Source: Ruminococcus sp. (GTDB taxonomy: Bacteria; Bacillota; Clostridia; Oscillospirales; Ruminococcaceae). From it: a stretch of DNA of 64,000 nt. Of this stretch, positions 1-64,000 are shown piece by piece. The stretch spans positions 1 to 64,000 of the forward strand of contig JAIDQQ010000007.1 in the NCBI GenBank assembly GCA_029062165.1, given 5' to 3'. Below the pieces are notes generated by a model. That model saw only the letters and a program-made list of their open reading frames with translations, did not search any database and was not told the origin of the DNA. How positions within the stretch are numbered: position 1 is the stretch's first letter; each line of letters starts with the position of its first letter. Both the position numbers and the translations under genes were made by a program.

Positions 1-73
1 TGGGGACTACAGGGCTCGAACCTGTGACCCTCTGCTTGTAAGGCAGATGCTCTCCCAGCTGAGCTAAACCCCC
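1..73 (-). tRNA. tRNA-Val (anticodon UAC)
   Basis: Read on the minus strand, this folds into a full cloverleaf. The 7-bp acceptor stem is formed by 67-73 and 2-8 (with G-T wobbles), and base 1 is the discriminator A. The D arm, anticodon stem TCTGC/GCAGA and T arm with loop TTCGAGC are all present. Anticodon TAC lies at plus positions 38-40 (read as GTA), giving valine. No CCA can be checked because the 3' end coincides with the window edge. A promoter sits about 45 bases upstream. Confidence 0.95.
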
Positions 74-118
74 ACACTGCTTTCTTGTCCGTCGCCGTTG
101 TTCCCTGACGACTATTAT

Positions 119-147
119 AGTATATCACAACTTTTTCAATTTGTCAA
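119..147 (-). promoter_or_regulatory. Promoter of the tRNA-Val gene
   Basis: On the minus strand, TTGACA (142-147) and TATACT (119-124) are separated by 17 bases. This is a near-consensus housekeeping promoter placed to transcribe the tRNA. It lies downstream of recG, so the tRNA has its own start. Confidence 0.8.
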
Positions 148-233
148 GGGTTTTTTGAAAATTTTTTCAGATTTTTTTGAGGTTTTTTCAGATTTCCCTG
201 TATACCGTCAAAAAACGGAATAAAAATTTTCAT

Positions 234-2267
234 TTAACCAATAATATCCTTATCGAAAAGCCGGATAACTTCCATACGGAGCGGATTATTATAAGGTTTT
301 TCAAGAAGAGGGTCATCGGCGATAATTTCCGTAGCACATTGTCGGGCGTCGTTCATAAGCTGAATGTTACACGAAAGGTCAGCGATTTTCATAGGCGGAA
401 GTCCATGCTGTGCATTGCCGAAAAAATCCCCTGGACCTCTTAACTTCAAATCTTCCTCGGAAATTTCAAAACCGTCATTTGTTTTTGACATTATCTGCAT
501 ACGATGTCTGCATTCCTCGGAAGTGTTATCGGTTATGAGAATACACGAACTTTCAGACTGTCCACGCCCTACACGTCCACGGAGCTGGTGTATCTGTGAC
601 AAGCCGAAACGTTCAGCGTTTTCAATGACTATTACCGAAGCATTAGGAACATCTACGCCGACTTCAACAACAGTAGTACATATAAGAACATCTGTTTTGC
701 CGTCGTGGAATTTCTGCATAACGGATTCCTTTTCCTGTGCCGACATCTTACCATGAAGAATTTCCACATTATAATTTTTGAGGTCAGATTTCATGACATT
801 TTCCGCATACGATTTCACCGCAAACAAATCGCTTTCGCTGTCCTCAATCATGGGACATACTATATAAGCCTGTTTACCGTCGTCAAGATATTGCCGGATA
901 TAGTTAAAAACCCTGCTCCTTACTCTTCCGGTAACGGCGTAAGTCTTTACAGGTTTTCTGCCTGCCGGTAACTGTTTTATTACGGAAATATCCAAATCGC
1001 CGTAAATCATAAGTGCAAGTGTACGGGGTATAGGAGTAGCCGACATTACAAGTTTATGTGGCATATCGCCTTTTTCAGCTAATGCACTCCGTTGTGATAC
1101 GCCGAAACGATGTTGTTCGTCGGTTATTACAAGTCCGAGTGATTTATATTCAACATCTTTCTGAATAATTGCGTGTGTACCTATTATGACATCATAATTT
1201 CCGGCAGATATTTCCGCCCTTATCTGCGACTTCTTTTTTGTGGTCATTGAACCTGTCAGCAGACATACACGTACTCCGAACGGCTCAAGAAATCCTGATA
1301 ACGTCTTGTAATGCTGTGTAGCGAGTATTTCAGTAGGTGCCATAAGTGCGGATTGTATACCGTTTTTTGTAGCAAAATAACACGCTATCGAGGCAACGGC
1401 AGTTTTACCGCTACCAACATCACCCTGTAAAAGTCTGTTCATAGGAATATCACTGCATAAGTCGCCGATTATTTCTGCTGACGCTTTTTTCTGGTCTCCG
1501 GTCAGTCTGAACGGAAGACTTTTTATAAAATCCGAAATATTGGTTGACTTTTTCATTTTAAAAGCTGTATGTTTTTCGGAATTTTTCCGCATAATTAACA
1601 TACCGAGTTGCAGGCGTAAGAGTTCGTCAAATGCGAGTCTTTTTTTTGCCTGCTCAGCGGATTTCATACTTTTCGGAAAATGTATGTTTTCAAGAGACCA
1701 CATAAGCGTTTCAAGAGAATATTTTCGGCGTATATCTTCGGAAAGAGTTTCAAACGGTTCATTATGCATTATTCCAATAGCCTGTTTTACGTCAGCTTTT
1801 ACCATATTTACAGTGAGACCCTGTGTAAGCCTGTACTGTGGCTGAATGTGATTTTTTTCATTTGCATGGATATATATTGGTGAAGTCATTTCTTTTCCGT
1901 AAAGATTTTCTGTCACTTTACCATACATATAATATTCGTAACCTGTCCGGAGATACTGGAAAGCATATATATTATTGAACATGGTTACAGTTATATCTTC
2001 GATACCGTCAGTAGCAATTGCCTTACATATAATAAGATTATTTCTTGTGGTATGTATCGGCAACTTTGATACTATCTTAAGTTTTATACAGTTGTATTCG
2101 TCTGTAATGGCATTCTGAACCGATACATTACAGTGAAAGTCAAAATATTTCTTAGGGAAGTGACATATAAGGTCATAGACTGAATCAATGCCGATTTTAC
2201 GGTATTTTTCAGCTTTAACTTTTCCTGTACCTCTTAAAGATTCAATATCACTGAATAATGTTGACAT
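234..2267 (-). CDS. recG: ATP-dependent DNA helicase RecG
   Basis: RecG remodels stalled replication forks and branch-migrates Holliday junctions in the cytoplasm. The 677-residue length matches the family. The N-terminal wedge/OB region covers roughly residues 1-230. Walker A GDVGSGKTA lies near residue 280 and the RecG-type DEQH box (ITDEQHRFGV) near residue 382. The second helicase lobe carries TTVVEVGVDVP and QLRGRVGRG, and the family-typical C-terminal LRGPGDFFG follows. The start is supported by GGAG upstream of the ATG. It follows spoVS on the same strand after 72 bases and may be partly read through from it. Confidence 0.97.
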   Translation of the reverse strand: MSTLFSDIESLRGTGKVKAEKYRKIGIDSVYDLICHFPKKYFDFHCNVSVQNAITDEYNCIKLKIVSKLPIHTTRNNLIICKAIATDGIEDITVTMFNNIYAFQYLRTGYEYYMYGKVTENLYGKEMTSPIYIHANEKNHIQPQYRLTQGLTVNMVKADVKQAIGIMHNEPFETLSEDIRRKYSLETLMWSLENIHFPKSMKSAEQAKKRLAFDELLRLQLGMLIMRKNSEKHTAFKMKKSTNISDFIKSLPFRLTGDQKKASAEIIGDLCSDIPMNRLLQGDVGSGKTAVASIACYFATKNGIQSALMAPTEILATQHYKTLSGFLEPFGVRVCLLTGSMTTKKKSQIRAEISAGNYDVIIGTHAIIQKDVEYKSLGLVITDEQHRFGVSQRSALAEKGDMPHKLVMSATPIPRTLALMIYGDLDISVIKQLPAGRKPVKTYAVTGRVRSRVFNYIRQYLDDGKQAYIVCPMIEDSESDLFAVKSYAENVMKSDLKNYNVEILHGKMSAQEKESVMQKFHDGKTDVLICTTVVEVGVDVPNASVIVIENAERFGLSQIHQLRGRVGRGQSESSCILITDNTSEECRHRMQIMSKTNDGFEISEEDLKLRGPGDFFGNAQHGLPPMKIADLSCNIQLMNDARQCATEIIADDPLLEKPYNNPLRMEVIRLFDKDIIG

Positions 2268-2339
2268 AAAAAATCACTCCATAACAAAATCAGGGACGAA
2301 CATAGTCCGCCCCGTCAAATCAGAATAAAAAAACCGCTG

Positions 2340-2600
2340 TCAGCGTTTTTCACAGATGAGCTTTATAGCAGTTCTTTCTTCGCCGTCAATCTGTATGTTA
2401 GCAAAAGCCGGAATACAAACAAGGTCAATACCGATAGGTGCGAGATAACCTCTTGCAATTGCGATAGCCTTTATAGCCTGATTAGTTGCACCTGCTCCGA
2501 CTGCCTGAACTTCAACAGCTTTCTGTTCCCTTATAACACCGGCAATAGCACCGGCAACAGAATTCGGTGATGAATGTGACGAAACTTTTAAAATTTCCAT
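2340..2600 (-). CDS. spoVS: Stage V sporulation protein S (SpoVS)
   Basis: This is a small (86-residue) Alba-like protein. In Bacillus, loss of SpoVS bypasses blocks in septation and it is needed for stage V of sporulation; the biochemical role is uncertain. The sequence matches throughout, with MEILKVSSHSSPNSVAGAIA at the start and VGAGATNQA in the middle. The start at 2600 was chosen over an upstream in-frame ATG because GGAGGG lies directly before it and all family similarity begins there. The ymdB-spoVS order is common in Firmicutes. Its stop codon overlaps a weak GC-rich hairpin followed by a T run, so some termination before recG is possible. Confidence 0.95.
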   Translation of the reverse strand: MEILKVSSHSSPNSVAGAIAGVIREQKAVEVQAVGAGATNQAIKAIAIARGYLAPIGIDLVCIPAFANIQIDGEERTAIKLICEKR

Positions 2601-2657
2601 GTTGTGACCCTCCTGCAAATAAGTATTATAATACACCGGTATAATCCGATTTCATAC

Positions 2658-2686
2658 ATTATATCATAAAAATAGTAATTTGTCAA
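2658..2686 (-). promoter_or_regulatory. Promoter of spoVS
   Basis: On the minus strand, TTGACA (2681-2686) and TATAAT (2658-2663) are separated by 17 bases, both perfect consensus. It lies 58 bases upstream of the spoVS ATG and 31 bases beyond the ymdB stop. SpoVS therefore has a strong sigma-A-type start of its own as well as possible read-through from ymdB. Confidence 0.85.
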
Positions 2687-2716
2687 TAGGAAATCACAAA
2701 AAATAATTTTTAAGAA

Positions 2717-3487
2717 TCATCTTATAACAATGCTTCTTATTTCATAAGCCCTGCCTGTTTTTTCGTCAAACGAAACAACTACTCCGCACATAAAACACGC
2801 TCCGGAAGCCTCACGGAACTTTACAGGAATACGGAATCTTAATCTGTCGACAGCCGGTTTTATTTCTACTCCTAAACATGATTTTTCCACACCGGTCATA
2901 CCGACGTCAGTTATATAAGCCGTATGGGAATCTATAATAGTTTCGTCGGCGGTCTGGACGTGTGTATGTGTTCCTAAAACTCCGGTGACCTTTCCGGCAA
3001 GGTAATAACCCATAGCCTTTTTTTCGGAAGTGGCTTCCGCATGGAAATCAACGAAAATATTTTTTATATCAATATTTTCAAGAATATCGTCTATCTTAGT
3101 GAAAGGATTGTCCAGCGAATCAAGAAAGACCGTACCCATAAGATTTATTACCGCTACGGAATATGCACCCATATCAAGAATACATATACCCTTTCCAATG
3201 CCTGCTCCGTCAGGATAATTCGCCGGACGTATTATATAATCCCTGTCGAAAATATCAAGGTCATTTTTCTGCCGGAATGCATGATTTCCGGTAGTAAGTA
3301 CATCTGCACCGGCTTTTATTATACTTTCCGCCGAATGATGTGTTATACCGTTACCCTGTGCGGAGTTCTCGGCATTTACTACAGTAACGTCTATCCTGTA
3401 GTCACGTTTTATTTTCGGTAGTTTTTCCGCAAGAAATTCACAGCCGGATTTCCCGACTACATCGCCTATAAAAAGTAAGTTTTTCAT
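2717..3487 (-). CDS. ymdB: YmdB-family metallophosphoesterase (TIGR00282)
   Basis: YmdB is a dinuclear-metal phosphodiesterase. In B. subtilis it hydrolyses cyclic nucleotides and affects biofilm and motility decisions. Conserved metal ligands are visible: GDVVGKSG at the N-terminus, NAENSAQG near residue 40, TTGNHAFR near residue 67, DFHAEATSEK near 150 and GTHTHVQTAD near 175. The length of 256 residues is usual. The ATG is preceded by AGGTGA. Transcribed ahead of spoVS. In many Firmicutes rny (RNase Y) lies just upstream, but here an oppositely oriented Asp23-family gene does. Confidence 0.93.
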   Translation of the reverse strand: MKNLLFIGDVVGKSGCEFLAEKLPKIKRDYRIDVTVVNAENSAQGNGITHHSAESIIKAGADVLTTGNHAFRQKNDLDIFDRDYIIRPANYPDGAGIGKGICILDMGAYSVAVINLMGTVFLDSLDNPFTKIDDILENIDIKNIFVDFHAEATSEKKAMGYYLAGKVTGVLGTHTHVQTADETIIDSHTAYITDVGMTGVEKSCLGVEIKPAVDRLRFRIPVKFREASGACFMCGVVVSFDEKTGRAYEIRSIVIR

Positions 3488-3523
3488 AAAAAATCACCTG
3501 TTTCTTTAATCTGATATGTAATA

Positions 3524-3552
3524 ATTATAATCATATCACAGGGAAATGTCAA
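3524..3552 (-). promoter_or_regulatory. Promoter of ymdB
   Basis: On the minus strand, TTGACA (3547-3552) and TATAAT (3524-3529) are 17 bases apart, both perfect consensus. It is arranged back to back with the promoter of the plus-strand gene at 3631, so the two units share a compact divergent control region. Confidence 0.85.
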
Positions 3553-3575
3553 TATAAAATTTATTGAATCTTCTA

Positions 3576-3604
3576 TTGTAAATATCCGGAATACGTGTTA
3601 TAAT
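3576..3604 (+). promoter_or_regulatory. Promoter of the Asp23/Gls24 gene
   Basis: TTGTAA (3576-3581) and TATAAT (3599-3604) are separated by 17 bases. The consensus AGGAGG and ATG of the gene at 3631 follow about 15-27 bases later, so the 5' leader would be very short. Confidence 0.75.
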
Positions 3605-3630
3605 ATCCTTACAGTCAGGAGGTAATTATT

Positions 3631-3984
3631 ATGTTGAATACAGAAAATACTATGGGAAAAATTTCAATCTCGGAAAACTATATAACGCAGATAGTACGTC
3701 ATGCGGTATGCGAATATACAGGTATTTCCGATATATATACTGAAAATAAATTCCGGTCAGCTCTGGCGGAAATAACTCACGGAAGACTTTTTAAACGTCG
3801 GGGTGTTGCCGTACGCAAGGACAGAAACGGTATCATTATTGACATTCATATAAAAGTCACATACGGTACGGATATACAATCCGCTGTCGAAAATATAACC
3901 GAACGTGTCAGCGACGATATAAAACAAACTATCGGTATAAAGATAAGCAGTATCAATGTATTCGTCGACGATATGCACGACTGA
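3631..3984 (+). CDS. Asp23/Gls24 family envelope stress protein
   Basis: A 117-residue protein of the Asp23/Gls24 (DUF322) family. These are abundant small proteins tied to alkaline or envelope stress and often tethered to the membrane by a partner. Family features are the opening GKISISENYITQIVRHAV, the central RGVAVRKDRNGIIIDIHIKVTYG block and the closing INVFVDDMHD. GGAGG precedes the ATG. It is followed by a membrane protein after 15 bases, in the same direction. A tether role for that neighbour is possible but not shown. Confidence 0.85.
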   Translation: MLNTENTMGKISISENYITQIVRHAVCEYTGISDIYTENKFRSALAEITHGRLFKRRGVAVRKDRNGIIIDIHIKVTYGTDIQSAVENITERVSDDIKQTIGIKISSINVFVDDMHD

Positions 3985-3999
3985 CAAGGGGATGACTAT

Positions 4000-4563
4000 A
4001 TGTACAATAAACCCGAAGAACTCAAAGCTATGCATAAATATTCATTTCTTAGTGCCTTATTTAACCTTGTAAACGCAATAATAATCGGTTATGTAATCAA
4101 TACTCGTATAAAAGCTGGTACGTATCACTTGTATCTTGTTACACTGTTGTTTATTATATCGGCATTCATGACAGTATATATTACAATCTTATATTTGCGT
4201 AAACTGAATAAAATAAAAAAATACTGTAAAAGATATGGCGTGTTTACTTTTTTATTTATAATTCTTTTCGGACTTCATGCGTATATATGCACAGGCTATA
4301 CAGCGGATATATTCACCGGTGAAAAGACTGTCATTACAAGCGAATACAGTACATTATGGGGTTATTTCTATACGGAAATAGACGGCGAAGAAATACATCT
4401 TGACATTCCCGACGAAACTATTGAAAAACTCCGTGCCAATGACTACATAGACGGTCAGGAAATATATAACTGGAATACAAGTACCTACTATTATAAGAAA
4501 AAAGCCCATGTTACATATTATCCGCATAGTAAGGTACTGAAAGACGCTTTTATAGAAAATTAG
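4000..4563 (+). CDS. Uncharacterised membrane protein
   Basis: I do not recognise this 187-residue protein. Three hydrophobic helices are visible, at about residues 15-35, 44-66 and 80-102. A hydrophilic C-terminal domain of about 85 residues is rich in Tyr, Asp and Glu. The start has AGGGGATG spacing typical of a ribosome site. It sits between the Asp23-family gene and a helical-bundle gene, so the three probably form one transcript that ends at the terminator at 5051. The pairing with Asp23 hints at an envelope role, which is inference only. Confidence 0.7.
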   Translation: MYNKPEELKAMHKYSFLSALFNLVNAIIIGYVINTRIKAGTYHLYLVTLLFIISAFMTVYITILYLRKLNKIKKYCKRYGVFTFLFIILFGLHAYICTGYTADIFTGEKTVITSEYSTLWGYFYTEIDGEEIHLDIPDETIEKLRANDYIDGQEIYNWNTSTYYYKKKAHVTYYPHSKVLKDAFIEN

Positions 4564-4611
4564 TATAAAAATCTCATTTGCGGAAATACTATCACAAAGG
4601 AGGTTGATAAT

Positions 4612-5046
4612 ATGATTGAACAGGATACTATAAAATTACTCCGTGAATGCGACGCCGGTGTAAAAATGGGTGTTTCCGCTATAGATGAGGTTATGGAATA
4701 CGTCCACGACGAAAATCTGAAAAATACGCTACAATACAGTAAGAGCGAAAACGAAAAACTTAAAACAGATTTACAGGTAGCACTTGCGGACTATCACGAC
4801 GACGGCAAAGACCCTAATCCGATTGCTAAAGGTATGTCGTGGATGAAAACTAACGTCAAACTAAAGATGAACGAATCCGACAGCAATATTGCCGAACTTA
4901 TTTCTGATGGCTGTCATATGGGTATAAAGTCATTAAGTAGATATCTGAATCAGTACAAGGCAGCCGACGAACGTTCAAAGACTATCGCCGGAAGACTTAT
5001 CGGTACGGAAGAAAAACTATCCCTTGACATGAGACAATTCCTATAA
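4612..5046 (+). CDS. Ferritin-like helical-bundle protein (DUF2383-like)
   Basis: A 144-residue, almost wholly helical and charged protein with no signal peptide. Its repeated amphipathic helices and a late block with GCHMGIKSLSRYLNQ recall the ferritin-like DUF2383 or PA2169-type proteins, but a full set of iron ligands is not evident. AAAGGAGG precedes the ATG. It is the last gene of the 3631-5046 unit, directly before a strong terminator. Function unknown. A stress-linked bundle protein would fit its Asp23 neighbour. Confidence 0.6.
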   Translation: MIEQDTIKLLRECDAGVKMGVSAIDEVMEYVHDENLKNTLQYSKSENEKLKTDLQVALADYHDDGKDPNPIAKGMSWMKTNVKLKMNESDSNIAELISDGCHMGIKSLSRYLNQYKAADERSKTIAGRLIGTEEKLSLDMRQFL

Positions 5047-5050
5047 ATAA

Positions 5051-5081
5051 TGCGGACAATTTCTGTCCGCTTTATTTTTTT
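5051..5081 (+). terminator. Rho-independent terminator after the Asp23 unit
   Basis: A GCGGACA/TGTCCGC stem (5052-5058 with 5064-5070) is followed by a T-rich tract running to 5081. The tract overlaps the stop codon of the convergent SMI1-family gene. It would end plus-strand transcripts, and weakly those from the opposite side. Confidence 0.85.
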
Positions 5082-6142
5082 GACTGTGTATAATATGGTT
5101 CGATACGTCTTATCAGTTCTTCTTCATACAGATTGCTTATATGTTTCATGACAAAATCACGGTTGGAAATACTTTCAATATGACTTGCTTTAAATTCCGG
5201 ATTCATTACTGCAATTCTGAAAGCATCGCTGAAATATTCACTTTCATTTTCGGCAAGATAATCAAGCATTTTTCTAATCATGGGATAATATCTGCCTGCT
5301 TCGTCAATGACACCACTTTTTAAATATCTATATCTGGTTTTGAAATAAATACCACCTGTTGTATTAAGGTAAAAAGCTATTGTTTCGTAATTTTCCGGAA
5401 TAAAAATCTGTTCAATAACGCTGAACATATCCGGATAGCCTATATTTTTCAATATAAGAAAAAGAACTTCTTTATTTTCGGAAATTGTTTCATTTACAAA
5501 GACTTCATAAATATCATTCATTAATTTTTCAGTGATAACTTCTTTTCTGCAATCCCAGCCGGTTTTCCACTGAATTGAACGTATATAAAACATATCATGA
5601 TTCTGTCTGTAACTTTCAATTATATCCTCAATTTTTCCGCTTATTCTGTCGTCAAAGCGTGATGTATCATATCCGAGAAGTGTTTCGTCAAGGAGCAGGT
5701 TATACCATTCCTTAAAGCCGTGTACTTTTTTCGGTAAGTAGTAAACAAGACCATCAGCGTTATCAGATATTTCGCCGTAATGCTCGCCCTTGAGAATAAT
5801 TCCGTATGAATATGAACACCCCTTACTTGATATATCAAGTGAAAAATCTTCCTCACCCTTACAGAAATATCCTGCATCTTCATCTGAAAAATATGTCTTT
5901 TCAAGTGGATAAAATCCACAACTGTATCTGTAGTCATAAAATCTGTCACCTTTACAGCCGTTGGCGACGTTTGTTATAAACCATACATAATCTTCTGGTA
6001 GTTTTATATTGTTTTCTTCTTCAAACTTTCTTACTTCCTCAATGCTGATTGTATCATATATTTCAACATCTCCGAATTTTTTAAGCTGTTCCATTTTTTC
6101 ACGTATTGCGACGGCTTCGGGGTCATTTATATTATATTTCAT
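5072..6142 (-). CDS. SMI1/KNR4 family protein
   Basis: A 356-residue protein with an N-terminal SMI1/KNR4 (SUKH) domain over about residues 1-160. It is recognised by the opening helix IEEVRKFEEENNIKLPEDY and the acidic loops that follow. Bacterial SUKH proteins are often immunity proteins to contact-dependent or polymorphic toxins. The C-terminal 190 residues look like an uncharacterised helical domain. The start at 6142 was chosen because GGAGG directly precedes it; an earlier in-frame ATG would run into the neighbouring gene. No toxin gene is visible next to it. It lies 25 bases behind an LRR-like gene, probably on one transcript. Confidence 0.8.
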   Translation of the reverse strand: MKYNINDPEAVAIREKMEQLKKFGDVEIYDTISIEEVRKFEEENNIKLPEDYVWFITNVANGCKGDRFYDYRYSCGFYPLEKTYFSDEDAGYFCKGEEDFSLDISSKGCSYSYGIILKGEHYGEISDNADGLVYYLPKKVHGFKEWYNLLLDETLLGYDTSRFDDRISGKIEDIIESYRQNHDMFYIRSIQWKTGWDCRKEVITEKLMNDIYEVFVNETISENKEVLFLILKNIGYPDMFSVIEQIFIPENYETIAFYLNTTGGIYFKTRYRYLKSGVIDEAGRYYPMIRKMLDYLAENESEYFSDAFRIAVMNPEFKASHIESISNRDFVMKHISNLYEEELIRRIEPYYTQSKK

Positions 6143-6167
6143 AGTTACCTCCTGATTTAAAAATATC

Positions 6168-6851
6168 TTAATCGTTTTCAATGACTGAAATTCCATTGTC
6201 TTCAAGTAATTTTATATTCTTTTCGGAAATAGTTCCTTTATCAGTTTCTAATACCTTTAATGAATCCATTTCAAGAAAACCTGATACATCTTCTATTTTT
6301 CCTGTATTTAAATGTAATTCCTCAACATAATCAAAGGACGCAAATATTGAACTGTCTTTAGTAATATCATTATCAGATATTGCCGAAGCACTTATACTTA
6401 TAATTTTAAGTGACTTACATTCTGACAATTCTTCAAAATTTTTAACTGTACTCATGATAAATACTATTGAAGAAACTGAATCACTGTTAAAGCCCTTAAA
6501 ATCAATATCAGTACGAAAAACAGTAAATTCTTTCAGATTATCAAACTTACTGATTTTTTCACAGTCCGCACGGCTTATATCAGAACTCATTACCATTAAA
6601 TCGTAAAGATTATGAAAGTTTCTGAATCCGGAAATTGTATTCTCACCTGCTCTTGTCAACCATATTTGTTCAACTTCAATACATTTGTTTATTTCTCTTA
6701 CACTGGTAACGTCTAAAGAAGGGTCTATTTTTTTAATATCATTTTTATAGATTTTTTTATCAATTACTGCAAAATGTGTATCGAAAAAGATAGCTCCGAA
6801 AATCAGAATACATACAACAGCTATAATACCAATAATTTTTTTCGATTTCAT
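6168..6851 (-). CDS. Membrane-anchored LRR-like protein
   Basis: A 227-residue protein with an uncleaved-looking N-terminal membrane helix (about residues 5-24). The rest has leucine-rich-repeat character: short strands such as LKEFTVFRT, LKIISISA, VEELHLNT and LKVLETD recur at roughly 22-25 residue spacing. Such folds usually bind proteins. The ribosome site (GGTGAA) is modest. It sits downstream of the rubrerythrin terminator and just ahead of the SMI1 gene. Expression would therefore rely on read-through or an unseen promoter. Confidence 0.65.
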   Translation of the reverse strand: MKSKKIIGIIAVVCILIFGAIFFDTHFAVIDKKIYKNDIKKIDPSLDVTSVREINKCIEVEQIWLTRAGENTISGFRNFHNLYDLMVMSSDISRADCEKISKFDNLKEFTVFRTDIDFKGFNSDSVSSIVFIMSTVKNFEELSECKSLKIISISASAISDNDITKDSSIFASFDYVEELHLNTGKIEDVSGFLEMDSLKVLETDKGTISEKNIKLLEDNGISVIEND

Positions 6852-6871
6852 ACTTATTCACCGTTTAAACA

Positions 6872-6899
6872 AAAGCGGACTTTTTTAAGAGTCCGCTTT
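6872..6899 (-). terminator. Terminator after rubrerythrin
   Basis: A perfect 10-bp stem AAAGCGGACT/AGTCCGCTTT (6872-6881 with 6890-6899) is followed on the minus strand by a short T run. It lies 11 bases beyond the rubrerythrin stop codon. Confidence 0.85.
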
Positions 6900-6909
6900 A
6901 TTACTGTGA

Positions 6910-7452
6910 TTAATAATTTTCGCTTCTTACTTCAAAGTAGCTTTGTGGGTGTGCGCATACAGGACATACTTTCGGAGCTGATGTGCCTACTACGATATGA
7001 CCGCAGTTACGACATTCCCATACCTGTACACCGCTTTTTGCGAAAACTTCCTGATTGTTTACGTTTTCAAGCAGTTTGCGATAACGTTCTTCGTGTGCCT
7101 TTTCGATAGCACCAACCATACGGAACTTAACAGCGAGAGCCTTGAAACCTTCTTCTTCAGCTTCCTGAGCCATTCTCTCGTACATATCAGTCCATTCATG
7201 ATTTTCACCCTCTGCGGCAGCGAGGAGATTTTCAGCAGTATCGCCTATGCCACCGAGTTCCTTAAACCACATTTTAGCGTGTTCTTTTTCGTTATCGGCG
7301 GTCTGGAGGAAGATTTCTGCAATCTGTTCATAACCTGCTTTCTTTGCCACAGATGCAAAGTAAGTGTACTTGTTTCTTGCCTGTGATTCGCCTGCAAAAG
7401 CGTCCTTTAAATTCTGTTCGGTTTTAGTACCTGCGTATTTGTTTTCAGCCAT
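6910..7452 (-). CDS. rbr: Rubrerythrin
   Basis: Rubrerythrin is a cytosolic peroxide reductase of anaerobes that takes electrons through its rubredoxin domain. The N-terminal four-helix diiron domain shows [10 protein letters not shown], the ENEKEHA-type ligand helix ([10 protein letters not shown]) near residue 53 and IEKAHEERY near residue 117. The C-terminal rubredoxin-like domain has CRNCG and CPVC. The 180-residue length is normal. AGGAG precedes the ATG. It is co-transcribed with the superoxide reductase gene 21 bases upstream: the reductase makes peroxide and rubrerythrin removes it. Confidence 0.97.
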
Positions 7453-7473
7453 GATAAAAAACTCCTTTTCTTA

Positions 7474-7812
7474 TTAATTTTCCCAAAGTCCGTGTAAGTT
7501 GCAGTAAGCGTAAACAGTTTCAACCACTTCTCTGCCAACTGTAAAACAAGCCTCTGGTTTTTCGTCCGGCAAAAGATACTTGACATAGAAGCCCCTGTTT
7601 GTTTCAACGGCAATCCACTGAATATAGTGGTTTTCAACCATAGGGTGTTCCACAGAACCGACTTTTACACAGACTTTTCCGTCGTTCACTTCGTATACCG
7701 GTACGTGTTTTTCAACTGCGGCATCAGTAGTATTAGCGGTAATTTCTGCAAGATTTTCCGCTGTACCGTTAAGAAGTGCAAGTACGGATTTTCCGTCTTT
7801 ATAGAAATTCAT
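7474..7812 (-). CDS. Superoxide reductase (desulfoferrodoxin/neelaredoxin type)
   Basis: A 112-residue class II-like superoxide reductase lacking the N-terminal desulforedoxin domain. It reduces superoxide to peroxide without making oxygen. The centre II iron ligands are visible: EKHVPV near residue 33, HPM and HYIQWI near residues 57-64, and the C-terminal CNLHGLWE holding the cysteine and last histidine. The start at 7812 is fixed by a perfect AAAGGAGG; an upstream ATG in frame is not preceded by one. First gene of the rubrerythrin operon. Confidence 0.94.
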   Translation of the reverse strand: MNFYKDGKSVLALLNGTAENLAEITANTTDAAVEKHVPVYEVNDGKVCVKVGSVEHPMVENHYIQWIAVETNRGFYVKYLLPDEKPEACFTVGREVVETVYAYCNLHGLWEN

Positions 7813-7848
7813 TAATAAAAACCTCCTTTTAAATAAAATCTGCAATAT

Positions 7849-7877
7849 ATTTTATCACAAATAAAAAAATTTGTCAA
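7849..7877 (-). promoter_or_regulatory. Promoter of the superoxide reductase-rubrerythrin operon
   Basis: On the minus strand, TTGACA (7872-7877) and TAAAAT (7849-7854) are separated by 17 bases. It lies about 37 bases upstream of the first ATG. The sequence around the promoter is strongly A/T-rich. A PerR or Fur-type box would be expected by analogy, but I do not see a clear one. Confidence 0.8.
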
Positions 7878-7947
7878 GGAATTTTTTGTGAAAATTATTT
7901 AAATTTCTGTAAATTTTTCCACCTGCTCCGGAAAACAAGTAAAAATA

Positions 7948-8472
7948 TTAACTGTTCAGAATTATTGAAAGATACCTTCCGTCAAATTTTTCCCCGAATC
8001 CGTGATTTTGTCTGATATCAGAAAATGAAATTTTTTCAACATCGGGAACGGGAATATTATTTTTTGTCAGGTAACTTACAATTTCTTCTATAACTTCCGG
8101 AAACATACGTTCAGTAGAATGACAAACACTTGTATAAAGATATATTCCCATAAAACAGTTCAATAAATCAAGCATTTCATTCAGTTCATTGTTTCTGAGG
8201 TCCTTGTATAGATTCCTGAAAGTATCATAACTGTATTTTCCGGTATATTCTTCAAAACTGTCATTTTCGTCAATACATTCCGGAAACAAATCAATGAAAG
8301 AATACAGCCAATAGTCCCAGTAGGAATCATTGAATTTCCACATTTCCTCCGCAAGCGGTGTCCAGTCTTTTTCGGGATATTGCACAACAATATATTTTTC
8401 AATGCACATGATTATAAAGGCTATTCTTCCGGCGACTGATACGCTTTTTAATTTTTCCGTTATCTTTTTCAT
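7948..8472 (-). CDS. Uncharacterised protein, 174 residues
   Basis: I do not recognise this protein. It is acidic, rich in Trp, Tyr and Phe, predicted helical, and has no signal peptide or membrane helix. Features include WTPLAEEMWKF near residue 37, the aromatic stretch DSYWDYWLY and a Cys-His pair near residue 117. Its composition and size resemble immunity-type proteins of polymorphic toxin loci, but that is only a resemblance. A GGTGAT site precedes the ATG. It follows the lipoprotein gene by 17 bases and is probably co-transcribed. Confidence 0.6.
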   Translation of the reverse strand: MKKITEKLKSVSVAGRIAFIIMCIEKYIVVQYPEKDWTPLAEEMWKFNDSYWDYWLYSFIDLFPECIDENDSFEEYTGKYSYDTFRNLYKDLRNNELNEMLDLLNCFMGIYLYTSVCHSTERMFPEVIEEIVSYLTKNNIPVPDVEKISFSDIRQNHGFGEKFDGRYLSIILNS

Positions 8473-8489
8473 GTATTATCACCAGTCTT

Positions 8490-9179
8490 TCATGCAAGAG
8501 GTATTGAATTATGATTTTCGTCGAAAAAAACTATATTGTCAATATATAAATTGGACTTGTTTTCACTGCCCCACCGCATTATAAGAAAATTTGCGTCATT
8601 CATGGATTCGTCCCAGCAGTAACCGGTTTCCGCAAGCAGAAACTTAAACTCACAATGTACCGCTCCCGACATTTCAAGATTATATTCACCGCCTTGTGTT
8701 TCGGCGAAATCGTACCATTTTCCGTTACCGTCGGCATTTTTCACGCTTATGACCGTTCCGCCACCGATACATATAGTTCCGACAGATTTTATACGTACAC
8801 CGTCCTGATTGATATATTCATCTGAAACGGCATCTGCATAAACGTCAAATTCTATACTCCTGATTTCCGGAAGTCTTTCCGTACCTATCAATTCGGCGAC
8901 ATTTATACATATTTTCTGTACTTTTCCGTCAATGTCAACTGTCATATCGTCAGTTAATTTCAGCATATTATTTCCTAAAATATTTTCCACAGAAAGTCTG
9001 CCATGTGCGGAAGCATTATCGTCAGTTATCACGGTGGCAAATGAAAAATTACTGTTATCAAAATCAACGGAATTTACGTCAGAAGCCTTTACCGGTATGT
9101 TCACAGACCACTTTTCTACAGTCCTACCGCATGAAACAGTAAACAAAAACAAACATAATATTAAATTTCTGTATTTCAT
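8490..9179 (-). CDS. Secreted lipoprotein with a carbohydrate-binding-like fold
   Basis: A 229-residue protein with a lipoprotein-type signal ending at Cys17 (LFTVSCG). The mature part is beta-rich. It ends in NLYIDNIVFFDEN, a pattern common at the close of CBM-like jelly-roll domains, where the Trp and the metal-site residues lie late in the chain. It could bind polysaccharide at the cell surface, which is inference. The ribosome site is weak, and the gene begins close behind the terminator of the next upstream gene, so its promoter is unclear. Confidence 0.6.
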   Translation of the reverse strand: MKYRNLILCLFLFTVSCGRTVEKWSVNIPVKASDVNSVDFDNSNFSFATVITDDNASAHGRLSVENILGNNMLKLTDDMTVDIDGKVQKICINVAELIGTERLPEIRSIEFDVYADAVSDEYINQDGVRIKSVGTICIGGGTVISVKNADGNGKWYDFAETQGGEYNLEMSGAVHCEFKFLLAETGYCWDESMNDANFLIMRWGSENKSNLYIDNIVFFDENHNSIPLA

Positions 9180-9185
9180 TTCTTA

Positions 9186-9222
9186 AAATATTTCCCTCTG
9201 AAAAAACTTCAGAGGGATATTT
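9186..9222 (-). terminator. Terminator after the Thr-rich surface protein
   Basis: A stem with core CCCTCTGAA/TTCAGAGGG (9194-9202 with 9208-9216), extended by A/T pairs on both sides, lies just after the stop of the gene at 9231. On the minus strand it runs into T-rich sequence. Confidence 0.8.
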
Positions 9223-9230
9223 AAACGTTA

Positions 9231-10052
9231 TTATTTGTTTTTCTTCTTCATTGCTATTACAGAAACTCCGGCAAGTGCCATAAATGTCAGTGCCGTACCT
9301 ATACCGGAATCACCGGTTGGAGCAGGTGCATTGGCTATCGGTGCAGGAGTTGCAGGTGTTGACGGTGCAGGGGTTAAATTTTCCGATACATTGACGGTTG
9401 TAGTAGTTGTTGTGGTGGTTGCGGTATCTGATGTTGTAGTAGTTGCAGATGTTGTTTCTGTTGTAGTCGCCGTATCTGTTGCAGTTGACGTTGTGGAAGC
9501 TGTTGAACCCTCACCGACTGTTGATATGTAATTTACCTTGATTTTTATTCCGCTTGTTGCAAGGGTTTTGTCCTCTTCAATCTTTATGTTTGACTGGAGT
9601 ATAAGGCTGTCGATAGTTTCGGAATCGTCATTAAGATTCCATGTGGCTGTGTAATCGCCGTCGCCTTTTAACTTTACGGCTTCATTACCGTTTTCATTCG
9701 GATTCCATGCACTGTTCATACCTACACTTCCGATAAGATAAGCACAGAGGTCTTCTGTTGTACCGTCGGCGTTGGTTTTTGTCGAGGTAGTGCCGAGACC
9801 CTCAACGGTAAAATTAACAACGATTTTTTCGCTTACATATGTCTTTGTGGCGACGTCTTCAATATTACTTCCGCCCCATGTATTGCAGAGATTAAGCCTT
9901 ACTTCGTTTGTATCGTCGCTTGTGGTGAGTGCCTTGGAAGATGCTGTATACGGAATATTTATGTCATCAGCATAAGCAGAAACTCCCATAGCTGACAGCG
10001 ACAAGACAGAAACTGCTGTTGTCAGTGCCATAATAAATTTTTTGCTTTTCAT
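9231..10052 (-). CDS. Secreted surface protein with Thr-rich linker and wall-sorting-like tail
   Basis: A 273-residue secreted protein. A signal peptide ends around ALA/AYADD near residue 29. A beta-rich domain of about 150 residues follows, then an Ala/Thr linker. A Pro/Ala segment comes next, then PTGDSG, a hydrophobic helix and a KKKNK tail. The tail has the layout of a sortase signal, but the usual L-P-x-T-G is degenerate. The start at 10052 follows AAGGAG and gives a proper signal peptide; the longer reading has no ribosome site. Function unknown. No sortase gene is visible in the window. Confidence 0.75.
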   Translation of the reverse strand: MKSKKFIMALTTAVSVLSLSAMGVSAYADDINIPYTASSKALTTSDDTNEVRLNLCNTWGGSNIEDVATKTYVSEKIVVNFTVEGLGTTSTKTNADGTTEDLCAYLIGSVGMNSAWNPNENGNEAVKLKGDGDYTATWNLNDDSETIDSLILQSNIKIEEDKTLATSGIKIKVNYISTVGEGSTASTTSTATDTATTTETTSATTTTSDTATTTTTTTTVNVSENLTPAPSTPATPAPIANAPAPTGDSGIGTALTFMALAGVSVIAMKKKNK

Positions 10053-10121
10053 ATAAAAAACTCCTTTAATTTCACACTGGAAAAATTTTATCCGGAAATA
10101 CCGGTACATTCAATATCATAA

Positions 10122-10150
10122 AGTATATCATGATTTTGATATTTTGTCAA
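10122..10150 (-). promoter_or_regulatory. Promoter of the Thr-rich surface protein
   Basis: On the minus strand, TTGACA (10145-10150) and TATACT (10122-10127) are 17 bases apart, giving a leader of about 65 bases before the ATG at 10052. Confidence 0.8.
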
Positions 10151-10242
10151 GAGTATTACGAATAAATTCGTGGAAAACTATTTCCTGTAATTTTGTATAA
10201 TTTACTGTTATTCTCCGGAAATACAGTAAAATATATTAACAG

Positions 10243-10271
10243 TTGAAATTTCCGGCAGAAAATGTTATAAT
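10243..10271 (+). promoter_or_regulatory. Promoter of pth-mfd
   Basis: TTGAAA (10243-10248) and TATAAT (10266-10271) are separated by 17 bases and lie about 40 bases upstream of the pth ATG. It is divergent from the surface-protein promoter. Confidence 0.8.
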
Positions 10272-10308
10272 TATATTACAGAAATTTTTTTTACAGGAGG
10301 TAAAATAT

Positions 10309-10932
10309 ATGAGTATCTTCGATGTTTTTGACAGAATTTCACATGATACCGCAAAAACTACCGGCACACCCGAATATATTATTGCAGGTCTCGGTAATTT
10401 CGGTATGGAATTTGATAATACCCGTCATAATGCAGGTTTCGACGTAGTTGACAAACTCGCTGAACAGTACGGAACAACAATAAACAGAATGCAGTTCAAG
10501 GGCAAAACCGCTGTAGTAGATATAGAGGGTTTTAAATGCCTGCTCCTAAAGCCTACTACCTACATGAACAAAAGCGGTGAATCCATTGTACAGGCTATGG
10601 ATTTCTACAAACTCGACGTTGAAAATCTCATTGTCGTATGCGACGATATTTCACTTGACTGCGGTAAAATACGTATACGCCGGAAAGGAAGTCACGGCGG
10701 TCATAACGGTCTTAGAAATATTATTGACCTCACCGGAAGAGACGACTTCTTAAGAATAAAAGTCGGCGTAGGGAAGAAACCTCATCCCGATTACGATTTA
10801 GCTAAATGGGTATTAGGTAAATTCCGTCCGGCTGATATGGAAAAAATGAAAATATCCACTGAAAACGCCTGTGAAGCTCTTAAACTCATGATTCTCGACG
10901 AAACTGACGAGGCTATGAACAGATATAATTAA
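10309..10932 (+). CDS. pth: Peptidyl-tRNA hydrolase
   Basis: Pth releases tRNA from drop-off peptidyl-tRNA. The 207-residue protein carries a 15-20 residue N-terminal extension. The canonical core follows: IIAGLGNFGMEFDNTRHNAGF with the catalytic His, KPTTYMNKSG, and GSHGGHNGLRN. The start at 10309 was chosen for its AGGAGG; the more upstream ATG would lie inside the promoter. It is followed 33 bases later by mfd, a common Firmicute arrangement. Confidence 0.96.
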   Translation: MSIFDVFDRISHDTAKTTGTPEYIIAGLGNFGMEFDNTRHNAGFDVVDKLAEQYGTTINRMQFKGKTAVVDIEGFKCLLLKPTTYMNKSGESIVQAMDFYKLDVENLIVVCDDISLDCGKIRIRRKGSHGGHNGLRNIIDLTGRDDFLRIKVGVGKKPHPDYDLAKWVLGKFRPADMEKMKISTENACEALKLMILDETDEAMNRYN

Positions 10933-10965
10933 ATCAAGAACAAATTCCCGATTGGAGACAATAAA

Positions 10966-13900
10966 ATGAATTTTTTCAGAAATATTTTCAGTGAACTTTC
11001 CGGATACAAAAATCTATGTGAAGTCATTGAAAAAAATATATCACCTGTTTCCGTGACAGGTCTTTCCCATATACACAGGGCGAATCTTGTATACGCACTA
11101 ACTACCGACAGAATAAATTTACTTATAACAGGTTCGGAAGCGGAATCCCGAAGAATATGCGACGATATAAATATGATGTCCGGTGAGGAAACGGCTGTAA
11201 TTTTTCCGTCTAAGGAACTCATCTTCACACCAGTAGACACTTCCACCCACGAATACGAACATATGCGTATATCAGCACTTTCCAAAATACTGAAACGCCG
11301 TTCCGGTGTGATATGTGCCAGTACTGAAGCCATTATGCAACCTACCATTCCCACAGACAAACTTATTTCCGCCAGTACAGAAATCAAAACCGGTCAGGAA
11401 CTGAATACTACTGAATTTATAAACGAACTCGTCCGCACAGGCTATCAGCGGTGCGAAAAAGTAGAGGGTGCTTCACAGTTTTCTGTAAGAGGTGCTATTA
11501 TTGACATTTTCCCTGTACAGACCGATAAGCCTGTACGTATAGAACTGTGGGGCGATGAGATAGATTCCATTTCGGAATTTGAAACAGATACACAAAGACG
11601 TACCGAAAATCTTGAAAGTATAAGCATTCCGCCCGCTAATGAAATGCTTTACGATAATGACGTTCTCGCCGGAAAAATAGAAACTCTTGTTAAAAAAGTA
11701 CGTGGAAAACGTATAAATTCAGTACGTGAAAATCTCGGCAGTGACATTACAAGATTAAGAGCAGGTGAAATACTTCCGCATAGTCAGAAATACTACAACC
11801 TGATTTACGATACACCGGCGACAGTTTTCGACTATATCGACGGCGTTGTATTTTTCAGCGACTATTCTTCCGTAATGGATAACGCTTCCGGAATAACTCT
11901 CCGTCACAATGAAGACGTTAAACTTCTTATTGAAGAGGGTCAGCTTTGCAGAGGTCTTGACGGTCATATAATAGAACTCCCACAGATTCAGAAACTCGCC
12001 GAAAGTCACGTATGCCTTTATATGAGTAATTTTCTACAGGGTGGCGAACGCATAGACTACAAACGTATAATAAGTTTCGAGGCTCTCCAGACTGCCGTAT
12101 GGGGCGGTGAAATGAAACAGCTTATCGAAGATTTAACCGACTTCATAAGAAAAAAATACCGGATTATTCTGTGTGCCGGTAGCGAAAAAACTTTACCAGT
12201 CATACGTGAGGACTTACAGAAAAATAATATTCCGTGCGATATATACAATGATGAAATAATACTACAATCAGGAAGAGTATGTCTTATGTCGGGAAGTTTC
12301 AGCGGTGGTTTTGAATATCCCGAAAATAAAACCGTACTCATTACACAGGGACGTTCTATGGATACCCGAAACAAAAAACGTCGCCGAAAGAACAAAGCTG
12401 AAGAAATACGTAGTCTTGCGGATATCGCCGAGGGGGATTTGGTTGTACATTCCGGTTACGGTATCGGAAGATTCATAGGTATACGCAAACTTGAATTTGA
12501 AGACGTCGTAAAGGATTATATAACAATTCAGTACGCCGGTACGGATAAATTATATATACCTGTAACACAAATGGATATGGTATCAAAATATATAGGTTCT
12601 CGTGACGAAAGCGGTGTCAAACTGAATAAACTTTCCTCTAACGAGTGGCAGAAAACAAGAAACAATGTCAGACGGTCAGTAAAGGATATGGCACACGAAC
12701 TTACAGAACTCTATGCCAAACGTGAACAAAGTAAAGGTTTTGCGTTCTATCCCGACGACGAAATACAACACGATTTTGAGGAACGTTTTCCATATATAGA
12801 AACAGATGACCAGTTACAAGCAATATCGGAAATAAAATCCGATATGGAAAGTATACGTCCTATGGAAAGGCTATTATGTGGTGATGTCGGTTTCGGTAAA
12901 ACTGAAGTTGCATTCCGTGCAGTAATGAAGTGCGTACTTGCCGGTAAACAATGTGCTTTATTAGCTCCTACAACTGTACTCGCATATCAGCACTATCAGA
13001 CCGCTTTAAGACGTTTTGAACAGTTTCCGGTAAATATAGAACTCCTGTCAAGATACCGTACTACTAAACAACAATCGGAAATTCTTAAAAAACTAAAGCA
13101 GGGCAGAATTGATTTTCTTATAGGTACGCACAAAATTATTCAGAAAAGCGTTATTTTCAAAGACTTAGGACTTGCAATTATCGACGAAGAACAGCGTTTC
13201 GGTGTAGCACATAAGGAAAAGTTTAAAGAAGCCTTCAACGGTATTGACATACTTATGTTATCGGCGACACCTATTCCACGTACTCTTAATATGGCTATGT
13301 CGGGAATACGTGATATGTCTGTACTGGAAGAGCCACCGCAGGACAGGCAACCGGTACAGACTTATGTAGTAGAGTACAATAACAGTATGATTATTCAGGC
13401 TATAACTCGTGAATTACGTCGTGGCGGACAGGTCTATTATATCCATAACAGAATAGATACTATCCAGTCACGGACGGCACAGCTACAGGAATATTTTCCG
13501 GAAGCACGTATAGCTTTCGCACATGGTCGGATGAACGAGGAAAAAATGTCTGATATATGGGAAAAACTCGTAGAACATGAAATTGATATACTCGTATGCA
13601 CAACCATTATAGAAACCGGCGTGGATGTCCCTAACGTCAATACGCTTATTATTGACGACGCCGACAGATTCGGACTGTCACAACTCTATCAGCTCCGTGG
13701 ACGTGTAGGACGTTCCAACCGGAGAGGTTATGCGTATTTCACATATCAGCGTGATAAAGTTCTGACGGAAATAGCCTCTAAACGTCTGAACGCTATGAGA
13801 GAGTTCACACAATTCGGAAGCGGTTTCCGCATTGCCCTCCGTGACCTTGAAATTCGTGGAGCAGGTAGCATTTTAGGCGGTAAACAACACGGTCATATGG

Positions 13901-14412
13901 AAGCCGTCGGCTATGATATGTACCTGAAACTTCTTTCCGAAGCCGTCGCCGAAGAACGTGGCGAAAAACCTGAAAAAATTCCGGAATGTCTCATAGATGT
14001 CCAAATAAACGCACATATTCCGGAAAATTATATTTCAAGTCTGAATCAGCGTATAGACGTATACCGTAAAATCATGACCCTTAATACTTCCGACGACAAA
14101 ACAGACCTCATAGACGAACTCATAGACCGTTACGGCGAACCTCCGGAAGCTGTAACCGGTCTTATTGAAATATCCCTGCTCCGTAATAAAGCGTCACATT
14201 GCGGTATAACTGAAATCTCACAGAAAAACGGTGCTATGTACTTCTATACGGAATACCTCTCTACTGAACAGGTTTTAGCACTCTCCGGAAACTATAAGGG
14301 ACGCATAACTTTTAACGGTTCTGGTAAATCCTACGTTGCTATAAAGATTTCACCGAAAACAAAACCTTTCGACATGATGAAGGAAACTATTGACATAATA
14401 AGCAATGCATAA
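10966..14412 (+). CDS. mfd: Transcription-repair coupling factor Mfd
   Basis: Mfd pushes stalled RNA polymerase off damaged DNA and recruits UvrA. At 1148 residues it is full length. Visible parts are a UvrB-like N-terminal module, the CarD-like RNA polymerase-interaction domain near residues 485-560 (EGDLVVHSGYGIGRFIG) and the RecG-like motor. In the motor, Walker A GDVGFGKTEVA lies near residue 640 and DEEQRFGV near 740. The TRG region has QLRGRVGRS and a LRDLEIRGAGSILGG block, followed by the C-terminal regulatory domain. GGAGA precedes the ATG. Co-transcribed with pth. Confidence 0.97.
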   Translation: MNFFRNIFSELSGYKNLCEVIEKNISPVSVTGLSHIHRANLVYALTTDRINLLITGSEAESRRICDDINMMSGEETAVIFPSKELIFTPVDTSTHEYEHMRISALSKILKRRSGVICASTEAIMQPTIPTDKLISASTEIKTGQELNTTEFINELVRTGYQRCEKVEGASQFSVRGAIIDIFPVQTDKPVRIELWGDEIDSISEFETDTQRRTENLESISIPPANEMLYDNDVLAGKIETLVKKVRGKRINSVRENLGSDITRLRAGEILPHSQKYYNLIYDTPATVFDYIDGVVFFSDYSSVMDNASGITLRHNEDVKLLIEEGQLCRGLDGHIIELPQIQKLAESHVCLYMSNFLQGGERIDYKRIISFEALQTAVWGGEMKQLIEDLTDFIRKKYRIILCAGSEKTLPVIREDLQKNNIPCDIYNDEIILQSGRVCLMSGSFSGGFEYPENKTVLITQGRSMDTRNKKRRRKNKAEEIRSLADIAEGDLVVHSGYGIGRFIGIRKLEFEDVVKDYITIQYAGTDKLYIPVTQMDMVSKYIGSRDESGVKLNKLSSNEWQKTRNNVRRSVKDMAHELTELYAKREQSKGFAFYPDDEIQHDFEERFPYIETDDQLQAISEIKSDMESIRPMERLLCGDVGFGKTEVAFRAVMKCVLAGKQCALLAPTTVLAYQHYQTALRRFEQFPVNIELLSRYRTTKQQSEILKKLKQGRIDFLIGTHKIIQKSVIFKDLGLAIIDEEQRFGVAHKEKFKEAFNGIDILMLSATPIPRTLNMAMSGIRDMSVLEEPPQDRQPVQTYVVEYNNSMIIQAITRELRRGGQVYYIHNRIDTIQSRTAQLQEYFPEARIAFAHGRMNEEKMSDIWEKLVEHEIDILVCTTIIETGVDVPNVNTLIIDDADRFGLSQLYQLRGRVGRSNRRGYAYFTYQRDKVLTEIASKRLNAMREFTQFGSGFRIALRDLEIRGAGSILGGKQHGHMEAVGYDMYLKLLSEAVAEERGEKPEKIPECLIDVQINAHIPENYISSLNQRIDVYRKIMTLNTSDDKTDLIDELIDRYGEPPEAVTGLIEISLLRNKASHCGITEISQKNGAMYFYTEYLSTEQVLALSGNYKGRITFNGSGKSYVAIKISPKTKPFDMMKETIDIISNA

Positions 14413-14429
14413 TTTTCACAAATAATCCC

Positions 14430-14458
14430 TTGACAAAATCATGTGAAAATATTATAAT
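14430..14458 (+). promoter_or_regulatory. Promoter of the GH74 gene
   Basis: TTGACA (14430-14435) and TATAAT (14453-14458) are 17 bases apart, 38 bases upstream of the GH74 ATG and directly after mfd. Both boxes are perfect consensus, so the enzyme may be expressed at a high basal level. Confidence 0.85.
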
Positions 14459-14496
14459 ATAATTAAATAAAATCTGAAAGGAACGGTAATTTTTCT

Positions 14497-17217
14497 ATGA
14501 ATTTATTCAAAAAAACTGTAGCAGGAATTTTAATATCATGTATGACAGTTTCTGCTATTCCGTATTCAAACAGCTACATTTCAGGCGATGTTTCAGCCGT
14601 ATCGGAAAGTGTCGCCGATACTATGCAGTGGGATACACTCCGCATAGGTGGAGCAGGTTTCACTTCCGGTATCGTGACAGGTCAGAAAGAAATGTATCTC
14701 CGTACTGACGTAGGCGGTGCTTACAAGTGGGACTATGATAAATCCGAATGGGTACAGCTTTTCGGATTCCTCAACGAAAACGACAGAGGTTTATTAAGTG
14801 TCAAGGGTATGGCTATAGACCCTACTGACGATAACACAGTTTATTTCCTCTGTGGTTGTGCTTACTTCTCCGGAGCAAGAACGGTTATTTTCAAGACTAC
14901 TGACGGCGGTAAGACTTTTACAGAATCCGATGTCACTGAACACATACAGGTACACGGTAACGGCGACGGTCGTGAATGTATAGAGCCTATCGCTATTGAC
15001 CCTGATAATCCCGATACCATTTATGCCGGTGGCGACGTTACTGCTGGTAAATCCGCACTTATAAAATCCACTGACGGCGGTAAAACATGGAATCCTGTAA
15101 TGGGTTACGACGATTTAGGTTTATTCAATTATAGTATGAAATATCCTTTCTGGACTGACCATGTAGTACGTGGTAGCGAGGACAAAGGCGAACAGGGTTA
15201 TGCTCAACAGAACGGTATAGGCTGTATTCTCATTGAAGACGGTAAAGTATATGTTGGTACTTCCGTGACCGGTCAGGCAAATATACACGTCGCCGACGTA
15301 AAGGACGATAAGTTTGAAGTACTTACTAAAGACCTCCCGACAGAAAATTATCCTTGTTCTATAACAAGCGACAAAAACGGTAATATATTCTTTACTTATA
15401 TAGCCGGTCTTGCATTTTCCGGAAGTGCAGGCGGTGCATATAAGTACGATACAAAAACAGGAAAAGTTTCCGATATTACCCCACCAAAAAGCGGAGCTAT
15501 CGGAATGATTGATGTTGACGACAAAGACCCGAATAAACTTGTTGCCCGTACCTGTGGTGTATGGTCTGACCAGTGGTACGAAGAAGAATGGACAGAAGAT
15601 TCTATTGCATGGGGTGACCATTTCTTCCGCTCCACTGACGGCGGTACAACATGGCAGGATATTACCCCTGGTGCTGGCGAAACTATCTATGACGCAAACG
15701 GTTCACACAAGGAATTTGTTTCGCTTCCTATCGATACAAACGGTTATGACTGGATTTACGGAAAGGCTTGTCACTGGGGTAGCGGTATTCTTCTTGACCC
15801 ACGTAATCCCGACAGAATACTTATGACTTCCGGTAATGGTGTTTTCGCCTGCGATAACGTTTGGGACGAAAAAGGCGTACAGTTCTACTTCCAGCCCGAC
15901 GGCGTTGAAGAAGTAGTTGCACTCGATTTCGTAAGCGTTCCTGGTGGAAGTCCGTTCTCGGCAATCGGCGACTATGACGGTTTTGAACATCTCGACGAAG
16001 ATGTGATAGGTTTACAGTATAAGCCTAATATGGGTTCAACAAGTGCTATCGCATACTGTCCGGCAGATACGAAAGTAATGGCTCGTGTATCCGAACATGA
16101 CGCTAAAGGTTACTACAGTCTTGACGCCGGTAAGACATGGAAAGAACTTAAATTCCAGAGCGGTGGCGGTAAACTTGCTATCACAAAACTTGATGACGGC
16201 AAATACAGAATCATAAAGGCAAATGCCGATAACGCTTCAATAAGTTATACAGATGATTTCGGTGCAACATGGGAAAATGCTACAGGTCTTGAGGGTACTA
16301 AGACTACATATCCGCTTGTTGACCCGAATAATCCGGCAATAGTATACGGTTCGGGAATAAAGTATAATTCCTACTGGTCTTCTGATATGTCCAAAAAAGA
16401 GCCTACTCTCGACGACGCACAGTACGATTTCTATATAAGTACCGATTACGGCAAGACTTTCACGAAGTCTGTAGTATGCAAGTACGACGAATGTGACCAT
16501 ACAGGTGACCTCGCATACATTTCAGAAGATAAAGTTGCTATGGCTACCGGCTGGAATGGTCTTTACATTATCACGGACGGCGGTAAGAATATAGAAAAAT
16601 CTGATGTATTCTATGCTAAGACAATCGGTTACGGCGCACCCGAAAAAGACGGTGACCCGAATACACTTTATATATACGGCAAACCAAGTGAAGAAGACGT
16701 TGAGGGCATATATCGTTCACAGGACGGCGGTAAAACATGGGTATGTATAAATACTGACCACCTCTACGGCGGAACAGGTAACGGAAACTTCATTGTCGGC
16801 GATATGAACGAATTTGGTAAAATTTATATGTCAACAGTCGGCTGTGGTATCGTTTATGGTGAAATTTCCGACGGAACTGTTGACCCTCCGAAGCAGACAA
16901 CAACTACTAATACCCAAAAACCTGACGGTACAACCACTACCACAACAACTAATACAAGTAAACCTGATACAAGTAATACCGACAAAATTCTTTACGGCGA
17001 CGCAAACTGCGACAAGGAAGTATCTCTTGCAGACGCCGTACTGATAATGCAGGCACTTTCCAATCCTGATATATCAATTACACAACAGGGTCAGAATAAC
17101 GCCGATATCGTAAACAGAGGTGACGGCATAACAACTAAAGATGCTCTCGCTATACAGATGATAGGTATAAATCTTCTTAAACAGGAAGACCTTCCTGTTG
17201 ACAATATAGAATTATAA
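14497..17217 (+). CDS. Cellulosomal GH74 xyloglucanase with C-terminal dockerin
   Basis: A secreted endo-xyloglucanase of family GH74, 906 residues. A signal peptide covers about residues 1-30. The two seven-bladed propellers span about residues 45-790 and are marked by recurrent Asp-box motifs such as STDGGKTW, TTDGGKTF and SQDGGKTW. The conserved YLRTDVGGAYKWD near residue 67 carries an invariant Asp thought to be catalytic. A Thr-rich linker (about 800-825) leads to a dockerin with two calcium-loop repeats, GDANCDKEVSLADAV and a second near NRGDGITTKDAL. The dockerin implies docking to a cohesin scaffold; no scaffoldin gene is in the window. Confidence 0.93.
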   Translation: MNLFKKTVAGILISCMTVSAIPYSNSYISGDVSAVSESVADTMQWDTLRIGGAGFTSGIVTGQKEMYLRTDVGGAYKWDYDKSEWVQLFGFLNENDRGLLSVKGMAIDPTDDNTVYFLCGCAYFSGARTVIFKTTDGGKTFTESDVTEHIQVHGNGDGRECIEPIAIDPDNPDTIYAGGDVTAGKSALIKSTDGGKTWNPVMGYDDLGLFNYSMKYPFWTDHVVRGSEDKGEQGYAQQNGIGCILIEDGKVYVGTSVTGQANIHVADVKDDKFEVLTKDLPTENYPCSITSDKNGNIFFTYIAGLAFSGSAGGAYKYDTKTGKVSDITPPKSGAIGMIDVDDKDPNKLVARTCGVWSDQWYEEEWTEDSIAWGDHFFRSTDGGTTWQDITPGAGETIYDANGSHKEFVSLPIDTNGYDWIYGKACHWGSGILLDPRNPDRILMTSGNGVFACDNVWDEKGVQFYFQPDGVEEVVALDFVSVPGGSPFSAIGDYDGFEHLDEDVIGLQYKPNMGSTSAIAYCPADTKVMARVSEHDAKGYYSLDAGKTWKELKFQSGGGKLAITKLDDGKYRIIKANADNASISYTDDFGATWENATGLEGTKTTYPLVDPNNPAIVYGSGIKYNSYWSSDMSKKEPTLDDAQYDFYISTDYGKTFTKSVVCKYDECDHTGDLAYISEDKVAMATGWNGLYIITDGGKNIEKSDVFYAKTIGYGAPEKDGDPNTLYIYGKPSEEDVEGIYRSQDGGKTWVCINTDHLYGGTGNGNFIVGDMNEFGKIYMSTVGCGIVYGEISDGTVDPPKQTTTTNTQKPDGTTTTTTTNTSKPDTSNTDKILYGDANCDKEVSLADAVLIMQALSNPDISITQQGQNNADIVNRGDGITTKDALAIQMIGINLLKQEDLPVDNIEL

Positions 17218-17254
17218 TCAGATACAGAAAATTTTTCCAAAAGGTGGTGAAATT

Positions 17255-17881
17255 ATGGGAAAAATAAAAATGGGTGGCAGTGCCACTATGGAATTTGACC
17301 CCGATTACTGCGAATTTCATATAACTGTAACTGCAACAAATGAAACTTCGGGATATTCCATTGCAAAAGGTCGCCGGATTACAGAATCAGTACTACGTAT
17401 GCTTAATGAAAAAATCGGAATTGACATCGAAAATATTACCCTTAAAAGTGAAGAAACTGACAGTTCATATGACAATAATGACAATACAGTCTATGAGTTT
17501 GAAAAAAAATTCTTTTTCTGTTACAAAGCCGATAACAGTATAACAGAAGCTGTTACGGAAATGCTTGAAGATATGTCGGGAGTTACTTACAGTATTGAAT
17601 TTAAACTGAATGACAAGTCCGGCAAGGAACAGCTTGTAATGTCAACAGCGGTAAATGATTCCAAAGAAAAGGCTGAAATGCTTGCAGAAGCTCTCGGCAG
17701 TCGTATAACGGGATTTGAGGAAATAAAGTACAGATTCAATGAATCTACAGATGATGTTGTTATACATGATATGTTATATATGTGTGCAGACCAAAGTACT
17801 CCGCCTCATCTTGCTTCAAAGTTAAAAAATCCTAAAATAGAAATATCAAAAAATGTTGAAGTCATCTGGCTGACTGACTGA
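17255..17881 (+). CDS. SIMPL-domain protein (DUF541)
   Basis: A 208-residue protein with the SIMPL/DUF541 fold, recognised by the opening GGSATMEFDPDYCEFHITVTA and the closing ISKNVEVIWL strand pair. No signal peptide is visible, which is unusual because many SIMPL proteins are periplasmic or lipidated. The exact role of the family is unsettled. GGTGG precedes the ATG. It lies 37 bases after GH74 with no terminator between them, and shares the strong terminator at 17901, so the two are likely on one transcript. Confidence 0.8.
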   Translation: MGKIKMGGSATMEFDPDYCEFHITVTATNETSGYSIAKGRRITESVLRMLNEKIGIDIENITLKSEETDSSYDNNDNTVYEFEKKFFFCYKADNSITEAVTEMLEDMSGVTYSIEFKLNDKSGKEQLVMSTAVNDSKEKAEMLAEALGSRITGFEEIKYRFNESTDDVVIHDMLYMCADQSTPPHLASKLKNPKIEISKNVEVIWLTD

Positions 17882-17900
17882 TTTAACACACAAAATACAA

Positions 17901-17937
17901 AAAATCCTCTTATTCATGAGAATAAGGGGATTTTTTT
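17901..17937 (+). terminator. Strong bidirectional terminator
   Basis: A 14-bp stem (AAATCCTCTTATTC with GAATAAGGGGATTT, one wobble) with a 4-base loop and T/A runs on both sides. It closes the GH74-SIMPL unit and the convergent M23 peptidase gene. Confidence 0.9.
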
Positions 17938-17949
17938 AAGTATTTTACT

Positions 17950-18375
17950 TTACATTCTGTAACCGTCGTCATATATGCCGATAGCATTCGGAATCCCTGA
18001 TATTACGCTGATATTGTATGCATTTCCATACGAAAACTTAGGTCTTGCACAGTAATGACAATGACTTCCGGTAGAAGAGCCGGTACTACCTTCAACGCCT
18101 ATGACGTCCGTAATTCTGACCGTATCACCGGATTTTACCCTGATTTCCGAAAGATGTCCGAAGTAATAGAAATTTCCGCCGTTGCTTCTGATACAGACGT
18201 ACAGCCCGAATCCCTGAAAGTGATTGGCAGGATTTTCCCAACCGGCATAGTGTACGATACCATTCACGGTACTGTGAATTTCTTTACTGTCGATTCCTAC
18301 GAGGTCTAAACCGTCGTGAAAACGTCCTTTAAATTCCTGTGTAACCTGAAATTTTCCCATATATGGTGAGTTCAT
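17950..18375 (-). CDS. M23-family (LytM-type) peptidase, cytosolic form
   Basis: A 141-residue M23 metallopeptidase domain standing alone. The zinc ligands are visible: HDGLD near residue 20 (HxxxD), a later HLSE, and the HxH motif SHCHY near residue 107. Family members cut peptide cross-bridges of peptidoglycan. There is no signal peptide, so it may be released by a holin-like route, act inside, or be a remnant of a larger or phage-derived enzyme. GGAGAATG precedes the start. The 105-base 5' leader before its own promoter contains only short hairpins. Confidence 0.8.
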   Translation of the reverse strand: MNSPYMGKFQVTQEFKGRFHDGLDLVGIDSKEIHSTVNGIVHYAGWENPANHFQGFGLYVCIRSNGGNFYYFGHLSEIRVKSGDTVRITDVIGVEGSTGSSTGSHCHYCARPKFSYGNAYNISVISGIPNAIGIYDDGYRM

Positions 18376-18484
18376 TTTTCATTCTCCATTCTTATTTTTT
18401 CTTTTGTTTCATAGCGATTCCGTCAGGATAAAATACGGAACTATCTGTTATATTTCCCTTATATTTCCCGATTCAGATATTTAT

Positions 18485-18513
18485 AGTATAGTGCATATTT
18501 TTTGATTTGTCAA
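18485..18513 (-). promoter_or_regulatory. Promoter of the M23 peptidase
   Basis: On the minus strand, TTGACA (18508-18513) and TATACT (18485-18490) are 17 bases apart. The transcript would start about 100 bases upstream of the ATG, a longer leader than for most genes here. Confidence 0.8.
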
Positions 18514-18571
18514 GATGTTTTTCATTTGAAAAATGAGACTGAAAATTTTATGCAAAATATAAAATTCCGAT

Positions 18572-18606
18572 AAAAAACCCTCACAACTCCGAAAGCCGTG
18601 AGGGTT
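18572..18606 (-). terminator. Terminator after ppdK
   Basis: A 9-bp stem AACCCTCAC/GTGAGGGTT (18576-18584 with 18598-18606) is followed on the minus strand by TTTTTT. It lies 34 bases past the ppdK stop. Confidence 0.9.
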
Positions 18607-18639
18607 ATGTTTTAGTTATTATGATTTTTTGTCAGTTAA

Positions 18640-21267
18640 TCACTTCTGGTCAGCGATAGCAGCCTGTGCGGCAGCAAGTCTTGCAATCGGCACACGGAAC
18701 GGTGAGCATGATACATAGTCAAGACCTATCTTGTGACAGAATTCAACAGAAGTCGGGTCGCCACCGTGTTCGCCACAGATACCACACTGGAGGTTTTCAT
18801 TAGCACCTCTGCCGAGTTTAACAGCGGTCTTCATGAGTGAACCTACACCAACCTGGTCGAGTTTTGCAAACGGGTCATTCTCGAAAATCTTCTTGTCGTA
18901 GTAAGCGTTAAGGAATTTACCAGCGTCGTCACGTGAGAAGCCATATGTCATCTGTGTGAGGTCGTTTGTACCGAAGCAGAAGAAGTCAGCATTTGCACCG
19001 ATTTCGTCAGCTGTGAGTGCAGCACGTGGAATTTCAATCATTGTGCCAACTTCGTATTCGAGTTCAACACCAGCTTCAGCTATTACAGCGTCAGCAGCAG
19101 CTACTACAACTTTCTTTACGAAGTTATATTCCTTGATGTCGCCAACAAGCGGAATCATAATTTCCGGTTTTACATTCCAGTCGGGGTGATTCTTCTTTAC
19201 GTTGATAGCAGCCTTGATTACAGCATTAGTCTGCATCTTAGCGATTTCAGGATATGTTACTGCAAGACGACAGCCTCTGTGTCCCATCATCGGGTTAAAT
19301 TCGTGGAGACCTGCAATAATGTTCTTGATAGCTTCAACTGATTTGCCCTGTGCTTCTGCGAGTGCCTTGATGTCTTCTTCTTCTGTAGGAACAAATTCGT
19401 GAAGTGGTGGGTCAAGGAATCTGATAACAACCGGATTTCCTTCAAGAGCCTCATAGAGTGCCTCAAAGTCGGACTGTTGCATAGGTTCAATCTTAGCGAG
19501 TGCAACTTCTCTTTCCTCGACTGTATCTGAACAAATCATCTCACGGAATGCAGCGATTCTTTCAGGGTCAAAGAACATATGCTCTGTACGGCAGAGACCG
19601 ATACCTTCAGCACCGAGTTCACGAGCCTTCTTAGCGTCAGCAGGAGTATCTGCGTTTGTTCTTACCTTAAGTTTTCTGTACTTGTCAGCCCACTGCATGA
19701 TTCTGTCAAATTCACCGGCGATTGTAGCATCAACAGTCGGGATTACGCCGTCATAGATGTTACCTGTTGTACCGTCGATTGAAATGAAATCGCCTTCAAC
19801 GAAAGTTTTTCCGCCGAGTTCAAACTTCTTGTTTTCTTCGTCCATTTTTATGTCGCCACAACCTGATACACAGCATTCGCCCATACCACGTGCAACAACA
19901 GCAGCGTGTGAAGTCATACCGCCACGTACTGTAAGGATACCCTGTGCAGCTTTCATACCTGTGATGTCTTCAGGAGATGTTTCAAGTCTTACGAGTATAA
20001 CCTTTTCGCCTCTTTCAGCCCATTCTACAGCGTCGTCGGCAGTGAATACAACCTTACCGCAGGCAGCACCTGGCGAAGCACCAAGTCCCTTACCCATAGG
20101 TGTAGCAGCCTTTAAAGCAGCAGAATCGAACTGCGGGTGGAGAAGAGTGTCGAGGTTTCTCGGGTCAATCATTGCAACAGCTTCCTGTTCTGTCTTCATA
20201 CCTTCGTCAACGAGGTCACAAGCTATTTTCAATGCAGCCTGAGCTGTTCTCTTACCATTACGGCACTGGAGCATATAAAGTTTACCGTTTTCAACAGTAA
20301 ATTCCATATCCTGCATATCGTGATAACGGTCTTCAAGAATCTGGCATACTTCTACGAATTTAGCGTAAGCCTCTGGGAATTTCTGTTCCATTTCCTCGAT
20401 AGGCATAGGAGTACGAACACCGGCAACAACGTCTTCGCCCTGTGCGTTTGTAAGGAATTCGCCCATGAGTTTCTTTTCGCCTGTAGCAGGGTCACGGGTA
20501 AATGCAACACCTGTACCGCAATCGTCGCCCATGTTACCGAATGCCATTGACTGTACGTTTACAGCAGTACCCCATGAGAAAGGAATATCATTGTCACGTC
20601 TGTAAACATTAGCACGTGGGTTATCCCATGAACGGAATACAGCCTTTATAGCACCGATAAGCTGTTCCTTCGGGTCGTCAGGGAAATCAGAACCGATTTT
20701 TGACTTGTATTCAGCTTTGAACTGGTTAGCAAGTTCCTTAAGGTCATCTGCTGTAAGGTCAACGTCCTGCTGAACGCCTCTGTCTTCCTTCATTTTGTCG
20801 ATAAGCTGTTCAAAGTACTTCTTACCAACTTCCATAACAACGTCGGAATACATCTGAATGAATCTTCTGTAGCAGTCCCAAGCCCATCTCGGATTATTGG
20901 ATTTTTCAGCGATTGTATTAACAACTGTCTCATTGAGACCGAGGTTAAGGATAGTGTCCATCATACCAGGCATTGAAGCTCTTGCACCTGAACGTACAGA
21001 AACGAGGAGCGGATTTTCCTTGTCGCCGAATTTCTTGCCTGTGATTTCTTCCATTTTAACGATATATTCGTTGATTTCAGCCATAATCTCATCAGAAATA
21101 CCGCCGTCCTCATAGTACTGAGTACAAGCCTCTGTTGTGATTGTGAAGCCCTGTGGTACAGGGAGACCGATGTTAGTCATCTCGGCGAGGTTAGCACCCT
21201 TACCGCCAAGAAGTTCTCTCATGCTGGCATTACCTTCGGAAAAAAGGTAACAGTATTTGTTTGCCAT
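18640..21267 (-). CDS. ppdK: Pyruvate, phosphate dikinase
   Basis: PpdK interconverts pyruvate, ATP and phosphate with PEP, AMP and pyrophosphate. In gut anaerobes it usually works in glycolysis, saving energy through pyrophosphate. The 875-residue protein has the ATP-grasp domain (LLGGKGANLAEM near residue 20), the swivelling domain with the phospho-histidine in GGMTSHAAVVARGMG near residue 453, and the PEP/pyruvate TIM barrel with GIGLCRTEHMFF and a C-terminal QCGICGEHGGDP. CGGAGG precedes the ATG. It is monocistronic, with its own promoter and terminator. Confidence 0.97.
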   Translation of the reverse strand: MANKYCYLFSEGNASMRELLGGKGANLAEMTNIGLPVPQGFTITTEACTQYYEDGGISDEIMAEINEYIVKMEEITGKKFGDKENPLLVSVRSGARASMPGMMDTILNLGLNETVVNTIAEKSNNPRWAWDCYRRFIQMYSDVVMEVGKKYFEQLIDKMKEDRGVQQDVDLTADDLKELANQFKAEYKSKIGSDFPDDPKEQLIGAIKAVFRSWDNPRANVYRRDNDIPFSWGTAVNVQSMAFGNMGDDCGTGVAFTRDPATGEKKLMGEFLTNAQGEDVVAGVRTPMPIEEMEQKFPEAYAKFVEVCQILEDRYHDMQDMEFTVENGKLYMLQCRNGKRTAQAALKIACDLVDEGMKTEQEAVAMIDPRNLDTLLHPQFDSAALKAATPMGKGLGASPGAACGKVVFTADDAVEWAERGEKVILVRLETSPEDITGMKAAQGILTVRGGMTSHAAVVARGMGECCVSGCGDIKMDEENKKFELGGKTFVEGDFISIDGTTGNIYDGVIPTVDATIAGEFDRIMQWADKYRKLKVRTNADTPADAKKARELGAEGIGLCRTEHMFFDPERIAAFREMICSDTVEEREVALAKIEPMQQSDFEALYEALEGNPVVIRFLDPPLHEFVPTEEEDIKALAEAQGKSVEAIKNIIAGLHEFNPMMGHRGCRLAVTYPEIAKMQTNAVIKAAINVKKNHPDWNVKPEIMIPLVGDIKEYNFVKKVVVAAADAVIAEAGVELEYEVGTMIEIPRAALTADEIGANADFFCFGTNDLTQMTYGFSRDDAGKFLNAYYDKKIFENDPFAKLDQVGVGSLMKTAVKLGRGANENLQCGICGEHGGDPTSVEFCHKIGLDYVSCSPFRVPIARLAAAQAAIADQK

Positions 21268-21606
21268 TGGTTTATACCTCCGTTTTTAAACATTACCGGA
21301 AAAGACAAAATTAAAATCATCTTTCCGACTTATATATATTATAACACATCCAAGAAAAAATTACCATATATACAATAGTAAAAATTTTATGGTGATTTTG
21401 TAGCATAATACACAAAAATTTATAAAAAATACCGGTTTATGAAAAAAATACTTGAAATTATTGTTAATATTTGTCATAATAAAAGTAAGCGGAAAAATTT
21501 GGTTAATTCATAATGCATAATTCATAATTATTAATTAAAAAATCAAAGACTTTTCTGTATTTTTATGTTATAATATATGTATGTTATTTTAATGGAGGGA
21601 TTTTCT
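21268..21606. other. Intergenic region between ppdK and the LRR gene
   Basis: This 339-base gap is very AT-rich. It holds the ppdK promoter at its left end. At 21502-21537 there is an AT-only repetitive patch containing two copies of ATTCATAAT around TGCATAA. A TATAAT at 21569-21574 serves as a likely -10 for the plus-strand gene, with no convincing -35. I see no open reading frame in it. Confidence 0.6.
21338..21366 (-). promoter_or_regulatory. Probable promoter of ppdK
   Basis: On the minus strand, TATAAT (21338-21343) is preceded by TG, giving an extended -10. A weak -35 TGGTAA (21361-21366) lies 17 bases upstream. The leader to the ATG is about 65 bases. Confidence 0.6.
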
Positions 21607-21993
21607 ATGGCGACGGAATATTATATAATTGAAAATAAATTAATAAACTATAAAGGCAATGAAAAAAACGTCATAATCCCAGAGGGCGTTACAGACATAT
21701 GTTTCAAGGCATTTCAACATAAACAACTTATAAGTGTAACTATTCCTGATAGCGTTACAAGTATAGACGAAACTGCATTCTATTGGTGCAATAGTCTCCG
21801 AAATGTAATTATAGGCAACGGCATTACAAGCATAAGCAATAAGGCATTTTATCACTGTGAAAATCTCACCGATATGGAATTAAAGGGTAATAAAATACAT
21901 AACTCTAAAGGAATAATCAAACAAACTGATAATCGTTTTAGAATAGATGTCATAAGAAAACTAAATAATTTAGGTATACAAATTATATACTAA
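21607..21993 (+). CDS. Small BspA-type leucine-rich-repeat protein
   Basis: A 128-residue protein with the LRR_5 (BspA-type) pattern: VIIPEGVTDICFKAFQ, then VTIPDSVTSIDETAFYWC and VIIGNGITSISNKAFYHC, about 23 residues per repeat. No signal peptide is present, unlike the secreted BspA proteins of gut bacteria, so the protein is probably cytosolic. The start at 21607 follows GGAGGG at proper spacing; an earlier ATG in frame does not. It lies 16 bases ahead of glmU and is probably co-transcribed. Function unknown. Confidence 0.75.
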   Translation: MATEYYIIENKLINYKGNEKNVIIPEGVTDICFKAFQHKQLISVTIPDSVTSIDETAFYWCNSLRNVIIGNGITSISNKAFYHCENLTDMELKGNKIHNSKGIIKQTDNRFRIDVIRKLNNLGIQIIY

Positions 21994-22009
21994 TCAAGGA
22001 GGAATAAAC

Positions 22010-23380
22010 ATGAATAAAGCAGTAATTCTTGCTGGTGGACAAGGTAAACGCATGAAAGCTGATATACCTAAACCGCTTTTTAAAGTTCTTGGTGAACCTA
22101 TGCTTGAATGGGTCATTTCAGCGTGTGAAAGTGCAGATGTAAATGACATATGCATTGTAAAAGGATTCATGGGAGATATGATTGACGAATATCTTGACGG
22201 ACGTTATAAAACTGTACTACAGGCGGAACGTCTCGGGACAGGTCACGCAGTAATGCAGGCGATACCGTTTCTTAAAGATGACGTTTCCGGAAATACTCTC
22301 GTTCTGTGCGGTGATGCTCCATTTATCGACGGCGAAACTATTAAAAAATCTCTCGAATACCACGAAAAAAATAACAACGCCGTGACAGTCATTACTGCCG
22401 AACTCGATAACCCATACGGATACGGAAGAATAATCCGTACTGAAAACGGTATAAGCGGTATTATAGAACAGAAAGACGCTTCCGACGAACAGCGTAAAAT
22501 CCGTGAAGTAAATTCCGGTGCTTACTGGTTCAGAACGGCAGATTTAATAAAACTTCTCGGCAAAATAACCTGCTCCAACGTACAGAAAGAATATTATCTG
22601 ACTGATACCGTTTCAATAGCTATTGCAGAGGGTCTCAATGCCGGTGCATATAAATCAACCAATGCGGATATTATAAAAGGTGCTAATGACCGTAAAGACT
22701 TACTTAATCTCAATACATACGCCCGTATGATGATTATTGAAAAACATCTTGAAAACGGTGTTGGTTTTATCTGTACGGACGGTGTCATAATTGAAAGAAA
22801 CGTCGAAATCGGTACAGGTACTGAAATTATGCCGAATACAATAATACGAGGTAATACAAAAATAGGTAAGAACTGTACTATCGGTGCTAACTCCGTAATA
22901 GAAAACTGTACTATCGGCGATAATGTGGAAACAGATTCCGCACAGATATATAATTCCGTCGTTGAAGATTACGTTAAAATTACTCATTACGTACATATCC
23001 GTCCGGACAGTCATATTAAAAAAGGTGCATACATAAGCGACTTTGTAGAGATAAAAAATTCCGTGATAGGCGAAAAAACAGCAATTTCGCACCTCGTATA
23101 CATAGGCGACAGTGATGTAGGACGTAAAGTAAATATCGGAGCAGGTACGGTAACGGTAAATTACGACGGTATAGAAAAAAGTCGCTGTAATATCGGCGAT
23201 AAGTGTTTCATAGGCTGTAACACTAATCTTATAGCACCGGTTAAACTCGGTAAGGCTGTATATACCGCCGCCGGAACGACTGTAACTAAAGATGTACCCG
23301 ATTACGCACTTGTAATAGACCGTGGAGTTATGAAAGTAAAAGAGGGTTATACTATAAGAAAATTAAAATCCAAAATATAA
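22010..23380 (+). CDS. glmU: Bifunctional GlcN-1-P acetyltransferase / GlcNAc-1-P uridylyltransferase
   Basis: GlmU makes UDP-GlcNAc for peptidoglycan. The N-terminal nucleotidyltransferase domain starts with LAGGQGKRMKADIPKP. The linker leads to a left-handed beta-helix of hexapeptide repeats over about residues 255-430, including GAGTVTVNYDG and VDIRGVMKV-like closing strands. At 456 residues it is full length. AAGGAGG precedes the ATG. It ends in a strong terminator. Confidence 0.96.
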   Translation: MNKAVILAGGQGKRMKADIPKPLFKVLGEPMLEWVISACESADVNDICIVKGFMGDMIDEYLDGRYKTVLQAERLGTGHAVMQAIPFLKDDVSGNTLVLCGDAPFIDGETIKKSLEYHEKNNNAVTVITAELDNPYGYGRIIRTENGISGIIEQKDASDEQRKIREVNSGAYWFRTADLIKLLGKITCSNVQKEYYLTDTVSIAIAEGLNAGAYKSTNADIIKGANDRKDLLNLNTYARMMIIEKHLENGVGFICTDGVIIERNVEIGTGTEIMPNTIIRGNTKIGKNCTIGANSVIENCTIGDNVETDSAQIYNSVVEDYVKITHYVHIRPDSHIKKGAYISDFVEIKNSVIGEKTAISHLVYIGDSDVGRKVNIGAGTVTVNYDGIEKSRCNIGDKCFIGCNTNLIAPVKLGKAVYTAAGTTVTKDVPDYALVIDRGVMKVKEGYTIRKLKSKI

Positions 23381-23383
23381 ACA

Positions 23384-23418
23384 AAATAACGGTTCTTGAA
23401 TAAAGAGCCGTTATTTTT
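23384..23418 (+). terminator. Terminator after glmU
   Basis: An AATAACGGTTCTT/AAAGAGCCGTTATT stem-loop is followed by a T run, four bases past the glmU stop. Confidence 0.9.
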
Positions 23419-23479
23419 TAAGACTATTTTAATATTTATACGTTACAATATATTTCATACAACGAAAGGAGTTTTTTTT

Positions 23480-24148
23480 ATGAAATTACTTGTAGTAGAA
23501 GACGAAATGCAGTTAGCAGATGCACTGTCAGAAATTCTGAAACGTAATATGTATACTGTCGATACGGTCTATGACGGTATAGACGGTCTCGACAATGCCC
23601 TCACCGGTATTTATGACGGTATCATACTTGATATAATGTTACCTCGCATGAATGGTATTGAAATACTCCGGAATATCCGTCGGGAAAAAATACATACTCC
23701 GGTACTTCTCCTTACGGCGAGAAGCGAAGTCGAAGACAAAATAAACGGTCTCGACTGCGGTGCTGACGACTATCTTACTAAACCATTTGTCACAGGTGAA
23801 CTCCTCGCCCGTGTACGTGCTATGACAAGGCGTAAAGGTGAAATATTCGATAATAATAAACTCGAATTTAACGGACTTGAATTAAATAAGAATACGTGTT
23901 CGATAATGTACGCCGGAAATGATGTTAAATTAAGTCTGAAAGAGTATCAGATTATGGAAATGCTTATAGCAAATCCGCACCATATCTTACCGAAAGAACG
24001 TATTATAGAAAAAATATGGGGTTATGAAAGTGATGTGGAATACAATAATATAGAGGTATATATATCTTTCCTCCGGAAGAAAATAACAGTCATTTCCGCA
24101 CCTGTACAGATTAAAACCGCAAGAGGTATAGGCTATTCACTGGAATAG
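23480..24148 (+). CDS. OmpR-family response regulator
   Basis: A 222-residue response regulator. The receiver domain has the acidic pair in VVEDE (residues 5-9), the phospho-acceptor Asp in GIILDIMLPRMNG near residue 51, the Thr in LLTAR and the Lys in LTKPF. The C-terminal winged helix (about residues 125-220) is OmpR/PhoB-like with KEYQIMEML and a closing TARGIGYSLE. The start at 23480 has AAAGGAG; an upstream ATG would overlap the glmU terminator. It is paired with the sensor kinase 10 bases downstream. Targets are unknown. Confidence 0.95.
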   Translation: MKLLVVEDEMQLADALSEILKRNMYTVDTVYDGIDGLDNALTGIYDGIILDIMLPRMNGIEILRNIRREKIHTPVLLLTARSEVEDKINGLDCGADDYLTKPFVTGELLARVRAMTRRKGEIFDNNKLEFNGLELNKNTCSIMYAGNDVKLSLKEYQIMEMLIANPHHILPKERIIEKIWGYESDVEYNNIEVYISFLRKKITVISAPVQIKTARGIGYSLE

Positions 24149-24158
24149 GTGGTGTACT

Positions 24159-26015
24159 ATGTTCAGACAGGCACAGTTAAAACTTTTCGCAGTGATAACA
24201 AGTATTCTGCTTGCGATTTTCATAGCGGTACTAAGTTCGATAAATATAGTAACAAGGTCTTTCATGCAGAGACAGTCGGAAGAAGTTCTGAAAACAATCG
24301 CTTCCAGTATAGAATACGACGAAAAAACAGATACTTTCAGTTTCACACCACCCGAAGACTATCGTAAAAAACACAATCAGATGCTCCCACCCGAAAAAAC
24401 TAAATCACCTGTAACAACCGTCACTACAACTACAGAAAACACTACCATTACGGAAACTACTACAGAAACTGTCACCACAGAAGAAATCACTACAGAAGAA
24501 TCAACAACTACTACCGAAGAAGTCACCGAAGTTACTGAAACAACTTCCGTACCTGCTCCGGAAGAAATAATTTCTGTAGAAGAATCTGTAACCGAAGAAT
24601 ATTTATCACACGAAACTGAAATTATTCCCGAAACTCCCGAAGAATACGAAACGGAAGAGGAAATCTATGAAGAAACTTCCGCTGAAATTACCGAAATTCC
24701 GGTTGTTACTGAAACTTTCCCACCTGTTCCGGAAGAAAATAAAAACAATATCCCACCCGATATGCCACCGGATTTCCCACCGGATAACGAACGCCGTCCG
24801 GAAGATTTCCCATACGACGACAAACATAAAAATCCGGATAAATGGTGGCATCCGGATGACCGCAATTTCTATAATCCCGATAATGAAAATTTTTTCCGAC
24901 AGTCATATAATCAAAGTAATGATATAATCCAGCTTGGAAACATTATGACAGATTTTCCGGAAAAAAAACACCCTGATGATATGTTCAATGACCCTGAACA
25001 TGAACCTTTCCCGAAAAGTTTCGGGTCTCTTGAATTTTTCGTGATAATGGCTGACAGTAACAGAAATTACCTCGCCTGCATGAACAATGATGACATTACA
25101 GTTGAAGAGGCTCAGGAATATATAAATAACATTCTCAACAGTAAAGATTCAACAGGTATGATAAATTCGTATCAGTTCTATAACGTCGGGAAAAATAATG
25201 GTACTCTCATAGCCCTCACCGACAAGACCGAAGAAACCAAAGTCATGAAGCAGTTCATACGGACTACAATAATAATAGGTGCTTTGACCGTCATACTACT
25301 TTCTTTTGCCGGATATTTTCTTAGTAAAAAAAGTATCGAACCTATTAAAACAGCTTTCGACAAACAGAAACAGTTTATCTCTGATGCAAGTCACGAATTA
25401 AAGACACCTCTTACAGTTATATCCGCAAATGCTGATGTACTTTCCGGTGAAATCGGTGAAAACAAATGGTTGAATTATATAAAATCGCAGACTGAAAGAA
25501 TGAACCTTCTTGTAAATGATTTACTTAATCTGACAAGACTTGAAAACAATACATCTGATTTTATATGTTCGGAATTTAATTTAAGTCAGGCAGTAACCAA
25601 TACCGCTTTACCGTTTGAGTGTCAGGCATTCGAGACCAACAAGAAATTTATCGTCAATGTTGAAGACGGTCTGACAGTAACCGGTAGCGAAAAGCACATA
25701 AAACAGATGACAGCTATTTTTATCGACAATGCCCTTAAATACTCCAATGACGGCGGTATAGTCCGAGTTACTCTTAAAAAACAGGGCGATAAGAAAATAT
25801 TATCCGTATATAATACCGGTACAGGCGTTAAGGATTCGGAAAAAAATAAAATCTTTGAAAGGTTCTACCGTACTGACGATTCAAGAACACGTCAGGCGAC
25901 TGGTGGTTACGGTTTAGGACTTGCTATAGCAAAATCGATAATCGACAAGCATAAGTTTAAAATAAGCGTCGAAAATGATGAGGGTAAAAGCATATCATTT
26001 GTGGTTACCATGTGA
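24159..26015 (+). CDS. Sensor histidine kinase with a long Thr/Glu/Pro-rich extracellular region
   Basis: A 618-residue membrane sensor kinase. TM1 is at about residues 8-30 and TM2 at about 368-390. Between them lie about 335 extracellular residues. Residues 83-165 are almost pure Thr/Glu/Val, and about 190-240 are Pro/Asp/Asn-rich with PPDMPPDFPPD. A small structured part next to TM2 begins FFVIMADSNRNYLAC. The cytosolic core has the H-box SDASHELKTPL (His near 411), N-box FIDNALKYS and G-boxes through GGYGLGLAIAKS. No HAMP domain is evident. GGTGG precedes the start. The low-complexity region may reach across the cell wall. Confidence 0.93.
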   Translation: MFRQAQLKLFAVITSILLAIFIAVLSSINIVTRSFMQRQSEEVLKTIASSIEYDEKTDTFSFTPPEDYRKKHNQMLPPEKTKSPVTTVTTTTENTTITETTTETVTTEEITTEESTTTTEEVTEVTETTSVPAPEEIISVEESVTEEYLSHETEIIPETPEEYETEEEIYEETSAEITEIPVVTETFPPVPEENKNNIPPDMPPDFPPDNERRPEDFPYDDKHKNPDKWWHPDDRNFYNPDNENFFRQSYNQSNDIIQLGNIMTDFPEKKHPDDMFNDPEHEPFPKSFGSLEFFVIMADSNRNYLACMNNDDITVEEAQEYINNILNSKDSTGMINSYQFYNVGKNNGTLIALTDKTEETKVMKQFIRTTIIIGALTVILLSFAGYFLSKKSIEPIKTAFDKQKQFISDASHELKTPLTVISANADVLSGEIGENKWLNYIKSQTERMNLLVNDLLNLTRLENNTSDFICSEFNLSQAVTNTALPFECQAFETNKKFIVNVEDGLTVTGSEKHIKQMTAIFIDNALKYSNDGGIVRVTLKKQGDKKILSVYNTGTGVKDSEKNKIFERFYRTDDSRTRQATGGYGLGLAIAKSIIDKHKFKISVENDEGKSISFVVTM

Positions 26016-26074
26016 AAAAAAGTATAAATCAGTCTTTTAAGTACATAATAGTACGCAAGGAGGCTGATTTTTTT

Positions 26075-26509
26075 ATGAACATAACTCCACAGATGTACAG
26101 CAGAATGACTGAACAGGCATCACCTAAATCGAACGTGAAAGTAAATGTAAGTACAGCCTTTGCGGTAGGAGGCGGAATATGCGTTATAGGACAGATAATT
26201 ATGTCAATACTTGAAAGTTCCGGAATTGACAGGACTTCCGCAAGTGCATGGACTTCCATAATACTCGTGACCGCCAGTGCAATATGTACAGGTTTCGGGT
26301 GGTACTCGAAACTCGCCAAACACGCCGGAGCAGGTACACTTGTACCGATAACAGGATTCTCAAATGCTATAAGCTCTTCCGCTATAGAAGCTAAATCCGA
26401 AGGCTTTATACTTGGTGTTGGTACAAAAATATTCACTATCGCCGGACCGGTCATATTATACGGTCTTGCAGCGGCAGTATTTTACGGAATAATATATTAT
26501 ATATTCTGA
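26075..26509 (+). CDS. spoVAC: Stage V sporulation protein AC
   Basis: SpoVAC belongs to the inner-membrane SpoVA channel that moves Ca-dipicolinate into the forespore and out at germination. The 144-residue protein has several membrane helices and the family blocks HAGAGTLVPITGFSNA and AIEAKSEGFILGVG, ending in a hydrophobic helix. The start at 26075 has AAGGAGG; the longer ORF overlaps the kinase gene and lacks one. The usual partners spoVAD and spoVAE(B) are absent here, so it is an orphan at this locus. Confidence 0.92.
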   Translation: MNITPQMYSRMTEQASPKSNVKVNVSTAFAVGGGICVIGQIIMSILESSGIDRTSASAWTSIILVTASAICTGFGWYSKLAKHAGAGTLVPITGFSNAISSSAIEAKSEGFILGVGTKIFTIAGPVILYGLAAAVFYGIIYYIF

Positions 26510-26755
26510 CAAAAAAACAGACAGGGTATATATTACCCTGTCTCACACAGATAAATTCAAAATAAATATGTGTAGAACAAAAGAAAGGAGACAACAAAAC
26601 GAGTGCAAATAACAAAACATTATTTAACACTGTAATCATTATATCTTATTTTTTCGTGATAGTCAAGTGAAATTATAATAAATTTATTCATTTACAACAA
26701 ATTCTGTCATTTTAACCAATAATATGACAACCATTACAGCGTTTTCAACAAATAA

Positions 26756-26785
26756 TGTCAACCGTAAATTCTATACAGGTTGACA
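26756..26785. promoter_or_regulatory. Inverted repeat, possible operator
   Basis: A perfect 8-bp inverted repeat TGTCAACC (26756-26763) and GGTTGACA (26778-26785) has a 14-base spacer. It lies 15 bases upstream of the -35 box of the duplicated-gene operon. Size and position fit a dimeric regulator site. The sequence also contains a cryptic TTGACA. Confidence 0.5.
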
Positions 26786-26800
26786 ATTGATACAAAAATA

Positions 26801-26829
26801 TTGACTTTTCCGGAATTATATGTTATAAT
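26801..26829 (+). promoter_or_regulatory. Promoter of the duplicated-gene operon
   Basis: TTGACT (26801-26806) and TATAAT (26824-26829) are 17 bases apart, 27 bases upstream of the ATG at 26857. Confidence 0.8.
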
Positions 26830-26856
26830 ATAGAAAATACTTAAAGAGGTGATTAT

Positions 26857-27369
26857 ATGAAAAGATGTTTTAAAATAAGATGGTCTGAAATCAGGTATAA
26901 ACTTGAAAAAGAATATCTCGCCGAATCGCTGAGAGGTCATATAAGATACTTTGCGACAAGTTACAATAAATATCCTGACAATGAGGGCAGGGCTTCAATT
27001 CTGCTTGACGGCAAGGAAATAATAGAGGGCAGTTATTACGGACACTGGAAAAATTATCATCTGCTCCCTGAAGATGAAAATTTTGAACTCCGCATCAGAA
27101 GATTAGGCGAATTTCCCATTATGGACGATGTATCTTTACAGTTCGGACAGTTTGACCAAAGATGTTTTTACAAAGCTTTTTATGAGTTTGACAACCAGTC
27201 AATAGAAAAAAGTCTGTTTAGTGAAAACGCTATCGTAAGAGTTTTTGCAGTTCTTGACCGTCGCATAGGTAAAAGGCGGTTACGTGCCATGAAAGATACC
27301 GTACATAACGAGGGTGAAGTTTTCCGGACGTTCTTTAAAATACGTGCTACAGCGGAGGGTATTATATGA
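26857..27369 (+). CDS. SF0329-like protein, first tandem copy
   Basis: A 170-residue basic, soluble protein with no signal peptide. The start WSEIRYKLEKEYLAESL, the middle GRASILLDGKEI and the end VFAVLDRRIGKRRL recall the SF0329 family, whose function is unknown to me. AGAGGTGA precedes the ATG. Its stop overlaps the start of a second, closely similar gene by 4 bases (ATGA). The last 180 bases of both copies are nearly identical at DNA level, so the duplication is recent or kept uniform by gene conversion. The N-terminal halves differ more. Confidence 0.65.
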   Translation: MKRCFKIRWSEIRYKLEKEYLAESLRGHIRYFATSYNKYPDNEGRASILLDGKEIIEGSYYGHWKNYHLLPEDENFELRIRRLGEFPIMDDVSLQFGQFDQRCFYKAFYEFDNQSIEKSLFSENAIVRVFAVLDRRIGKRRLRAMKDTVHNEGEVFRTFFKIRATAEGII

Positions 27370-27860
27370 AAACATGGTCTAAAATCCGGTATAAACTTGA
27401 AAATGAATATCTTGCCGAATCGTTAAGAGGTCATATCCTGTACTTTGCGACAAGTTACAATAAATGTCCCGACCATTACGGACGTGCTTCAATTCTGCTT
27501 GACGGTAAGGAAATAATAGAGGGCAGTTACTGGGAACGTGGAAGCAAAGCTCCCCTGCTCCCGAAAGACGAAAATCATAGACTTAGAACATCATATTATC
27601 CATTTCTCATTATGGACGATGTGGCTTTACAGTTCGGACAGTTTGACCAAAGTTGCTTTTACAAAGCTTTTTATGAGTTTGACAACCAGTCTATAGAAAA
27701 AAGTCTGTCCAGTGAAAACGCTATCGTAAGAGTATTCGCAGTTCTTGACCGTCGCATAGGTAAAAGGCGGTTACGGGCTATGAAAGACACCATACATAAC
27801 GAGGGCGAAGTTTTCCGGACGTTCTTTAAAATACGTGCCACTGCGGAGGGCATAATATGA
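27366..27860 (+). CDS. SF0329-like protein, second tandem copy
   Basis: A 164-residue paralog of the preceding gene. It shares the YKLENEYLAESLRGH start and an almost unchanged C-terminal 60 residues. Differences cluster in the middle, where YYGHWKNYH is replaced by YWERGSKAP and a few residues are lost. That hints at different partners or substrates. The upstream copy's end GCGGAGGG serves as its ribosome site. The stop again overlaps the next gene (a lipoprotein) by ATGA, so the three genes are translationally coupled. Confidence 0.65.
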   Translation: MKTWSKIRYKLENEYLAESLRGHILYFATSYNKCPDHYGRASILLDGKEIIEGSYWERGSKAPLLPKDENHRLRTSYYPFLIMDDVALQFGQFDQSCFYKAFYEFDNQSIEKSLSSENAIVRVFAVLDRRIGKRRLRAMKDTIHNEGEVFRTFFKIRATAEGII

Positions 27861-28201
27861 AAAAATTTTTACTTATACTTATACCGGTAATGATGCTGTT
27901 CTGTTCATGTAACGAAAAACTCGTAAATATGACCAGTACCGATAATGGCGAATATACTTCTATAATATGGGACGATAAAAAATATGTACCGTTCTGTGTG
28001 GTATCGAAAAACGATTGCGGTAAGAAAATAGGCTACGTCAACGGCGAAAAAGATAATGTTATAAGTCAGTACAAAGACCTGTCACCTGATGAGTGGTTAG
28101 CTAACTATCTCACTATGGACGGCGGTGCTATGCTTTTAAAGGAAGTAAATGTATCTGATATTCCGTATGGTCTGCAATCTGAATATAATATCACTGAATA
28201 A
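27857..28201 (+). CDS. Small lipoprotein
   Basis: A 114-residue secreted lipoprotein. The signal peptide ends in LFCSCN, giving a lipobox with Cys18. The mature part is about 95 residues, with two cysteines and a YTSIIWDDKKYVPFC strand. I do not recognise the family. It is coupled to the duplicated genes by a 4-base overlap. Its last 11 bases overlap the 3' end of the convergent membrane-protein gene, with no terminator between them. Confidence 0.7.
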   Translation: MKKFLLILIPVMMLFCSCNEKLVNMTSTDNGEYTSIIWDDKKYVPFCVVSKNDCGKKIGYVNGEKDNVISQYKDLSPDEWLANYLTMDGGAMLLKEVNVSDIPYGLQSEYNITE

Positions 28202-28496
28202 TTTCCTCATTATCCGGATGACTTTCCTTGTATTCACGTACTTTTTTACGGACACGAATAAAGTTTCCAATAGCCACTATCTGAAATGCCAATACAAAAA
28301 ACCTAATTACATAAAGAATATCAAGATTGATTCCCCGTTTGAGACAGAAAAGCACAGGAACACTCAAAAAAAATAATCCTATAACTTCCTCTATATCTCC
28401 GTAAATTATACCTATTATTAAGAAAACAACAAACACTACCGCCGGTATTAACGCAAGAACAAACAATATATTAGTATATGCCGGAACTTTCTTCAT
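28191..28496 (-). CDS. Small membrane protein, family D (one module)
   Basis: A 101-residue protein with three hydrophobic helices and a charged tail KKVREYKESHPDNEE. It begins KKVPAYTNILFVLALIPAV and is a paralog of the next gene, which starts KKIPLHTIIFFYLSLVPVV and ends in a similar R-x-x-KESH tail. The start at 28496 has AGGAGTGA; the longer reading extends into the neighbouring gene. Last gene of the 28.2-34.4 kb array. Function unknown. Confidence 0.7.
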   Translation of the reverse strand: MKKVPAYTNILFVLALIPAVVFVVFLIIGIIYGDIEEVIGLFFLSVPVLFCLKRGINLDILYVIRFFVLAFQIVAIGNFIRVRKKVREYKESHPDNEEIIQ

Positions 28497-28500
28497 ATAA

Positions 28501-28983
28501 TCACTCCTTATCTGTATGACTTTCTTTGTTGTCACGGACTTGTTTACGAGCATCAGAATAACCTACGATTGCCGCTGTCTGCAAAAATATTACAACAGGT
28601 GATAAAAGAATTATTATTGCCAGTGGAAAACCGTAAAATAAAAGTGTTCCACATACTATAACAAAAATTAATGACATCACAATAGAAAAATAAAAACATT
28701 TAACGGTGAATAAAGGAATTTTATTTTCATTATATCTTTTGTAACTATTGTATACTTGTTTATAGGCATCAACATAATTAACAATAGCTGATATCTGCAA
28801 ATACACTACAATAATTGCTAAAAAGGTTGTTGCAGGGAACGATGCAAAAGAGTATGCCATTCCGTCGAAAATCTCGCTGGGGCCTCCTTGAAATATACAT
28901 ATTCCCCATGCAATCATAAAAAGCACTACCGGCACAAGCGAAAGATAAAAAAATATAATAGTATGTAATGGTATTTTCTTCAT
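28501..28983 (-). CDS. Membrane protein, family D (two fused modules)
   Basis: A 160-residue protein made of two related modules. Residues 1-85 start KKIPLHTIIFFYLSLVP and end AIVNYVDAYKQV; residues 86-160 start NKIPLFTVKCFYFSI and end AIVGYSDARKQV. Each has two to three membrane helices. The downstream gene carries a single copy of the same module. The ATG at 28983 follows GGAGGTGA, which is also the stop region of the gene upstream, so translation is coupled. No known family is recognised. Confidence 0.7.
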   Translation of the reverse strand: MKKIPLHTIIFFYLSLVPVVLFMIAWGICIFQGGPSEIFDGMAYSFASFPATTFLAIIVVYLQISAIVNYVDAYKQVYNSYKRYNENKIPLFTVKCFYFSIVMSLIFVIVCGTLLFYGFPLAIIILLSPVVIFLQTAAIVGYSDARKQVRDNKESHTDKE

Positions 28984-28987
28984 ATAA

Positions 28988-29449
28988 TCACCTCCATTTA
29001 GCTGTTGACCAGTCATTAATAAAATCTCCGGAAATTATAGAAAATACACATAATATCAATGCACCTGCTCCGATAACTATTGCCGGAAATATCCAATATT
29101 TTGAAAGTCCTGTTTTTTTGTACCACAATTTATATAACAGTAAATTAAGTCCATATGGCAGAAATACCGCTGTTTCAATAATTATTAATCCGTTAAAAAA
29201 ATCAGATAAATGAATACTTTCCAATTTATAATAATGTCCATCTGCTGACATAAGCCATAGTCCACCGCAAACCGCATATATTACGCTCCAAAAAATTACA
29301 AGGTTAAGTATTAGTGAAAAAATTTTCGTCACCGTACTCCATACAGAATTTTTTCCGGAATATATTTCCTGACGGAAAAAATTTCTTACTATAAAGCAAA
29401 ATCCGATTGCATTAACTATAACCACCAAAAAGAAAATAATTATTGTCAT
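28988..29449 (-). CDS. Membrane protein, family A/B (one module)
   Basis: A 153-residue protein with four to five membrane helices. It shares with its neighbour the start MTIIIFFLVVIVN, the segment SVWSTVTKIFS and the core FLPYG...LYKLWYKK...SKYWIFPA, ending in DWSTAKW. The same core in looser form occurs in the genes at 29454, 30079, 30757 and 31145. The ribosome site AAGGTGA overlaps the upstream stop codon. It has no signal peptide and no catalytic motif. Function unknown. Confidence 0.7.
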   Translation of the reverse strand: MTIIIFFLVVIVNAIGFCFIVRNFFRQEIYSGKNSVWSTVTKIFSLILNLVIFWSVIYAVCGGLWLMSADGHYYKLESIHLSDFFNGLIIIETAVFLPYGLNLLLYKLWYKKTGLSKYWIFPAIVIGAGALILCVFSIISGDFINDWSTAKWR

Positions 29450-29453
29450 ATAA

Positions 29454-29918
29454 TCACCTTATCCATTCAGATGTTGACCAGTCTTTTATATATCCGATGG
29501 TAATCACACATAATACAGCCAGTAAAAAAGTTACCGCCCCTATCAGTAATGCCGGAAATATCCACCATTTACAGAGATTGTTTTTTCTGTACCATACTTT
29601 ATACAAAAACATATTTATCCCATACGGTAAAAAAACTGACGCTTCCATTAATAAAAAACCTGTAAAGAAATCGGATACGTAAATTTTATGATAATTATAA
29701 AAAATACCTCTTGTTGACATGAACATAAAACCGATTAAAAATCCCCAGAATACACCATAAATAAGTACAAGGTTAAGTATTACTGAAAAAACTTTTGTCA
29801 CCGTACTCCATACGGATTTTTTGCCGGTATATCTTTCCATTCGGAAAAAATTTCTTACTATAAAATAAAATCCGATTATATTAACTATAACCACCAAAAA
29901 GAAAATAATTATTGTCAT
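29454..29918 (-). CDS. Membrane protein, family A/B (one module)
   Basis: A 154-residue close paralog of the next gene in the array: near-identical first 26 residues, SVWSTVTKVFS, FLPYGINMFLYKVWYRK, WWIFPALLIGA and the DWSTSEW end. The start at 29918 was chosen over an upstream in-frame start because the paralog begins at the same point and AGGAGG-like GGAGG lies before it. Its ATG overlaps the TGA at 29915-29917, which ends the frame of the interrupted upstream gene. That ATGA coupling suggests the upstream gene was once intact. Confidence 0.7.
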   Translation of the reverse strand: MTIIIFFLVVIVNIIGFYFIVRNFFRMERYTGKKSVWSTVTKVFSVILNLVLIYGVFWGFLIGFMFMSTRGIFYNYHKIYVSDFFTGFLLMEASVFLPYGINMFLYKVWYRKNNLCKWWIFPALLIGAVTFLLAVLCVITIGYIKDWSTSEWIR

Positions 29919-30091
29919 ATAAAAACCTCCGTAAGTCCGTACCAGTATAACAGAAATGCTCCGATACTTATAATTATCGCCGGAAACGTCCACCATTCAG
30001 ACAGACCATTTTTCTTATATAAACGTCTGTATAACAGAAGATTTATTCCGTATGGAAAAAATATCGCTACTTCAGCCGTTATAAAGCCCCC
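29915..30091 (-). pseudogene. Displaced 3' part of the two-module membrane gene
   Basis: On the minus strand this stretch reads in a frame one base off that of the gene at 30079. It encodes GFITAEVAIFFPYGINLLLY, then a KKNGLSEWWTFPA block and a hydrophobic end. That is exactly the second half of the A/B module that the upstream gene lacks. It has no start codon or ribosome site of its own, and its stop overlaps the next ATG. Adding one G to the GGGGG run (plus 30087-30091) would join it to the upstream frame. Either a real frameshift or a base-calling error. Confidence 0.7.
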
Positions 30092-30747
30092 AGTCTCACA
30101 CCGATAAACGCTATCACTCCCGACGTTATATTTATTACAACCGAAAGAACTTTCATAATAGAAGTGTATTCTGTATAATTTCCGCAGGATTTTTTATTCC
30201 GGAAAAAACGTCTTGTAATCAGAATGAACATTATTGTATGTATAACAAGCACTATCGCACAAAATATATCTGTACTTTCAATAAAATAATTTATGATTAT
30301 TCCCGAATATATTAAAAAAGTCATAAGGCTGATTATTTTTGATGGTATAATCCATTTTTCAGAAATTTTCCTGTAACTGTAACATTTATTATATAAAAAT
30401 CTTGTTACCTTGTATGGAAAAAATATCAATAAATAAAATATCGGTATCAATATAATCAACGTGATAAAATGTTCAGATGTATATTCAAAAACTACTTCTC
30501 CTCCTTCACAACATTCCGAATAAACAGTACGTGGAAATGACAAAAGCAAACAAAATGCTAATATTAAATATTCCAGATAAATCTGAAAAATTTCCCCTGT
30601 TACAATGAAAAATTTAGTAAAAATACTTCTGGTTGAAAAAATTATTAAAATGCCTGATAATACCATAACCGCAAGTAATGCAAAAAACAATTGCGGACAT
30701 TCAAAATCACAAATTATTTCCCAAAAAAATTCAATCATTATATCCAC
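30079..30747 (-). CDS. Two-module membrane protein, 3' end cut by a frameshift
   Basis: A 222-residue membrane protein with about six helices. Residues 30-145 are a complete A/B module (IFTKFFIVTGEIFQ, FFPYKVTRFLYNKCY, KISEKWIIPSKIIS). From about residue 150 a second module begins (RRFFRNKKSC, TSIMKVLSVVIN). It ends abruptly at IGVRLGAL because of the TAA at 30079-30081. The missing half of module two follows in the +1 frame. The ATG is preceded by GGAGGTGG. Restored, it would be about 277 residues. Confidence 0.7.
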   Translation of the reverse strand: MDIMIEFFWEIICDFECPQLFFALLAVMVLSGILIIFSTRSIFTKFFIVTGEIFQIYLEYLILAFCLLLSFPRTVYSECCEGGEVVFEYTSEHFITLIILIPIFYLLIFFPYKVTRFLYNKCYSYRKISEKWIIPSKIISLMTFLIYSGIIINYFIESTDIFCAIVLVIHTIMFILITRRFFRNKKSCGNYTEYTSIMKVLSVVINITSGVIAFIGVRLGAL

Positions 30748-30756
30748 CTCCGGTCA

Positions 30757-31140
30757 TTAAATCTTCAGAAAATCAAGAATACTTCCGATTATATATATTA
30801 ATACTGTCATAATACTTATTATTTTTGATACTATAATCCAGTATTCAGAAATTTTCTGTCCCTCATAATACCACCAGTACAAACATTTAGTCAGTCCGTA
30901 TGGCAGAAACGCAAATACTATAAATATCAGTGTTACTATGATAATATGAAATATATCCTGTATTTCAAAAGAAATTTTTACAGCTTCAAAAGATTCATAT
31001 GCAACCCACTTCCCGAAAGCCAAAGTTCCAAACACCGCAAGCATTAAATAACTACATAAAATTTGCAGAATATCCCCTATTATAATAAAAATTTTAATTA
31101 TAGTATTTTTTCTGAAAATTTCATAATTAAATCCTCTCAT
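30757..31140 (-). CDS. Membrane protein, family A/B, short N-terminus
   Basis: A 127-residue protein with three to four helices. It carries NTIIKIFIIIGDILQIL, FLPYGLTKCLYWWYY and KISEYWIIVSKIISIMTVLIY, so it is the same module as the next gene upstream. It lacks the first membrane helix present there, and no clear ribosome site precedes its ATG, which lies 4 bases past the upstream stop. It may be N-terminally truncated or rely on translational coupling. Confidence 0.6.
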   Translation of the reverse strand: MRGFNYEIFRKNTIIKIFIIIGDILQILCSYLMLAVFGTLAFGKWVAYESFEAVKISFEIQDIFHIIIVTLIFIVFAFLPYGLTKCLYWWYYEGQKISEYWIIVSKIISIMTVLIYIIGSILDFLKI

Positions 31141-31144
31141 ATAT

Positions 31145-31588
31145 TCAGGTAGTCAATACTATTCCAATTATATATATCAATACTGTTATAATGCTTATTA
31201 TTTTTGATGGTATAATCCAGCGTTCCGATACTTTTCTTTTTTTATAATACCACTTATATAAACACTTGCTCATTCCGTATGGCAACAACACAAACACAAA
31301 AAATATCAGTGTTACTATAGCACTACGGAATATATACCATATTCCTATTTCATGAGCAAACTTTATTGCTCTGAATATGTCAAGTCCGCCCAAAGCCCAC
31401 AAAGCCAGAAGATATAGCGTAAGCATAAAAAGCTCCCATAAAATTTGCAGAATATCTCCTATTACAATGAAAATTTTAGTAATTATAGTATTTTCTGATA
31501 TTGTCATAAAAAATCCTAACAATATTTCCACCACAAGAAATACCGACACCATCAGCCAAAATATACCTGACTCAAGAATCATAAACAT
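31145..31588 (-). CDS. Membrane protein, family A/B (one module, full length)
   Basis: A 147-residue protein with about four helices. Module blocks are NTIITKIFIVIGDILQIL, LLPYGMSKCLYKWYYKK and KVSERWIIPSKIISIITVLIY. An extra N-terminal helix (about residues 8-30) is missing in its downstream paralog. AGGAGG precedes the ATG. It lies 9 bases beyond the stop of the PstS-like gene, so the two are clearly co-transcribed. Confidence 0.7.
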   Translation of the reverse strand: MFMILESGIFWLMVSVFLVVEILLGFFMTISENTIITKIFIVIGDILQILWELFMLTLYLLALWALGGLDIFRAIKFAHEIGIWYIFRSAIVTLIFFVFVLLPYGMSKCLYKWYYKKRKVSERWIIPSKIISIITVLIYIIGIVLTT

Positions 31589-31597
31589 AAAGTCCTC

Positions 31598-32551
31598 CTA
31601 TTCTACAGGAATATATCCAGATTTTTCAATAATTTCCTGTCCGTCGTCGGATAGAATCCAGTCAGTTAATAATTTTACATTAGGATTTGTATTGTCTTTT
31701 CTGTATACCGCATAGAAGTCAACAGTCACCGGATATTTTCCGGCGGAAATGTTTTCCTTATCTGGATATACTTCGTTCACCGAAAGCATTTTAACTCCAC
31801 CATTGGCAACTATTCCGGAAACATAGTATCTGAACGAAAAACCTATAGCACGTCCCATGAATCCAAACGGATTTTTTTTCATAGGCGTACCGCCCATAAA
31901 TGACATCATAACCGATTGACTTCCGCTACCCTCGATACGCTGTACAGGGTCAATTACTGACCTATCACCGCCGACTTCTGACCAGTTCTTATATTTTCCG
32001 GAGTACATACCCTGTATCTGCTCTACAGTAAGATTATCTACCGGATTATCATTACTTACTATGAATACAAACGCTTCATGTCCTATCGGTACAAACTCCA
32101 GTTCCACACCATGCTCCTGTGCGTAATCGAGTTGTTGTTGTGAGGGTTCGGCACAGAAAATAATATCCGCATCACCGTCCACAACCGCCTTATATGCCTT
32201 TAAAGTATTCGTATAGTGTAATGCACTTTCTGTAGTAAAATTTTCGCCGTCAAAAAATACGCTGTCTTCCGGATATACAGCATTTACGAAGCCCGAAAAT
32301 ACCGGATACAATGCCGCTGCACCGTCTATAACCGGTAAATTTTCGGTCAGTTTAAAATCCGTATCTATTTTTACAACTTCTGAATTTTCCACAAACGGTA
32401 AATATTTATCCAGTTCTATGGATTTCGCCTGCATTTGTTCGCTTGTATCGTTTATGTAACGCTTCGTGAACAGGTTATATACAGACATATCAAATCCCAC
32501 AAAGACGAGTATTATCAATAATATCGCCGTAATCTGTCGGAAAAGTTTCAT
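31598..32551 (-). CDS. Membrane-tethered PstS-like solute-binding protein
   Basis: A 317-residue protein with a type-2 periplasmic-binding fold of the phosphate/PstS group (PBP-like). The start IDGAAALYPVFSGFVNAV, the middle DADIIFCAEPS and EGSGSQSVMMSF, and a DWILSDDGQEIIEKSGYIP end are typical. Residues 7-27 form an uncleaved-looking membrane anchor and there is no lipobox, unlike most Gram-positive PstS. No pstC, pstA, pstB or phoU gene is nearby. In this setting it may sense a ligand rather than feed a transporter. GGAGG precedes the ATG. Confidence 0.85.
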   Translation of the reverse strand: MKLFRQITAILLIILVFVGFDMSVYNLFTKRYINDTSEQMQAKSIELDKYLPFVENSEVVKIDTDFKLTENLPVIDGAAALYPVFSGFVNAVYPEDSVFFDGENFTTESALHYTNTLKAYKAVVDGDADIIFCAEPSQQQLDYAQEHGVELEFVPIGHEAFVFIVSNDNPVDNLTVEQIQGMYSGKYKNWSEVGGDRSVIDPVQRIEGSGSQSVMMSFMGGTPMKKNPFGFMGRAIGFSFRYYVSGIVANGGVKMLSVNEVYPDKENISAGKYPVTVDFYAVYRKDNTNPNVKLLTDWILSDDGQEIIEKSGYIPVE

Positions 32552-32557
32552 AGATAA

Positions 32558-32695
32558 TCAGCCTCCGTTTGCAATGTACGATATTATGGAACAGTTTTCG
32601 TGCAGATAGAATGTATACGCTACCAGTATACCCGTACTTATCGCACCTATTATTAAAATTATTATCAGTATTTTTTCAAAAAGTTTGTCATTCAT
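32558..32695 (-). CDS. 45-residue single-pass membrane protein
   Basis: This frame runs from the ATG at 32693-32695 to the TGA at 32558-32560. AGGAGT precedes it by 8 bases. The product has one long hydrophobic helix (about residues 8-28) flanked by NDKLFEKIL and a short tail with HENCS. Its final codons supply the GGAGG for the PstS-like gene that starts 6 bases later, so the two are coupled. Too short to assign, but ribosome site, coding style and position all support a real gene. Confidence 0.65.
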   Translation of the reverse strand: MNDKLFEKILIIILIIGAISTGILVAYTFYLHENCSIISYIANGG

Positions 32696-32708
32696 TCTGA
32701 ACACTCCT

Positions 32709-32921
32709 TTATATATGATTAAGTGAAATTGAAATCATTATAACCAATGCAACAACTGAAATAAATAGTATTCCGGCAAGCACCGCCGATACTATAAATT
32801 TTTTCTTTCGTTTCTTATAACATAAATGTTCTTTCGGCGTACCCTTAAACTCACGCAGGGACATTGTAAAAAATAAAAGTATTCCTATCGGTATTATCTG
32901 AAACAAAAAATCCAAAAACAT
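32709..32921 (-). CDS. Two-helix membrane protein, family C (one module)
   Basis: A 70-residue protein: helix 1 (IIPIGILLFFTMSL), a cytosolic-looking loop EFKGTPKEHLCYKKRKKK, then helix 2 (VSAVLAGILFISVVALVIM). The basic loop between two helices predicts both ends outside. It is nearly the same as the gene at 33350, and the same module occurs twice in the gene at 32935. AGGAG precedes the ATG. Confidence 0.7.
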   Translation of the reverse strand: MFLDFLFQIIPIGILLFFTMSLREFKGTPKEHLCYKKRKKKFIVSAVLAGILFISVVALVIMISISLNHI

Positions 32922-32934
32922 ATAAAAATAACTC

Positions 32935-33336
32935 CTACATATATCTAATTATCATCTGGGTCATAATGAACAGTACCACAAATGCCGATACAAATATTCC
33001 GGCGAGTACTGCAAAAGTTATACACATAGTTTTTATTACCTTGTATTTTCCGCTGTCTTTCGGAGTTCTTTTCAGCAGAATAAGCGATACTATGAAAAAT
33101 ATCAGTATTCCCACCGGTATGAACAGAAAAAGCCCATACAATACATCAAGCCTTATAAATGACAGTATAATTATAGTTATAAGTATTCCGGCAAGTATAG
33201 ACGATGTTATAAAAGCATTTTTCCTTGACTTGTATTTTTCGCTGTCTACCGAAGTTTTTTTCCATAAAATAAGCGATACTATAAAAAATAAAATTATTCC
33301 TACCGGTATTGCCGTAACTAATAAATCTCCAAACAT
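32935..33336 (-). CDS. Four-helix membrane protein, family C (two fused modules)
   Basis: A 133-residue protein built from two head-to-tail C modules: AIPVGIILFFIVSLILWKKT...SSILAGILITI and FIPVGILIFFIVSLILLKRTP...FAVLAGIFVSA. It is flanked on both sides by genes with a single module, a clear case of duplication and fusion. GGAGG precedes the ATG. No catalytic residues are visible. Function unknown. Confidence 0.7.
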   Translation of the reverse strand: MFGDLLVTAIPVGIILFFIVSLILWKKTSVDSEKYKSRKNAFITSSILAGILITIIILSFIRLDVLYGLFLFIPVGILIFFIVSLILLKRTPKDSGKYKVIKTMCITFAVLAGIFVSAFVVLFIMTQMIIRYM

Positions 33337-33349
33337 ATAAAATCCTCCT

Positions 33350-33571
33350 TTACATATGCGTAAGTGAAATTGAAATCATTATAAATAATCCTATAACTGA
33401 TGCTAAAATTATTCCCATAAGTACCGCCGATACTATCAACTTTTTCTTTCGTTTCTTATAGTATAAATGGTCTTTCGGCGTACCCTTAAATTCAAGCAGT
33501 GACATTATAAAAAATATTATTATCCCTACCGGTATTCCTATAAACAAAAAAATCAATATAATGCTTGACAT
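33350..33571 (-). CDS. Two-helix membrane protein, family C (one module)
   Basis: A 73-residue protein with GIPVGIIIFFIMSL, the loop EFKGTPKDHLYYKKRKKK and the second helix ending VIGLFIMISISLTHM. The loop and tail are almost identical to those of the gene at 32709, so the two are recent paralogs. AGGAGG precedes the ATG. Part of the leftward array. Confidence 0.7.
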   Translation of the reverse strand: MSSIILIFLFIGIPVGIIIFFIMSLLEFKGTPKDHLYYKKRKKKLIVSAVLMGIILASVIGLFIMISISLTHM

Positions 33572-33646
33572 ATAAAATACCTCCTTTATATTTATAAAAA
33601 TAAATATTATGAATAGTTATAATTATTTAATTAAAGATATAAAATA

Positions 33647-34090
33647 TTATATACCATCAATGTCTCTTCTTATTGCTACTTCCATAAGAGAATCATTTTC
33701 ATCAAATGCTAAGTAAGCAAAAACAGCAGTATGGAATGGGCTATAAAATTCTCCTAATTCCACGAACATCGCTTTTTTTCCGACAATTCGGCTACTGGCG
33801 TATTTTGAACCATTAGACATTTCATCAGTACTTGCAAAATCAACACTTTCAGCTGAATCATTTATTTCAAGTCCGTGTTCAATATCCACTATCTTTATTA
33901 CCCATTTATTTTCATTAATGATTTTAGTTGCATCTTCCCAACTTGTTCCGATTGATATTTCTCTTATTACATAATTCCTGACAGATTTATTTGAAAGTAC
34001 AATCGGAAAGAAAGTCCATAATAACACATATGCTAAAACAGATATAATAACTATCAGAACAACTTTAATAAACTTTAAAAAATCCCACAT
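33647..34090 (-). CDS. Single-pass membrane protein of unknown function
   Basis: A 147-residue protein. One N-terminal membrane helix (about residues 7-30) is followed by a soluble domain of about 115 residues that begins NKSVRNYVIREISIGTSWEDA and ends VAIRRDIDGI. The domain is mixed alpha/beta and hints at a small sensor-like fold, but I do not recognise it. AAAGGAGG precedes the ATG. It is second in the array and unrelated to families A-D. Confidence 0.65.
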   Translation of the reverse strand: MWDFLKFIKVVLIVIISVLAYVLLWTFFPIVLSNKSVRNYVIREISIGTSWEDATKIINENKWVIKIVDIEHGLEINDSAESVDFASTDEMSNGSKYASSRIVGKKAMFVELGEFYSPFHTAVFAYLAFDENDSLMEVAIRRDIDGI

Positions 34091-34115
34091 TTAAAAATCC
34101 TCCTTTATGTTTATT

Positions 34116-34358
34116 TCAGAATCCGAATCCAAGTAAAAATTCACGTAATCCGCCAAGTATTGAACTAAAAAATATACTGAAAATTACATCTACTATAAGT
34201 ATAAGTATATATATTTTTATTAGTATTATAAAAATCATCGCTAATACATTAAAAAATTTTTTTATTCCGGAACAGATTTTATTTTCCGGCGGATTTATTT
34301 TCAGCGAAATCAAAGATATAATAAATAATATAGGTATAACAGCCTTCAAAAAATCCAA
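34116..34358 (-). CDS. Small membrane protein with TTG start
   Basis: An 80-residue protein with two to three hydrophobic helices and a Gly-rich end. The start is taken as the TTG at 34358 because AAAGGAGG lies 10 bases upstream of it. The only upstream ATG in frame (34403) has no ribosome site and would begin in poor coding sequence. First gene after the array promoter. No family recognised. Confidence 0.55.
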   Translation of the reverse strand: MDFLKAVIPILFIISLISLKINPPENKICSGIKKFFNVLAMIFIILIKIYILILIVDVIFSIFFSSILGGLREFLLGFGF

Positions 34359-34444
34359 TATTTTAAAACCTCCTTTATTATAACATACAAAAAAACTGTA
34401 CACAATTAATCCGCTTTTACAGAAAAGTTATATTCCATATACAA

Positions 34445-34473
34445 ATTATAACATATTTAATTTACTGATTCAA
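34445..34473 (-). promoter_or_regulatory. Promoter of the membrane-protein array
   Basis: On the minus strand, TTGAAT (34468-34473) and TATAAT (34445-34450) are 17 bases apart. It is the only strong minus-strand promoter I see ahead of the run from 34358 to 28191. The small gaps and coupled starts suggest one long transcript, though internal starts, for example near 33.6 kb, are possible. Confidence 0.75.
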
Positions 34474-34494
34474 GTAATAAATGTCACTTTTTTC

Positions 34495-34523
34495 TTGCAT
34501 TTTCGTCACTGATGTGATATAAT
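34495..34523 (+). promoter_or_regulatory. Promoter of the phosphopantetheinyl transferase operon
   Basis: TTGCAT (34495-34500) and TATAAT (34518-34523) are 17 bases apart, with TG one base before the -10 (extended -10). It is arranged back to back with the array promoter, 22 bases apart at the -35 ends. Confidence 0.8.
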
Positions 34524-34560
34524 ATCCGTAAAAGATTTTTTTATAAGGTGGTTTGAAAAT

Positions 34561-35109
34561 ATGTTGCTTATATCACTGAAAGAAGTTCCGAAAAAGGAAC
34601 AGCGTTCCCATGCACATAACCTGCTCCGTGAGTGTCTCCGGACAAGGCATATAGAGTACGTCACAGACCAGACACCCATTATCCGTAACGAACATGGTAA
34701 GCCCTCACTTGCGGAATTTCCGGAAATAAAATATAATCTCTCCCACGCTGACGGCATAGCAGTATGTCTCATAGCAGATTCTGAATGCGGTGTCGACTGC
34801 GAGGGTGTACGCCCATACCGTCCTAACGTAGTCAGACGGTCATTTTCCGAAAACGAAAAGTTTCTTATTGAAAACGCTCCCGAAACTGAACGTGATTTAT
34901 TATTCTTCCGTCTGTGGACTCTCAAAGAAGCATACGTCAAGGCGATAGGTATAGGCATTTCATATCCGCTGAATACAGTAGAATTTTCTTTCGACGGCGA
35001 TAAGATAATATCTTCCGTGAAAGACCATAATTTCAGACAGTACATTCTTAAAGACGGAAAATTTATAGTTTCAGTATGTACTAAAAATAAAGGTGGTTTA
35101 TATGAATAA
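34561..35109 (+). CDS. Sfp-type 4'-phosphopantetheinyl transferase
   Basis: This enzyme class moves the phosphopantetheine arm of CoA to a Ser on carrier proteins. The 182-residue protein has the NLSHADGIAVC strand near residue 59, the metal motif GVDCE near residue 78 and WTLKEAYVKAIG near residue 120 (the W-x-x-KEA motif). It is slightly shorter than Sfp. Carrier-protein, NRPS or PKS genes are not in the window, so its target is unknown. It heads a plus-strand operon: the next gene starts 8 bases before its end. Confidence 0.93.
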   Translation: MLLISLKEVPKKEQRSHAHNLLRECLRTRHIEYVTDQTPIIRNEHGKPSLAEFPEIKYNLSHADGIAVCLIADSECGVDCEGVRPYRPNVVRRSFSENEKFLIENAPETERDLLFFRLWTLKEAYVKAIGIGISYPLNTVEFSFDGDKIISSVKDHNFRQYILKDGKFIVSVCTKNKGGLYE

Positions 35110-37015
35110 CAATAACAATAATAATAATCCTTATAATAACACAAATCAGAATTATCCATATAATAATCCTAATCAGAACTACCAGTATAATAACAATCCA
35201 TACAATAACCCTAATCAGAACTACCAGTATAATAACAATCCATACAACAACCCTAATCAGAACTACCAGTATAATAATAATCCATATAACAACATTAATC
35301 CTGATTTTAACAATAATACCAATATCCGAAAACCGTCTTTTTCAGCTCTGCATATAACACTTATAGTTATAATAATCGTTCTGGCAGTAGTAATATTTGC
35401 TTTGTCTGCTGTAATATCTGCACTCAAAAAAGACGATAACCCGAAAAACTCCGGAAATAATAATCTTATATCCGTCGGCGACAGTGAAAATATATCTGAA
35501 TCTGAAGACACTGAAGAAGATTATACCGAAGAAGAAGAAACTGAACCCGAAACTGAAACATTTACAGGTGAACTCGCTGTACCATTATTAGGCGAGTTTG
35601 ACGGCAAGCCTACTGAAGACGGAAACGGTGTTATTCTCCGTCTTGACTGGAATGCCGTTGAAAATGCTGACGGTTACGAAATCGAGGCGATTGAAACAGA
35701 AGATAATTCCGGTGAACCTTATGAACGTAAAATTATTACATCAGATACATATTTTGAAACCGGTTCTTCTGTTGCGGTAAAGATAAAGACACGAGTAAGA
35801 GCCTACAATGGTGACGAAGATAACAGGGTATACGGTGAATGGAGTGAACCTGTTGAATGTAATCTCAAGGATTTTGTCAAGACGAAAAAAATAAAAGTTT
35901 CGTCTACACCTGTTCCGGTTTACTACGTGACCATAAATAACTATAAACTTCAGATGTATAACAGTCCCGATTATGAGTTTTTCGCATATGACTACATAAC
36001 TGACAGAGGTACTTATACTATGACCGAACGTAAAGGACGGTGGGGCAAACTTCAATCGGGTAAGTGGATAAATCTCGATGACGCCGACAAGCAAGGCTGG
36101 ATTTCTATAAGAGGTACTAAGGCATATGTTTCCACTAAAAAAGACCCTCTTACAATACGGTACGCACCTACAAAATCTTCAAAGGCTATAGGATATATCC
36201 CGAAAGACGAATCAATAAACGTACACAATATAGATATTGACGGCTGGTACTACGTAACCTATGACGGAATATCCGGATTCATTTCAGGTGAATATGTATC
36301 TTTCGGCACTCCCGATAAGTTTGAAGCCTATACTATGGAAATAAACAACTATAATCTTCCGGTATACAAGAAAGCAGATAAAAGTTCCGATATAATCAAA
36401 TACATAAATGACCGTGATACTTATACTATAGTAGAACACGACAGTTCAGACAAATGGGGTAAACTTAAAAACAATGGCTGGATAAATCTCAAAGATGCCC
36501 GTACTTTCGGCAAAAAAGGTTCAGGCGAAACGGCTTATGTTTCGACAACTACTGAACCGCTTACACTCCGTTATGGTCCTGATACAAGTGCAAAAAAAGT
36601 CACTTCAATAGATAAAGGCGAATCAATAACTGTACACAACATAGATTTAAATGACTGGTACTACGTAGAATATAAAAACAAAAACGGTTTTGTATCTGCA
36701 AAGTACGTCACACTGGGTGAACCCGAAAAAACTGAAACTACTACCGAAACTACCGAAACAACAGAAACTACTACAAAATCCACTACTACCGCCACAACAA
36801 CTGAAATTACTGAAACTGAACAGCATACGGAATACACAGAACCTGTAACTGAACCACCATACATTGAAACTCAACCACCTGTCATTGAAACTGACCCACC
36901 TGAAACTATACCTCCTGTCATTGAGACTGCACCGCCTGTTATAGAAACTGACCCACCAATAGAAATTCCGGACAGCTTTGACGATACTGAAATATTTGAT
37001 TCATACGACTACTAA
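35102..37015 (+). CDS. Asn-rich membrane protein with FnIII and two SH3b domains
   Basis: A 637-residue protein. Residues 1-75 are Asn/Tyr/Pro/Gln-rich with three exact 14-residue repeats. A membrane helix follows at about 85-107, so the N-terminus is inside and the rest outside. Next come an acidic linker, an FnIII-like domain (about 160-260, with LDWNAVENADGYEI) and two SH3b domains near 340-405 and 480-545 (each with PLT.RY and VHNID...WYYV). A Thr/Glu then Pro-rich tail closes it. SH3b domains often bind peptidoglycan. The start at 35102 follows AAAGGTGG. Confidence 0.85.
   Translation: MNNNNNNNNPYNNTNQNYPYNNPNQNYQYNNNPYNNPNQNYQYNNNPYNNPNQNYQYNNNPYNNINPDFNNNTNIRKPSFSALHITLIVIIIVLAVVIFALSAVISALKKDDNPKNSGNNNLISVGDSENISESEDTEEDYTEEEETEPETETFTGELAVPLLGEFDGKPTEDGNGVILRLDWNAVENADGYEIEAIETEDNSGEPYERKIITSDTYFETGSSVAVKIKTRVRAYNGDEDNRVYGEWSEPVECNLKDFVKTKKIKVSSTPVPVYYVTINNYKLQMYNSPDYEFFAYDYITDRGTYTMTERKGRWGKLQSGKWINLDDADKQGWISIRGTKAYVSTKKDPLTIRYAPTKSSKAIGYIPKDESINVHNIDIDGWYYVTYDGISGFISGEYVSFGTPDKFEAYTMEINNYNLPVYKKADKSSDIIKYINDRDTYTIVEHDSSDKWGKLKNNGWINLKDARTFGKKGSGETAYVSTTTEPLTLRYGPDTSAKKVTSIDKGESITVHNIDLNDWYYVEYKNKNGFVSAKYVTLGEPEKTETTTETTETTETTTKSTTTATTTEITETEQHTEYTEPVTEPPYIETQPPVIETDPPETIPPVIETAPPVIETDPPIEIPDSFDDTEIFDSYDY
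35162..35287 (+). repeat. Three in-frame 42-bp direct repeats
   Basis: Three adjacent copies of a 42-bp unit encode NNPNQNYQYNNNPY. DNA identity is near complete, with only synonymous changes in a few Asn and Tyr codons. This makes repeat-number variation likely. The repeats are in the cytosolic, prion-like N-terminus of the SH3b protein. Confidence 0.9.
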
Positions 37016-37034
37016 CAGAAAGGAGATTTTAAAA

Positions 37035-38039
37035 ATGTCAGATTTCAATAACAATGACCCGAATAATCAATTTAATAATTATTCCGGTAATTATAATCAA
37101 CAATATATGCAGAATCCGAATAATATGTACAATAACAATTATAATAATCCCTATAATAATTATCCGAACAATATGAATCCGCAAAACCAATATATCCCCG
37201 ATAATATCAACTATAATCAGCCACAACCGGTAAAAACAGGAAGTTCAAAACTTATATACATAATACTTATAGCTGTAATAATATTCTTTGCGGTAATAAT
37301 AGTCCTTATGTCAACTTCAATCCGTGCAATGTTCAATGATGACAACAATCAGCCCGAAGGTAACGTCCGGAACAACATAACTGCTTCTGAAACTCAACAG
37401 AAAACTACTCATGAACAAACTACTGAAGTACAGACTACTGAAAAAGTAACCACTACAACTACCACCACAAGACAGACTACTACAACTACTACTGAACCGA
37501 TACCCGAAACTGTAACAGTAACAGTTATCGTAGAAGTAGAAAAGGAAGTAATAAAAGAAGTACCAGTAGAAACACCTGTACATAATAATTCTACTACTGT
37601 CTACGAAAATACCTATTATGGCTATGTATCAACAAATAAAGACCCTCTTAATATACGCTCCGGAGCAGGTCAGAGCTATAAGGTACTTGGTTCTATTCCG
37701 AAAGGAACATACATTAATGTACAGACAACAAGTGACAGTAACTGGTATTATACAACGTATAACGGCGTAAGCGGTTATGTAAGTGCAGACTATGTAACAC
37801 TTGCTATGTATGGATATAGCGATTATTATTATGATACTGACTATAGCGGTACATATGCTACTATAAATACAAAAAGCGACCCTCTTAATCTGCGTGCTTC
37901 AGCGTCGACAAGCGGAAGTATTATAACCGCTATCCCTAAAGGCAGTTCGGTATACGTAAGCGAATATGGCGATACATGGTGTTATGTCACGTGGGGAAAC
38001 TATTCCGGCTACGTAGCGACACAATATCTTGCATTCTGA
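37035..38039 (+). CDS. Asn-rich membrane protein with two C-terminal SH3b domains
   Basis: A 334-residue paralog in layout of the preceding gene. An N-terminal Asn/Tyr/Pro/Gln-rich region (about residues 1-72) is followed by a membrane helix (about 75-98). A Thr-rich linker leads to a stretch rich in Val and Glu, then two SH3b domains (YVSTNKDPLNIRSGAG...WYYTTY and INTKSDPLNLRASAS...WCYVTW). It lacks the FnIII domain and the Pro-rich tail. GAAAGGAG precedes the ATG at 37035. It lies 19 bases after its neighbour and 31 before GH94. Confidence 0.85.
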   Translation: MSDFNNNDPNNQFNNYSGNYNQQYMQNPNNMYNNNYNNPYNNYPNNMNPQNQYIPDNINYNQPQPVKTGSSKLIYIILIAVIIFFAVIIVLMSTSIRAMFNDDNNQPEGNVRNNITASETQQKTTHEQTTEVQTTEKVTTTTTTTRQTTTTTTEPIPETVTVTVIVEVEKEVIKEVPVETPVHNNSTTVYENTYYGYVSTNKDPLNIRSGAGQSYKVLGSIPKGTYINVQTTSDSNWYYTTYNGVSGYVSADYVTLAMYGYSDYYYDTDYSGTYATINTKSDPLNLRASASTSGSIITAIPKGSSVYVSEYGDTWCYVTWGNYSGYVATQYLAF

Positions 38040-38070
38040 TAAAATTTTATAATAAAGGAGTTAAAAAATT

Positions 38071-40452
38071 ATGAAGTATGGACATTTTGACCTTGCAAAC
38101 AAGGAGTATGTAATCACTAACCCTGCTACTCCTGCTCCGTGGGCAAACTACCTCGGAGACCCTGAATACGGTGCTATCATCTCGAACAATTCCGCCGGAT
38201 ATAGTTTTGTAAAATCCGGTGCGAACGGAAGAATAACAAGATTCCGTTTTAATTCCGATATGGCACTCCCAGGAAGATATATCTATATCAGGGATAATGA
38301 TAACAATGACTACTGGTCAGCATCGTGGCAACCGGTAGGAAAACCTCTCGACACCTACAAATCCGAATGCCGACATGGTACGGCATACACGATTATTTCC
38401 GCTGAATACGCTGAAATAAAGTCTGAAGTAACTTATTACGTACCATACGGAAAAACTTACGAAGTATGGCGTACCAGAATAACCAATACCGGCAACAATG
38501 ACAGAAATCTTTCAACATTCGGTTTCATTGAGTTCACCAACGAAGACAATTACGAACAAGACCAGGTTAATTTACAGTATTCGCTTTTTATCTCACAGAC
38601 ACAGTTTATCAACAACAAAATCGTACAGACAATAAGCGGAAACAGTACCAAAGACAGAAGAGACAGATTTTTCGGTATGGTTGGTGCAGATGTTTCGGCA
38701 TCCTGCGGAAGTCTTTCCGATTTCATAGGTGCTTACCGGACTTACTCAAACCCGATAGCAGTCGAAACCGGTCATTGTAATAACGTCATGAACTATAACT
38801 CAAATTCATGTGGTGCATTGCAGTCTGATATTACCTTAAAATCCGGCGAGACTATCGAACTTATTTATATTTTAGGTCAGCGTAACAACGAACAGGCAGA
38901 AGAAATCCTCAACGAATACAGGGTAGCCGGTAAAGTAGATACGGAAATAAAACAGTTAAAAGACTACTGGCACAAACAGTTATCGAATTTCAAGGTTGAA
39001 ACACCGTCGGAAGAGTTTAACAACATGATTAATGTATGGAATGCTTATCAGTGTTTCATTACGTTCATATGGTCACGTGCGGCATCTTTCATATACTGCG
39101 GATTAAGAAACGGTTATGGTTATCGTGATACTGTTCAGGATATTCAGGGTATTATACATCTTAATCCCGAAATGGCTCTTGAAAAAATACGCTTTATGCT
39201 TTCCGCACAGGTGGATAACGGCGGAGGTCTTCCGCTTGTAAAGTTCACACATAATGCCGGTCACGAAAATACACCCGATGACCCTGAATACGTCAAGGAA
39301 ACCGGACACCCCTCGTATCGTGCAGATGACGCTTTATGGCTTTTCCCGACTATCGTCAAATATTTAGGCGAATCCGGTAACGAAAAATTCCTTGACGAAG
39401 TAATAGTATACGCTAACGGCGGTGAAGATACCGTATATAATCACCTCAAGAAAGCTATAGAATTTTCCATGAATCATATGGGTATCCACGATATGCCCGC
39501 CGGACTTCATGCCGACTGGAATGACTGTCTCCGTCTCGGTGCTAAGGGAGAATCTACTTTTGTAGCATTCCAGTTATACTATGCAATGAACGTCATAAAA
39601 GATATGGCAGAATCACGAAACGATACCGATTATATAGCGTATATAAATGACGTTCAGGGAAAACTTGCCACCGCACTCGGAAAATGCTGGGACAGTGACC
39701 GTTTTATACGTGGTATCCGTGAAGATGGTGTTTTAGTCGGTGCGAAAAATGACCCCGAAGCTAATATGTGGCTGAATCCGCAATCATGGAGCGTCATATC
39801 AGGTTTCGCCAGTGCTGAACAGTCCGAAAAAGCTATGTACAGTGTACATGAAATACTGAATACTCCGTATGGTGCGAAACTCCTTGACCCACCATACAAA
39901 AAGCATTACTTCGACGGTGCTTTAATGCATATCTTCAACGACGATACGAAAGAAAACGGCGGTATCTTCTCACAGTCGCAAGGGTGGCTGATTCTTGCGG
40001 AATCAATTTTAGGTCACGGCGACAGGGCTTTTGAATACTTTATGGAAAGTTCACCGGCTTCCATGAACGACAAGGCAGAAATCCGTGTTTCCGAACCTTA
40101 CGTACACGGACAGTTTACGGAATCAAGAGGTTCACGCTATGAGGGACGTTCACACGTACACTGGCTTACAGGTACGGCTTCTACCGTAATGGTAGGTTGT
40201 GTAGAGGGTATCTGCGGTATGCGTCCGAATCTGAAAGGGCTTGAAATTTCACCGGCTATTCCGTCAGTATGGGACGGCTTTAAAATAGAAAAAGTTTTCC
40301 GTGGAAAGAAACTCAACATTACTATCGACAATTCCGCACACGTCGAAAGCGGTGTGAAATCAATCGTTCTGAACGGAAACACCCTCGACGGAAATTATAT
40401 CCCTGCCGATTTACTCAAGGAAAACAATGATATAACAGTTATACTCGGCTGA
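38071..40452 (+). CDS. Cellobiose phosphorylase (GH94)
   Basis: It cleaves cellobiose with phosphate to glucose-1-phosphate and glucose in the cytosol, saving ATP after uptake. The 793-residue protein has no signal peptide. The start MKYGHFDLANKEYVITNPAT, the RNGYGYRDTVQDIQG segment, and HADWNDCLRLG near residue 480 (whose second Asp, 485, should be the general acid) identify the family. Phosphate-site residues near SRGSRYEGRSHVHWLTGTAS are also present. The closing VEGICGMRPNLKGLEI is typical. AAAGGAG precedes the ATG. It ends at a strong terminator. Confidence 0.94.
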   Translation: MKYGHFDLANKEYVITNPATPAPWANYLGDPEYGAIISNNSAGYSFVKSGANGRITRFRFNSDMALPGRYIYIRDNDNNDYWSASWQPVGKPLDTYKSECRHGTAYTIISAEYAEIKSEVTYYVPYGKTYEVWRTRITNTGNNDRNLSTFGFIEFTNEDNYEQDQVNLQYSLFISQTQFINNKIVQTISGNSTKDRRDRFFGMVGADVSASCGSLSDFIGAYRTYSNPIAVETGHCNNVMNYNSNSCGALQSDITLKSGETIELIYILGQRNNEQAEEILNEYRVAGKVDTEIKQLKDYWHKQLSNFKVETPSEEFNNMINVWNAYQCFITFIWSRAASFIYCGLRNGYGYRDTVQDIQGIIHLNPEMALEKIRFMLSAQVDNGGGLPLVKFTHNAGHENTPDDPEYVKETGHPSYRADDALWLFPTIVKYLGESGNEKFLDEVIVYANGGEDTVYNHLKKAIEFSMNHMGIHDMPAGLHADWNDCLRLGAKGESTFVAFQLYYAMNVIKDMAESRNDTDYIAYINDVQGKLATALGKCWDSDRFIRGIREDGVLVGAKNDPEANMWLNPQSWSVISGFASAEQSEKAMYSVHEILNTPYGAKLLDPPYKKHYFDGALMHIFNDDTKENGGIFSQSQGWLILAESILGHGDRAFEYFMESSPASMNDKAEIRVSEPYVHGQFTESRGSRYEGRSHVHWLTGTASTVMVGCVEGICGMRPNLKGLEISPAIPSVWDGFKIEKVFRGKKLNITIDNSAHVESGVKSIVLNGNTLDGNYIPADLLKENNDITVILG

Positions 40453-40475
40453 AAAAATTTACACGCATAATACAA

Positions 40476-40512
40476 AAAAATCCGGAATTATTGAAAATTC
40501 CGGATTTTTATT
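40476..40512 (+). terminator. Bidirectional terminator between GH94 and the ABC operon
   Basis: A 14-bp stem AAAAATCCGGAATT/AATTCCGGATTTTT (40476-40489 with 40496-40509) is flanked by A and T runs. It is placed to end both the GH94 operon and the convergent minus-strand operon. Confidence 0.9.
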
Positions 40513-40794
40513 TTATTTATTAAGTGCCTTTTCAAGCCATATATAAGCAGTGTCAAGCGCTTCATAAAGTCCTATGCACTCCATATTACGAACACAGGCT
40601 TTTAAAGGGTCAAGATTCGGGTCAGTGGACATCTGTATGACTTTTACTTTTCCGGCAACTTTTGTATCATTTATCTTCTGTTCGGACATTATATTCATCA
40701 TTATCACGTAATCGTCGGACATATAGCCATAGTAAATAGTATTCCGACATCTTACAAGCGGATAGCCTTTATAGGTGTAAAAATTTTCGTTCAT
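40513..40794 (-). CDS. Conserved small protein of unknown function
   Basis: A 93-residue soluble protein with two cysteines and a central MMNIMSEQKINDTKVAGKVKVIQM block. It starts NENFYTYKGYPLVRCRNTIYYG, a beta-rich opening. I do not recognise a family. AGGAGG precedes the ATG. It is 24 bases behind the DUF4340 gene and shares its terminator, so it is probably the last gene of the ABC export operon. Confidence 0.65.
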   Translation of the reverse strand: MNENFYTYKGYPLVRCRNTIYYGYMSDDYVIMMNIMSEQKINDTKVAGKVKVIQMSTDPNLDPLKACVRNMECIGLYEALDTAYIWLEKALNK

Positions 40795-40818
40795 TAAATA
40801 TCCTCCTTTATTGTGGTA

Positions 40819-42339
40819 TTATTTCCATGTTTCAATGTAATCCTCCCCTGTTTCTATACGCCGGATATTTTCAGTAAGGGTATCGACGTATGACTTTGTA
40901 CAGATATACTTGCTTTTTCCGTCAACAACTATCAGCGTTGTAAGTGCTGTATTATCATAAAATTCTATCTTTGTGGATTTTTTCAGGTAAGAATCAGTAT
41001 ATTCAACAGTGACAACCGGTGCAGTTGTCGGAATTTCGGCATCAAGTGCGAACTCTTCGGCGGCGGCGTCTATAAGGAATCCATAGAACTTCCTGTAGCG
41101 TTCACTGTCGAAAATTTCGCCGTTTCTTGTAACATTGAAGTAATCTGCTTTATTGTTGTCAGCGGATTTGTCTTTAGCTTCTATTACAAAATCTTCCGAT
41201 ATATCGGCAGTTTTTACACTTAATTCAGTGATGTTCCATACGTATGAGCCTATCATAATCCTTGACGTTATATCAATCGGCATGACCGTACACCATTTAG
41301 CATTTTCGGTATCTACAATATATATGATATTTCCGCCCTCAAACATTGCATAACAACAGTTTTTGTTATTGTCGTCCGTGAAAGGTTCACTTAAAAGAAG
41401 TACGTAATTATTACCGTCGTCACAGTCCATAGTCACACGACAGAACGGCTCTTTAAGACCTGCTCCGGCTATATCCGATTCCTTACAGTGAATGGAATAT
41501 ATCCCCTCTGATTTAAGTCCGAACATTCCGTTAGTGACTGGTTCTGAACGCTCTACTGTAAGATAAGCGTCAGTCGGTTCAACCATTACGTGTGTTGCAG
41601 ACGTACCGCCGGTATATTTTGTATCGTCATTTTTTTTGTCGTATTCAAGAAAAATATCGTAGTCAATGTCTTCACGCTCTATACGCAGACTGTTTATTAT
41701 AGGATATTCTTCTTCCGGTGGTTCTTCCAGTATTATTATATCAACAAATTCGTCAAGAGTTTTACTGTAGTTTGCTACGTATGAAGTATCAACAGTATAG
41801 ACTGTCTTTTCACCGTCCAACATAACGTATGTTGCGGAATTTGCCGGTGCTTTATCTCCTACCAGAAACTTTTTTACCGTACCTGTCTGAAATCTGACCT
41901 CAACTTCCGCCTGTGGCTTGTCAAGTCCGAACTTTGAAAGATTATCGCCTGTTTCGTCTACTATGGAACTTGTAATCATATTATTTGCATTGTTCGCAAG
42001 TGTACCTACTACAGCGGTATTCAGCGGAATATCTTCGTAACCTTTAAGGGTATACGTCGCCGAGGAATCTTCTGTAGGTGCTTTATCTATTACGACATTT
42101 AACATATCTGTAGCATTTTTTACAGTAACTTCTTTTATAAGACCTTCTTCACCGGCTTTTTCGTCGTTTATCAGATGTATACCGTTACCGTATACTTCCG
42201 ACGATTCTTCCGAGGTTGAAACGGAACTTTCAGTATTATCTGTATTTTTCGGTTCTGTAAGAATAAGTGCAGTAAGTCCGCCACCAAGTACGATAACAGC
42301 CACACCCAGTCCGATAATAGTTTTAACGGATTTATTCAT
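40819..42339 (-). CDS. DUF4340-domain membrane-anchored protein
   Basis: A 506-residue protein. An N-terminal membrane helix (about residues 7-27) and a Ser/Thr-rich linker are followed by a repeated beta-rich extracellular region. Family blocks such as LSKFGLDKPQAEVEV and FLVGDKAPANSATYVM mark it. DUF4340 proteins are encoded next to Gld-like ABC exporters, as here. ATG overlaps the upstream TGA (ATGA), so translation is coupled to the GldG-like gene. The role is unknown; it may handle the exported substrate at the surface. Confidence 0.9.
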   Translation of the reverse strand: MNKSVKTIIGLGVAVIVLGGGLTALILTEPKNTDNTESSVSTSEESSEVYGNGIHLINDEKAGEEGLIKEVTVKNATDMLNVVIDKAPTEDSSATYTLKGYEDIPLNTAVVGTLANNANNMITSSIVDETGDNLSKFGLDKPQAEVEVRFQTGTVKKFLVGDKAPANSATYVMLDGEKTVYTVDTSYVANYSKTLDEFVDIIILEEPPEEEYPIINSLRIEREDIDYDIFLEYDKKNDDTKYTGGTSATHVMVEPTDAYLTVERSEPVTNGMFGLKSEGIYSIHCKESDIAGAGLKEPFCRVTMDCDDGNNYVLLLSEPFTDDNNKNCCYAMFEGGNIIYIVDTENAKWCTVMPIDITSRIMIGSYVWNITELSVKTADISEDFVIEAKDKSADNNKADYFNVTRNGEIFDSERYRKFYGFLIDAAAEEFALDAEIPTTAPVVTVEYTDSYLKKSTKIEFYDNTALTTLIVVDGKSKYICTKSYVDTLTENIRRIETGEDYIETWK

Positions 42340-43952
42340 TTATTACGTCTCCTTAAGAATACGATTATTCCGGCGACTGCTACTACTGCCGGTATAACGT
42401 ATATAGTAAATATCTTTATACCGTTCATCTGTGAAGCTGTCGGGGTTATAAGTGCCTGTTGTAAAGCCTTTTCCGGAATTACTGCGGAAGCCTCTTTGCC
42501 GGTCATGGTGTTCAGCATACCCATTATCACATTAGCGTTATTGAATGCATTTGTCTGTGTGAGCAGGGAATTACTTATCATGAAAGAACTTCCCATTACG
42601 AGCAAATGACTTGAATATCTGTCGAGACCGGAACTTGTTTCCTTTACGGATACAACAACAGCATCTCTTGTACCTGTCTGTGAGTTGTCTTGGTCATATG
42701 AAGTATCCATAGATTTCAGTACAGATGTCGCTACACTGTCGTTATTTTTGGTGAGTATGGATAACTTTCTTGTTGCCGGTGCTACTACAGGAAGCGTTTC
42801 ATTAGGAAGACTTCCTACAGATTCCGTATCGTTTATTGCGAGTTTTATGTTTACATTCTGATTGAATCCTAAATAAGTTTCAATCCAGTTTGTATCGTCG
42901 AGTACCGCACTTTCGTCAACTTGTATGCTCCAGTCTGCAAGAAATTCCGTTATATTAGGTAAATCGTTTACATAAAGATTAGGGATATACAACATATTTT
43001 TCTGATAATTTCCGCCGTTATAGAGGAAATCGCCTAATTTTCCGATAATATCCGCACTGAAATCCACGGCAGGCATAGGTACTACTACAAAATCGTACTC
43101 TTCCGGACTTAGTTCATCTGTGGCAATGTCTATAACTGTACAGTCATAACCGTTCTTGCCTAAAAATGTCATGAAATCTGTAGTCATGGTCTCGTAGCCC
43201 TGTCCGGTAATGGAAACACCGTTCATCATGGAAGCAAATGCGGTTTTTATCGGGTTGGAATCCGTTACGCTCAAAACTGCTGACGTAATTGTACTTTCGC
43301 CGACAAAATTCATAGTTATGGCGGTGTTCGTACTTGTATTCGCCGGAACTATCATCTGTATAACTTCTTCCTGTGTGATTACTTTTACACGTCCGTTATC
43401 ATTATTTCCGGAAAATACAATAATACTTCCCTCCGGAATGTCGTTGTTATAGAATTTTCTGTATTTTGCTATAATATCGGGGTCTTTGTTCATATCGACA
43501 TACTGTACTTTTATATTGCCGTTACCTTGTTTTGAGTACATCTCGTATTTTTCGAGTACGGACGGTATCATTTCATAGGGAACATCAACATTCATTCCAT
43601 AATAAGCGTACATCTGCTGATAGTAATTTCCCATTGAAGCGAAGTTACTTTCAGGGAATGTCACTGTAATTTCGACGTCCTGTTTGAGATTCTTTATGGC
43701 GTCTATTGATTCGTCGCTTATTTCATATCTGTTATCGGCTGTGAGGTCTATTTTCAGCGGTGAACGCTTTGCAATCATACTGCATATCAGATTCAGTATC
43801 ACTACCAGTACGATTACAAGGGCTATCACCACAAACGACATAGACCCATACTTGAATTTTTTCATATTTTTTCCGGATTTCTTCGGTTTCGACGGCTTTT
43901 CCGGTTTTTCGGGTACGGAAGCCGGTTCTGTAACAATATCTTTTTTACTCAT
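42336..43952 (-). CDS. GldG-like ABC transporter auxiliary protein
   Basis: A 538-residue protein. A Lys/Pro-rich cytosolic start leads to a membrane helix (about residues 35-58). The extracellular GldG-type region opens KIDLTADNRYEISDESI and has NIKVQYVDMNKDPDI. A second membrane helix at the C-terminus is followed by RRRNK. In Flavobacterium GldG works with GldA and GldF in gliding; in Firmicutes the role is unknown. The start at 43952 has AAGGAAGG. The longer reading overlaps the permease gene with no ribosome site. Confidence 0.88.
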   Translation of the reverse strand: MSKKDIVTEPASVPEKPEKPSKPKKSGKNMKKFKYGSMSFVVIALVIVLVVILNLICSMIAKRSPLKIDLTADNRYEISDESIDAIKNLKQDVEITVTFPESNFASMGNYYQQMYAYYGMNVDVPYEMIPSVLEKYEMYSKQGNGNIKVQYVDMNKDPDIIAKYRKFYNNDIPEGSIIVFSGNNDNGRVKVITQEEVIQMIVPANTSTNTAITMNFVGESTITSAVLSVTDSNPIKTAFASMMNGVSITGQGYETMTTDFMTFLGKNGYDCTVIDIATDELSPEEYDFVVVPMPAVDFSADIIGKLGDFLYNGGNYQKNMLYIPNLYVNDLPNITEFLADWSIQVDESAVLDDTNWIETYLGFNQNVNIKLAINDTESVGSLPNETLPVVAPATRKLSILTKNNDSVATSVLKSMDTSYDQDNSQTGTRDAVVVSVKETSSGLDRYSSHLLVMGSSFMISNSLLTQTNAFNNANVIMGMLNTMTGKEASAVIPEKALQQALITPTASQMNGIKIFTIYVIPAVVAVAGIIVFLRRRNK

Positions 43953-43977
43953 CTGAAAATACCTTCCTTTCCGTAAA

Positions 43978-44682
43978 TTATCCCCAACGCCTCTTGTCAA
44001 GTACTCTCACTGTGAAGAAGTTGAACAGAAACGCAACACTAAGGAAAAATACTACACTCGGAAGACTGAAAATTCCCTGTGTGAACTCGATATATCTTGA
44101 ATAAAATGAAAGTGATGTAATTGCTTTACTGATATACTCGTTTGAAATGTTTACCGCAAACGAATCGAACAAATAGAGTACGAAAAGTGCCAACATACTC
44201 GCTACTGCTGAAGCCATCTGGTTTTCTGTCAGCGACGATATAAAAAGTCCTACCGCTATAAATGCTGAACCTAAAAACAACATTGCAAAATAATTTCCTA
44301 AAAGAGTAGTCCATACAACGTCGCCTAACACCGCAAGGAATATCGAATATATAAATACAACGCTTTCGGCTATTACGAAAAGTGTCAATGCGGCGAAATA
44401 CTTACCTAAAACTATATCCCATAAGCCGACGGGGGCTGTAAGTAAGCCTTGGTCAGTTTTGTTTTTCTTTTCCTCGCTCAGAAGTCGCATTGTAAGTATG
44501 GGTATAAGGAAAAGTATTATTATAAACATACTGCTGAACATCGGTGATGTATCTGTTCTTCCCGAACCTATTACACCGGCATAGAAAAAATATCCCGAAA
44601 GCAGATAGAACACCGAAAGAAATACATATGCTACCCCCGATGTGAAAAATGCACCTACTTCACGCCTGTAAATCGCACCCAT
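43978..44682 (-). CDS. ABC-2 type permease (GldF-like)
   Basis: A 234-residue polytopic permease with six hydrophobic helices. The start MGAIYRREVGAFFTSGVAYV and the block LLSEEKKNKTDQGLLTAPV near residue 68 are typical of ABC-2 (NatB/GldF) subunits. It partners the ATPase upstream, whose last codons overlap its start (TAATG). GGAGG lies before the ATG. The substrate is unknown. Confidence 0.92.
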   Translation of the reverse strand: MGAIYRREVGAFFTSGVAYVFLSVFYLLSGYFFYAGVIGSGRTDTSPMFSSMFIIILFLIPILTMRLLSEEKKNKTDQGLLTAPVGLWDIVLGKYFAALTLFVIAESVVFIYSIFLAVLGDVVWTTLLGNYFAMLFLGSAFIAVGLFISSLTENQMASAVASMLALFVLYLFDSFAVNISNEYISKAITSLSFYSRYIEFTQGIFSLPSVVFFLSVAFLFNFFTVRVLDKRRWG

Positions 44683-45728
44683 TATTCATTACCTCCGTTT
44701 TCTTCTGCTTCCTCCGCTGAACTCTCCTCGAATTTCAGATTTATACGTGGTCTTTCATTCGGTTCAAGTTTAACGTCATTTTCGCCCATAGTGATTTTAA
44801 GGAATATATCTTCAAGTGTAAGGTCAGAAAGTTGCAACATAAGTATATTCCAGCCCTTTTCACGACACAGGGCATTAAGTGAACGTCTTATATCTGTTTT
44901 TTCGTCCGCTTCAACGTCGTAATCATAAATACCTCTTTCACGTTCCATATCCGCACGGACGTACTTTATACCTTTCAGCGATTTTATAGCCTTTACAATT
45001 TCTTCTTTGTCGGCGGAAGTCTTAGTAGTACCCTCTATGCGTAAAGTCATTTTATGTTCGTTGGTGAGCTGTCGGGCGATTTCGTCGGCTGTACCGTCGG
45101 CGGCAACTTCGCCTTTATTTATAATTATTATCCTGTCGCATACCGCCTGAATTTCCGGCAGTATATGCGACGACAGTATAACTGTATGTTTCTTGCCTAA
45201 TTTCTTTATAAGAGTACGTATTTCAATAATCTGATTAGGGTCAAGTCCTACAGTGGGTTCGTCGAGAATCAAAACAGGCGGATTATTTATCAGTGCCTGT
45301 GCGAGACCTACACGCTGTCTGTAACCTTTTGAAAGATTCTTTATTATACGGTCTTTTACGTGGGTTATCTTGCATAAGTCGCATACGTCCTTAAGATGTG
45401 CCTTGCGTGGTAGTCTGCACTTCTTAAGGTCATATACAAAATTAAGATAGCCATCAATGGTCATATCGATATAGAGTGGCGGAATTTCCGGCAGATATCC
45501 GATAGATGCCTTAGCTTTTTTAGGGTCTTCAAAAATGTCAACGCCGTCAACGAGTACCTGTCCGGACGTTGAAGAAATATAACCGGTCAGCATATTCATA
45601 GTAGTCGACTTGCCTGCTCCGTTAGGTCCTAAAAAACCTAATATTTCACCCTGTTCCACCTTGAAACTTATGTTTTTTACGGCTTGTTTGTCGCCGTACT
45701 TCTTACTGAGATTTTTAACCTCAATCAT
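44682..45728 (-). CDS. ABC transporter ATP-binding protein (GldA-like)
   Basis: A 348-residue ATPase. Walker A FLGPNGAGKSTTMNML lies near residue 34, the signature LSKGYRQRVGLAQAL near 133, Walker B VLILDEPTVGLD near 155 and the switch His in LSSHILPE. A C-terminal extension of about 110 residues (with an acidic tail) is typical of this exporter class. GGAGG precedes the ATG. First gene of the export operon. Confidence 0.94.
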   Translation of the reverse strand: MIEVKNLSKKYGDKQAVKNISFKVEQGEILGFLGPNGAGKSTTMNMLTGYISSTSGQVLVDGVDIFEDPKKAKASIGYLPEIPPLYIDMTIDGYLNFVYDLKKCRLPRKAHLKDVCDLCKITHVKDRIIKNLSKGYRQRVGLAQALINNPPVLILDEPTVGLDPNQIIEIRTLIKKLGKKHTVILSSHILPEIQAVCDRIIIINKGEVAADGTADEIARQLTNEHKMTLRIEGTTKTSADKEEIVKAIKSLKGIKYVRADMERERGIYDYDVEADEKTDIRRSLNALCREKGWNILMLQLSDLTLEDIFLKITMGENDVKLEPNERPRINLKFEESSAEEAEENGGNE

Positions 45729-45824
45729 TGGATTACCTCCCTGAAACAGTTTTCATTATTTTTACATATGATACAATAATAATATTTCTTTGTGATAATG
45801 CCGTGAAAGTAAAGCGAATATTTA

Positions 45825-46706
45825 TTAAATTTCACATACAACAGCAATGTCTTCTGAAATCTGTTTCCGGAGTTCCTCGACAGATGAGAACTTCTTTTCC
45901 GGACGGATAAATTTATTAAATTCAACTTTTATATTTTTATTATATAAATCTCCGGAAAAATCAAGTACGTGAGTTTCTGCAAGTGGTGTACGCTTACCGG
46001 CAATAGTAGGCTTTACTCCGATATTTGTTATTGACTTATATTTTATATCATCTATATATGTCGTAGTAAAATATACGCCGTATTTAAGTATAAGCTGTCC
46101 TTTGGAGTAATTCTGGTTAATCGTCGGAAAATTTATCGTCCTGCCTATCTCGTTTCCGTGAACGACAGTAGTATAAATATTGTATGGTTCACCTAAAAGA
46201 GTGTTCGCCTTTTCGATTTCACCATTTACAAGACATCTGCGGATTTCACCGGAAGATACCGTTATATCATTGATTTTTACCGGTTCGGCGGTCTGTACAG
46301 AAAAACCATACTTTTCGCCAAAACTCTTTAACTCCTCAACTCCACACGACGCATTTTTACCGAATCTGAAATTATTCCCACAACAGACTATTCCGGCATT
46401 CAGTTTTTTTACAAGAATATTTTCTGCAAACTCTTCACCGGATAATCCGCATATTTCGTCAAAATTTTCCGAGTAAATATTAAATGAAAATCCGAGATTT
46501 TCAAGCATTTTATATTTACGGATATGTGGATATATATAGCCGTCCTGACCGCTTGATTTCCGTAGTACCGCAACCGGATTGAACGTAAATACAGCAGGTT
46601 GCAGACCGTTTTTTCCCTGTACAAGTGCGAGGTCAAGCACAGCACGGTGTCCGAGATGTATTCCGTCAAAAAGTCCGAGTGCTACAGCACGTTTTTTTGT
46701 TTCCAT
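45825..46706 (-). CDS. ribF: Bifunctional riboflavin kinase / FAD synthetase
   Basis: RibF makes FMN and FAD from riboflavin and ATP. The N-terminal nucleotidyltransferase has ALGLFDGIHLGHRAVL (HxGH motif). The middle has SSGEIRRCLVNGEIEKANTLLG. The C-terminal kinase has GRTINFPTINQ. At 293 residues it is slightly short. No FMN riboswitch is seen because it is the last gene of the rimP-infB operon. GAGGTGA precedes the ATG. Confidence 0.95.
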   Translation of the reverse strand: METKKRAVALGLFDGIHLGHRAVLDLALVQGKNGLQPAVFTFNPVAVLRKSSGQDGYIYPHIRKYKMLENLGFSFNIYSENFDEICGLSGEEFAENILVKKLNAGIVCCGNNFRFGKNASCGVEELKSFGEKYGFSVQTAEPVKINDITVSSGEIRRCLVNGEIEKANTLLGEPYNIYTTVVHGNEIGRTINFPTINQNYSKGQLILKYGVYFTTTYIDDIKYKSITNIGVKPTIAGKRTPLAETHVLDFSGDLYNKNIKVEFNKFIRPEKKFSSVEELRKQISEDIAVVCEI

Positions 46707-46715
46707 TGTATCACC

Positions 46716-47609
46716 TCACACAAGATTTTTCCCGATACGGAGTATACCGTTATCGTGTTCCGCAAGTGCCGTACCTATGAAATTTCCGTCGAATCCATAT
46801 ACTGAATATGAAATACAATCATTTTTTATATTGTTTATCCTTGACAAATCCAGTTTGACACCGTTTCTGTAAAGTTTTGTCTGATGTTCATTAAGTCTTA
46901 TTTTTGGTAATGAAGAAAATACCCTGTCTACCGGCAGTATCAGACTTTCAAGACAGTTTTCGTCACGGGCTTTTTGTACCTGCTCTAAAGTGTAACAGTC
47001 GTCAAGAGTGAATCCGCTAGCAGAAGTCCTTACAAGTGAAGTCATTATACCGCCACAACCTAATTTTCCGCCTATATCGTGTATGATAGTCCTTATATAC
47101 GTACCTTTTCCGCATGATATGGTAATATTGCCGGTACGTGTTGTTTCGTCGTAATCTATGAGATTTATTTTTTCTATATCTATTTCACGAGGTTTTCTTT
47201 CGACTTCTATTCCCTGACGTGCAAGGTCATAAAGTCGCTGACCGTTCACCTGTACCGCTGAATACATTGGCGGAATCTGCATTATTTTCCCTGTAAATTC
47301 CGGAAGTATTTTATTTATATCGTTTTCCGATACCGGTCTGTCGGAAGTCGTCAGGATTGTTCCGGTAATGTCCTGTGTATCGGTAGTCTGTCCCAGACGG
47401 AATCCGGCTTTATAGCTTTTCGAGTTATCCGGCATTATGTCACACGCTTTCGTGGCAGTCCCGACAAATACCGGCAGTACTCCTGTAGCCATAGGGTCAA
47501 GAGTACCGGCATGACCTAAACGCTTCATGCCGAGTATGCCTCTTAACTTTGCTACAACATCAAATGATGTGAAATCCTGTGGTTTGTCTATACATAATAT
47601 ACCGTTCAT
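46716..47609 (-). CDS. truB: tRNA pseudouridine-55 synthase
   Basis: TruB makes the T-loop pseudouridine of tRNA. The start GILCIDKPQDFTSFDVV, the catalytic motif GHAGTLDPMATGVLPV (Asp near residue 38), YKAGFRLGQTTDTQDITG and CGKGTYIRTI are all present. At 297 residues it is normal. Its ATG overlaps the nrnA stop (ATGA). Part of the translation operon. Confidence 0.96.
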   Translation of the reverse strand: MNGILCIDKPQDFTSFDVVAKLRGILGMKRLGHAGTLDPMATGVLPVFVGTATKACDIMPDNSKSYKAGFRLGQTTDTQDITGTILTTSDRPVSENDINKILPEFTGKIMQIPPMYSAVQVNGQRLYDLARQGIEVERKPREIDIEKINLIDYDETTRTGNITISCGKGTYIRTIIHDIGGKLGCGGIMTSLVRTSASGFTLDDCYTLEQVQKARDENCLESLILPVDRVFSSLPKIRLNEHQTKLYRNGVKLDLSRINNIKNDCISYSVYGFDGNFIGTALAEHDNGILRIGKNLV

Positions 47610-48556
47610 GATAAAGCCTTCTCCACCGCCCCGACGAGTTGTTTTTTAATATCGTCGAGATTTCCGGAAAGATTACACCCCGATGCTTTTGCGTGACCTC
47701 CGCCACCGAGAGTTTCGCATATTTCCGAAACATTTACTTTATCTGCCGAACGGAACGAACATTTATAGTCATCCGCACGCTGACGTATGAATATACCTAC
47801 TTCAGCGGATTCGTACTGTATAGTAAGAGGTGCAAAACCTTCAAGTTCCTCGTCTTTCAGACCTAATTCAGACATCATTTCCCTTGTGACCGCTATTATA
47901 TATAATTTTCCGTCAAGATAGGATTCAACAAGGTCATTCAGTTTGCTTTCAAGTCTGACACGTCCCACTGACTTGACATCAAACATATAGCGGTTTATCT
48001 TTGCGAAGTCAATATTACTGTATTCACGCATTATTTCACCGGCTACTTCGTGTGTATGCGGATTGGTACACGCAAACTTGAAACAGCCTGAATCCGTCGC
48101 AATACCGGTATAAAGACACTTTGCACAGTGTTCGGTTATCCTGATACCCATGAATTTTGCAAGGTCATAAATTACTTCACAGGTAGCAGATGCTTCCGGT
48201 CTTAAAAGAGTTTTTTCAGCGTAATTTCTGTTTGAAACATGGTGGTCAATGCATAACTGTACTTTATCGCCGTAAATTTCCTGATATTTTCCCATAAGTT
48301 TATTATCTGCTATATCGACGGCTATTACTGATTTCGGTTCAAAATCCTCACCTGCTCCGGATTCCGTCAGAAAATCGTATCTTTTCGGGAATACATCATG
48401 ACATACAACCCTGCTTCTTATACCAAGCTGTCCAAGTATTTCTTTCATTGCGAATCCTGCTCCTACACAGTCGCCGTCGGGATTACGGTGGGTAATTATT
48501 ACAGCGTCCTGACAGTTCCGGATAAAAGTTTCCGCCTCGCTGAAACCTATATACAT
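47606..48556 (-). CDS. nrnA: DHH-family phosphoesterase (NrnA-like)
   Basis: NrnA degrades short RNA oligonucleotides and pAp. The DHH domain shows ITHRNPDGDCVGAG near residue 20 and CIDHHVSNRNYA near residue 104. The C-terminal DHHA1 domain ends in LGGGGHAKASGCNL. At 316 residues it is typical. It sits between rbfA and truB, the standard Firmicute position. GAGGTG precedes the ATG. Confidence 0.93.
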   Translation of the reverse strand: MYIGFSEAETFIRNCQDAVIITHRNPDGDCVGAGFAMKEILGQLGIRSRVVCHDVFPKRYDFLTESGAGEDFEPKSVIAVDIADNKLMGKYQEIYGDKVQLCIDHHVSNRNYAEKTLLRPEASATCEVIYDLAKFMGIRITEHCAKCLYTGIATDSGCFKFACTNPHTHEVAGEIMREYSNIDFAKINRYMFDVKSVGRVRLESKLNDLVESYLDGKLYIIAVTREMMSELGLKDEELEGFAPLTIQYESAEVGIFIRQRADDYKCSFRSADKVNVSEICETLGGGGHAKASGCNLSGNLDDIKKQLVGAVEKALS

Positions 48557-48583
48557 AAAAATACACCTCTTGAATTTATTCTA

Positions 48584-48925
48584 TTATTTGAGTAAATCGT
48601 TTAATTTTCTGCTTATTTCCGCACTTCTTTCGATAGAGTTATCTGCTATGAAAGTCAATTCCGGTGATTTACGCATCTTAAGACGGTGAAAGAGTTCACG
48701 CTTTATGAATCCGCTGGCACTCATGAGACCTTTCACGGAATCAAGTGCCTTTTCCACACCGGAATAGCTTGATACATATATCTTACATACGGACATATCC
48801 CCCGACAAATCAGCCCTTACTATAGTCAACATAGGGTCAATGCGTGGGTCTTTGAGTTCACGGAGAATAGCTGTCATTTCACGTTTAATATCTTCTGCCA
48901 TACGGCTGTTCTTAAAATTTGCCAT
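48584..48925 (-). CDS. rbfA: Ribosome-binding factor A
   Basis: RbfA helps mature the 30S subunit. A 113-residue KH-type protein opening NSRMAEDIKREMTAILREL, then DPMLTIVRADLSGDMSVCKIYVS. It is full length. AAAGGAT precedes the ATG. A long stem-loop (48947-48985) lies between it and infB. Confidence 0.95.
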   Translation of the reverse strand: MANFKNSRMAEDIKREMTAILRELKDPRIDPMLTIVRADLSGDMSVCKIYVSSYSGVEKALDSVKGLMSASGFIKRELFHRLKMRKSPELTFIADNSIERSAEISRKLNDLLK

Positions 48926-48946
48926 TTATAATCCTTTCTATGACTA

Positions 48947-48985
48947 TTCAGAGCATACCCGAATAAAATCCGGATACGCCCTGAA
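48947..48985 (-). other. Long stem-loop between infB and rbfA
   Basis: The minus-strand transcript folds into an 18-bp helix (48947-48964 with 48968-48985) and a 3-base loop. All deviations are G-U pairs, about four. No T run follows, so it is not a terminator. It ends about 20 bases before the rbfA ATG. It may be an RNase III site, a stability element or a translation control. Confidence 0.75.
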
Positions 48986-49000
48986 TGTTATCTTTATATA

Positions 49001-51535
49001 TCAGTCTTCACGATATTCCTCAACCATATACGCCTCGAATATATCGCCTTCCTTTACGTCGCTGAACTTGTCGAGACTTATTCCGCATTCGTAACCGTCA
49101 GCGACTTCCTTTACGTCGTCCTTGAAACGTTTCAGACCGGCTATTTTGTCGTCAGCGATAATAATTCCGTCACGTACTATACGTATCTGACAGCCTCTTG
49201 TTACCTTACCGCTTAGTACGTAACTTCCGGCAACCATTCCGACATTTGATATTTTATATACCTGTCTTACTTCCGCACGTCCTAAATCGACTTCACGGAA
49301 TTTAGGTGCAAGCATACCTTTCATGGCGGTTGTTATTTCCTCTATGGCGTCGTAAATTATTCTGTAAAGACGTATATCAACGCCGTCACGGACTGCATTT
49401 TCAGAAGCTACAGGGTCAGGTCTTACATTGAAACCTACTATAATAGCGTTTGAGGCGTTAGCAAGCATAACATCGCTTTCCTTTACAGCTCCTACCGCAC
49501 CATGAATTACACGTACTCTCACTTCGTCATTGGACAGTTTTTCAAGTGACTGCTTTACAGCCTCAACAGAACCTTGTACGTCTGCCTTGACGATTATCGG
49601 AAGTTCTTTTATTTCGCCCTCGGCAATCTGACTGAATAAATTATCGAGTGTGACTTTTCTGTATGCGTTGAACTGTTCCTGTTTAGCTTCGTGTTTTCTT
49701 TCCTCGACGAGTTCACGGGCAAGTCTTTCGTCCTCGACGGCATTGAAAATATCTCCGGCACTTGGGACTTCTGCAAGACCTGTTATTTCTACAGGTACGG
49801 ACGGTCCGGCAGATTTAACAGTACGTCCCTTGTAATTGGTCATTACTCTTACGTGTCCTACTGCCGTACCGGCTATAAGTACATCACCCTGATGTAGTGT
49901 GCCGTTCTGTACGAGTAGTGTAGCTATAGGACCTCTTCCCTTATCGAGTCGGGCTTCAATTACAGTACCTTTTGCAAGTCTGTCCGGATTGGCTTTTAAT
50001 TCCTTTACTTCCGCAACAAGCAGTACATTTTCAAGAAGTTCGTCGATACCCTCACCAGTTTTTGCGGAAACAGGTACACATATGACGTCACCGCCCCACT
50101 CTTCGCATACAATATCGTATTTGGTGAGTTCTTCCTTTATTCTGTCGGGATTTGCACCCTCTTTGTCCATTTTGTTTATCGCAACTATTAAAGACACTCC
50201 GGCGGCTTTTGCGTGGTTGATTGATTCGACGGTCTGAGGCATTATACCATCGTCGGCGGCGACTACAAGTATAGCTATATCTGTAATATTAGCACCTCTT
50301 GCACGCATAGATGTGAATGCTTCGTGACCAGGGGTATCAAGGAATGTTATACTCTGACCGTTTACTTTTACCTGATATGCTCCGATATGCTGTGTGATTC
50401 CACCGGCTTCACCGTCGGCGACGTGTGCATTTCTTATGCGGTCAAGAATAGATGTCTTACCATGGTCAACGTGTCCCATTACGACTACTACAGGACTACG
50501 TTCTTCAAGATTTACGTCTTCGTCGTCGCTGTCGTCAATGAGACGCTCTTCAATAGTTACGATTACTTCCTTTTCTACTTTCGCACCAAGTTCTTCGGAA
50601 ACAAGTGACGCTGTATCAAAATCAATTTCCTGATTGATTGTTGCCATTATTCCGAGACCCATTAATTTCTTAATAACTTCCGTTACTGTCACTTTAAGAC
50701 GGCTTGCGAGTTCGCTGACCGTTATGCTGTCCGGAATCATAACTTTCAACTGTTGTTTTCTTGCCCTTTCGAGTTCAAGACGTTTCAGCTTTTCAGTTTC
50801 GGTTTCCTTTCTGGAGTACTGCTGTCTTACACGCTGTGCGGATTTCTGACTGATTTTCTGTTTCTTTGAGGAATAATTATCGTTCTTGTGTTTGTTTGTA
50901 GGGGCAATCTGTTCATAACGTTCATTGTATTTATCGAGGTCAACATAACTTCCTCTTGTATCTACAGTCCGGCGTTGTGTGGAAGTCTGTGCGGTTTCTG
51001 AACTGAATGTAGCATTAAATTCAGAGCGTTCACCTCTTTCACGGGCTTTTGCCTGAGTTTTCTGCTTATCGTTCTTGCGAGGAGTTTTTATTTTCGGCTG
51101 TGGTGCAGTTTGCGGAGCTTTAACAACTTCCGGTTTTGAAACAACTGTTTCAGCAGAAATTTTAGTCTCCGGTTTTTCGGGAGTTTTTACAGGTTCAGCT
51201 TTCTTAGGAGTTTCCTGTTTTCTGTCAGATTTTCTGCCCTGCTCCGATTTTCTGTTATTATTGTTGTTGTTATTATTATTGTCACGTCTTCTGCCGGAAT
51301 TTCTTCTGTCACGTCTGGGTGGTTTTTCGTCGTTTCTTGACTGATAGTATGAATCAAAATTTTTCACTTCATGTTTTTTGGTATAGTGTTCAAGAAGCAG
51401 ATTCATTTCTGCCTCATTGAGTGTACTCGATGCGTTTCTTTTCTTGTTGTCCTTGGTTGCGAAGAAGTCAACAATTTCCTGTGCGGAAACGTTGAAATCA
51501 ACAGCGGCTTCACTGATTTTTATTTTTTTGGTCAT
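49001..51535 (-). CDS. infB: Translation initiation factor IF-2
   Basis: IF-2 brings initiator tRNA to the ribosome. At 844 residues it has a poorly conserved Lys/Arg/Gln-rich N-terminal region with an Asn run near residue 85, an IF2_N domain near 270-330, and the G domain near 350 ([24 protein letters not shown]). Domains II-IV follow, with a conserved end. GGAGG precedes the ATG. It is in the standard operon position after ylxQ. Confidence 0.97.
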
Positions 51536-51606
51536 AGGCTCGTATACCTCCAGTTAATTACGCCGTAAAAAAACATACGGCTTTGTTTGTATAGCGATAA
51601 ATTTAT

Positions 51607-51909
51607 TCAGTTATTGATTTTAATAAAACCGTCTGCAAAACCCTTGTCGCATACGGCGATAACTGCCGTTACCTTTCCGCACAGACCGCCTATTTCTTCC
51701 TTTGAAAGTCCGGTCTTAACGACAGGTACTGAATATTTTTTACAGATAAATTCAGTTTCCTTGACGGTTTTTTCTGATGCGTCCGAAGCTGTAAGAATAC
51801 AGTAAGCCGTACCGTTTTTAACGGATTCGCAGGCGCTGTCGAAACCTTTCACGGCTTTACCGGCTTTTATGCATATCGTAAGAAGATTAGCTGTTTTTTT
51901 CGAGTTCAT
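51607..51909 (-). CDS. ylxQ: L7Ae-family RNA-binding protein YlxQ
   Basis: A 100-residue L7Ae/L30e-fold protein that likely binds kink-turn RNA. It opens KKTANLLTICIKAGKAVKGFDS and continues CILTASDASEKTVKE. The start at 51909 was chosen because GGAGG lies 8 bases upstream and family similarity begins there. It overlaps the 3' end of ylxR by 23 bases, so translation is coupled. Confidence 0.88.
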   Translation of the reverse strand: MNSKKTANLLTICIKAGKAVKGFDSACESVKNGTAYCILTASDASEKTVKETEFICKKYSVPVVKTGLSKEEIGGLCGKVTAVIAVCDKGFADGFIKINN

Positions 51910-52156
51910 CAGCCATTCCTCCGTAAATATTATCATCTATTCTGCACGAAAATGCCTTTTCAAAACGTCTTGCCTTACGTGCCTTGCCGAAACATTCAGT
52001 ATTCCGGCATATATAAGCACCTCTGCCGGACTTCTTGCCGGTAAAATCAAGACTTATTTCACCCTCCGGAGACTTTACAACTCGTATAAGTTCCTTTTTA
52101 GGTTTCATTTCATTACAGCCGAGGCACAATCTCATAGGAATTTTTTTCGGTTTCAT
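51887..52156 (-). CDS. ylxR: YlxR family protein (DUF448)
   Basis: An 89-residue RNA-binding-like protein of the nusA-infB operon. The family pattern PMRLCLGCNEMKPKKELIR, GRGAYICRNTECF and KARRFEKAF is clear. In B. subtilis YlxR has been linked to RNase P control. Its ribosome site GAGGAA lies within the end of nusA. Confidence 0.92.
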   Translation of the reverse strand: MKPKKIPMRLCLGCNEMKPKKELIRVVKSPEGEISLDFTGKKSGRGAYICRNTECFGKARKARRFEKAFSCRIDDNIYGGMADELEKNS

Positions 52157-52159
52157 AAA

Positions 52160-53359
52160 TTATTCCTCTGCCTGATTTTCATTTTCAGATACTTTTTCTT
52201 CTGTTGGAATTTCAGTATTCTGAATTTCTTCCGAAACTTCTTCAGTAACAGCTTCCTGTGTTTCTGCCGGTACGAAATCCGGACTTAATTCGGGTGCTTC
52301 CTGATTTGTCTTAATATCGAACTGCGGTTTTATGTCGATTTTATAACCGGTCAGTTTGGCGGCGAGTTTGGCATTCTGTCCCTTGTTACCGATAGCCAGC
52401 GAAAGTTTATTGTTAGGTACTATTACAGTACAGGTTTTCAGGGCTTCCGAAGTTATTATAGTTTTAAGGACTTCCGCCGGTGCAAGTGCCTTTGAAATAA
52501 ATTCTTCCGGTACTTCACTCCACAGGATAACATCTATTTTTTCGTCATGGAGTTCCTTTACAACGGCTTTTACTCTTGCGTGTTTAGTACCTATACAGGC
52601 TCCTACAGGGTCAATGTTAGGGTCTTTTGACCATACAGCTATTTTTGTACGTGAACCGGCTTCCCTTGAAATAGCCTTTATTTCAACAGTACCGTCATAA
52701 ATTTCCGGTACTTCCAGTTCAAACAGACGCTTTACAAGGTCTTTATGAGTACGTGAAATTTTAACAATCGGCTTTTTGTTCTTACCGATAATGCTTGTAA
52801 TATAGACTTTTATAGGCTTACCCTCTTCGAGTATTTCCCCCGGAATCTGTTCATTTCTGAAAAGATAAAGTTCTGTACCCTCATAGTCGATAGTTACAGT
52901 ACCTCTGCCAGGGTCAATCTGCGAGATTTTACCGGTAATGCATTCGTGTTCTTTCGATTCAAACCGATTTAACATCTGTTCACGGTTGATTTCCCTTAGG
53001 TCTCCTTTTATGGACTGTTTTGCCGAAAGTGCTGCCATTCTGCCGAGTCTTGAAATATCAATCTCCTTGAGAATTTTTCCGCCGATATAAGCATTCGGGT
53101 CCATTTTGCGTGCGTCGTCGATATTGATTTCATTTTCGTCAATCGGGTAATCGTCAATGATTTCCTGTTCGATATACATAGCGAATTTCTTTGTAAGGGG
53201 GTCAATATCTACTTTTATACGCTCCTCACTGTGCGGATAAGCCTTTCTTGCGGCTTTAATCATAGCGGATTTTACTTTTTCGATAAGAAGTTCAGTTGCC
53301 ACACTGTTTTCAGAACCAAGTGTTTCAAGCTCCTCGAAAAAGCTGTTATTGATTTTCAT
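52160..53359 (-). CDS. nusA: Transcription termination/antitermination factor NusA
   Basis: NusA binds RNA polymerase and nascent RNA and affects pausing and termination. At 399 residues it has the N-terminal polymerase-binding domain, an S1 domain near residue 140, and KH1 and KH2 domains (GACIGTKHARVKAVV near 235; KLSLAIGNKGQNAKLAAKLTG near 305). An acidic Glu/Thr/Pro tail (about 350-399) replaces the AR repeats of proteobacteria. GGAGG precedes the ATG. Confidence 0.96.
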   Translation of the reverse strand: MKINNSFFEELETLGSENSVATELLIEKVKSAMIKAARKAYPHSEERIKVDIDPLTKKFAMYIEQEIIDDYPIDENEINIDDARKMDPNAYIGGKILKEIDISRLGRMAALSAKQSIKGDLREINREQMLNRFESKEHECITGKISQIDPGRGTVTIDYEGTELYLFRNEQIPGEILEEGKPIKVYITSIIGKNKKPIVKISRTHKDLVKRLFELEVPEIYDGTVEIKAISREAGSRTKIAVWSKDPNIDPVGACIGTKHARVKAVVKELHDEKIDVILWSEVPEEFISKALAPAEVLKTIITSEALKTCTVIVPNNKLSLAIGNKGQNAKLAAKLTGYKIDIKPQFDIKTNQEAPELSPDFVPAETQEAVTEEVSEEIQNTEIPTEEKVSENENQAEE

Positions 53360-53398
53360 TTCTGTATATTCCTCCAGTATTAATATATTTTTTTTATT

Positions 53399-53872
53399 TT
53401 ATATTTCAAAATAAAGTCTGACATATGCTATATCGGCAAGCGGAAAAATTTTCGTGCTTCCGTCGTCGAGAACAACCGAAACGCCGTTTTTATCCGCACC
53501 AGAAAGTACGGCAACAATTTCCTTTTCGCCGTCGATATTCCTGATAAAACGTATTCTTACGGTATCACCCTCGCATACTTCAAAATGTTCTTCCTTTACG
53601 AGTTCCCTTTCAAGACCGGCTGAACCTACTTCCAGTACGTAACTTTGTGAAATAGGGTCTTCCTTGTCCATAATGGCGTTTATGGGTTCAGTAGCTTTTT
53701 CGCAGTCCTGAATAGTTATACCGTCGTCGCTGTCAATGAATATGCAAAGATGCCATACAGCACCTTCTTTCTGATAGCATACGTCCCAGAGGTAATAACC
53801 CAGTTCGTCAGTTATCGGCTTCACGAGGTCATAAACTTTCTGTTCAGTTGCACCGAATTTTTTAAACTTCAT
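53399..53872 (-). CDS. rimP: Ribosome maturation factor RimP
   Basis: RimP helps assemble the 30S subunit. A 157-residue protein with the family blocks GYYLWDVCYQKEGAVWHLCIFID, CEKATEPINAIMD and YVLEVGSAGLERELVKEEHFE. AGGAGATG precedes the ATG. It is the first gene of the rimP-ribF operon, which has a leader of about 180 bases. Confidence 0.95.
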   Translation of the reverse strand: MKFKKFGATEQKVYDLVKPITDELGYYLWDVCYQKEGAVWHLCIFIDSDDGITIQDCEKATEPINAIMDKEDPISQSYVLEVGSAGLERELVKEEHFEVCEGDTVRIRFIRNIDGEKEIVAVLSGADKNGVSVVLDDGSTKIFPLADIAYVRLYFEI

Positions 53873-54015
53873 AATACATCATCTCCTTTCATGAACAGGT
53901 ATAGCTGTATTTATATCCAAAATGCACATATCATGTATGGAAATTCTGTCATATATGCCGAAAATTTTCCTTTATATGAGAGATTCTAACATGATGACAG
54001 TCAAATAAATAAGCG

Positions 54016-54039
54016 AAAGACCGGATATATCCGGTCTTT
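54016..54039 (-). promoter_or_regulatory. Hairpin in the rimP-operon leader
   Basis: A perfect 10-bp stem AAAGACCGGA/TCCGGTCTTT with a 4-base loop lies about 15-40 bases past the predicted transcript start. On the minus strand only a broken T tract follows, so it may be a weak attenuator. NusA operons are known to be autoregulated by early termination. Confidence 0.55.
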
Positions 54040-54060
54040 GTGTCAGCTATTACCATATTT

Positions 54061-54089
54061 ATTATATCACGGCTTTCAATAAAAATCAA
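54061..54089 (-). promoter_or_regulatory. Promoter of the rimP-nusA-infB operon
   Basis: On the minus strand, TTGATT (54084-54089) and TATAAT (54061-54066) are 17 bases apart. The transcript would begin near 54054, 180 bases upstream of rimP. Confidence 0.75.
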
Positions 54090-54136
54090 GTCTTTTCAGA
54101 AAATTTCTTTTCAGAATCTTATATTAAACAAAATAC

Positions 54137-54166
54137 TTGACATATACAGCTTTAATAATGTATAAT
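54137..54166 (+). promoter_or_regulatory. Promoter of the solute-binding lipoprotein gene
   Basis: TTGACA (54137-54142) and TATAAT (54161-54166) are 18 bases apart, 41 bases before the ATG. It is one of the few promoters here with 18 rather than 17. Confidence 0.75.
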
Positions 54167-54206
54167 TAAATCAAGTTTCATAAAAATATAAAAGGAGCTT
54201 CTGAAA

Positions 54207-55724
54207 ATGAAAAAAATAAAGAAAATGATTACGGGAATCATGGCAATACTTATTGTAATGGCTCCGTCAGTTTCATGCAGTGCAGACAAAAGTCATAAGG
54301 CAGGCAGTCTCTCGATAGCCGAGGAAACAACTACAGACACCACAGAAGAATCATCTACGGAAACTACTACAAAAGCAACTACAAAAAAAACCAAATCCAC
54401 TACCAAAAAAACTACCGCCAAAACTACACAACCATCCGAAACTACTACCAGAACTACAGTACCGCCTGTCACTGAACCGGTTACAGAAGCGGAAGCAGTT
54501 CCGGCACAGGATTACGGCGAACGTGCCGATATAGGCGGTACGGAAATAGTATGGCTTTCAGATTATGACCTCAATGCACAGGTAGGGCAGAAACGTCCTA
54601 CACCGGTGGCACTCTTTGAAGACATATACGGCGGTAAAATACGTTACGTACAGACTTCACTGAAAAACAAGTATTATACTTTTTCTTCCATGTTGCTTGC
54701 CGGTGACCAGCTTGACATGGTAGAGTATCAGCAGGGAACATATCCGAACGGCGTATTAAGTCAGCAGTATCAGCCACTTGACCCTTATTTCAGGTCAATG
54801 GGTCTTAACTACGATATATGGGAAAACATGGAAGACATTATTGATGCTCTTTCCTATAAGGGCGAACACTATATTATACCGTATTCATTTTCAAATCCTC
54901 TTGTACTTATGTACAGCCGGAAACTAATACGTGATTACGGTCTGACAGACCCTTATGACCTCTATAAAAATGACCAGTGGACATGGGATAATTTTCTGAA
55001 TATTTCCGAAACATACCGTAATAAAACCGGTAAACCTGCCGTAAGGGGCGGAAAATTCGGTGACGCTGTAATACATTCAACAGGATTCAGGATTATAGGT
55101 TCAAGAAACGGAAATCTTGTCAATAATATAAATCAGGCTTCTATACGCTATGCCGAACTTTTCATGCAGGAACTCGGCAGAAAGTCTCTTTTCACCGTAA
55201 GTAGTAACGAAGAATTTTCAACGGAAACTTTATTTTTCGCTACTGAAAGCTGGATTTTAGGTACTGAAAATGTAAAAAATCCTAATATGGATTTAATGGT
55301 TGTACCAGTCCCGAAAAAAGAAGGTACAGACGGCAATTATATAACCTGTGATTTTGATGCAAAAATGCTTGTAAAAAATTCGACTATGGGCGATGCTGTA
55401 GCAACGTATATAATGTGCGAAAGAATAGTAGCCTCACAGCCGGAATACAAAGCCGGTGCAAAAGCATACGCCACAACGCCTGTACAGTTTTCGGGTAGTG
55501 TGAAAAGTTATATAACCGCTGAACAATACGACGCTTTACAGACCTATCTTGACCCTAAAATAACAATGCCTATGTTCGATTACATATGGGCAATGAATGA
55601 CCCTGAAGGTGTAATGGCAGGTCTTTCAAATTCGTTCCTTATAAACGGTGGTTACGAAACCGACTGGAAAAATCTCCGTAATCTGTATCATGACAAAATA
55701 AATCAGATGATTAATGAATATTAA
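54207..55724 (+). CDS. Extracellular solute-binding lipoprotein with Thr/Lys-rich linker
   Basis: A 505-residue protein. The lipoprotein signal ends SVSCSAD with Cys near residue 25. A Thr/Lys/Glu-rich linker (about residues 40-100) follows. The rest is a family-1-type solute-binding fold with TEIVWLSDYD, YYTFSSMLLAGDQLDMVEYQ, IPYSFSNPLVLMYSRKLI and QWTWDNFLNISETY. Such proteins normally feed sugars or peptides to an ABC permease. No permease genes are adjacent, so partner and ligand are unknown. AAAGGAG precedes the ATG. Confidence 0.87.
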   Translation: MKKIKKMITGIMAILIVMAPSVSCSADKSHKAGSLSIAEETTTDTTEESSTETTTKATTKKTKSTTKKTTAKTTQPSETTTRTTVPPVTEPVTEAEAVPAQDYGERADIGGTEIVWLSDYDLNAQVGQKRPTPVALFEDIYGGKIRYVQTSLKNKYYTFSSMLLAGDQLDMVEYQQGTYPNGVLSQQYQPLDPYFRSMGLNYDIWENMEDIIDALSYKGEHYIIPYSFSNPLVLMYSRKLIRDYGLTDPYDLYKNDQWTWDNFLNISETYRNKTGKPAVRGGKFGDAVIHSTGFRIIGSRNGNLVNNINQASIRYAELFMQELGRKSLFTVSSNEEFSTETLFFATESWILGTENVKNPNMDLMVVPVPKKEGTDGNYITCDFDAKMLVKNSTMGDAVATYIMCERIVASQPEYKAGAKAYATTPVQFSGSVKSYITAEQYDALQTYLDPKITMPMFDYIWAMNDPEGVMAGLSNSFLINGGYETDWKNLRNLYHDKINQMINEY

Positions 55725-55737
55725 GTAATAGACCAGA

Positions 55738-55765
55738 ACGGGACATATTTTCAAAAATGTCCCGT
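55738..55765 (+). other. Intergenic hairpin without a T run
   Basis: A 9-bp perfect stem ACGGGACAT/ATGTCCCGT (55738-55746 with 55757-55765) lies 13 bases after the lipoprotein stop. No T tract follows on either strand. It may protect the upstream message from 3' decay while allowing read-through into the next gene. Confidence 0.7.
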
Positions 55766-55796
55766 ACATTATGTAAAGGAAAGGAATTTTTTTATC

Positions 55797-58211
55797 ATGA
55801 CTGAACTATTGTTTTTTCTGGAACTCATAATGCTGATTATCGCAACAGCAGTATTCATGAAAACAAAAGTATATGTAAAACCCTCAAAATTAAAAAAGAA
55901 ATCAGAAGATGACGAAACACCAAAAAGAAAAATAAATATACCACCGTTCAATGCCTCAAAGGCTGAACTTATTGCAAATATATTTGTAGTATTTACTGTA
56001 ATAATGGCACTCCCTGACCTCATAGGTATAATGAAAACCGGTATATTCCACGGAGCATTTACAGCTATAGGCATAATAATGATTCTTGAAAAACTATGCA
56101 GTATAATAAGATACAATACAAAATCACGGACTTTAAAGTTTATAGGTAAAATGCTTGCCGTGACAGCTTTCATTGAACTGATAGTATTTCAGATGCCGTC
56201 ATACAGGATTATGCACGGCGAATATCCACGTTTGAAACTGCCGGTCTCACGTGGAACTGTCACAAGCGAAAATACTGAAACTGAATCCGAAACCGGTAAT
56301 ATAAAAGTAACCGGCGATGATATGGCTACTGTAGAATTTACAGACATAAATAAAAAAGTCGGTACTATCCGTATTGATATTGCCACATCTACAGAAAATC
56401 CGAAAAGACTTTATGTAAATGTAGACGCTACTGACGAAACTTCCGCAAACTACAGGGACGATATAGGCAAAATGGAAGTAGTCACGGATAATGAACATTC
56501 AAGATATATTCCTATGCTTTTATCCGGAAAAACTGAAAAACTCCGTTTTGACTTCAAATGCGAAAAAAGTTCGGACTTATTCACGATAGAAGCAGTTGTA
56601 CTCAATACGCCTATACCATTTGATATATCATATCTTAGAATGTTTCTTATAGTGACAATATCGGGTATTGTATATGCCGTCATATACTCTGCATTAATGG
56701 GCAGAGAATACAAGGATAACAGAAAATTCTGTCAGTGGTGTTCATACGTCGTGACGGTTACGGCTGTTCTCATTGCAGTAATAATGACAACTGCAAAGAT
56801 TACCGATACTTTCAAGGAACATTTCAAGGCTGAATCCGGAAATCAGATTTCAGAAGAACTTGTACTTGCTTTTGAAAATCATCAGGTATCGCTTCTTGAC
56901 GACGTTCCGGAAGAACTTCTTGCAATATCTGACCCATATGATACAGGTCTCCGAAGCAGTGAAGGTGTTTCTTCCAAGTGGGACCACGTTATGTATGACG
57001 GAAAATATTACTCATATTACGGTATAGCACCGGTTATACTGCTGTTTTTACCGTATCACCTCATTACCGGATACTTCTTCCCGACTGATATAGCCGTAAT
57101 GATTTTTGCAATAATAGGACTTATATTCCTTACAATGACCTACAACGCCATAATAAAAAAATGGTTCAGCCGTATACCGTCGGGATGTTACCTTGCCGGA
57201 CTTCTCATAATAAATATGGTATGCGGAATATGGTTCAGTACCGGAAGACCTCTCTTCTATGAAATATCCATATCATCGGGTTTTGCTTTCGTGACTATGG
57301 GTGCATATTTCCTTATCACGTCGAATGTAATCACTGCTGAAAAGACTTCGCTTCCGAAAATAACTCTTGCATCACTGTTTCTTGCGATAGCGGTACTTTG
57401 CAGACCTACACTGGCAGTATATTCAATATGTGCGTGTGTATACTATGCTATAGGATTCAGAACATCAGGAGATGTCACTGACGAAGAGGGAAATACAAAA
57501 ACTGACAAAAAACGTCGTATAAAATATATCGTATGTGCGTTACTGCCGTTTGTGGTACTGGGTTCTGTGCAGATGTGGTATAACTATGTGCGATTCGATT
57601 CACCGCTTGACTTCGGTATAAAATATTCACTCACGATAAACGACTTCACAGACTCTGAATATCATACAATTTTCGTTCTTATAGGATTCTTTGCATATCT
57701 CTTCCAGTTCCCGACTATAAAAGCCGATTACCCATATATTGATACGTGGTTTACGTATTTCAGGGCAAGCGGATATTACTTCAAGGATTCCGGACAGACT
57801 TCCGGTATAGTATGGATTGCACTTCCTGTATTTTCGTATCTTCTTACGGGCAAGGCACTGAAGAAACTTCCAGACAGAAAATCAAGACTTAAATCTCTTG
57901 CACTGATAGGACTTCCATGTGTGGTAATGCCTCTTGTAATAATCTTTTCGATATGGGAAAGCGGTTATGCCGTAAGATACGTTGCAGATTTTTCATGGCA
58001 GATAGTAACCGGAGCTCTTGCAATATTGTTCTTCCTGTATCAGAAATCAGAAAACATTACGCTTAAAAATTTAATGAAATATTTCCTTGCGGTATCGCTG
58101 ATAGTTTCTGTGGTACTGAACATTCCGCAGATATTTACGTTCACATTCTATGAAGCCGATTATCCGATAGTAACAAGCAGATTCCATAACTTTATAGAGT
58201 TCTGGAGATAA
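55797..58211 (+). CDS. Large polytopic membrane protein, GT-C-like
   Basis: An 804-residue membrane protein with about 13 helices. Helices near residues 1-20, 60-110 and 120-145 precede an extracellular beta-rich domain (about 150-265). A second membrane block of roughly nine helices follows from about 280. WDHVMYDGKYYSYYGIAPVI near residue 400 sits in an outside loop, as in GT-C glycosyltransferases and DUF2723-like proteins. A clear catalytic Asp pair is not certain, so transferase activity is inferred. It may decorate surface polymers. The start at 55797 has AAAGGAAAGG. Confidence 0.65.
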   Translation: MTELLFFLELIMLIIATAVFMKTKVYVKPSKLKKKSEDDETPKRKINIPPFNASKAELIANIFVVFTVIMALPDLIGIMKTGIFHGAFTAIGIIMILEKLCSIIRYNTKSRTLKFIGKMLAVTAFIELIVFQMPSYRIMHGEYPRLKLPVSRGTVTSENTETESETGNIKVTGDDMATVEFTDINKKVGTIRIDIATSTENPKRLYVNVDATDETSANYRDDIGKMEVVTDNEHSRYIPMLLSGKTEKLRFDFKCEKSSDLFTIEAVVLNTPIPFDISYLRMFLIVTISGIVYAVIYSALMGREYKDNRKFCQWCSYVVTVTAVLIAVIMTTAKITDTFKEHFKAESGNQISEELVLAFENHQVSLLDDVPEELLAISDPYDTGLRSSEGVSSKWDHVMYDGKYYSYYGIAPVILLFLPYHLITGYFFPTDIAVMIFAIIGLIFLTMTYNAIIKKWFSRIPSGCYLAGLLIINMVCGIWFSTGRPLFYEISISSGFAFVTMGAYFLITSNVITAEKTSLPKITLASLFLAIAVLCRPTLAVYSICACVYYAIGFRTSGDVTDEEGNTKTDKKRRIKYIVCALLPFVVLGSVQMWYNYVRFDSPLDFGIKYSLTINDFTDSEYHTIFVLIGFFAYLFQFPTIKADYPYIDTWFTYFRASGYYFKDSGQTSGIVWIALPVFSYLLTGKALKKLPDRKSRLKSLALIGLPCVVMPLVIIFSIWESGYAVRYVADFSWQIVTGALAILFFLYQKSENITLKNLMKYFLAVSLIVSVVLNIPQIFTFTFYEADYPIVTSRFHNFIEFWR

Positions 58212-58386
58212 AATATATTGCGGTAAAAGACTATAACAGAAAATTTCATATGCCGGACTATGTAAAAAAATGCCGTTATTTCCGTGGAATGCATCTCTTA
58301 TTAAAACGTTTGTTCTTTTTTATTGGCAAAAAATGACAAAAATTCTGTTGAATATATAGCAATGTGCGGAATTTTTTCAAAAGTAC

Positions 58387-58415
58387 GTGACAATTCTATA
58401 ACATTATGCTATAAT
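58387..58415 (+). promoter_or_regulatory. Promoter of the Ig-like surface protein gene
   Basis: GTGACA (58387-58392) and TATAAT (58410-58415) are 17 bases apart. The leader to the ATG at 58640 is about 220 bases, the longest in the window. Confidence 0.7.
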
Positions 58416-58434
58416 ATATTAAAGGACTTTTTCC

Positions 58435-58494
58435 ATGAAAACTATCCGGAATAAGAAAAATTTCCGTAATCTGTATATTCAGCAGAAGTCATAA
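58435..58494 (+). CDS. Possible 19-residue leader peptide
   Basis: An ATG frame of 20 codons (including stop) in the leader of the next gene starts 12 bases after AAAGGA. The peptide would be very basic (MKTIRNKKNFRN...). It could be a translated leader that controls the downstream gene, or chance. The spacing is slightly long for a good ribosome site. Confidence 0.3.
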   Translation: MKTIRNKKNFRNLYIQQKS

Positions 58495-58639
58495 AAACCC
58501 TAACGGTACTATCGGCATGGACAAATGTCGGGTACGGAAAACGCTGGATTTAAATATTTTAATTATAGTTTCCGTGCGGAAAAGAAACTTGCTATCTCTT
58601 AAGAGATAATGATTAAAATACAGAAAGGGATTCAAAAAA

Positions 58640-59467
58640 ATGGACAATAACAATAACTCCCAGAAACCACGCAAAAAGGTTACTAAAGAAGTTCTCAGAC
58701 GCAGACAGCTTACAGCCCTTGCAGTGATTGCACTAATAGTACTTATATTCATAATCCTCATTGCAAATGCCTGCACTGACAAATCCGGAAGAAACAGCAA
58801 AAAGGATTCAAGCACCACTACTACCACTACTACCACCACAACCACTACTACGGAAATGGTCATCACTGAACCACCCACAACAACCACTACTGAACCCCCT
58901 GCACCGGCTATTGACCCGAATCTCTCGGCACTGGTAGATATTTCAACCCATGAAATAACAGTCGGCGTCGGCGAAAGCGATATGCCATATATATACAGCT
59001 ATCCGGAAGGCTCTTCCGAAGCTAATGAAATATGGACAAGTTCAGACCCTAACATCGCTACTGTAGACGAAATCGGTAACATAACAGGCGTAAATCCCGG
59101 TGAATGTAACATCATTCTCAAACTGGACAACAATCCCGCTATTGAAGTACAGATAAAAGTTATGGTAAATGGTATTGTATCAGTTCCAGAAACACCTTCC
59201 GAACCTGTAGTACCTGAAACACCTTCAGAACCTCAGCCGGAAATAAATATTCCCAATACACAGGAAAATCAGGAAAATCCCATAACAACACCGGAAAATC
59301 CGGATTTACAGAATGTACCCGAAAACCCTGACATTCAGGCAGGTACACAGCCGGATATGAATAATAATATCGGTGGTCAGAGCGACTTATATGCAAATCA
59401 ACAGGGCGTTCAGGATACTTTACAGTTTGCCACCGACAATAACGACATATCAGACATGATATTCTGA
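58640..59467 (+). CDS. Membrane-anchored Ig-like (Big_2) surface protein with poly-Thr linker
   Basis: A 275-residue protein. A basic Asn-rich start leads to one membrane helix (about residues 28-45). A Thr run of 13 residues follows, then a Pro/Thr linker. A bacterial Ig-like group-2 domain (about 95-180) has the typical EIWTSSDPNIATVDEIGNIT block. The C-terminus is Pro/Glu/Asn/Gln-rich. N-in, C-out topology is likely. It resembles the SH3b proteins in design. Function unknown, probably cell-wall or adhesion. AAAGGG precedes the ATG. Confidence 0.8.
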   Translation: MDNNNNSQKPRKKVTKEVLRRRQLTALAVIALIVLIFIILIANACTDKSGRNSKKDSSTTTTTTTTTTTTTEMVITEPPTTTTTEPPAPAIDPNLSALVDISTHEITVGVGESDMPYIYSYPEGSSEANEIWTSSDPNIATVDEIGNITGVNPGECNIILKLDNNPAIEVQIKVMVNGIVSVPETPSEPVVPETPSEPQPEINIPNTQENQENPITTPENPDLQNVPENPDIQAGTQPDMNNNIGGQSDLYANQQGVQDTLQFATDNNDISDMIF

Positions 59468-59476
59468 AAAAAATTT

Positions 59477-59511
59477 ACCGGACAGCTTTTTATAAAAGCC
59501 GTCCGGTTTTT
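59477..59511 (+). terminator. Terminator between the Ig-like gene and hydE
   Basis: A stem ACCGGAC...GTCCGGT, continued inward by GCTTTT/AAAAGC with one mismatch, is followed by a T run. It ends the plus-strand gene and sits 3 bases from the hydE stop. Confidence 0.85.
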
Positions 59512-59513
59512 AT

Positions 59514-60545
59514 TTAAATTAAAGCGTCACCACGTTCAGCGGAAATTTCATAGCCGACACTTTCTATACGTCTTTGCAGACAGGCTCTGCATTCCGCTGA
59601 TTCCTCACCAGTACAGATTTTGTTATCGTACAGACTGTACTTTTTCCGGACTGCTACCGGCGAAAGATTCGGCATGACGACGTTACAACCGGTCTTTAAT
59701 CCGAGTTCCCTGCCGTTCGGGGCAAGCGTACCGAGTGCAGTAGTAGCCGGTATGAGTGCAGTAGGAAACATTAACCGCAATATTCCGAGTAGTCTTAAAG
59801 TCAGTCCGAGAGTTCCGGCTTTTTCGTTCCGGAATGGCGTATCATGATGTGGTATGAATGCCCCTATTCCTATCATATGTGGCTTTAAGTCCTGTAGAAA
59901 ACGTAAATCTTCTATGATGTGTTCCGTAGTCTGAAACGGTACGCCTACCATAAAACCTGCTCCCACCTGATAGCCCAGTGACCGCAGATTATATAAACAT
60001 TCCATACGGTTTCTGAAACTCATTTCCTGTGGGTGAAGTTTCGCATATAATTCCGGAGATGCCGTTTCATGTCGTAATAAGTAACGGTCAGCACCGGCAT
60101 TTTTTAACCGTCTGTAACTCTCATACGTCCGCTCACCCAGCGACAGTGTAACCGCACAATCGGGATATTTATTCTTTATTTCCGAAATAATCCCACACAT
60201 GAAATCGTCATTAAAATACGAATCCTCACCGCCTTGCATTACGAAAGTACGGAATCCGAGTTCATAACCGGTTTCGCAACAGGATAATATTTCTTCTCGT
60301 GTGAGCCGGTAACGTTCAGCGTTTTTGTTACTCCGACGGATTCCACAGTAAAGACAGTCATTTTTACAGTAGCTTGAAATCTCAATCAGTCCACGCAGAA
60401 ATACTTTTTTTCCGTAATATTTCTGACGTACCTCGTCGGCGTATTTAACAAGCAGTTCCGGACTTCCGAACCCCTCAATTACTGTTTTAAACTCGCTGTC
60501 GGAAAGGTTTTTTTCACGATAAAGTTTTTCTATCAAAGAATCCAT
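59514..60545 (-). CDS. hydE: [FeFe]-hydrogenase maturase HydE (radical SAM)
   Basis: HydE helps build the H-cluster of [FeFe] hydrogenase. The radical-SAM cysteines are Cys60, Cys64 and Cys67 (SSYCKNDCLYCG). Later blocks fit HydE rather than biotin synthase: FVMQGGEDSYF, GAGFMVGVPFQT, IPATTALGTL and CNVVMPNLSP. At 343 residues it is normal. The ATG at 60545 is preferred; a TTG at 60557 gives four more residues but has no better ribosome site. It follows the nadA stop by one base. HydF, HydG and hydrogenase genes are not in the window. Confidence 0.9.
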   Translation of the reverse strand: MDSLIEKLYREKNLSDSEFKTVIEGFGSPELLVKYADEVRQKYYGKKVFLRGLIEISSYCKNDCLYCGIRRSNKNAERYRLTREEILSCCETGYELGFRTFVMQGGEDSYFNDDFMCGIISEIKNKYPDCAVTLSLGERTYESYRRLKNAGADRYLLRHETASPELYAKLHPQEMSFRNRMECLYNLRSLGYQVGAGFMVGVPFQTTEHIIEDLRFLQDLKPHMIGIGAFIPHHDTPFRNEKAGTLGLTLRLLGILRLMFPTALIPATTALGTLAPNGRELGLKTGCNVVMPNLSPVAVRKKYSLYDNKICTGEESAECRACLQRRIESVGYEISAERGDALI

Positions 60546-60546
60546 A

Positions 60547-61473
60547 TCAACCGCCAAGCCTAATCATTTCTTCGATACACTTTCCGGCTTTTTCAATAAG
60601 TTCTTCGGACATCAGCATTTCAAACGCCTCGCCGTTGTACATACCTTTAAGAGTGCTATAGACATCCGGAAGTGTAGTTATTTTCATGTTATGACATACT
60701 ATATCTTTAGTCACCGGATAGAATTTCTTCTCCGGACAGTCATATTGCAGATGTTCGGCTATTGAAGTTTCCGTACCTATTATAAATTCCTTTGCGGTTG
60801 ATTTCTTTGCATAGTCCATGATTCCGGACGTAGAGCCTACATAATCCGCTAATTCAACCACTTTCGGATTACATTCGGGGTGTACCAAAAACAGTGCGTC
60901 GGGGTGTTCGGATTTTGCTTTCTGTACTTCCCTTACGGTCACGCCTGCATGAGTAGGACACCCACCGTTAAGAAGTTTTATATCCTTTTCCGGAACTTGT
61001 CTCCTGACGTAATCGCCTAAATTGCAATCCGGAATAAATAAAATTTTATCGTTGTCTATCTGACGGACTATCTTTACCGCACTCGACGAAGTTACACATA
61101 CATCGCAGACAGTCTTTAATGAAGCTGTCGTATTTATATACGCTACTACAGTTCTGTCAGGGTCTTTGTCTTTCAGCATGGAAATCAGTTCAGCGTCCAT
61201 TTGTTCAGCCATTGGACAGCCTGCGTTTCTGTTTGCAAGAAAAACACGTTTCTGTGGTGCGAGAATTTTAGCAGTTTCCGCCATGAAGTGTACGCCACAG
61301 AAGATTATATTTTCAGCGTCTGTATTTTTGGCGTCTACGCTTAATTTATAGCTGTCACCGGTGAAGTCGGCTATCTCGACTATTTCCCTTGCCTGATAGC
61401 AATGTGCGAGTATAACAGTGTTAGTTTCTTTTTTTAATTTAAGGATTTCTTCCTGTAAATCGCTTACTTTCAT
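60547..61473 (-). CDS. nadA: Quinolinate synthase A
   Basis: NadA condenses iminoaspartate and dihydroxyacetone phosphate to quinolinate, using a [4Fe-4S] cluster, on the way to NAD. The 308-residue protein shows ILAHCYQAREIVEIADFTGDS, GVHFMAETAKIL, CDVCVTSSSA, HPECNPKV and a late DIVCHNMK. Three conserved cysteines are expected for the cluster and candidates are present in these blocks. nadB and nadC are not adjacent. GGGGAG precedes the ATG. It lies 14 bases after ridA. Confidence 0.94.
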   Translation of the reverse strand: MKVSDLQEEILKLKKETNTVILAHCYQAREIVEIADFTGDSYKLSVDAKNTDAENIIFCGVHFMAETAKILAPQKRVFLANRNAGCPMAEQMDAELISMLKDKDPDRTVVAYINTTASLKTVCDVCVTSSSAVKIVRQIDNDKILFIPDCNLGDYVRRQVPEKDIKLLNGGCPTHAGVTVREVQKAKSEHPDALFLVHPECNPKVVELADYVGSTSGIMDYAKKSTAKEFIIGTETSIAEHLQYDCPEKKFYPVTKDIVCHNMKITTLPDVYSTLKGMYNGEAFEMLMSEELIEKAGKCIEEMIRLGG

Positions 61474-61487
61474 AACAAACTCCCCGA

Positions 61488-61865
61488 TTATTCGCCAACT
61501 TCGGCGATTACTTCCACTTCAACAAGTACATTTTTCGGTAATGTCTTTACGGCAACACAACTTCTTGCCGGTAGAGACGTGAAATATTTTCCGTAAATGC
61601 CGTTGAATGCTCCGAAATCGTCCATATCCGCAAGGAAACAGGTTGTCTTTACCGCCTTATCGAAAGATGTTCCTGCTTCTTCGAGTACCGCTTTCAGATT
61701 CTGCATAACCTGCTCCGTCTGCTCCTCAATTGTTACAGCCTCGATAGCGTTTGTAGCCGGATTTATTGCAATCTGTCCGGAAGTATAGAGCATTCCGCCG
61801 GAAATTACTGCCTGTGAGTATGGACCTACTGCCTTAGGTGCTTTATCTGTATGGATTTTTTTCAT
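61488..61865 (-). CDS. RidA-family enamine/imine deaminase
   Basis: RidA hydrolyses 2-aminoacrylate and related enamines made by PLP enzymes. The 125-residue protein has AVGPYSQAVISGGMLYTSGQ, the catalytic Arg in LPARSCVAV near residue 105, and ends VLVEVEVIAEVGE. GGAGG precedes the ATG. It is 15 bases downstream of ilvA, which produces its substrate, a meaningful pairing. Confidence 0.94.
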   Translation of the reverse strand: MKKIHTDKAPKAVGPYSQAVISGGMLYTSGQIAINPATNAIEAVTIEEQTEQVMQNLKAVLEEAGTSFDKAVKTTCFLADMDDFGAFNGIYGKYFTSLPARSCVAVKTLPKNVLVEVEVIAEVGE

Positions 61866-61880
61866 TTTAATTCCTCCTGA

Positions 61881-63080
61881 TTATTCGTTGACGATTTTAA
61901 AACCGTTTTCCTTGAGTGCGTTTCTGATTTCCTCGATATGATTATAGTTACGAGTTTCGAGAACGATACGCAGATAACAACCGTTTACTGCTGAACCCTC
62001 GTTAGCTCTTTCGTGGTGTATGGAGATTACATTTCCGCCGTGTTCGGCTATGATTCCCGATACTCCTAAAAGCTGACCTGGTTTGTCAATGAGTTCTATA
62101 TTAAGTGAACAGGTTCTGCCGGTCATGAGAAGTCCACGCTTTATAACTCTCGAAAGTATTGTAACGTCTATATTACCGCCGGATAGCAGACATACTACTT
62201 TCTTATCCTTTACCGGTACTTTATTGAACATCGCAGCCGCAACTGATACAGCACCTGCCCCCTCTGTAACAAGTTTCTGTTTTTCCATGAGTGCCAGTAT
62301 TGCCGCTGAAATTTCGTCGTCAGTGACTGTAACAATATCGTCCACGTAATCCGAAACGTACTTGAATGTATTTTCCCCTGGTTCTTTTACCGCTATACCG
62401 TCGGCAATCGTGGAAACGCTTTCGAGACATTCTATTTTATGGTCATGTATCGAATTGAACATACTCGGCGCACCCGATGCCTGTACACCATAGACTTTTA
62501 TATTCGGGTTCAGACTTTTTATAGCGTAGGCAACTCCTGAAATAAGACCTCCGCCACCTACTGGTACTATTACGGCATCCATTTCCGGTAACTGCTCCAG
62601 TAATTCAAGACCTATTGTACCTTGTCCGGCTATAACATTTTCGTCGTCGAATGGGTGTACGAATGTATAACCCATCTCGTCACGCTGTCGGAGTGCTTCT
62701 GCATATGCGTCGTCATAGACACCCTTTACCAGACACACATTAGCTCCGTAACTCTTTGTAGCCTCGACTTTTGAAATCGGCGCACCGTCCGGCAGACATA
62801 TTACAGCCGGTATACCGTTTTTCTGTGCGGATAGTGCTACACCCTGTGCGTGATTTCCGGCGGAACACGCTATAACACCTCGTGATTTTTCCTCGTCGGA
62901 AAGCTGTGACATCTTATAATATGCACCTCTTACCTTGAAAGAACCTGTTATCTGAAGATTTTCTGTTTTCAGATAAATATCAGATTCCGGATTTATATTA
63001 GGTGCGTGGATTACATCTGTTTCACGGATAACCTGTTTAAGTACGTATCTTGCGTGATATATTTTGTCAAGAGTAAGCAT
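61881..63080 (-). CDS. ilvA: Threonine ammonia-lyase with ACT domain
   Basis: It deaminates threonine to 2-oxobutyrate, the first step to isoleucine. PLP Lys lies in [14 protein letters not shown] near residue 49, and the glycine loop in [15 protein letters not shown] near residue 175. An ACT-like domain ends the protein (about residues 325-399, with [20 protein letters not shown]). The 399-residue, one-ACT form is usual in Clostridia. GGAGG precedes the ATG. Co-transcribed with ridA. Confidence 0.95.
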
Positions 63081-63102
63081 TTTAAAAATAAAACCTCCTT
63101 GA

Positions 63103-64000
63103 TTATTTTTCGTTTATCAACTGATTTACAAACTGTTTCGCTGTACGTGGTGAGCGTCCGTTTCCGGAAGTCATTACGAAACGTTCAGCTTTTAATTCAA
63201 AGTCTTTTTCGTCGAAAGAAAGACCTTTCTGTTTAGCGAGTTCACCGGCTATACGGACAAATTCCTTTTTATCGGGTCTGCTGAAATTGACCCTCAATCC
63301 GAATCGTGCCGAAAGTGATATTAATTCCTGCATAGTGTCATTGCGGTGTACGTCGTCGCCCTCACGTTCAGAAAACGTCTCCTTGACAAGATGTCTGCGA
63401 TTACTCGTCGCATAGATGACTATATTATCTGACCTCGCCGACGCTGAACCCTCTAACATGGCTTTCAGTGAACCGAAACAGTCTTCACCGGAAGTGAATG
63501 TCAAATCATCTATAAAAATTATGAATTTCAGCGGATTATGGCTTATATCGTCTATAATCTGCGGAATGTCTCTCAACTGTTCCTTTGTAATCTCGATAAG
63601 CCGTAAACCTCTGTCGGCGTACTCGTTTACTATCGCCTTTACAGACGACGATTTACCTGTACCGGCATCACCATACAGAAGAACATTCTGTGCCGGTTTG
63701 CCGTCGAGTAATGCAAGCGTATTGTCAATAACCGCCTGTCGCTCTCTCTGATAGCCGTAAAGGTGGTCAAGACGTTGTGTATCGGGATATTTTACCGGCT
63801 TAATCTTTGAATCCTTAAAAATAAACATCTTATATTCCGCATACTGTCCATAACCGTATCTGTGTACCAGTTTCAGTCTTTCGAGGTAACTTCCTACTAT
63901 ATCTACTGACGAATTTTTCCACTTTGGCATAAAACCGTCATATTCAATTTCTGACAGAAAATCTTCCGGCGTAAGTTCTGAAAGTTCCTGAAAAAATTTG
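63103..64000 (-). CDS. DUF815 AAA ATPase, 5' end beyond the window
   Basis: The reading frame is open to the right edge, so the true start is outside; the ATG at 63930 is internal. About 299 residues are visible. Walker A VLLYGDAGTGKSSSV, Walker B KFIIFIDDLTF, the sensor-like YATSNRRHLV and a late NGRSPRTAKQF arginine region mark the DUF815 family. The role of these ATPases is unknown. It precedes ilvA by 22 bases on the same strand. Confidence 0.9.
   Translation of the reverse strand, partial: KFFQELSELTPEDFLSEIEYDGFMPKWKNSSVDIVGSYLERLKLVHRYGYGQYAEYKMFIFKDSKIKPVKYPDTQRLDHLYGYQRERQAVIDNTLALLDGKPAQNVLLYGDAGTGKSSSVKAIVNEYADRGLRLIEITKEQLRDIPQIIDDISHNPLKFIIFIDDLTFTSGEDCFGSLKAMLEGSASARSDNIVIYATSNRRHLVKETFSEREGDDVHRNDTMQELISLSARFGLRVNFSRPDKKEFVRIAGELAKQKGLSFDEKDFELKAERFVMTSGNGRSPRTAKQFVNQLINEK

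Follow-up and report, generated by a model that had tools for sequence, protein, structure and literature searches.

The array of small membrane-protein genes at 28191..34403 on the minus strand of the window (the whole 64,000-nucleotide stretch of Ruminococcus sp. DNA that was analysed) contains a conserved unit of three genes, which encode a two-helix protein of a family here called D, a 45-residue single-pass protein (m45) and a membrane-tethered protein with a PstS-like domain (PST). The remaining genes are add-ons that are exchanged between species. We read the locus, tentatively and at a little under an even chance, as a putative membrane-tethered receptor or ligand-presenting complex with exchangeable subunits and not as an ABC importer of its own.

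A preliminary description had placed the array at 28191..34358 and counted about 13 co-directional genes with tiny gaps. The array is real and 13 minus-strand ORFs were found, but its end reaches 34403 and a fourteenth gene, m45, had been overlooked. When likely starts are taken, the spacing between ORFs is mostly 4-25 nt, with three wider gaps: 75 nt between g12 and g11, 157 nt between g9 and PST, inside which m45 sits, and about 160 nt between g5 and g4, which contains half of a broken A/B module. Ribosome sites had also been proposed within the stop regions of preceding genes, and this is borne out by a AGGTGATTATATG-like sequence (repeat D8) that recurs where g1, g2 and g3 each start. Scans for promoters (45 found, 42.3 expected) and terminators (4 found, 3.2 expected) were at chance level, so it is from gene spacing that we infer a single transcript. 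The modules named D here were called C in the preliminary description, and those named C here were called D. The genes and the broken copy are:

34116..34403, minus strand: g13, 95 aa, remote D-type hydrophobic protein matching the D profile
33647..34090, minus strand: g12, 147 aa, one transmembrane (TM) helix and an extracytoplasmic part
33350..33571, minus strand: g11, D module, 73 aa, two TM helices
32935..33336, minus strand: g10, two fused D modules, 133 aa
32709..32921, minus strand: g9, D module adjoining m45, 70 aa, core subunit
32558..32695, minus strand: m45, 45-aa single-pass protein with the conserved outside tail SIISYIAN, core subunit
31598..32551, minus strand: PST, 317 aa, N-terminal TM tether and PstS-like domain (PF12849, 1.7e-18; PstS relatives in the PDB), core subunit
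31145..31588, minus strand: g7, A/B module
30757..31140, minus strand: g6, A/B module
30079..30747, minus strand: g5, one A/B module and the first half of a second
29918..30127, minus strand: second half of the second A/B module of g5, out of frame (broken copy)
29454..29918, minus strand: g4, A/B module of a second subfamily, likely start 29918 (ORF opens at 29996)
28988..29449, minus strand: g3, A/B module of the second subfamily
28501..28983, minus strand: g2, two fused C modules, likely start 28983 (ORF opens at 29016)
28191..28496, minus strand: g1, C module, likely start 28496 (ORF opens at 28553)

The similarities between modules, from which these families had originally been proposed, were significant in all-against-all blastp. 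Within A/B, g3 and g4 are 58% identical (4e-62), g6 and g7 53% (2e-27) and g5 and g6 43-44% (8e-19 and 1e-14 depending on the query), and g3 and g4 match g5-g7 at 3e-4 to 1e-7. In the D family, g9 and g11 are 72% identical (3e-23) and the halves of g10 each match g9 (1e-13 and 4e-11); likewise, the halves of g2 each match g1 (1e-8 and 5e-6). The earlier counts of four modules in three genes for D (g9, g10 twice and g11, to which g13 adds a weak fifth copy) and three modules in two genes for C (g2 twice and g1) were borne out. For A/B, five genes (g7, g6, g5, g4 and g3) can be recognised with six modules between them, two of these in g5, whose second module has just its first half in frame.

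The array had been described as one 13-gene system. Its neighbours do recur together in other genomes, but the evidence divides them into a core that is widespread (D, m45 and PST) and add-ons confined to certain lineages. From 164 PST relatives in named genomes the 80 best were retained as loci, and m45 lies directly upstream of PST in 79 of these 80; the one locus without it (L058) is cut at PST by a contig end. A profile iterated on the 80 loci themselves gave 75 D matches at E<0.05, one of which (L076) is downstream of PST, so that the D two-helix protein is upstream of PST in at least 74 of the 80. Single-sequence phmmer with g11 gave a match somewhere in 55 of the best 80. Among the five loci without a D match, L058, L084 and L092 begin close to a contig end. 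Short hydrophobic ORFs were also seen, by eye only, upstream in L096, L108 and L076. Two of the loci with the core belong to R. flavefaciens 007c (L071) and ND2009 (L081). Across the taxonomic order (245 genomes), m45 was present within about 35 nt in all 20 genomes with a PST match at E<1e-125 and absent from all 46 remaining genomes with weaker PST matches. Across the phylum (398 genomes), four of five m45 matches were real, each accompanied by D and PST. Matches in G128 (E 3e-4, internal stops) and G492 (within a larger protein) were taken as chance, and G167, in which the contig ends there with D copies beside, was counted neither way. In the genus genomes 27 reached the m45 cut-off and 26 were kept, G009 and a second match in G003 being dropped. 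Beyond the core, the next commonest functional family among neighbours, a response-regulator cluster, was found at only 17 of the best 80 loci, and g12 has a single other carrier there (L032).

The conserved gap between g9 and PST was considered as an RNA element. It has no match in Rfam, and the codons of m45 vary at synonymous sites while its residues are held (omega 0.12-0.15, three pairs), so m45 is read as a protein. Its last two residues are GG, GR or RG and a ribosome-site-like word is present in 40 of 79 tails; because the ribosome site of PST accounts in part for these residues, they were excluded from the protein motif. The charges suggest an N-in orientation for m45 as well as for PST.

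PST has one N-terminal hydrophobic stretch followed by PF12849, which the charges would place outside the cell. The domain has a PstS-like binding-protein fold and its closest solved relatives are PstS proteins. The same genome encodes a canonical pstSCAB-phoU operon on another contig (C31), and PstC-, PstA- and PhoU-like ORFs were found neither in the window nor in the best 80 loci (phmmer with the PstC and PstA of the same genome, 1e-5); flanks of at least 2 kb were present on both sides at 62 of these loci and were shorter than 2 kb on at least one side at 18. In 10 of the best 80 there are PstB-like ABC ATPase genes no more than 8 kb away, always at a distance of at least 1.7 kb. Since the loci lack a Pst-type permease and the genome has a complete pst operon elsewhere, the locus is unlikely to encode its own ABC importer. 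It could still be supposed that PST binds phosphate and feeds the canonical permease encoded elsewhere, with m45 and D merely as anchors, as the PstS fold and the presence of that permease in the genome would allow; we consider this the least probable of the explanations weighed here, since PST scores 82.9 bits against the TIGR02136 cut-off of 206.6, it has different loops at the canonical phosphate site, and a TM tether replaces the lipoprotein form of the genome's own PstS. At the presumed phosphate-coordinating positions, the R and SG(S/T) are kept, DGSTS has become DGAAA, TGSGAG has become TNTxxA, and SSR is lost.

Distant homologs carry the PST ectodomain on one chain with TM helices of their own (profile E 1e-90), and AlphaFold2 folded one of them with a pLDDT of 85 and four helices preceding the domain. 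Eleven such single-chain loci were examined (L111-L121). None of them contains a match to m45 or a PstC-, PstA- or PhoU-like ORF; one (L120) has a weak D match (E 0.004 for 11 sequences), and in another (L114) an ABC ATPase gene adjoins the homolog. Aligned by hhalign with the single-chain TM part, D, m45 and A/B reached a probability of at most 5.4%. This argues against m45 (5.4%) as a piece of that TM domain, and values of 0.7-4.4% argue against D and A/B as pieces of it or as one family with each other. As the TM parts show no sequence kinship, the notion of the same complex, split or fused, draws on gene organisation. A Foldseek comparison of the single-chain homolog with viral models gave no support for a phage or mobile origin: the top matches were distant folds resembling binding proteins, and those lower down were at chance level.

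The add-ons behave differently from the core. A search of 100 genus genomes gave A/B matches in 10, and all 36 of these matches are on the contig that bears m45. The copy number of A/B and C varies, and copies fuse, decay and swap between species; the relatives L041 and L042 have the core only. Exchange is visible as a mosaic, in which one A/B gene, at a synonymous distance of 0.03, is flanked by two genes at 0.55 and 1.07. Against L033, g7 is 93-97% identical in nucleotides and PST mostly 82-89%, and g13 is 97-98% identical to its copy in L032 (dS 0.02-0.03). Two of the five DNA comparisons had no sharp mosaic: against L036, g7 is at 82-89% and PST at 75-86%, and the L035 stretch aligned out of register, with the two genes in swapped order, and is uninformative. 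PST is under strong constraint (dS 0.52-1.06, omega 0.067-0.09, five pairs). Omega for the add-ons has a median of about 0.4 and rises to about 1, with g7 near 1, in reciprocal best pairs at least 60% identical, a choice that favours recent pairs; the D modules in this set came from a g13-seeded profile that widened to the D family. The PST and m45 pairs and the DNA mosaic comparisons provide an unselected contrast. Positive selection on g7 was not significant (Fisher p 0.59 for omega above 1), so relaxed constraint is a possible account of the add-ons. The diversifying selection proposed earlier is thus half supported: A/B and C are much less constrained than PST, vary in copy number and move between species, but omega does not significantly exceed 1.

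In the receptor or ligand-presenting complex that we favour, D with two TM helices, m45 with one and a conserved outside tail, and PST with one and an outside PstS-like domain would assemble together, and a ligand-driven closing of the PstS-like domain might be passed to the small TM partners. The complex would work with other cell machinery. Pfam scans of the locus proteins revealed no output domain of a cytoplasmic kind, such as a kinase or a cyclase, and, with no constant neighbour beyond the core either, the signalling step is without a visible effector. In one Ruminococcus group D has multiplied and the orphan membrane families A/B and C have been added behind PST, where these add-ons may act as interchangeable accessory subunits, tuning the complex or protecting it. 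Counting against this reading, besides the missing output domain, are the lack of sequence kinship between the TM parts, single-chain and split topologies that do not map simply onto each other, the ABC ATPase genes near 10 of the best 80 loci, the short flanks at 18 of them and the changes in several canonical phosphate-site residues of PST. A bolder version seems to us improbable: a new kind of bacterial membrane receptor, in which m45 would set the state of the PstS-fold ectodomain through its SIISYIAN tail as a docking latch, and fast-changing A/B and C subunits would surround it as a ring of interchangeable parts shaped by an arms race.

The add-ons can be explained in two other ways. The core alone might matter, and the add-ons might be duplicates under weak constraint whose similar repeats let homologous recombination shuffle them. 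The array does contain long direct repeats up to 89% identical, and other observations would fit as well: the core-only relatives, the broken second module of g5, the in-frame stops within A/B matches of G002, G027 and G712 (matches that may in some cases span gene ends) and a median omega of about 0.4 against 0.08 for PST. However, A/B orthologous groups are retained across species with reading frames mostly intact (the A/B tree used 36 of 44 modules, those below 70 residues being excluded), Y95, Y102, Y106 and W115 are invariant across 22 aligned modules, and omega is below 1 in most listed pairs; neutral birth and death has perhaps one chance in a few. Slightly less likely is an arms race, in which phages, bacteriocins or rivals would exploit PST as an exposed receptor, with A/B, C and the extra D copies as changing, traded shields or immunity-like proteins. 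Copy-number change, fusions, broken copies and exchange are in keeping with it, as are the omega of g7, the occurrence of A/B solely beside the core in the 100 genus genomes and the small number of g7 homologs in the protein database (18, with g7 counted). Against it stand the lack of significance for omega above 1, and no toxin or bacteriocin gene was recognised beside the locus (without a dedicated toxin search). Ten of the 14 proteins (g4, g6, g9 and g11, with paralogs in the set, were left out) matched no PADLOC family at E 0.1, which also speaks against a known defence family, and neither g7 nor the PST profile had relatives on viral contigs in IMG/VR, which speaks against a phage or mobile origin as well.

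A literature search by title or abstract start, with most subscription journals outside its coverage, found no description of the D-m45-PST unit. Transmembrane receptors with solute-binding-type sensor domains (PMC9602780) have their extracytoplasmic binding domain held on the membrane; PST resembles them in this respect and differs in that the Pfam scans found no output domain at its locus. With PstS (PDB 4gd5 and 4q8r) PST shares a two-lobed fold, about 24-25% identity and the R...(G/A)SG(S/T) loop, but it is TM-tethered and encoded with m45 and D, without the Pst permease. The single-chain TM-PstS proteins of Clostridia share its ectodomain and, like it, have no PstC- or PstA-like ORF at their loci; their TM helices are on the same chain instead of in separate m45 and D proteins. 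Where NCBI names them, among the 120 matches listed of 4558, they are called substrate-binding domain-containing protein. Such entries of gut Clostridia are therefore not simply orphan PstS: one PST branch nearly always has an overlooked m45 and a two-helix protein, and another has same-chain TM helices. What was a gap in annotation thus becomes a specific putative complex of three proteins that can be tested. Bacteriocin and contact-inhibition systems have arrays of small immunity proteins whose genes are duplicated, exchanged and fast-changing. The add-on array is alike in all of these features and differs in that no toxin partner was recognised and in being bound to a strictly conserved core. 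The locus is a marked case of a conserved core that appears to drive gut species to gain, shuffle and swap orphan membrane genes time and again.

Between 34403 and 28191 the minus strand carries thirteen co-oriented ORFs, mostly spaced by 4-25 nt, which are transcribed in the order g13, g12, g11, g10, g9, PST (the tethered PstS-like protein), g7, g6, g5, g4, g3, g2 and g1. The similarity among modules of the array proteins asserted in the preliminary description is significant, and its module families hold, with the C and D labels exchanged relative to the naming used here:

Minus strand, 5' of PST: D modules (two-TM proteins) in g11 (one), g10 (two fused) and g9 (one)
31598..32551, minus strand: PST, 317 aa, a single N-terminal hydrophobic helix and a PstS-like domain (PF12849, 1.7e-18)
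Minus strand, 3' of PST: A/B modules in g7, g6, g5, g4 and g3
Minus strand, 3' of the A/B genes: C modules in g2 (two fused) and g1

In g5 the second A/B module is a broken copy: the latter half of it is out of frame, at 29918-30127. Beside the array, a tandem gene pair at 26857-27860 (+) converges on it; the two genes match at 86% (TRF), the first belongs to the SF0329 family (PF25753, E 2.3e-42), a small lipoprotein-like ORF then follows, and relative L036 carries extra partial copies. The gene at 34561-35109, which we take to be Sfp-like, adjoins a gene at 35093-37015 (+) whose protein starts with tandem repeats rich in Asn, Tyr and Pro (units of 27 and 42 nt).

The earlier gene list was incomplete, since a 45-aa protein, m45, encoded at 32558-32695 between the last D and PST, had been overlooked. 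The length of this gap is nearly constant in most relatives. m45 begins with a segment that bears lysine, continues as a single hydrophobic helix and ends in a tail that carries the SIISYIAN motif and should be located outside the cell. Among 80 named-genome loci, the best 80 of 164 found with a PST profile, m45 lies directly upstream of PST in 79, and the 80th is cut by a contig end. All 59 copies that are exactly 45 residues long have serine at position 36, encoded across the set by all four TCN codons, and omega is 0.12-0.15 (three pairs); therefore m45 is selected as a protein. A subfamily of 45-46 aa (L063, L086, L100, L106, L110) ends in W or WW (SKEWW-like), not ANGG.

Using a profile iterated on the 80 loci themselves, D was found upstream of PST in 74/80 at E<0.05, and g11 as a single-sequence phmmer query matched in 55/80. 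Apart from antisense and out-of-frame shadows of this core, any other gene cluster was common to at most 17/80 loci. Across 245 genomes of the order, 20 carry PST at below E 1e-125, and each of these has m45 within about 35 nt of it; the other 46 genomes, whose PST-like matches are weaker, have no m45. Four real m45 matches occurred in 398 phylum genomes, the window's own among them, with D and PST as neighbours in every case. At genus level, m45 was present in 26 of 100 genomes (one weak match dropped), and every D match below 1e-9 sits on an m45 contig. D, m45 and PST may assemble into a complex with a putative ligand and output.

A/B and C were seen only near the window's relatives: A/B in 10/80 loci (L031-L040, each with 1 to 8 module matches, counting partial modules) and C in 6/80, with the core alone at L041 and L042. 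A/B occurs in 10/100 genus genomes, with 36/36 matches on an m45 contig, and g7 has 18 homologs in the protein database, itself included. The array is young and mosaic. At the DNA level, the window and L032 are mostly 98-100% identical from 34403 to about 33000, fall to 66-68% in g9 and reach about 90% in PST. Against L033, identity is 93-97% in g7 and mostly 82-89% in PST; dS is 0.03 in g7 (3 synonymous differences/88 sites), as opposed to 0.55 and 1.07 in the two flanking genes that could be measured; tested against 0.55, the binomial p is 4e-15. Against L034, g2 is 91-98% identical, dropping to 72-78% inside g1; L036 was weak and L035 uninformative. The L034 record is titled Alistipes senegalensis, yet the locus resembles Ruminococcus: its PST is 88% identical to the window's and its flanking regions are syntenic to those of the window. 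The record is probably a mislabelled MAG. The A/B tree splits deeply into two halves, with orthologous groups that span species; therefore the first A/B duplications are old, and the sequences have moved since.

Over reciprocal-best pairs, dS was lower than PST dS in 36/40 (A/B), 18/20 (C) and 70/80 (D), and less than half of it in 24/40, 13/20 and 23/80, respectively. Median omega was 0.385 for A/B and C, 0.28 for D, 0.08 for PST and 0.08-0.16 for flanking genes; an omega above 1 in g7 was not significant. The add-ons may reflect an arms race or near-neutral turnover. Together, these data support a conserved tethered-receptor core with clade-specific exchangeable membrane add-ons.

Distant PST homologs carry the same ectodomain plus their own TM helices on one chain (11 loci). 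Three such single-chain proteins (P0182, P0190, P0192; 683-697 aa) are extended at the C-terminus by about 270 residues, a stretch that matched no Pfam family at its cut-off. At L115 and L121 the single-chain gene adjoins a gene for a secreted protein of 407-428 aa, similar-looking by eye, a possible partner within the single-chain branch.

The same genome encodes pstS-pstC-pstA-pstB-phoU and a response regulator on another contig, C31 (names read from sequences). Searches with the C31 proteins found no PstC-, PstA- or PhoU-like ORF in the window, the 80 loci (at least 2 kb of sequence on both sides in 62) or the 11 single-chain loci. PstB-like ATPases occur near 10/80 loci, the nearest at least 1.7 kb away; one is located within the window at 44682-45728, and one adjoins the single-chain gene of L114. 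PST scores below the TIGR02136 cut-off; compared with canonical PstS, it keeps the R...SG(S/T) loop and has changed first-lobe loops. The PST locus is probably distinct from the phosphate importer.
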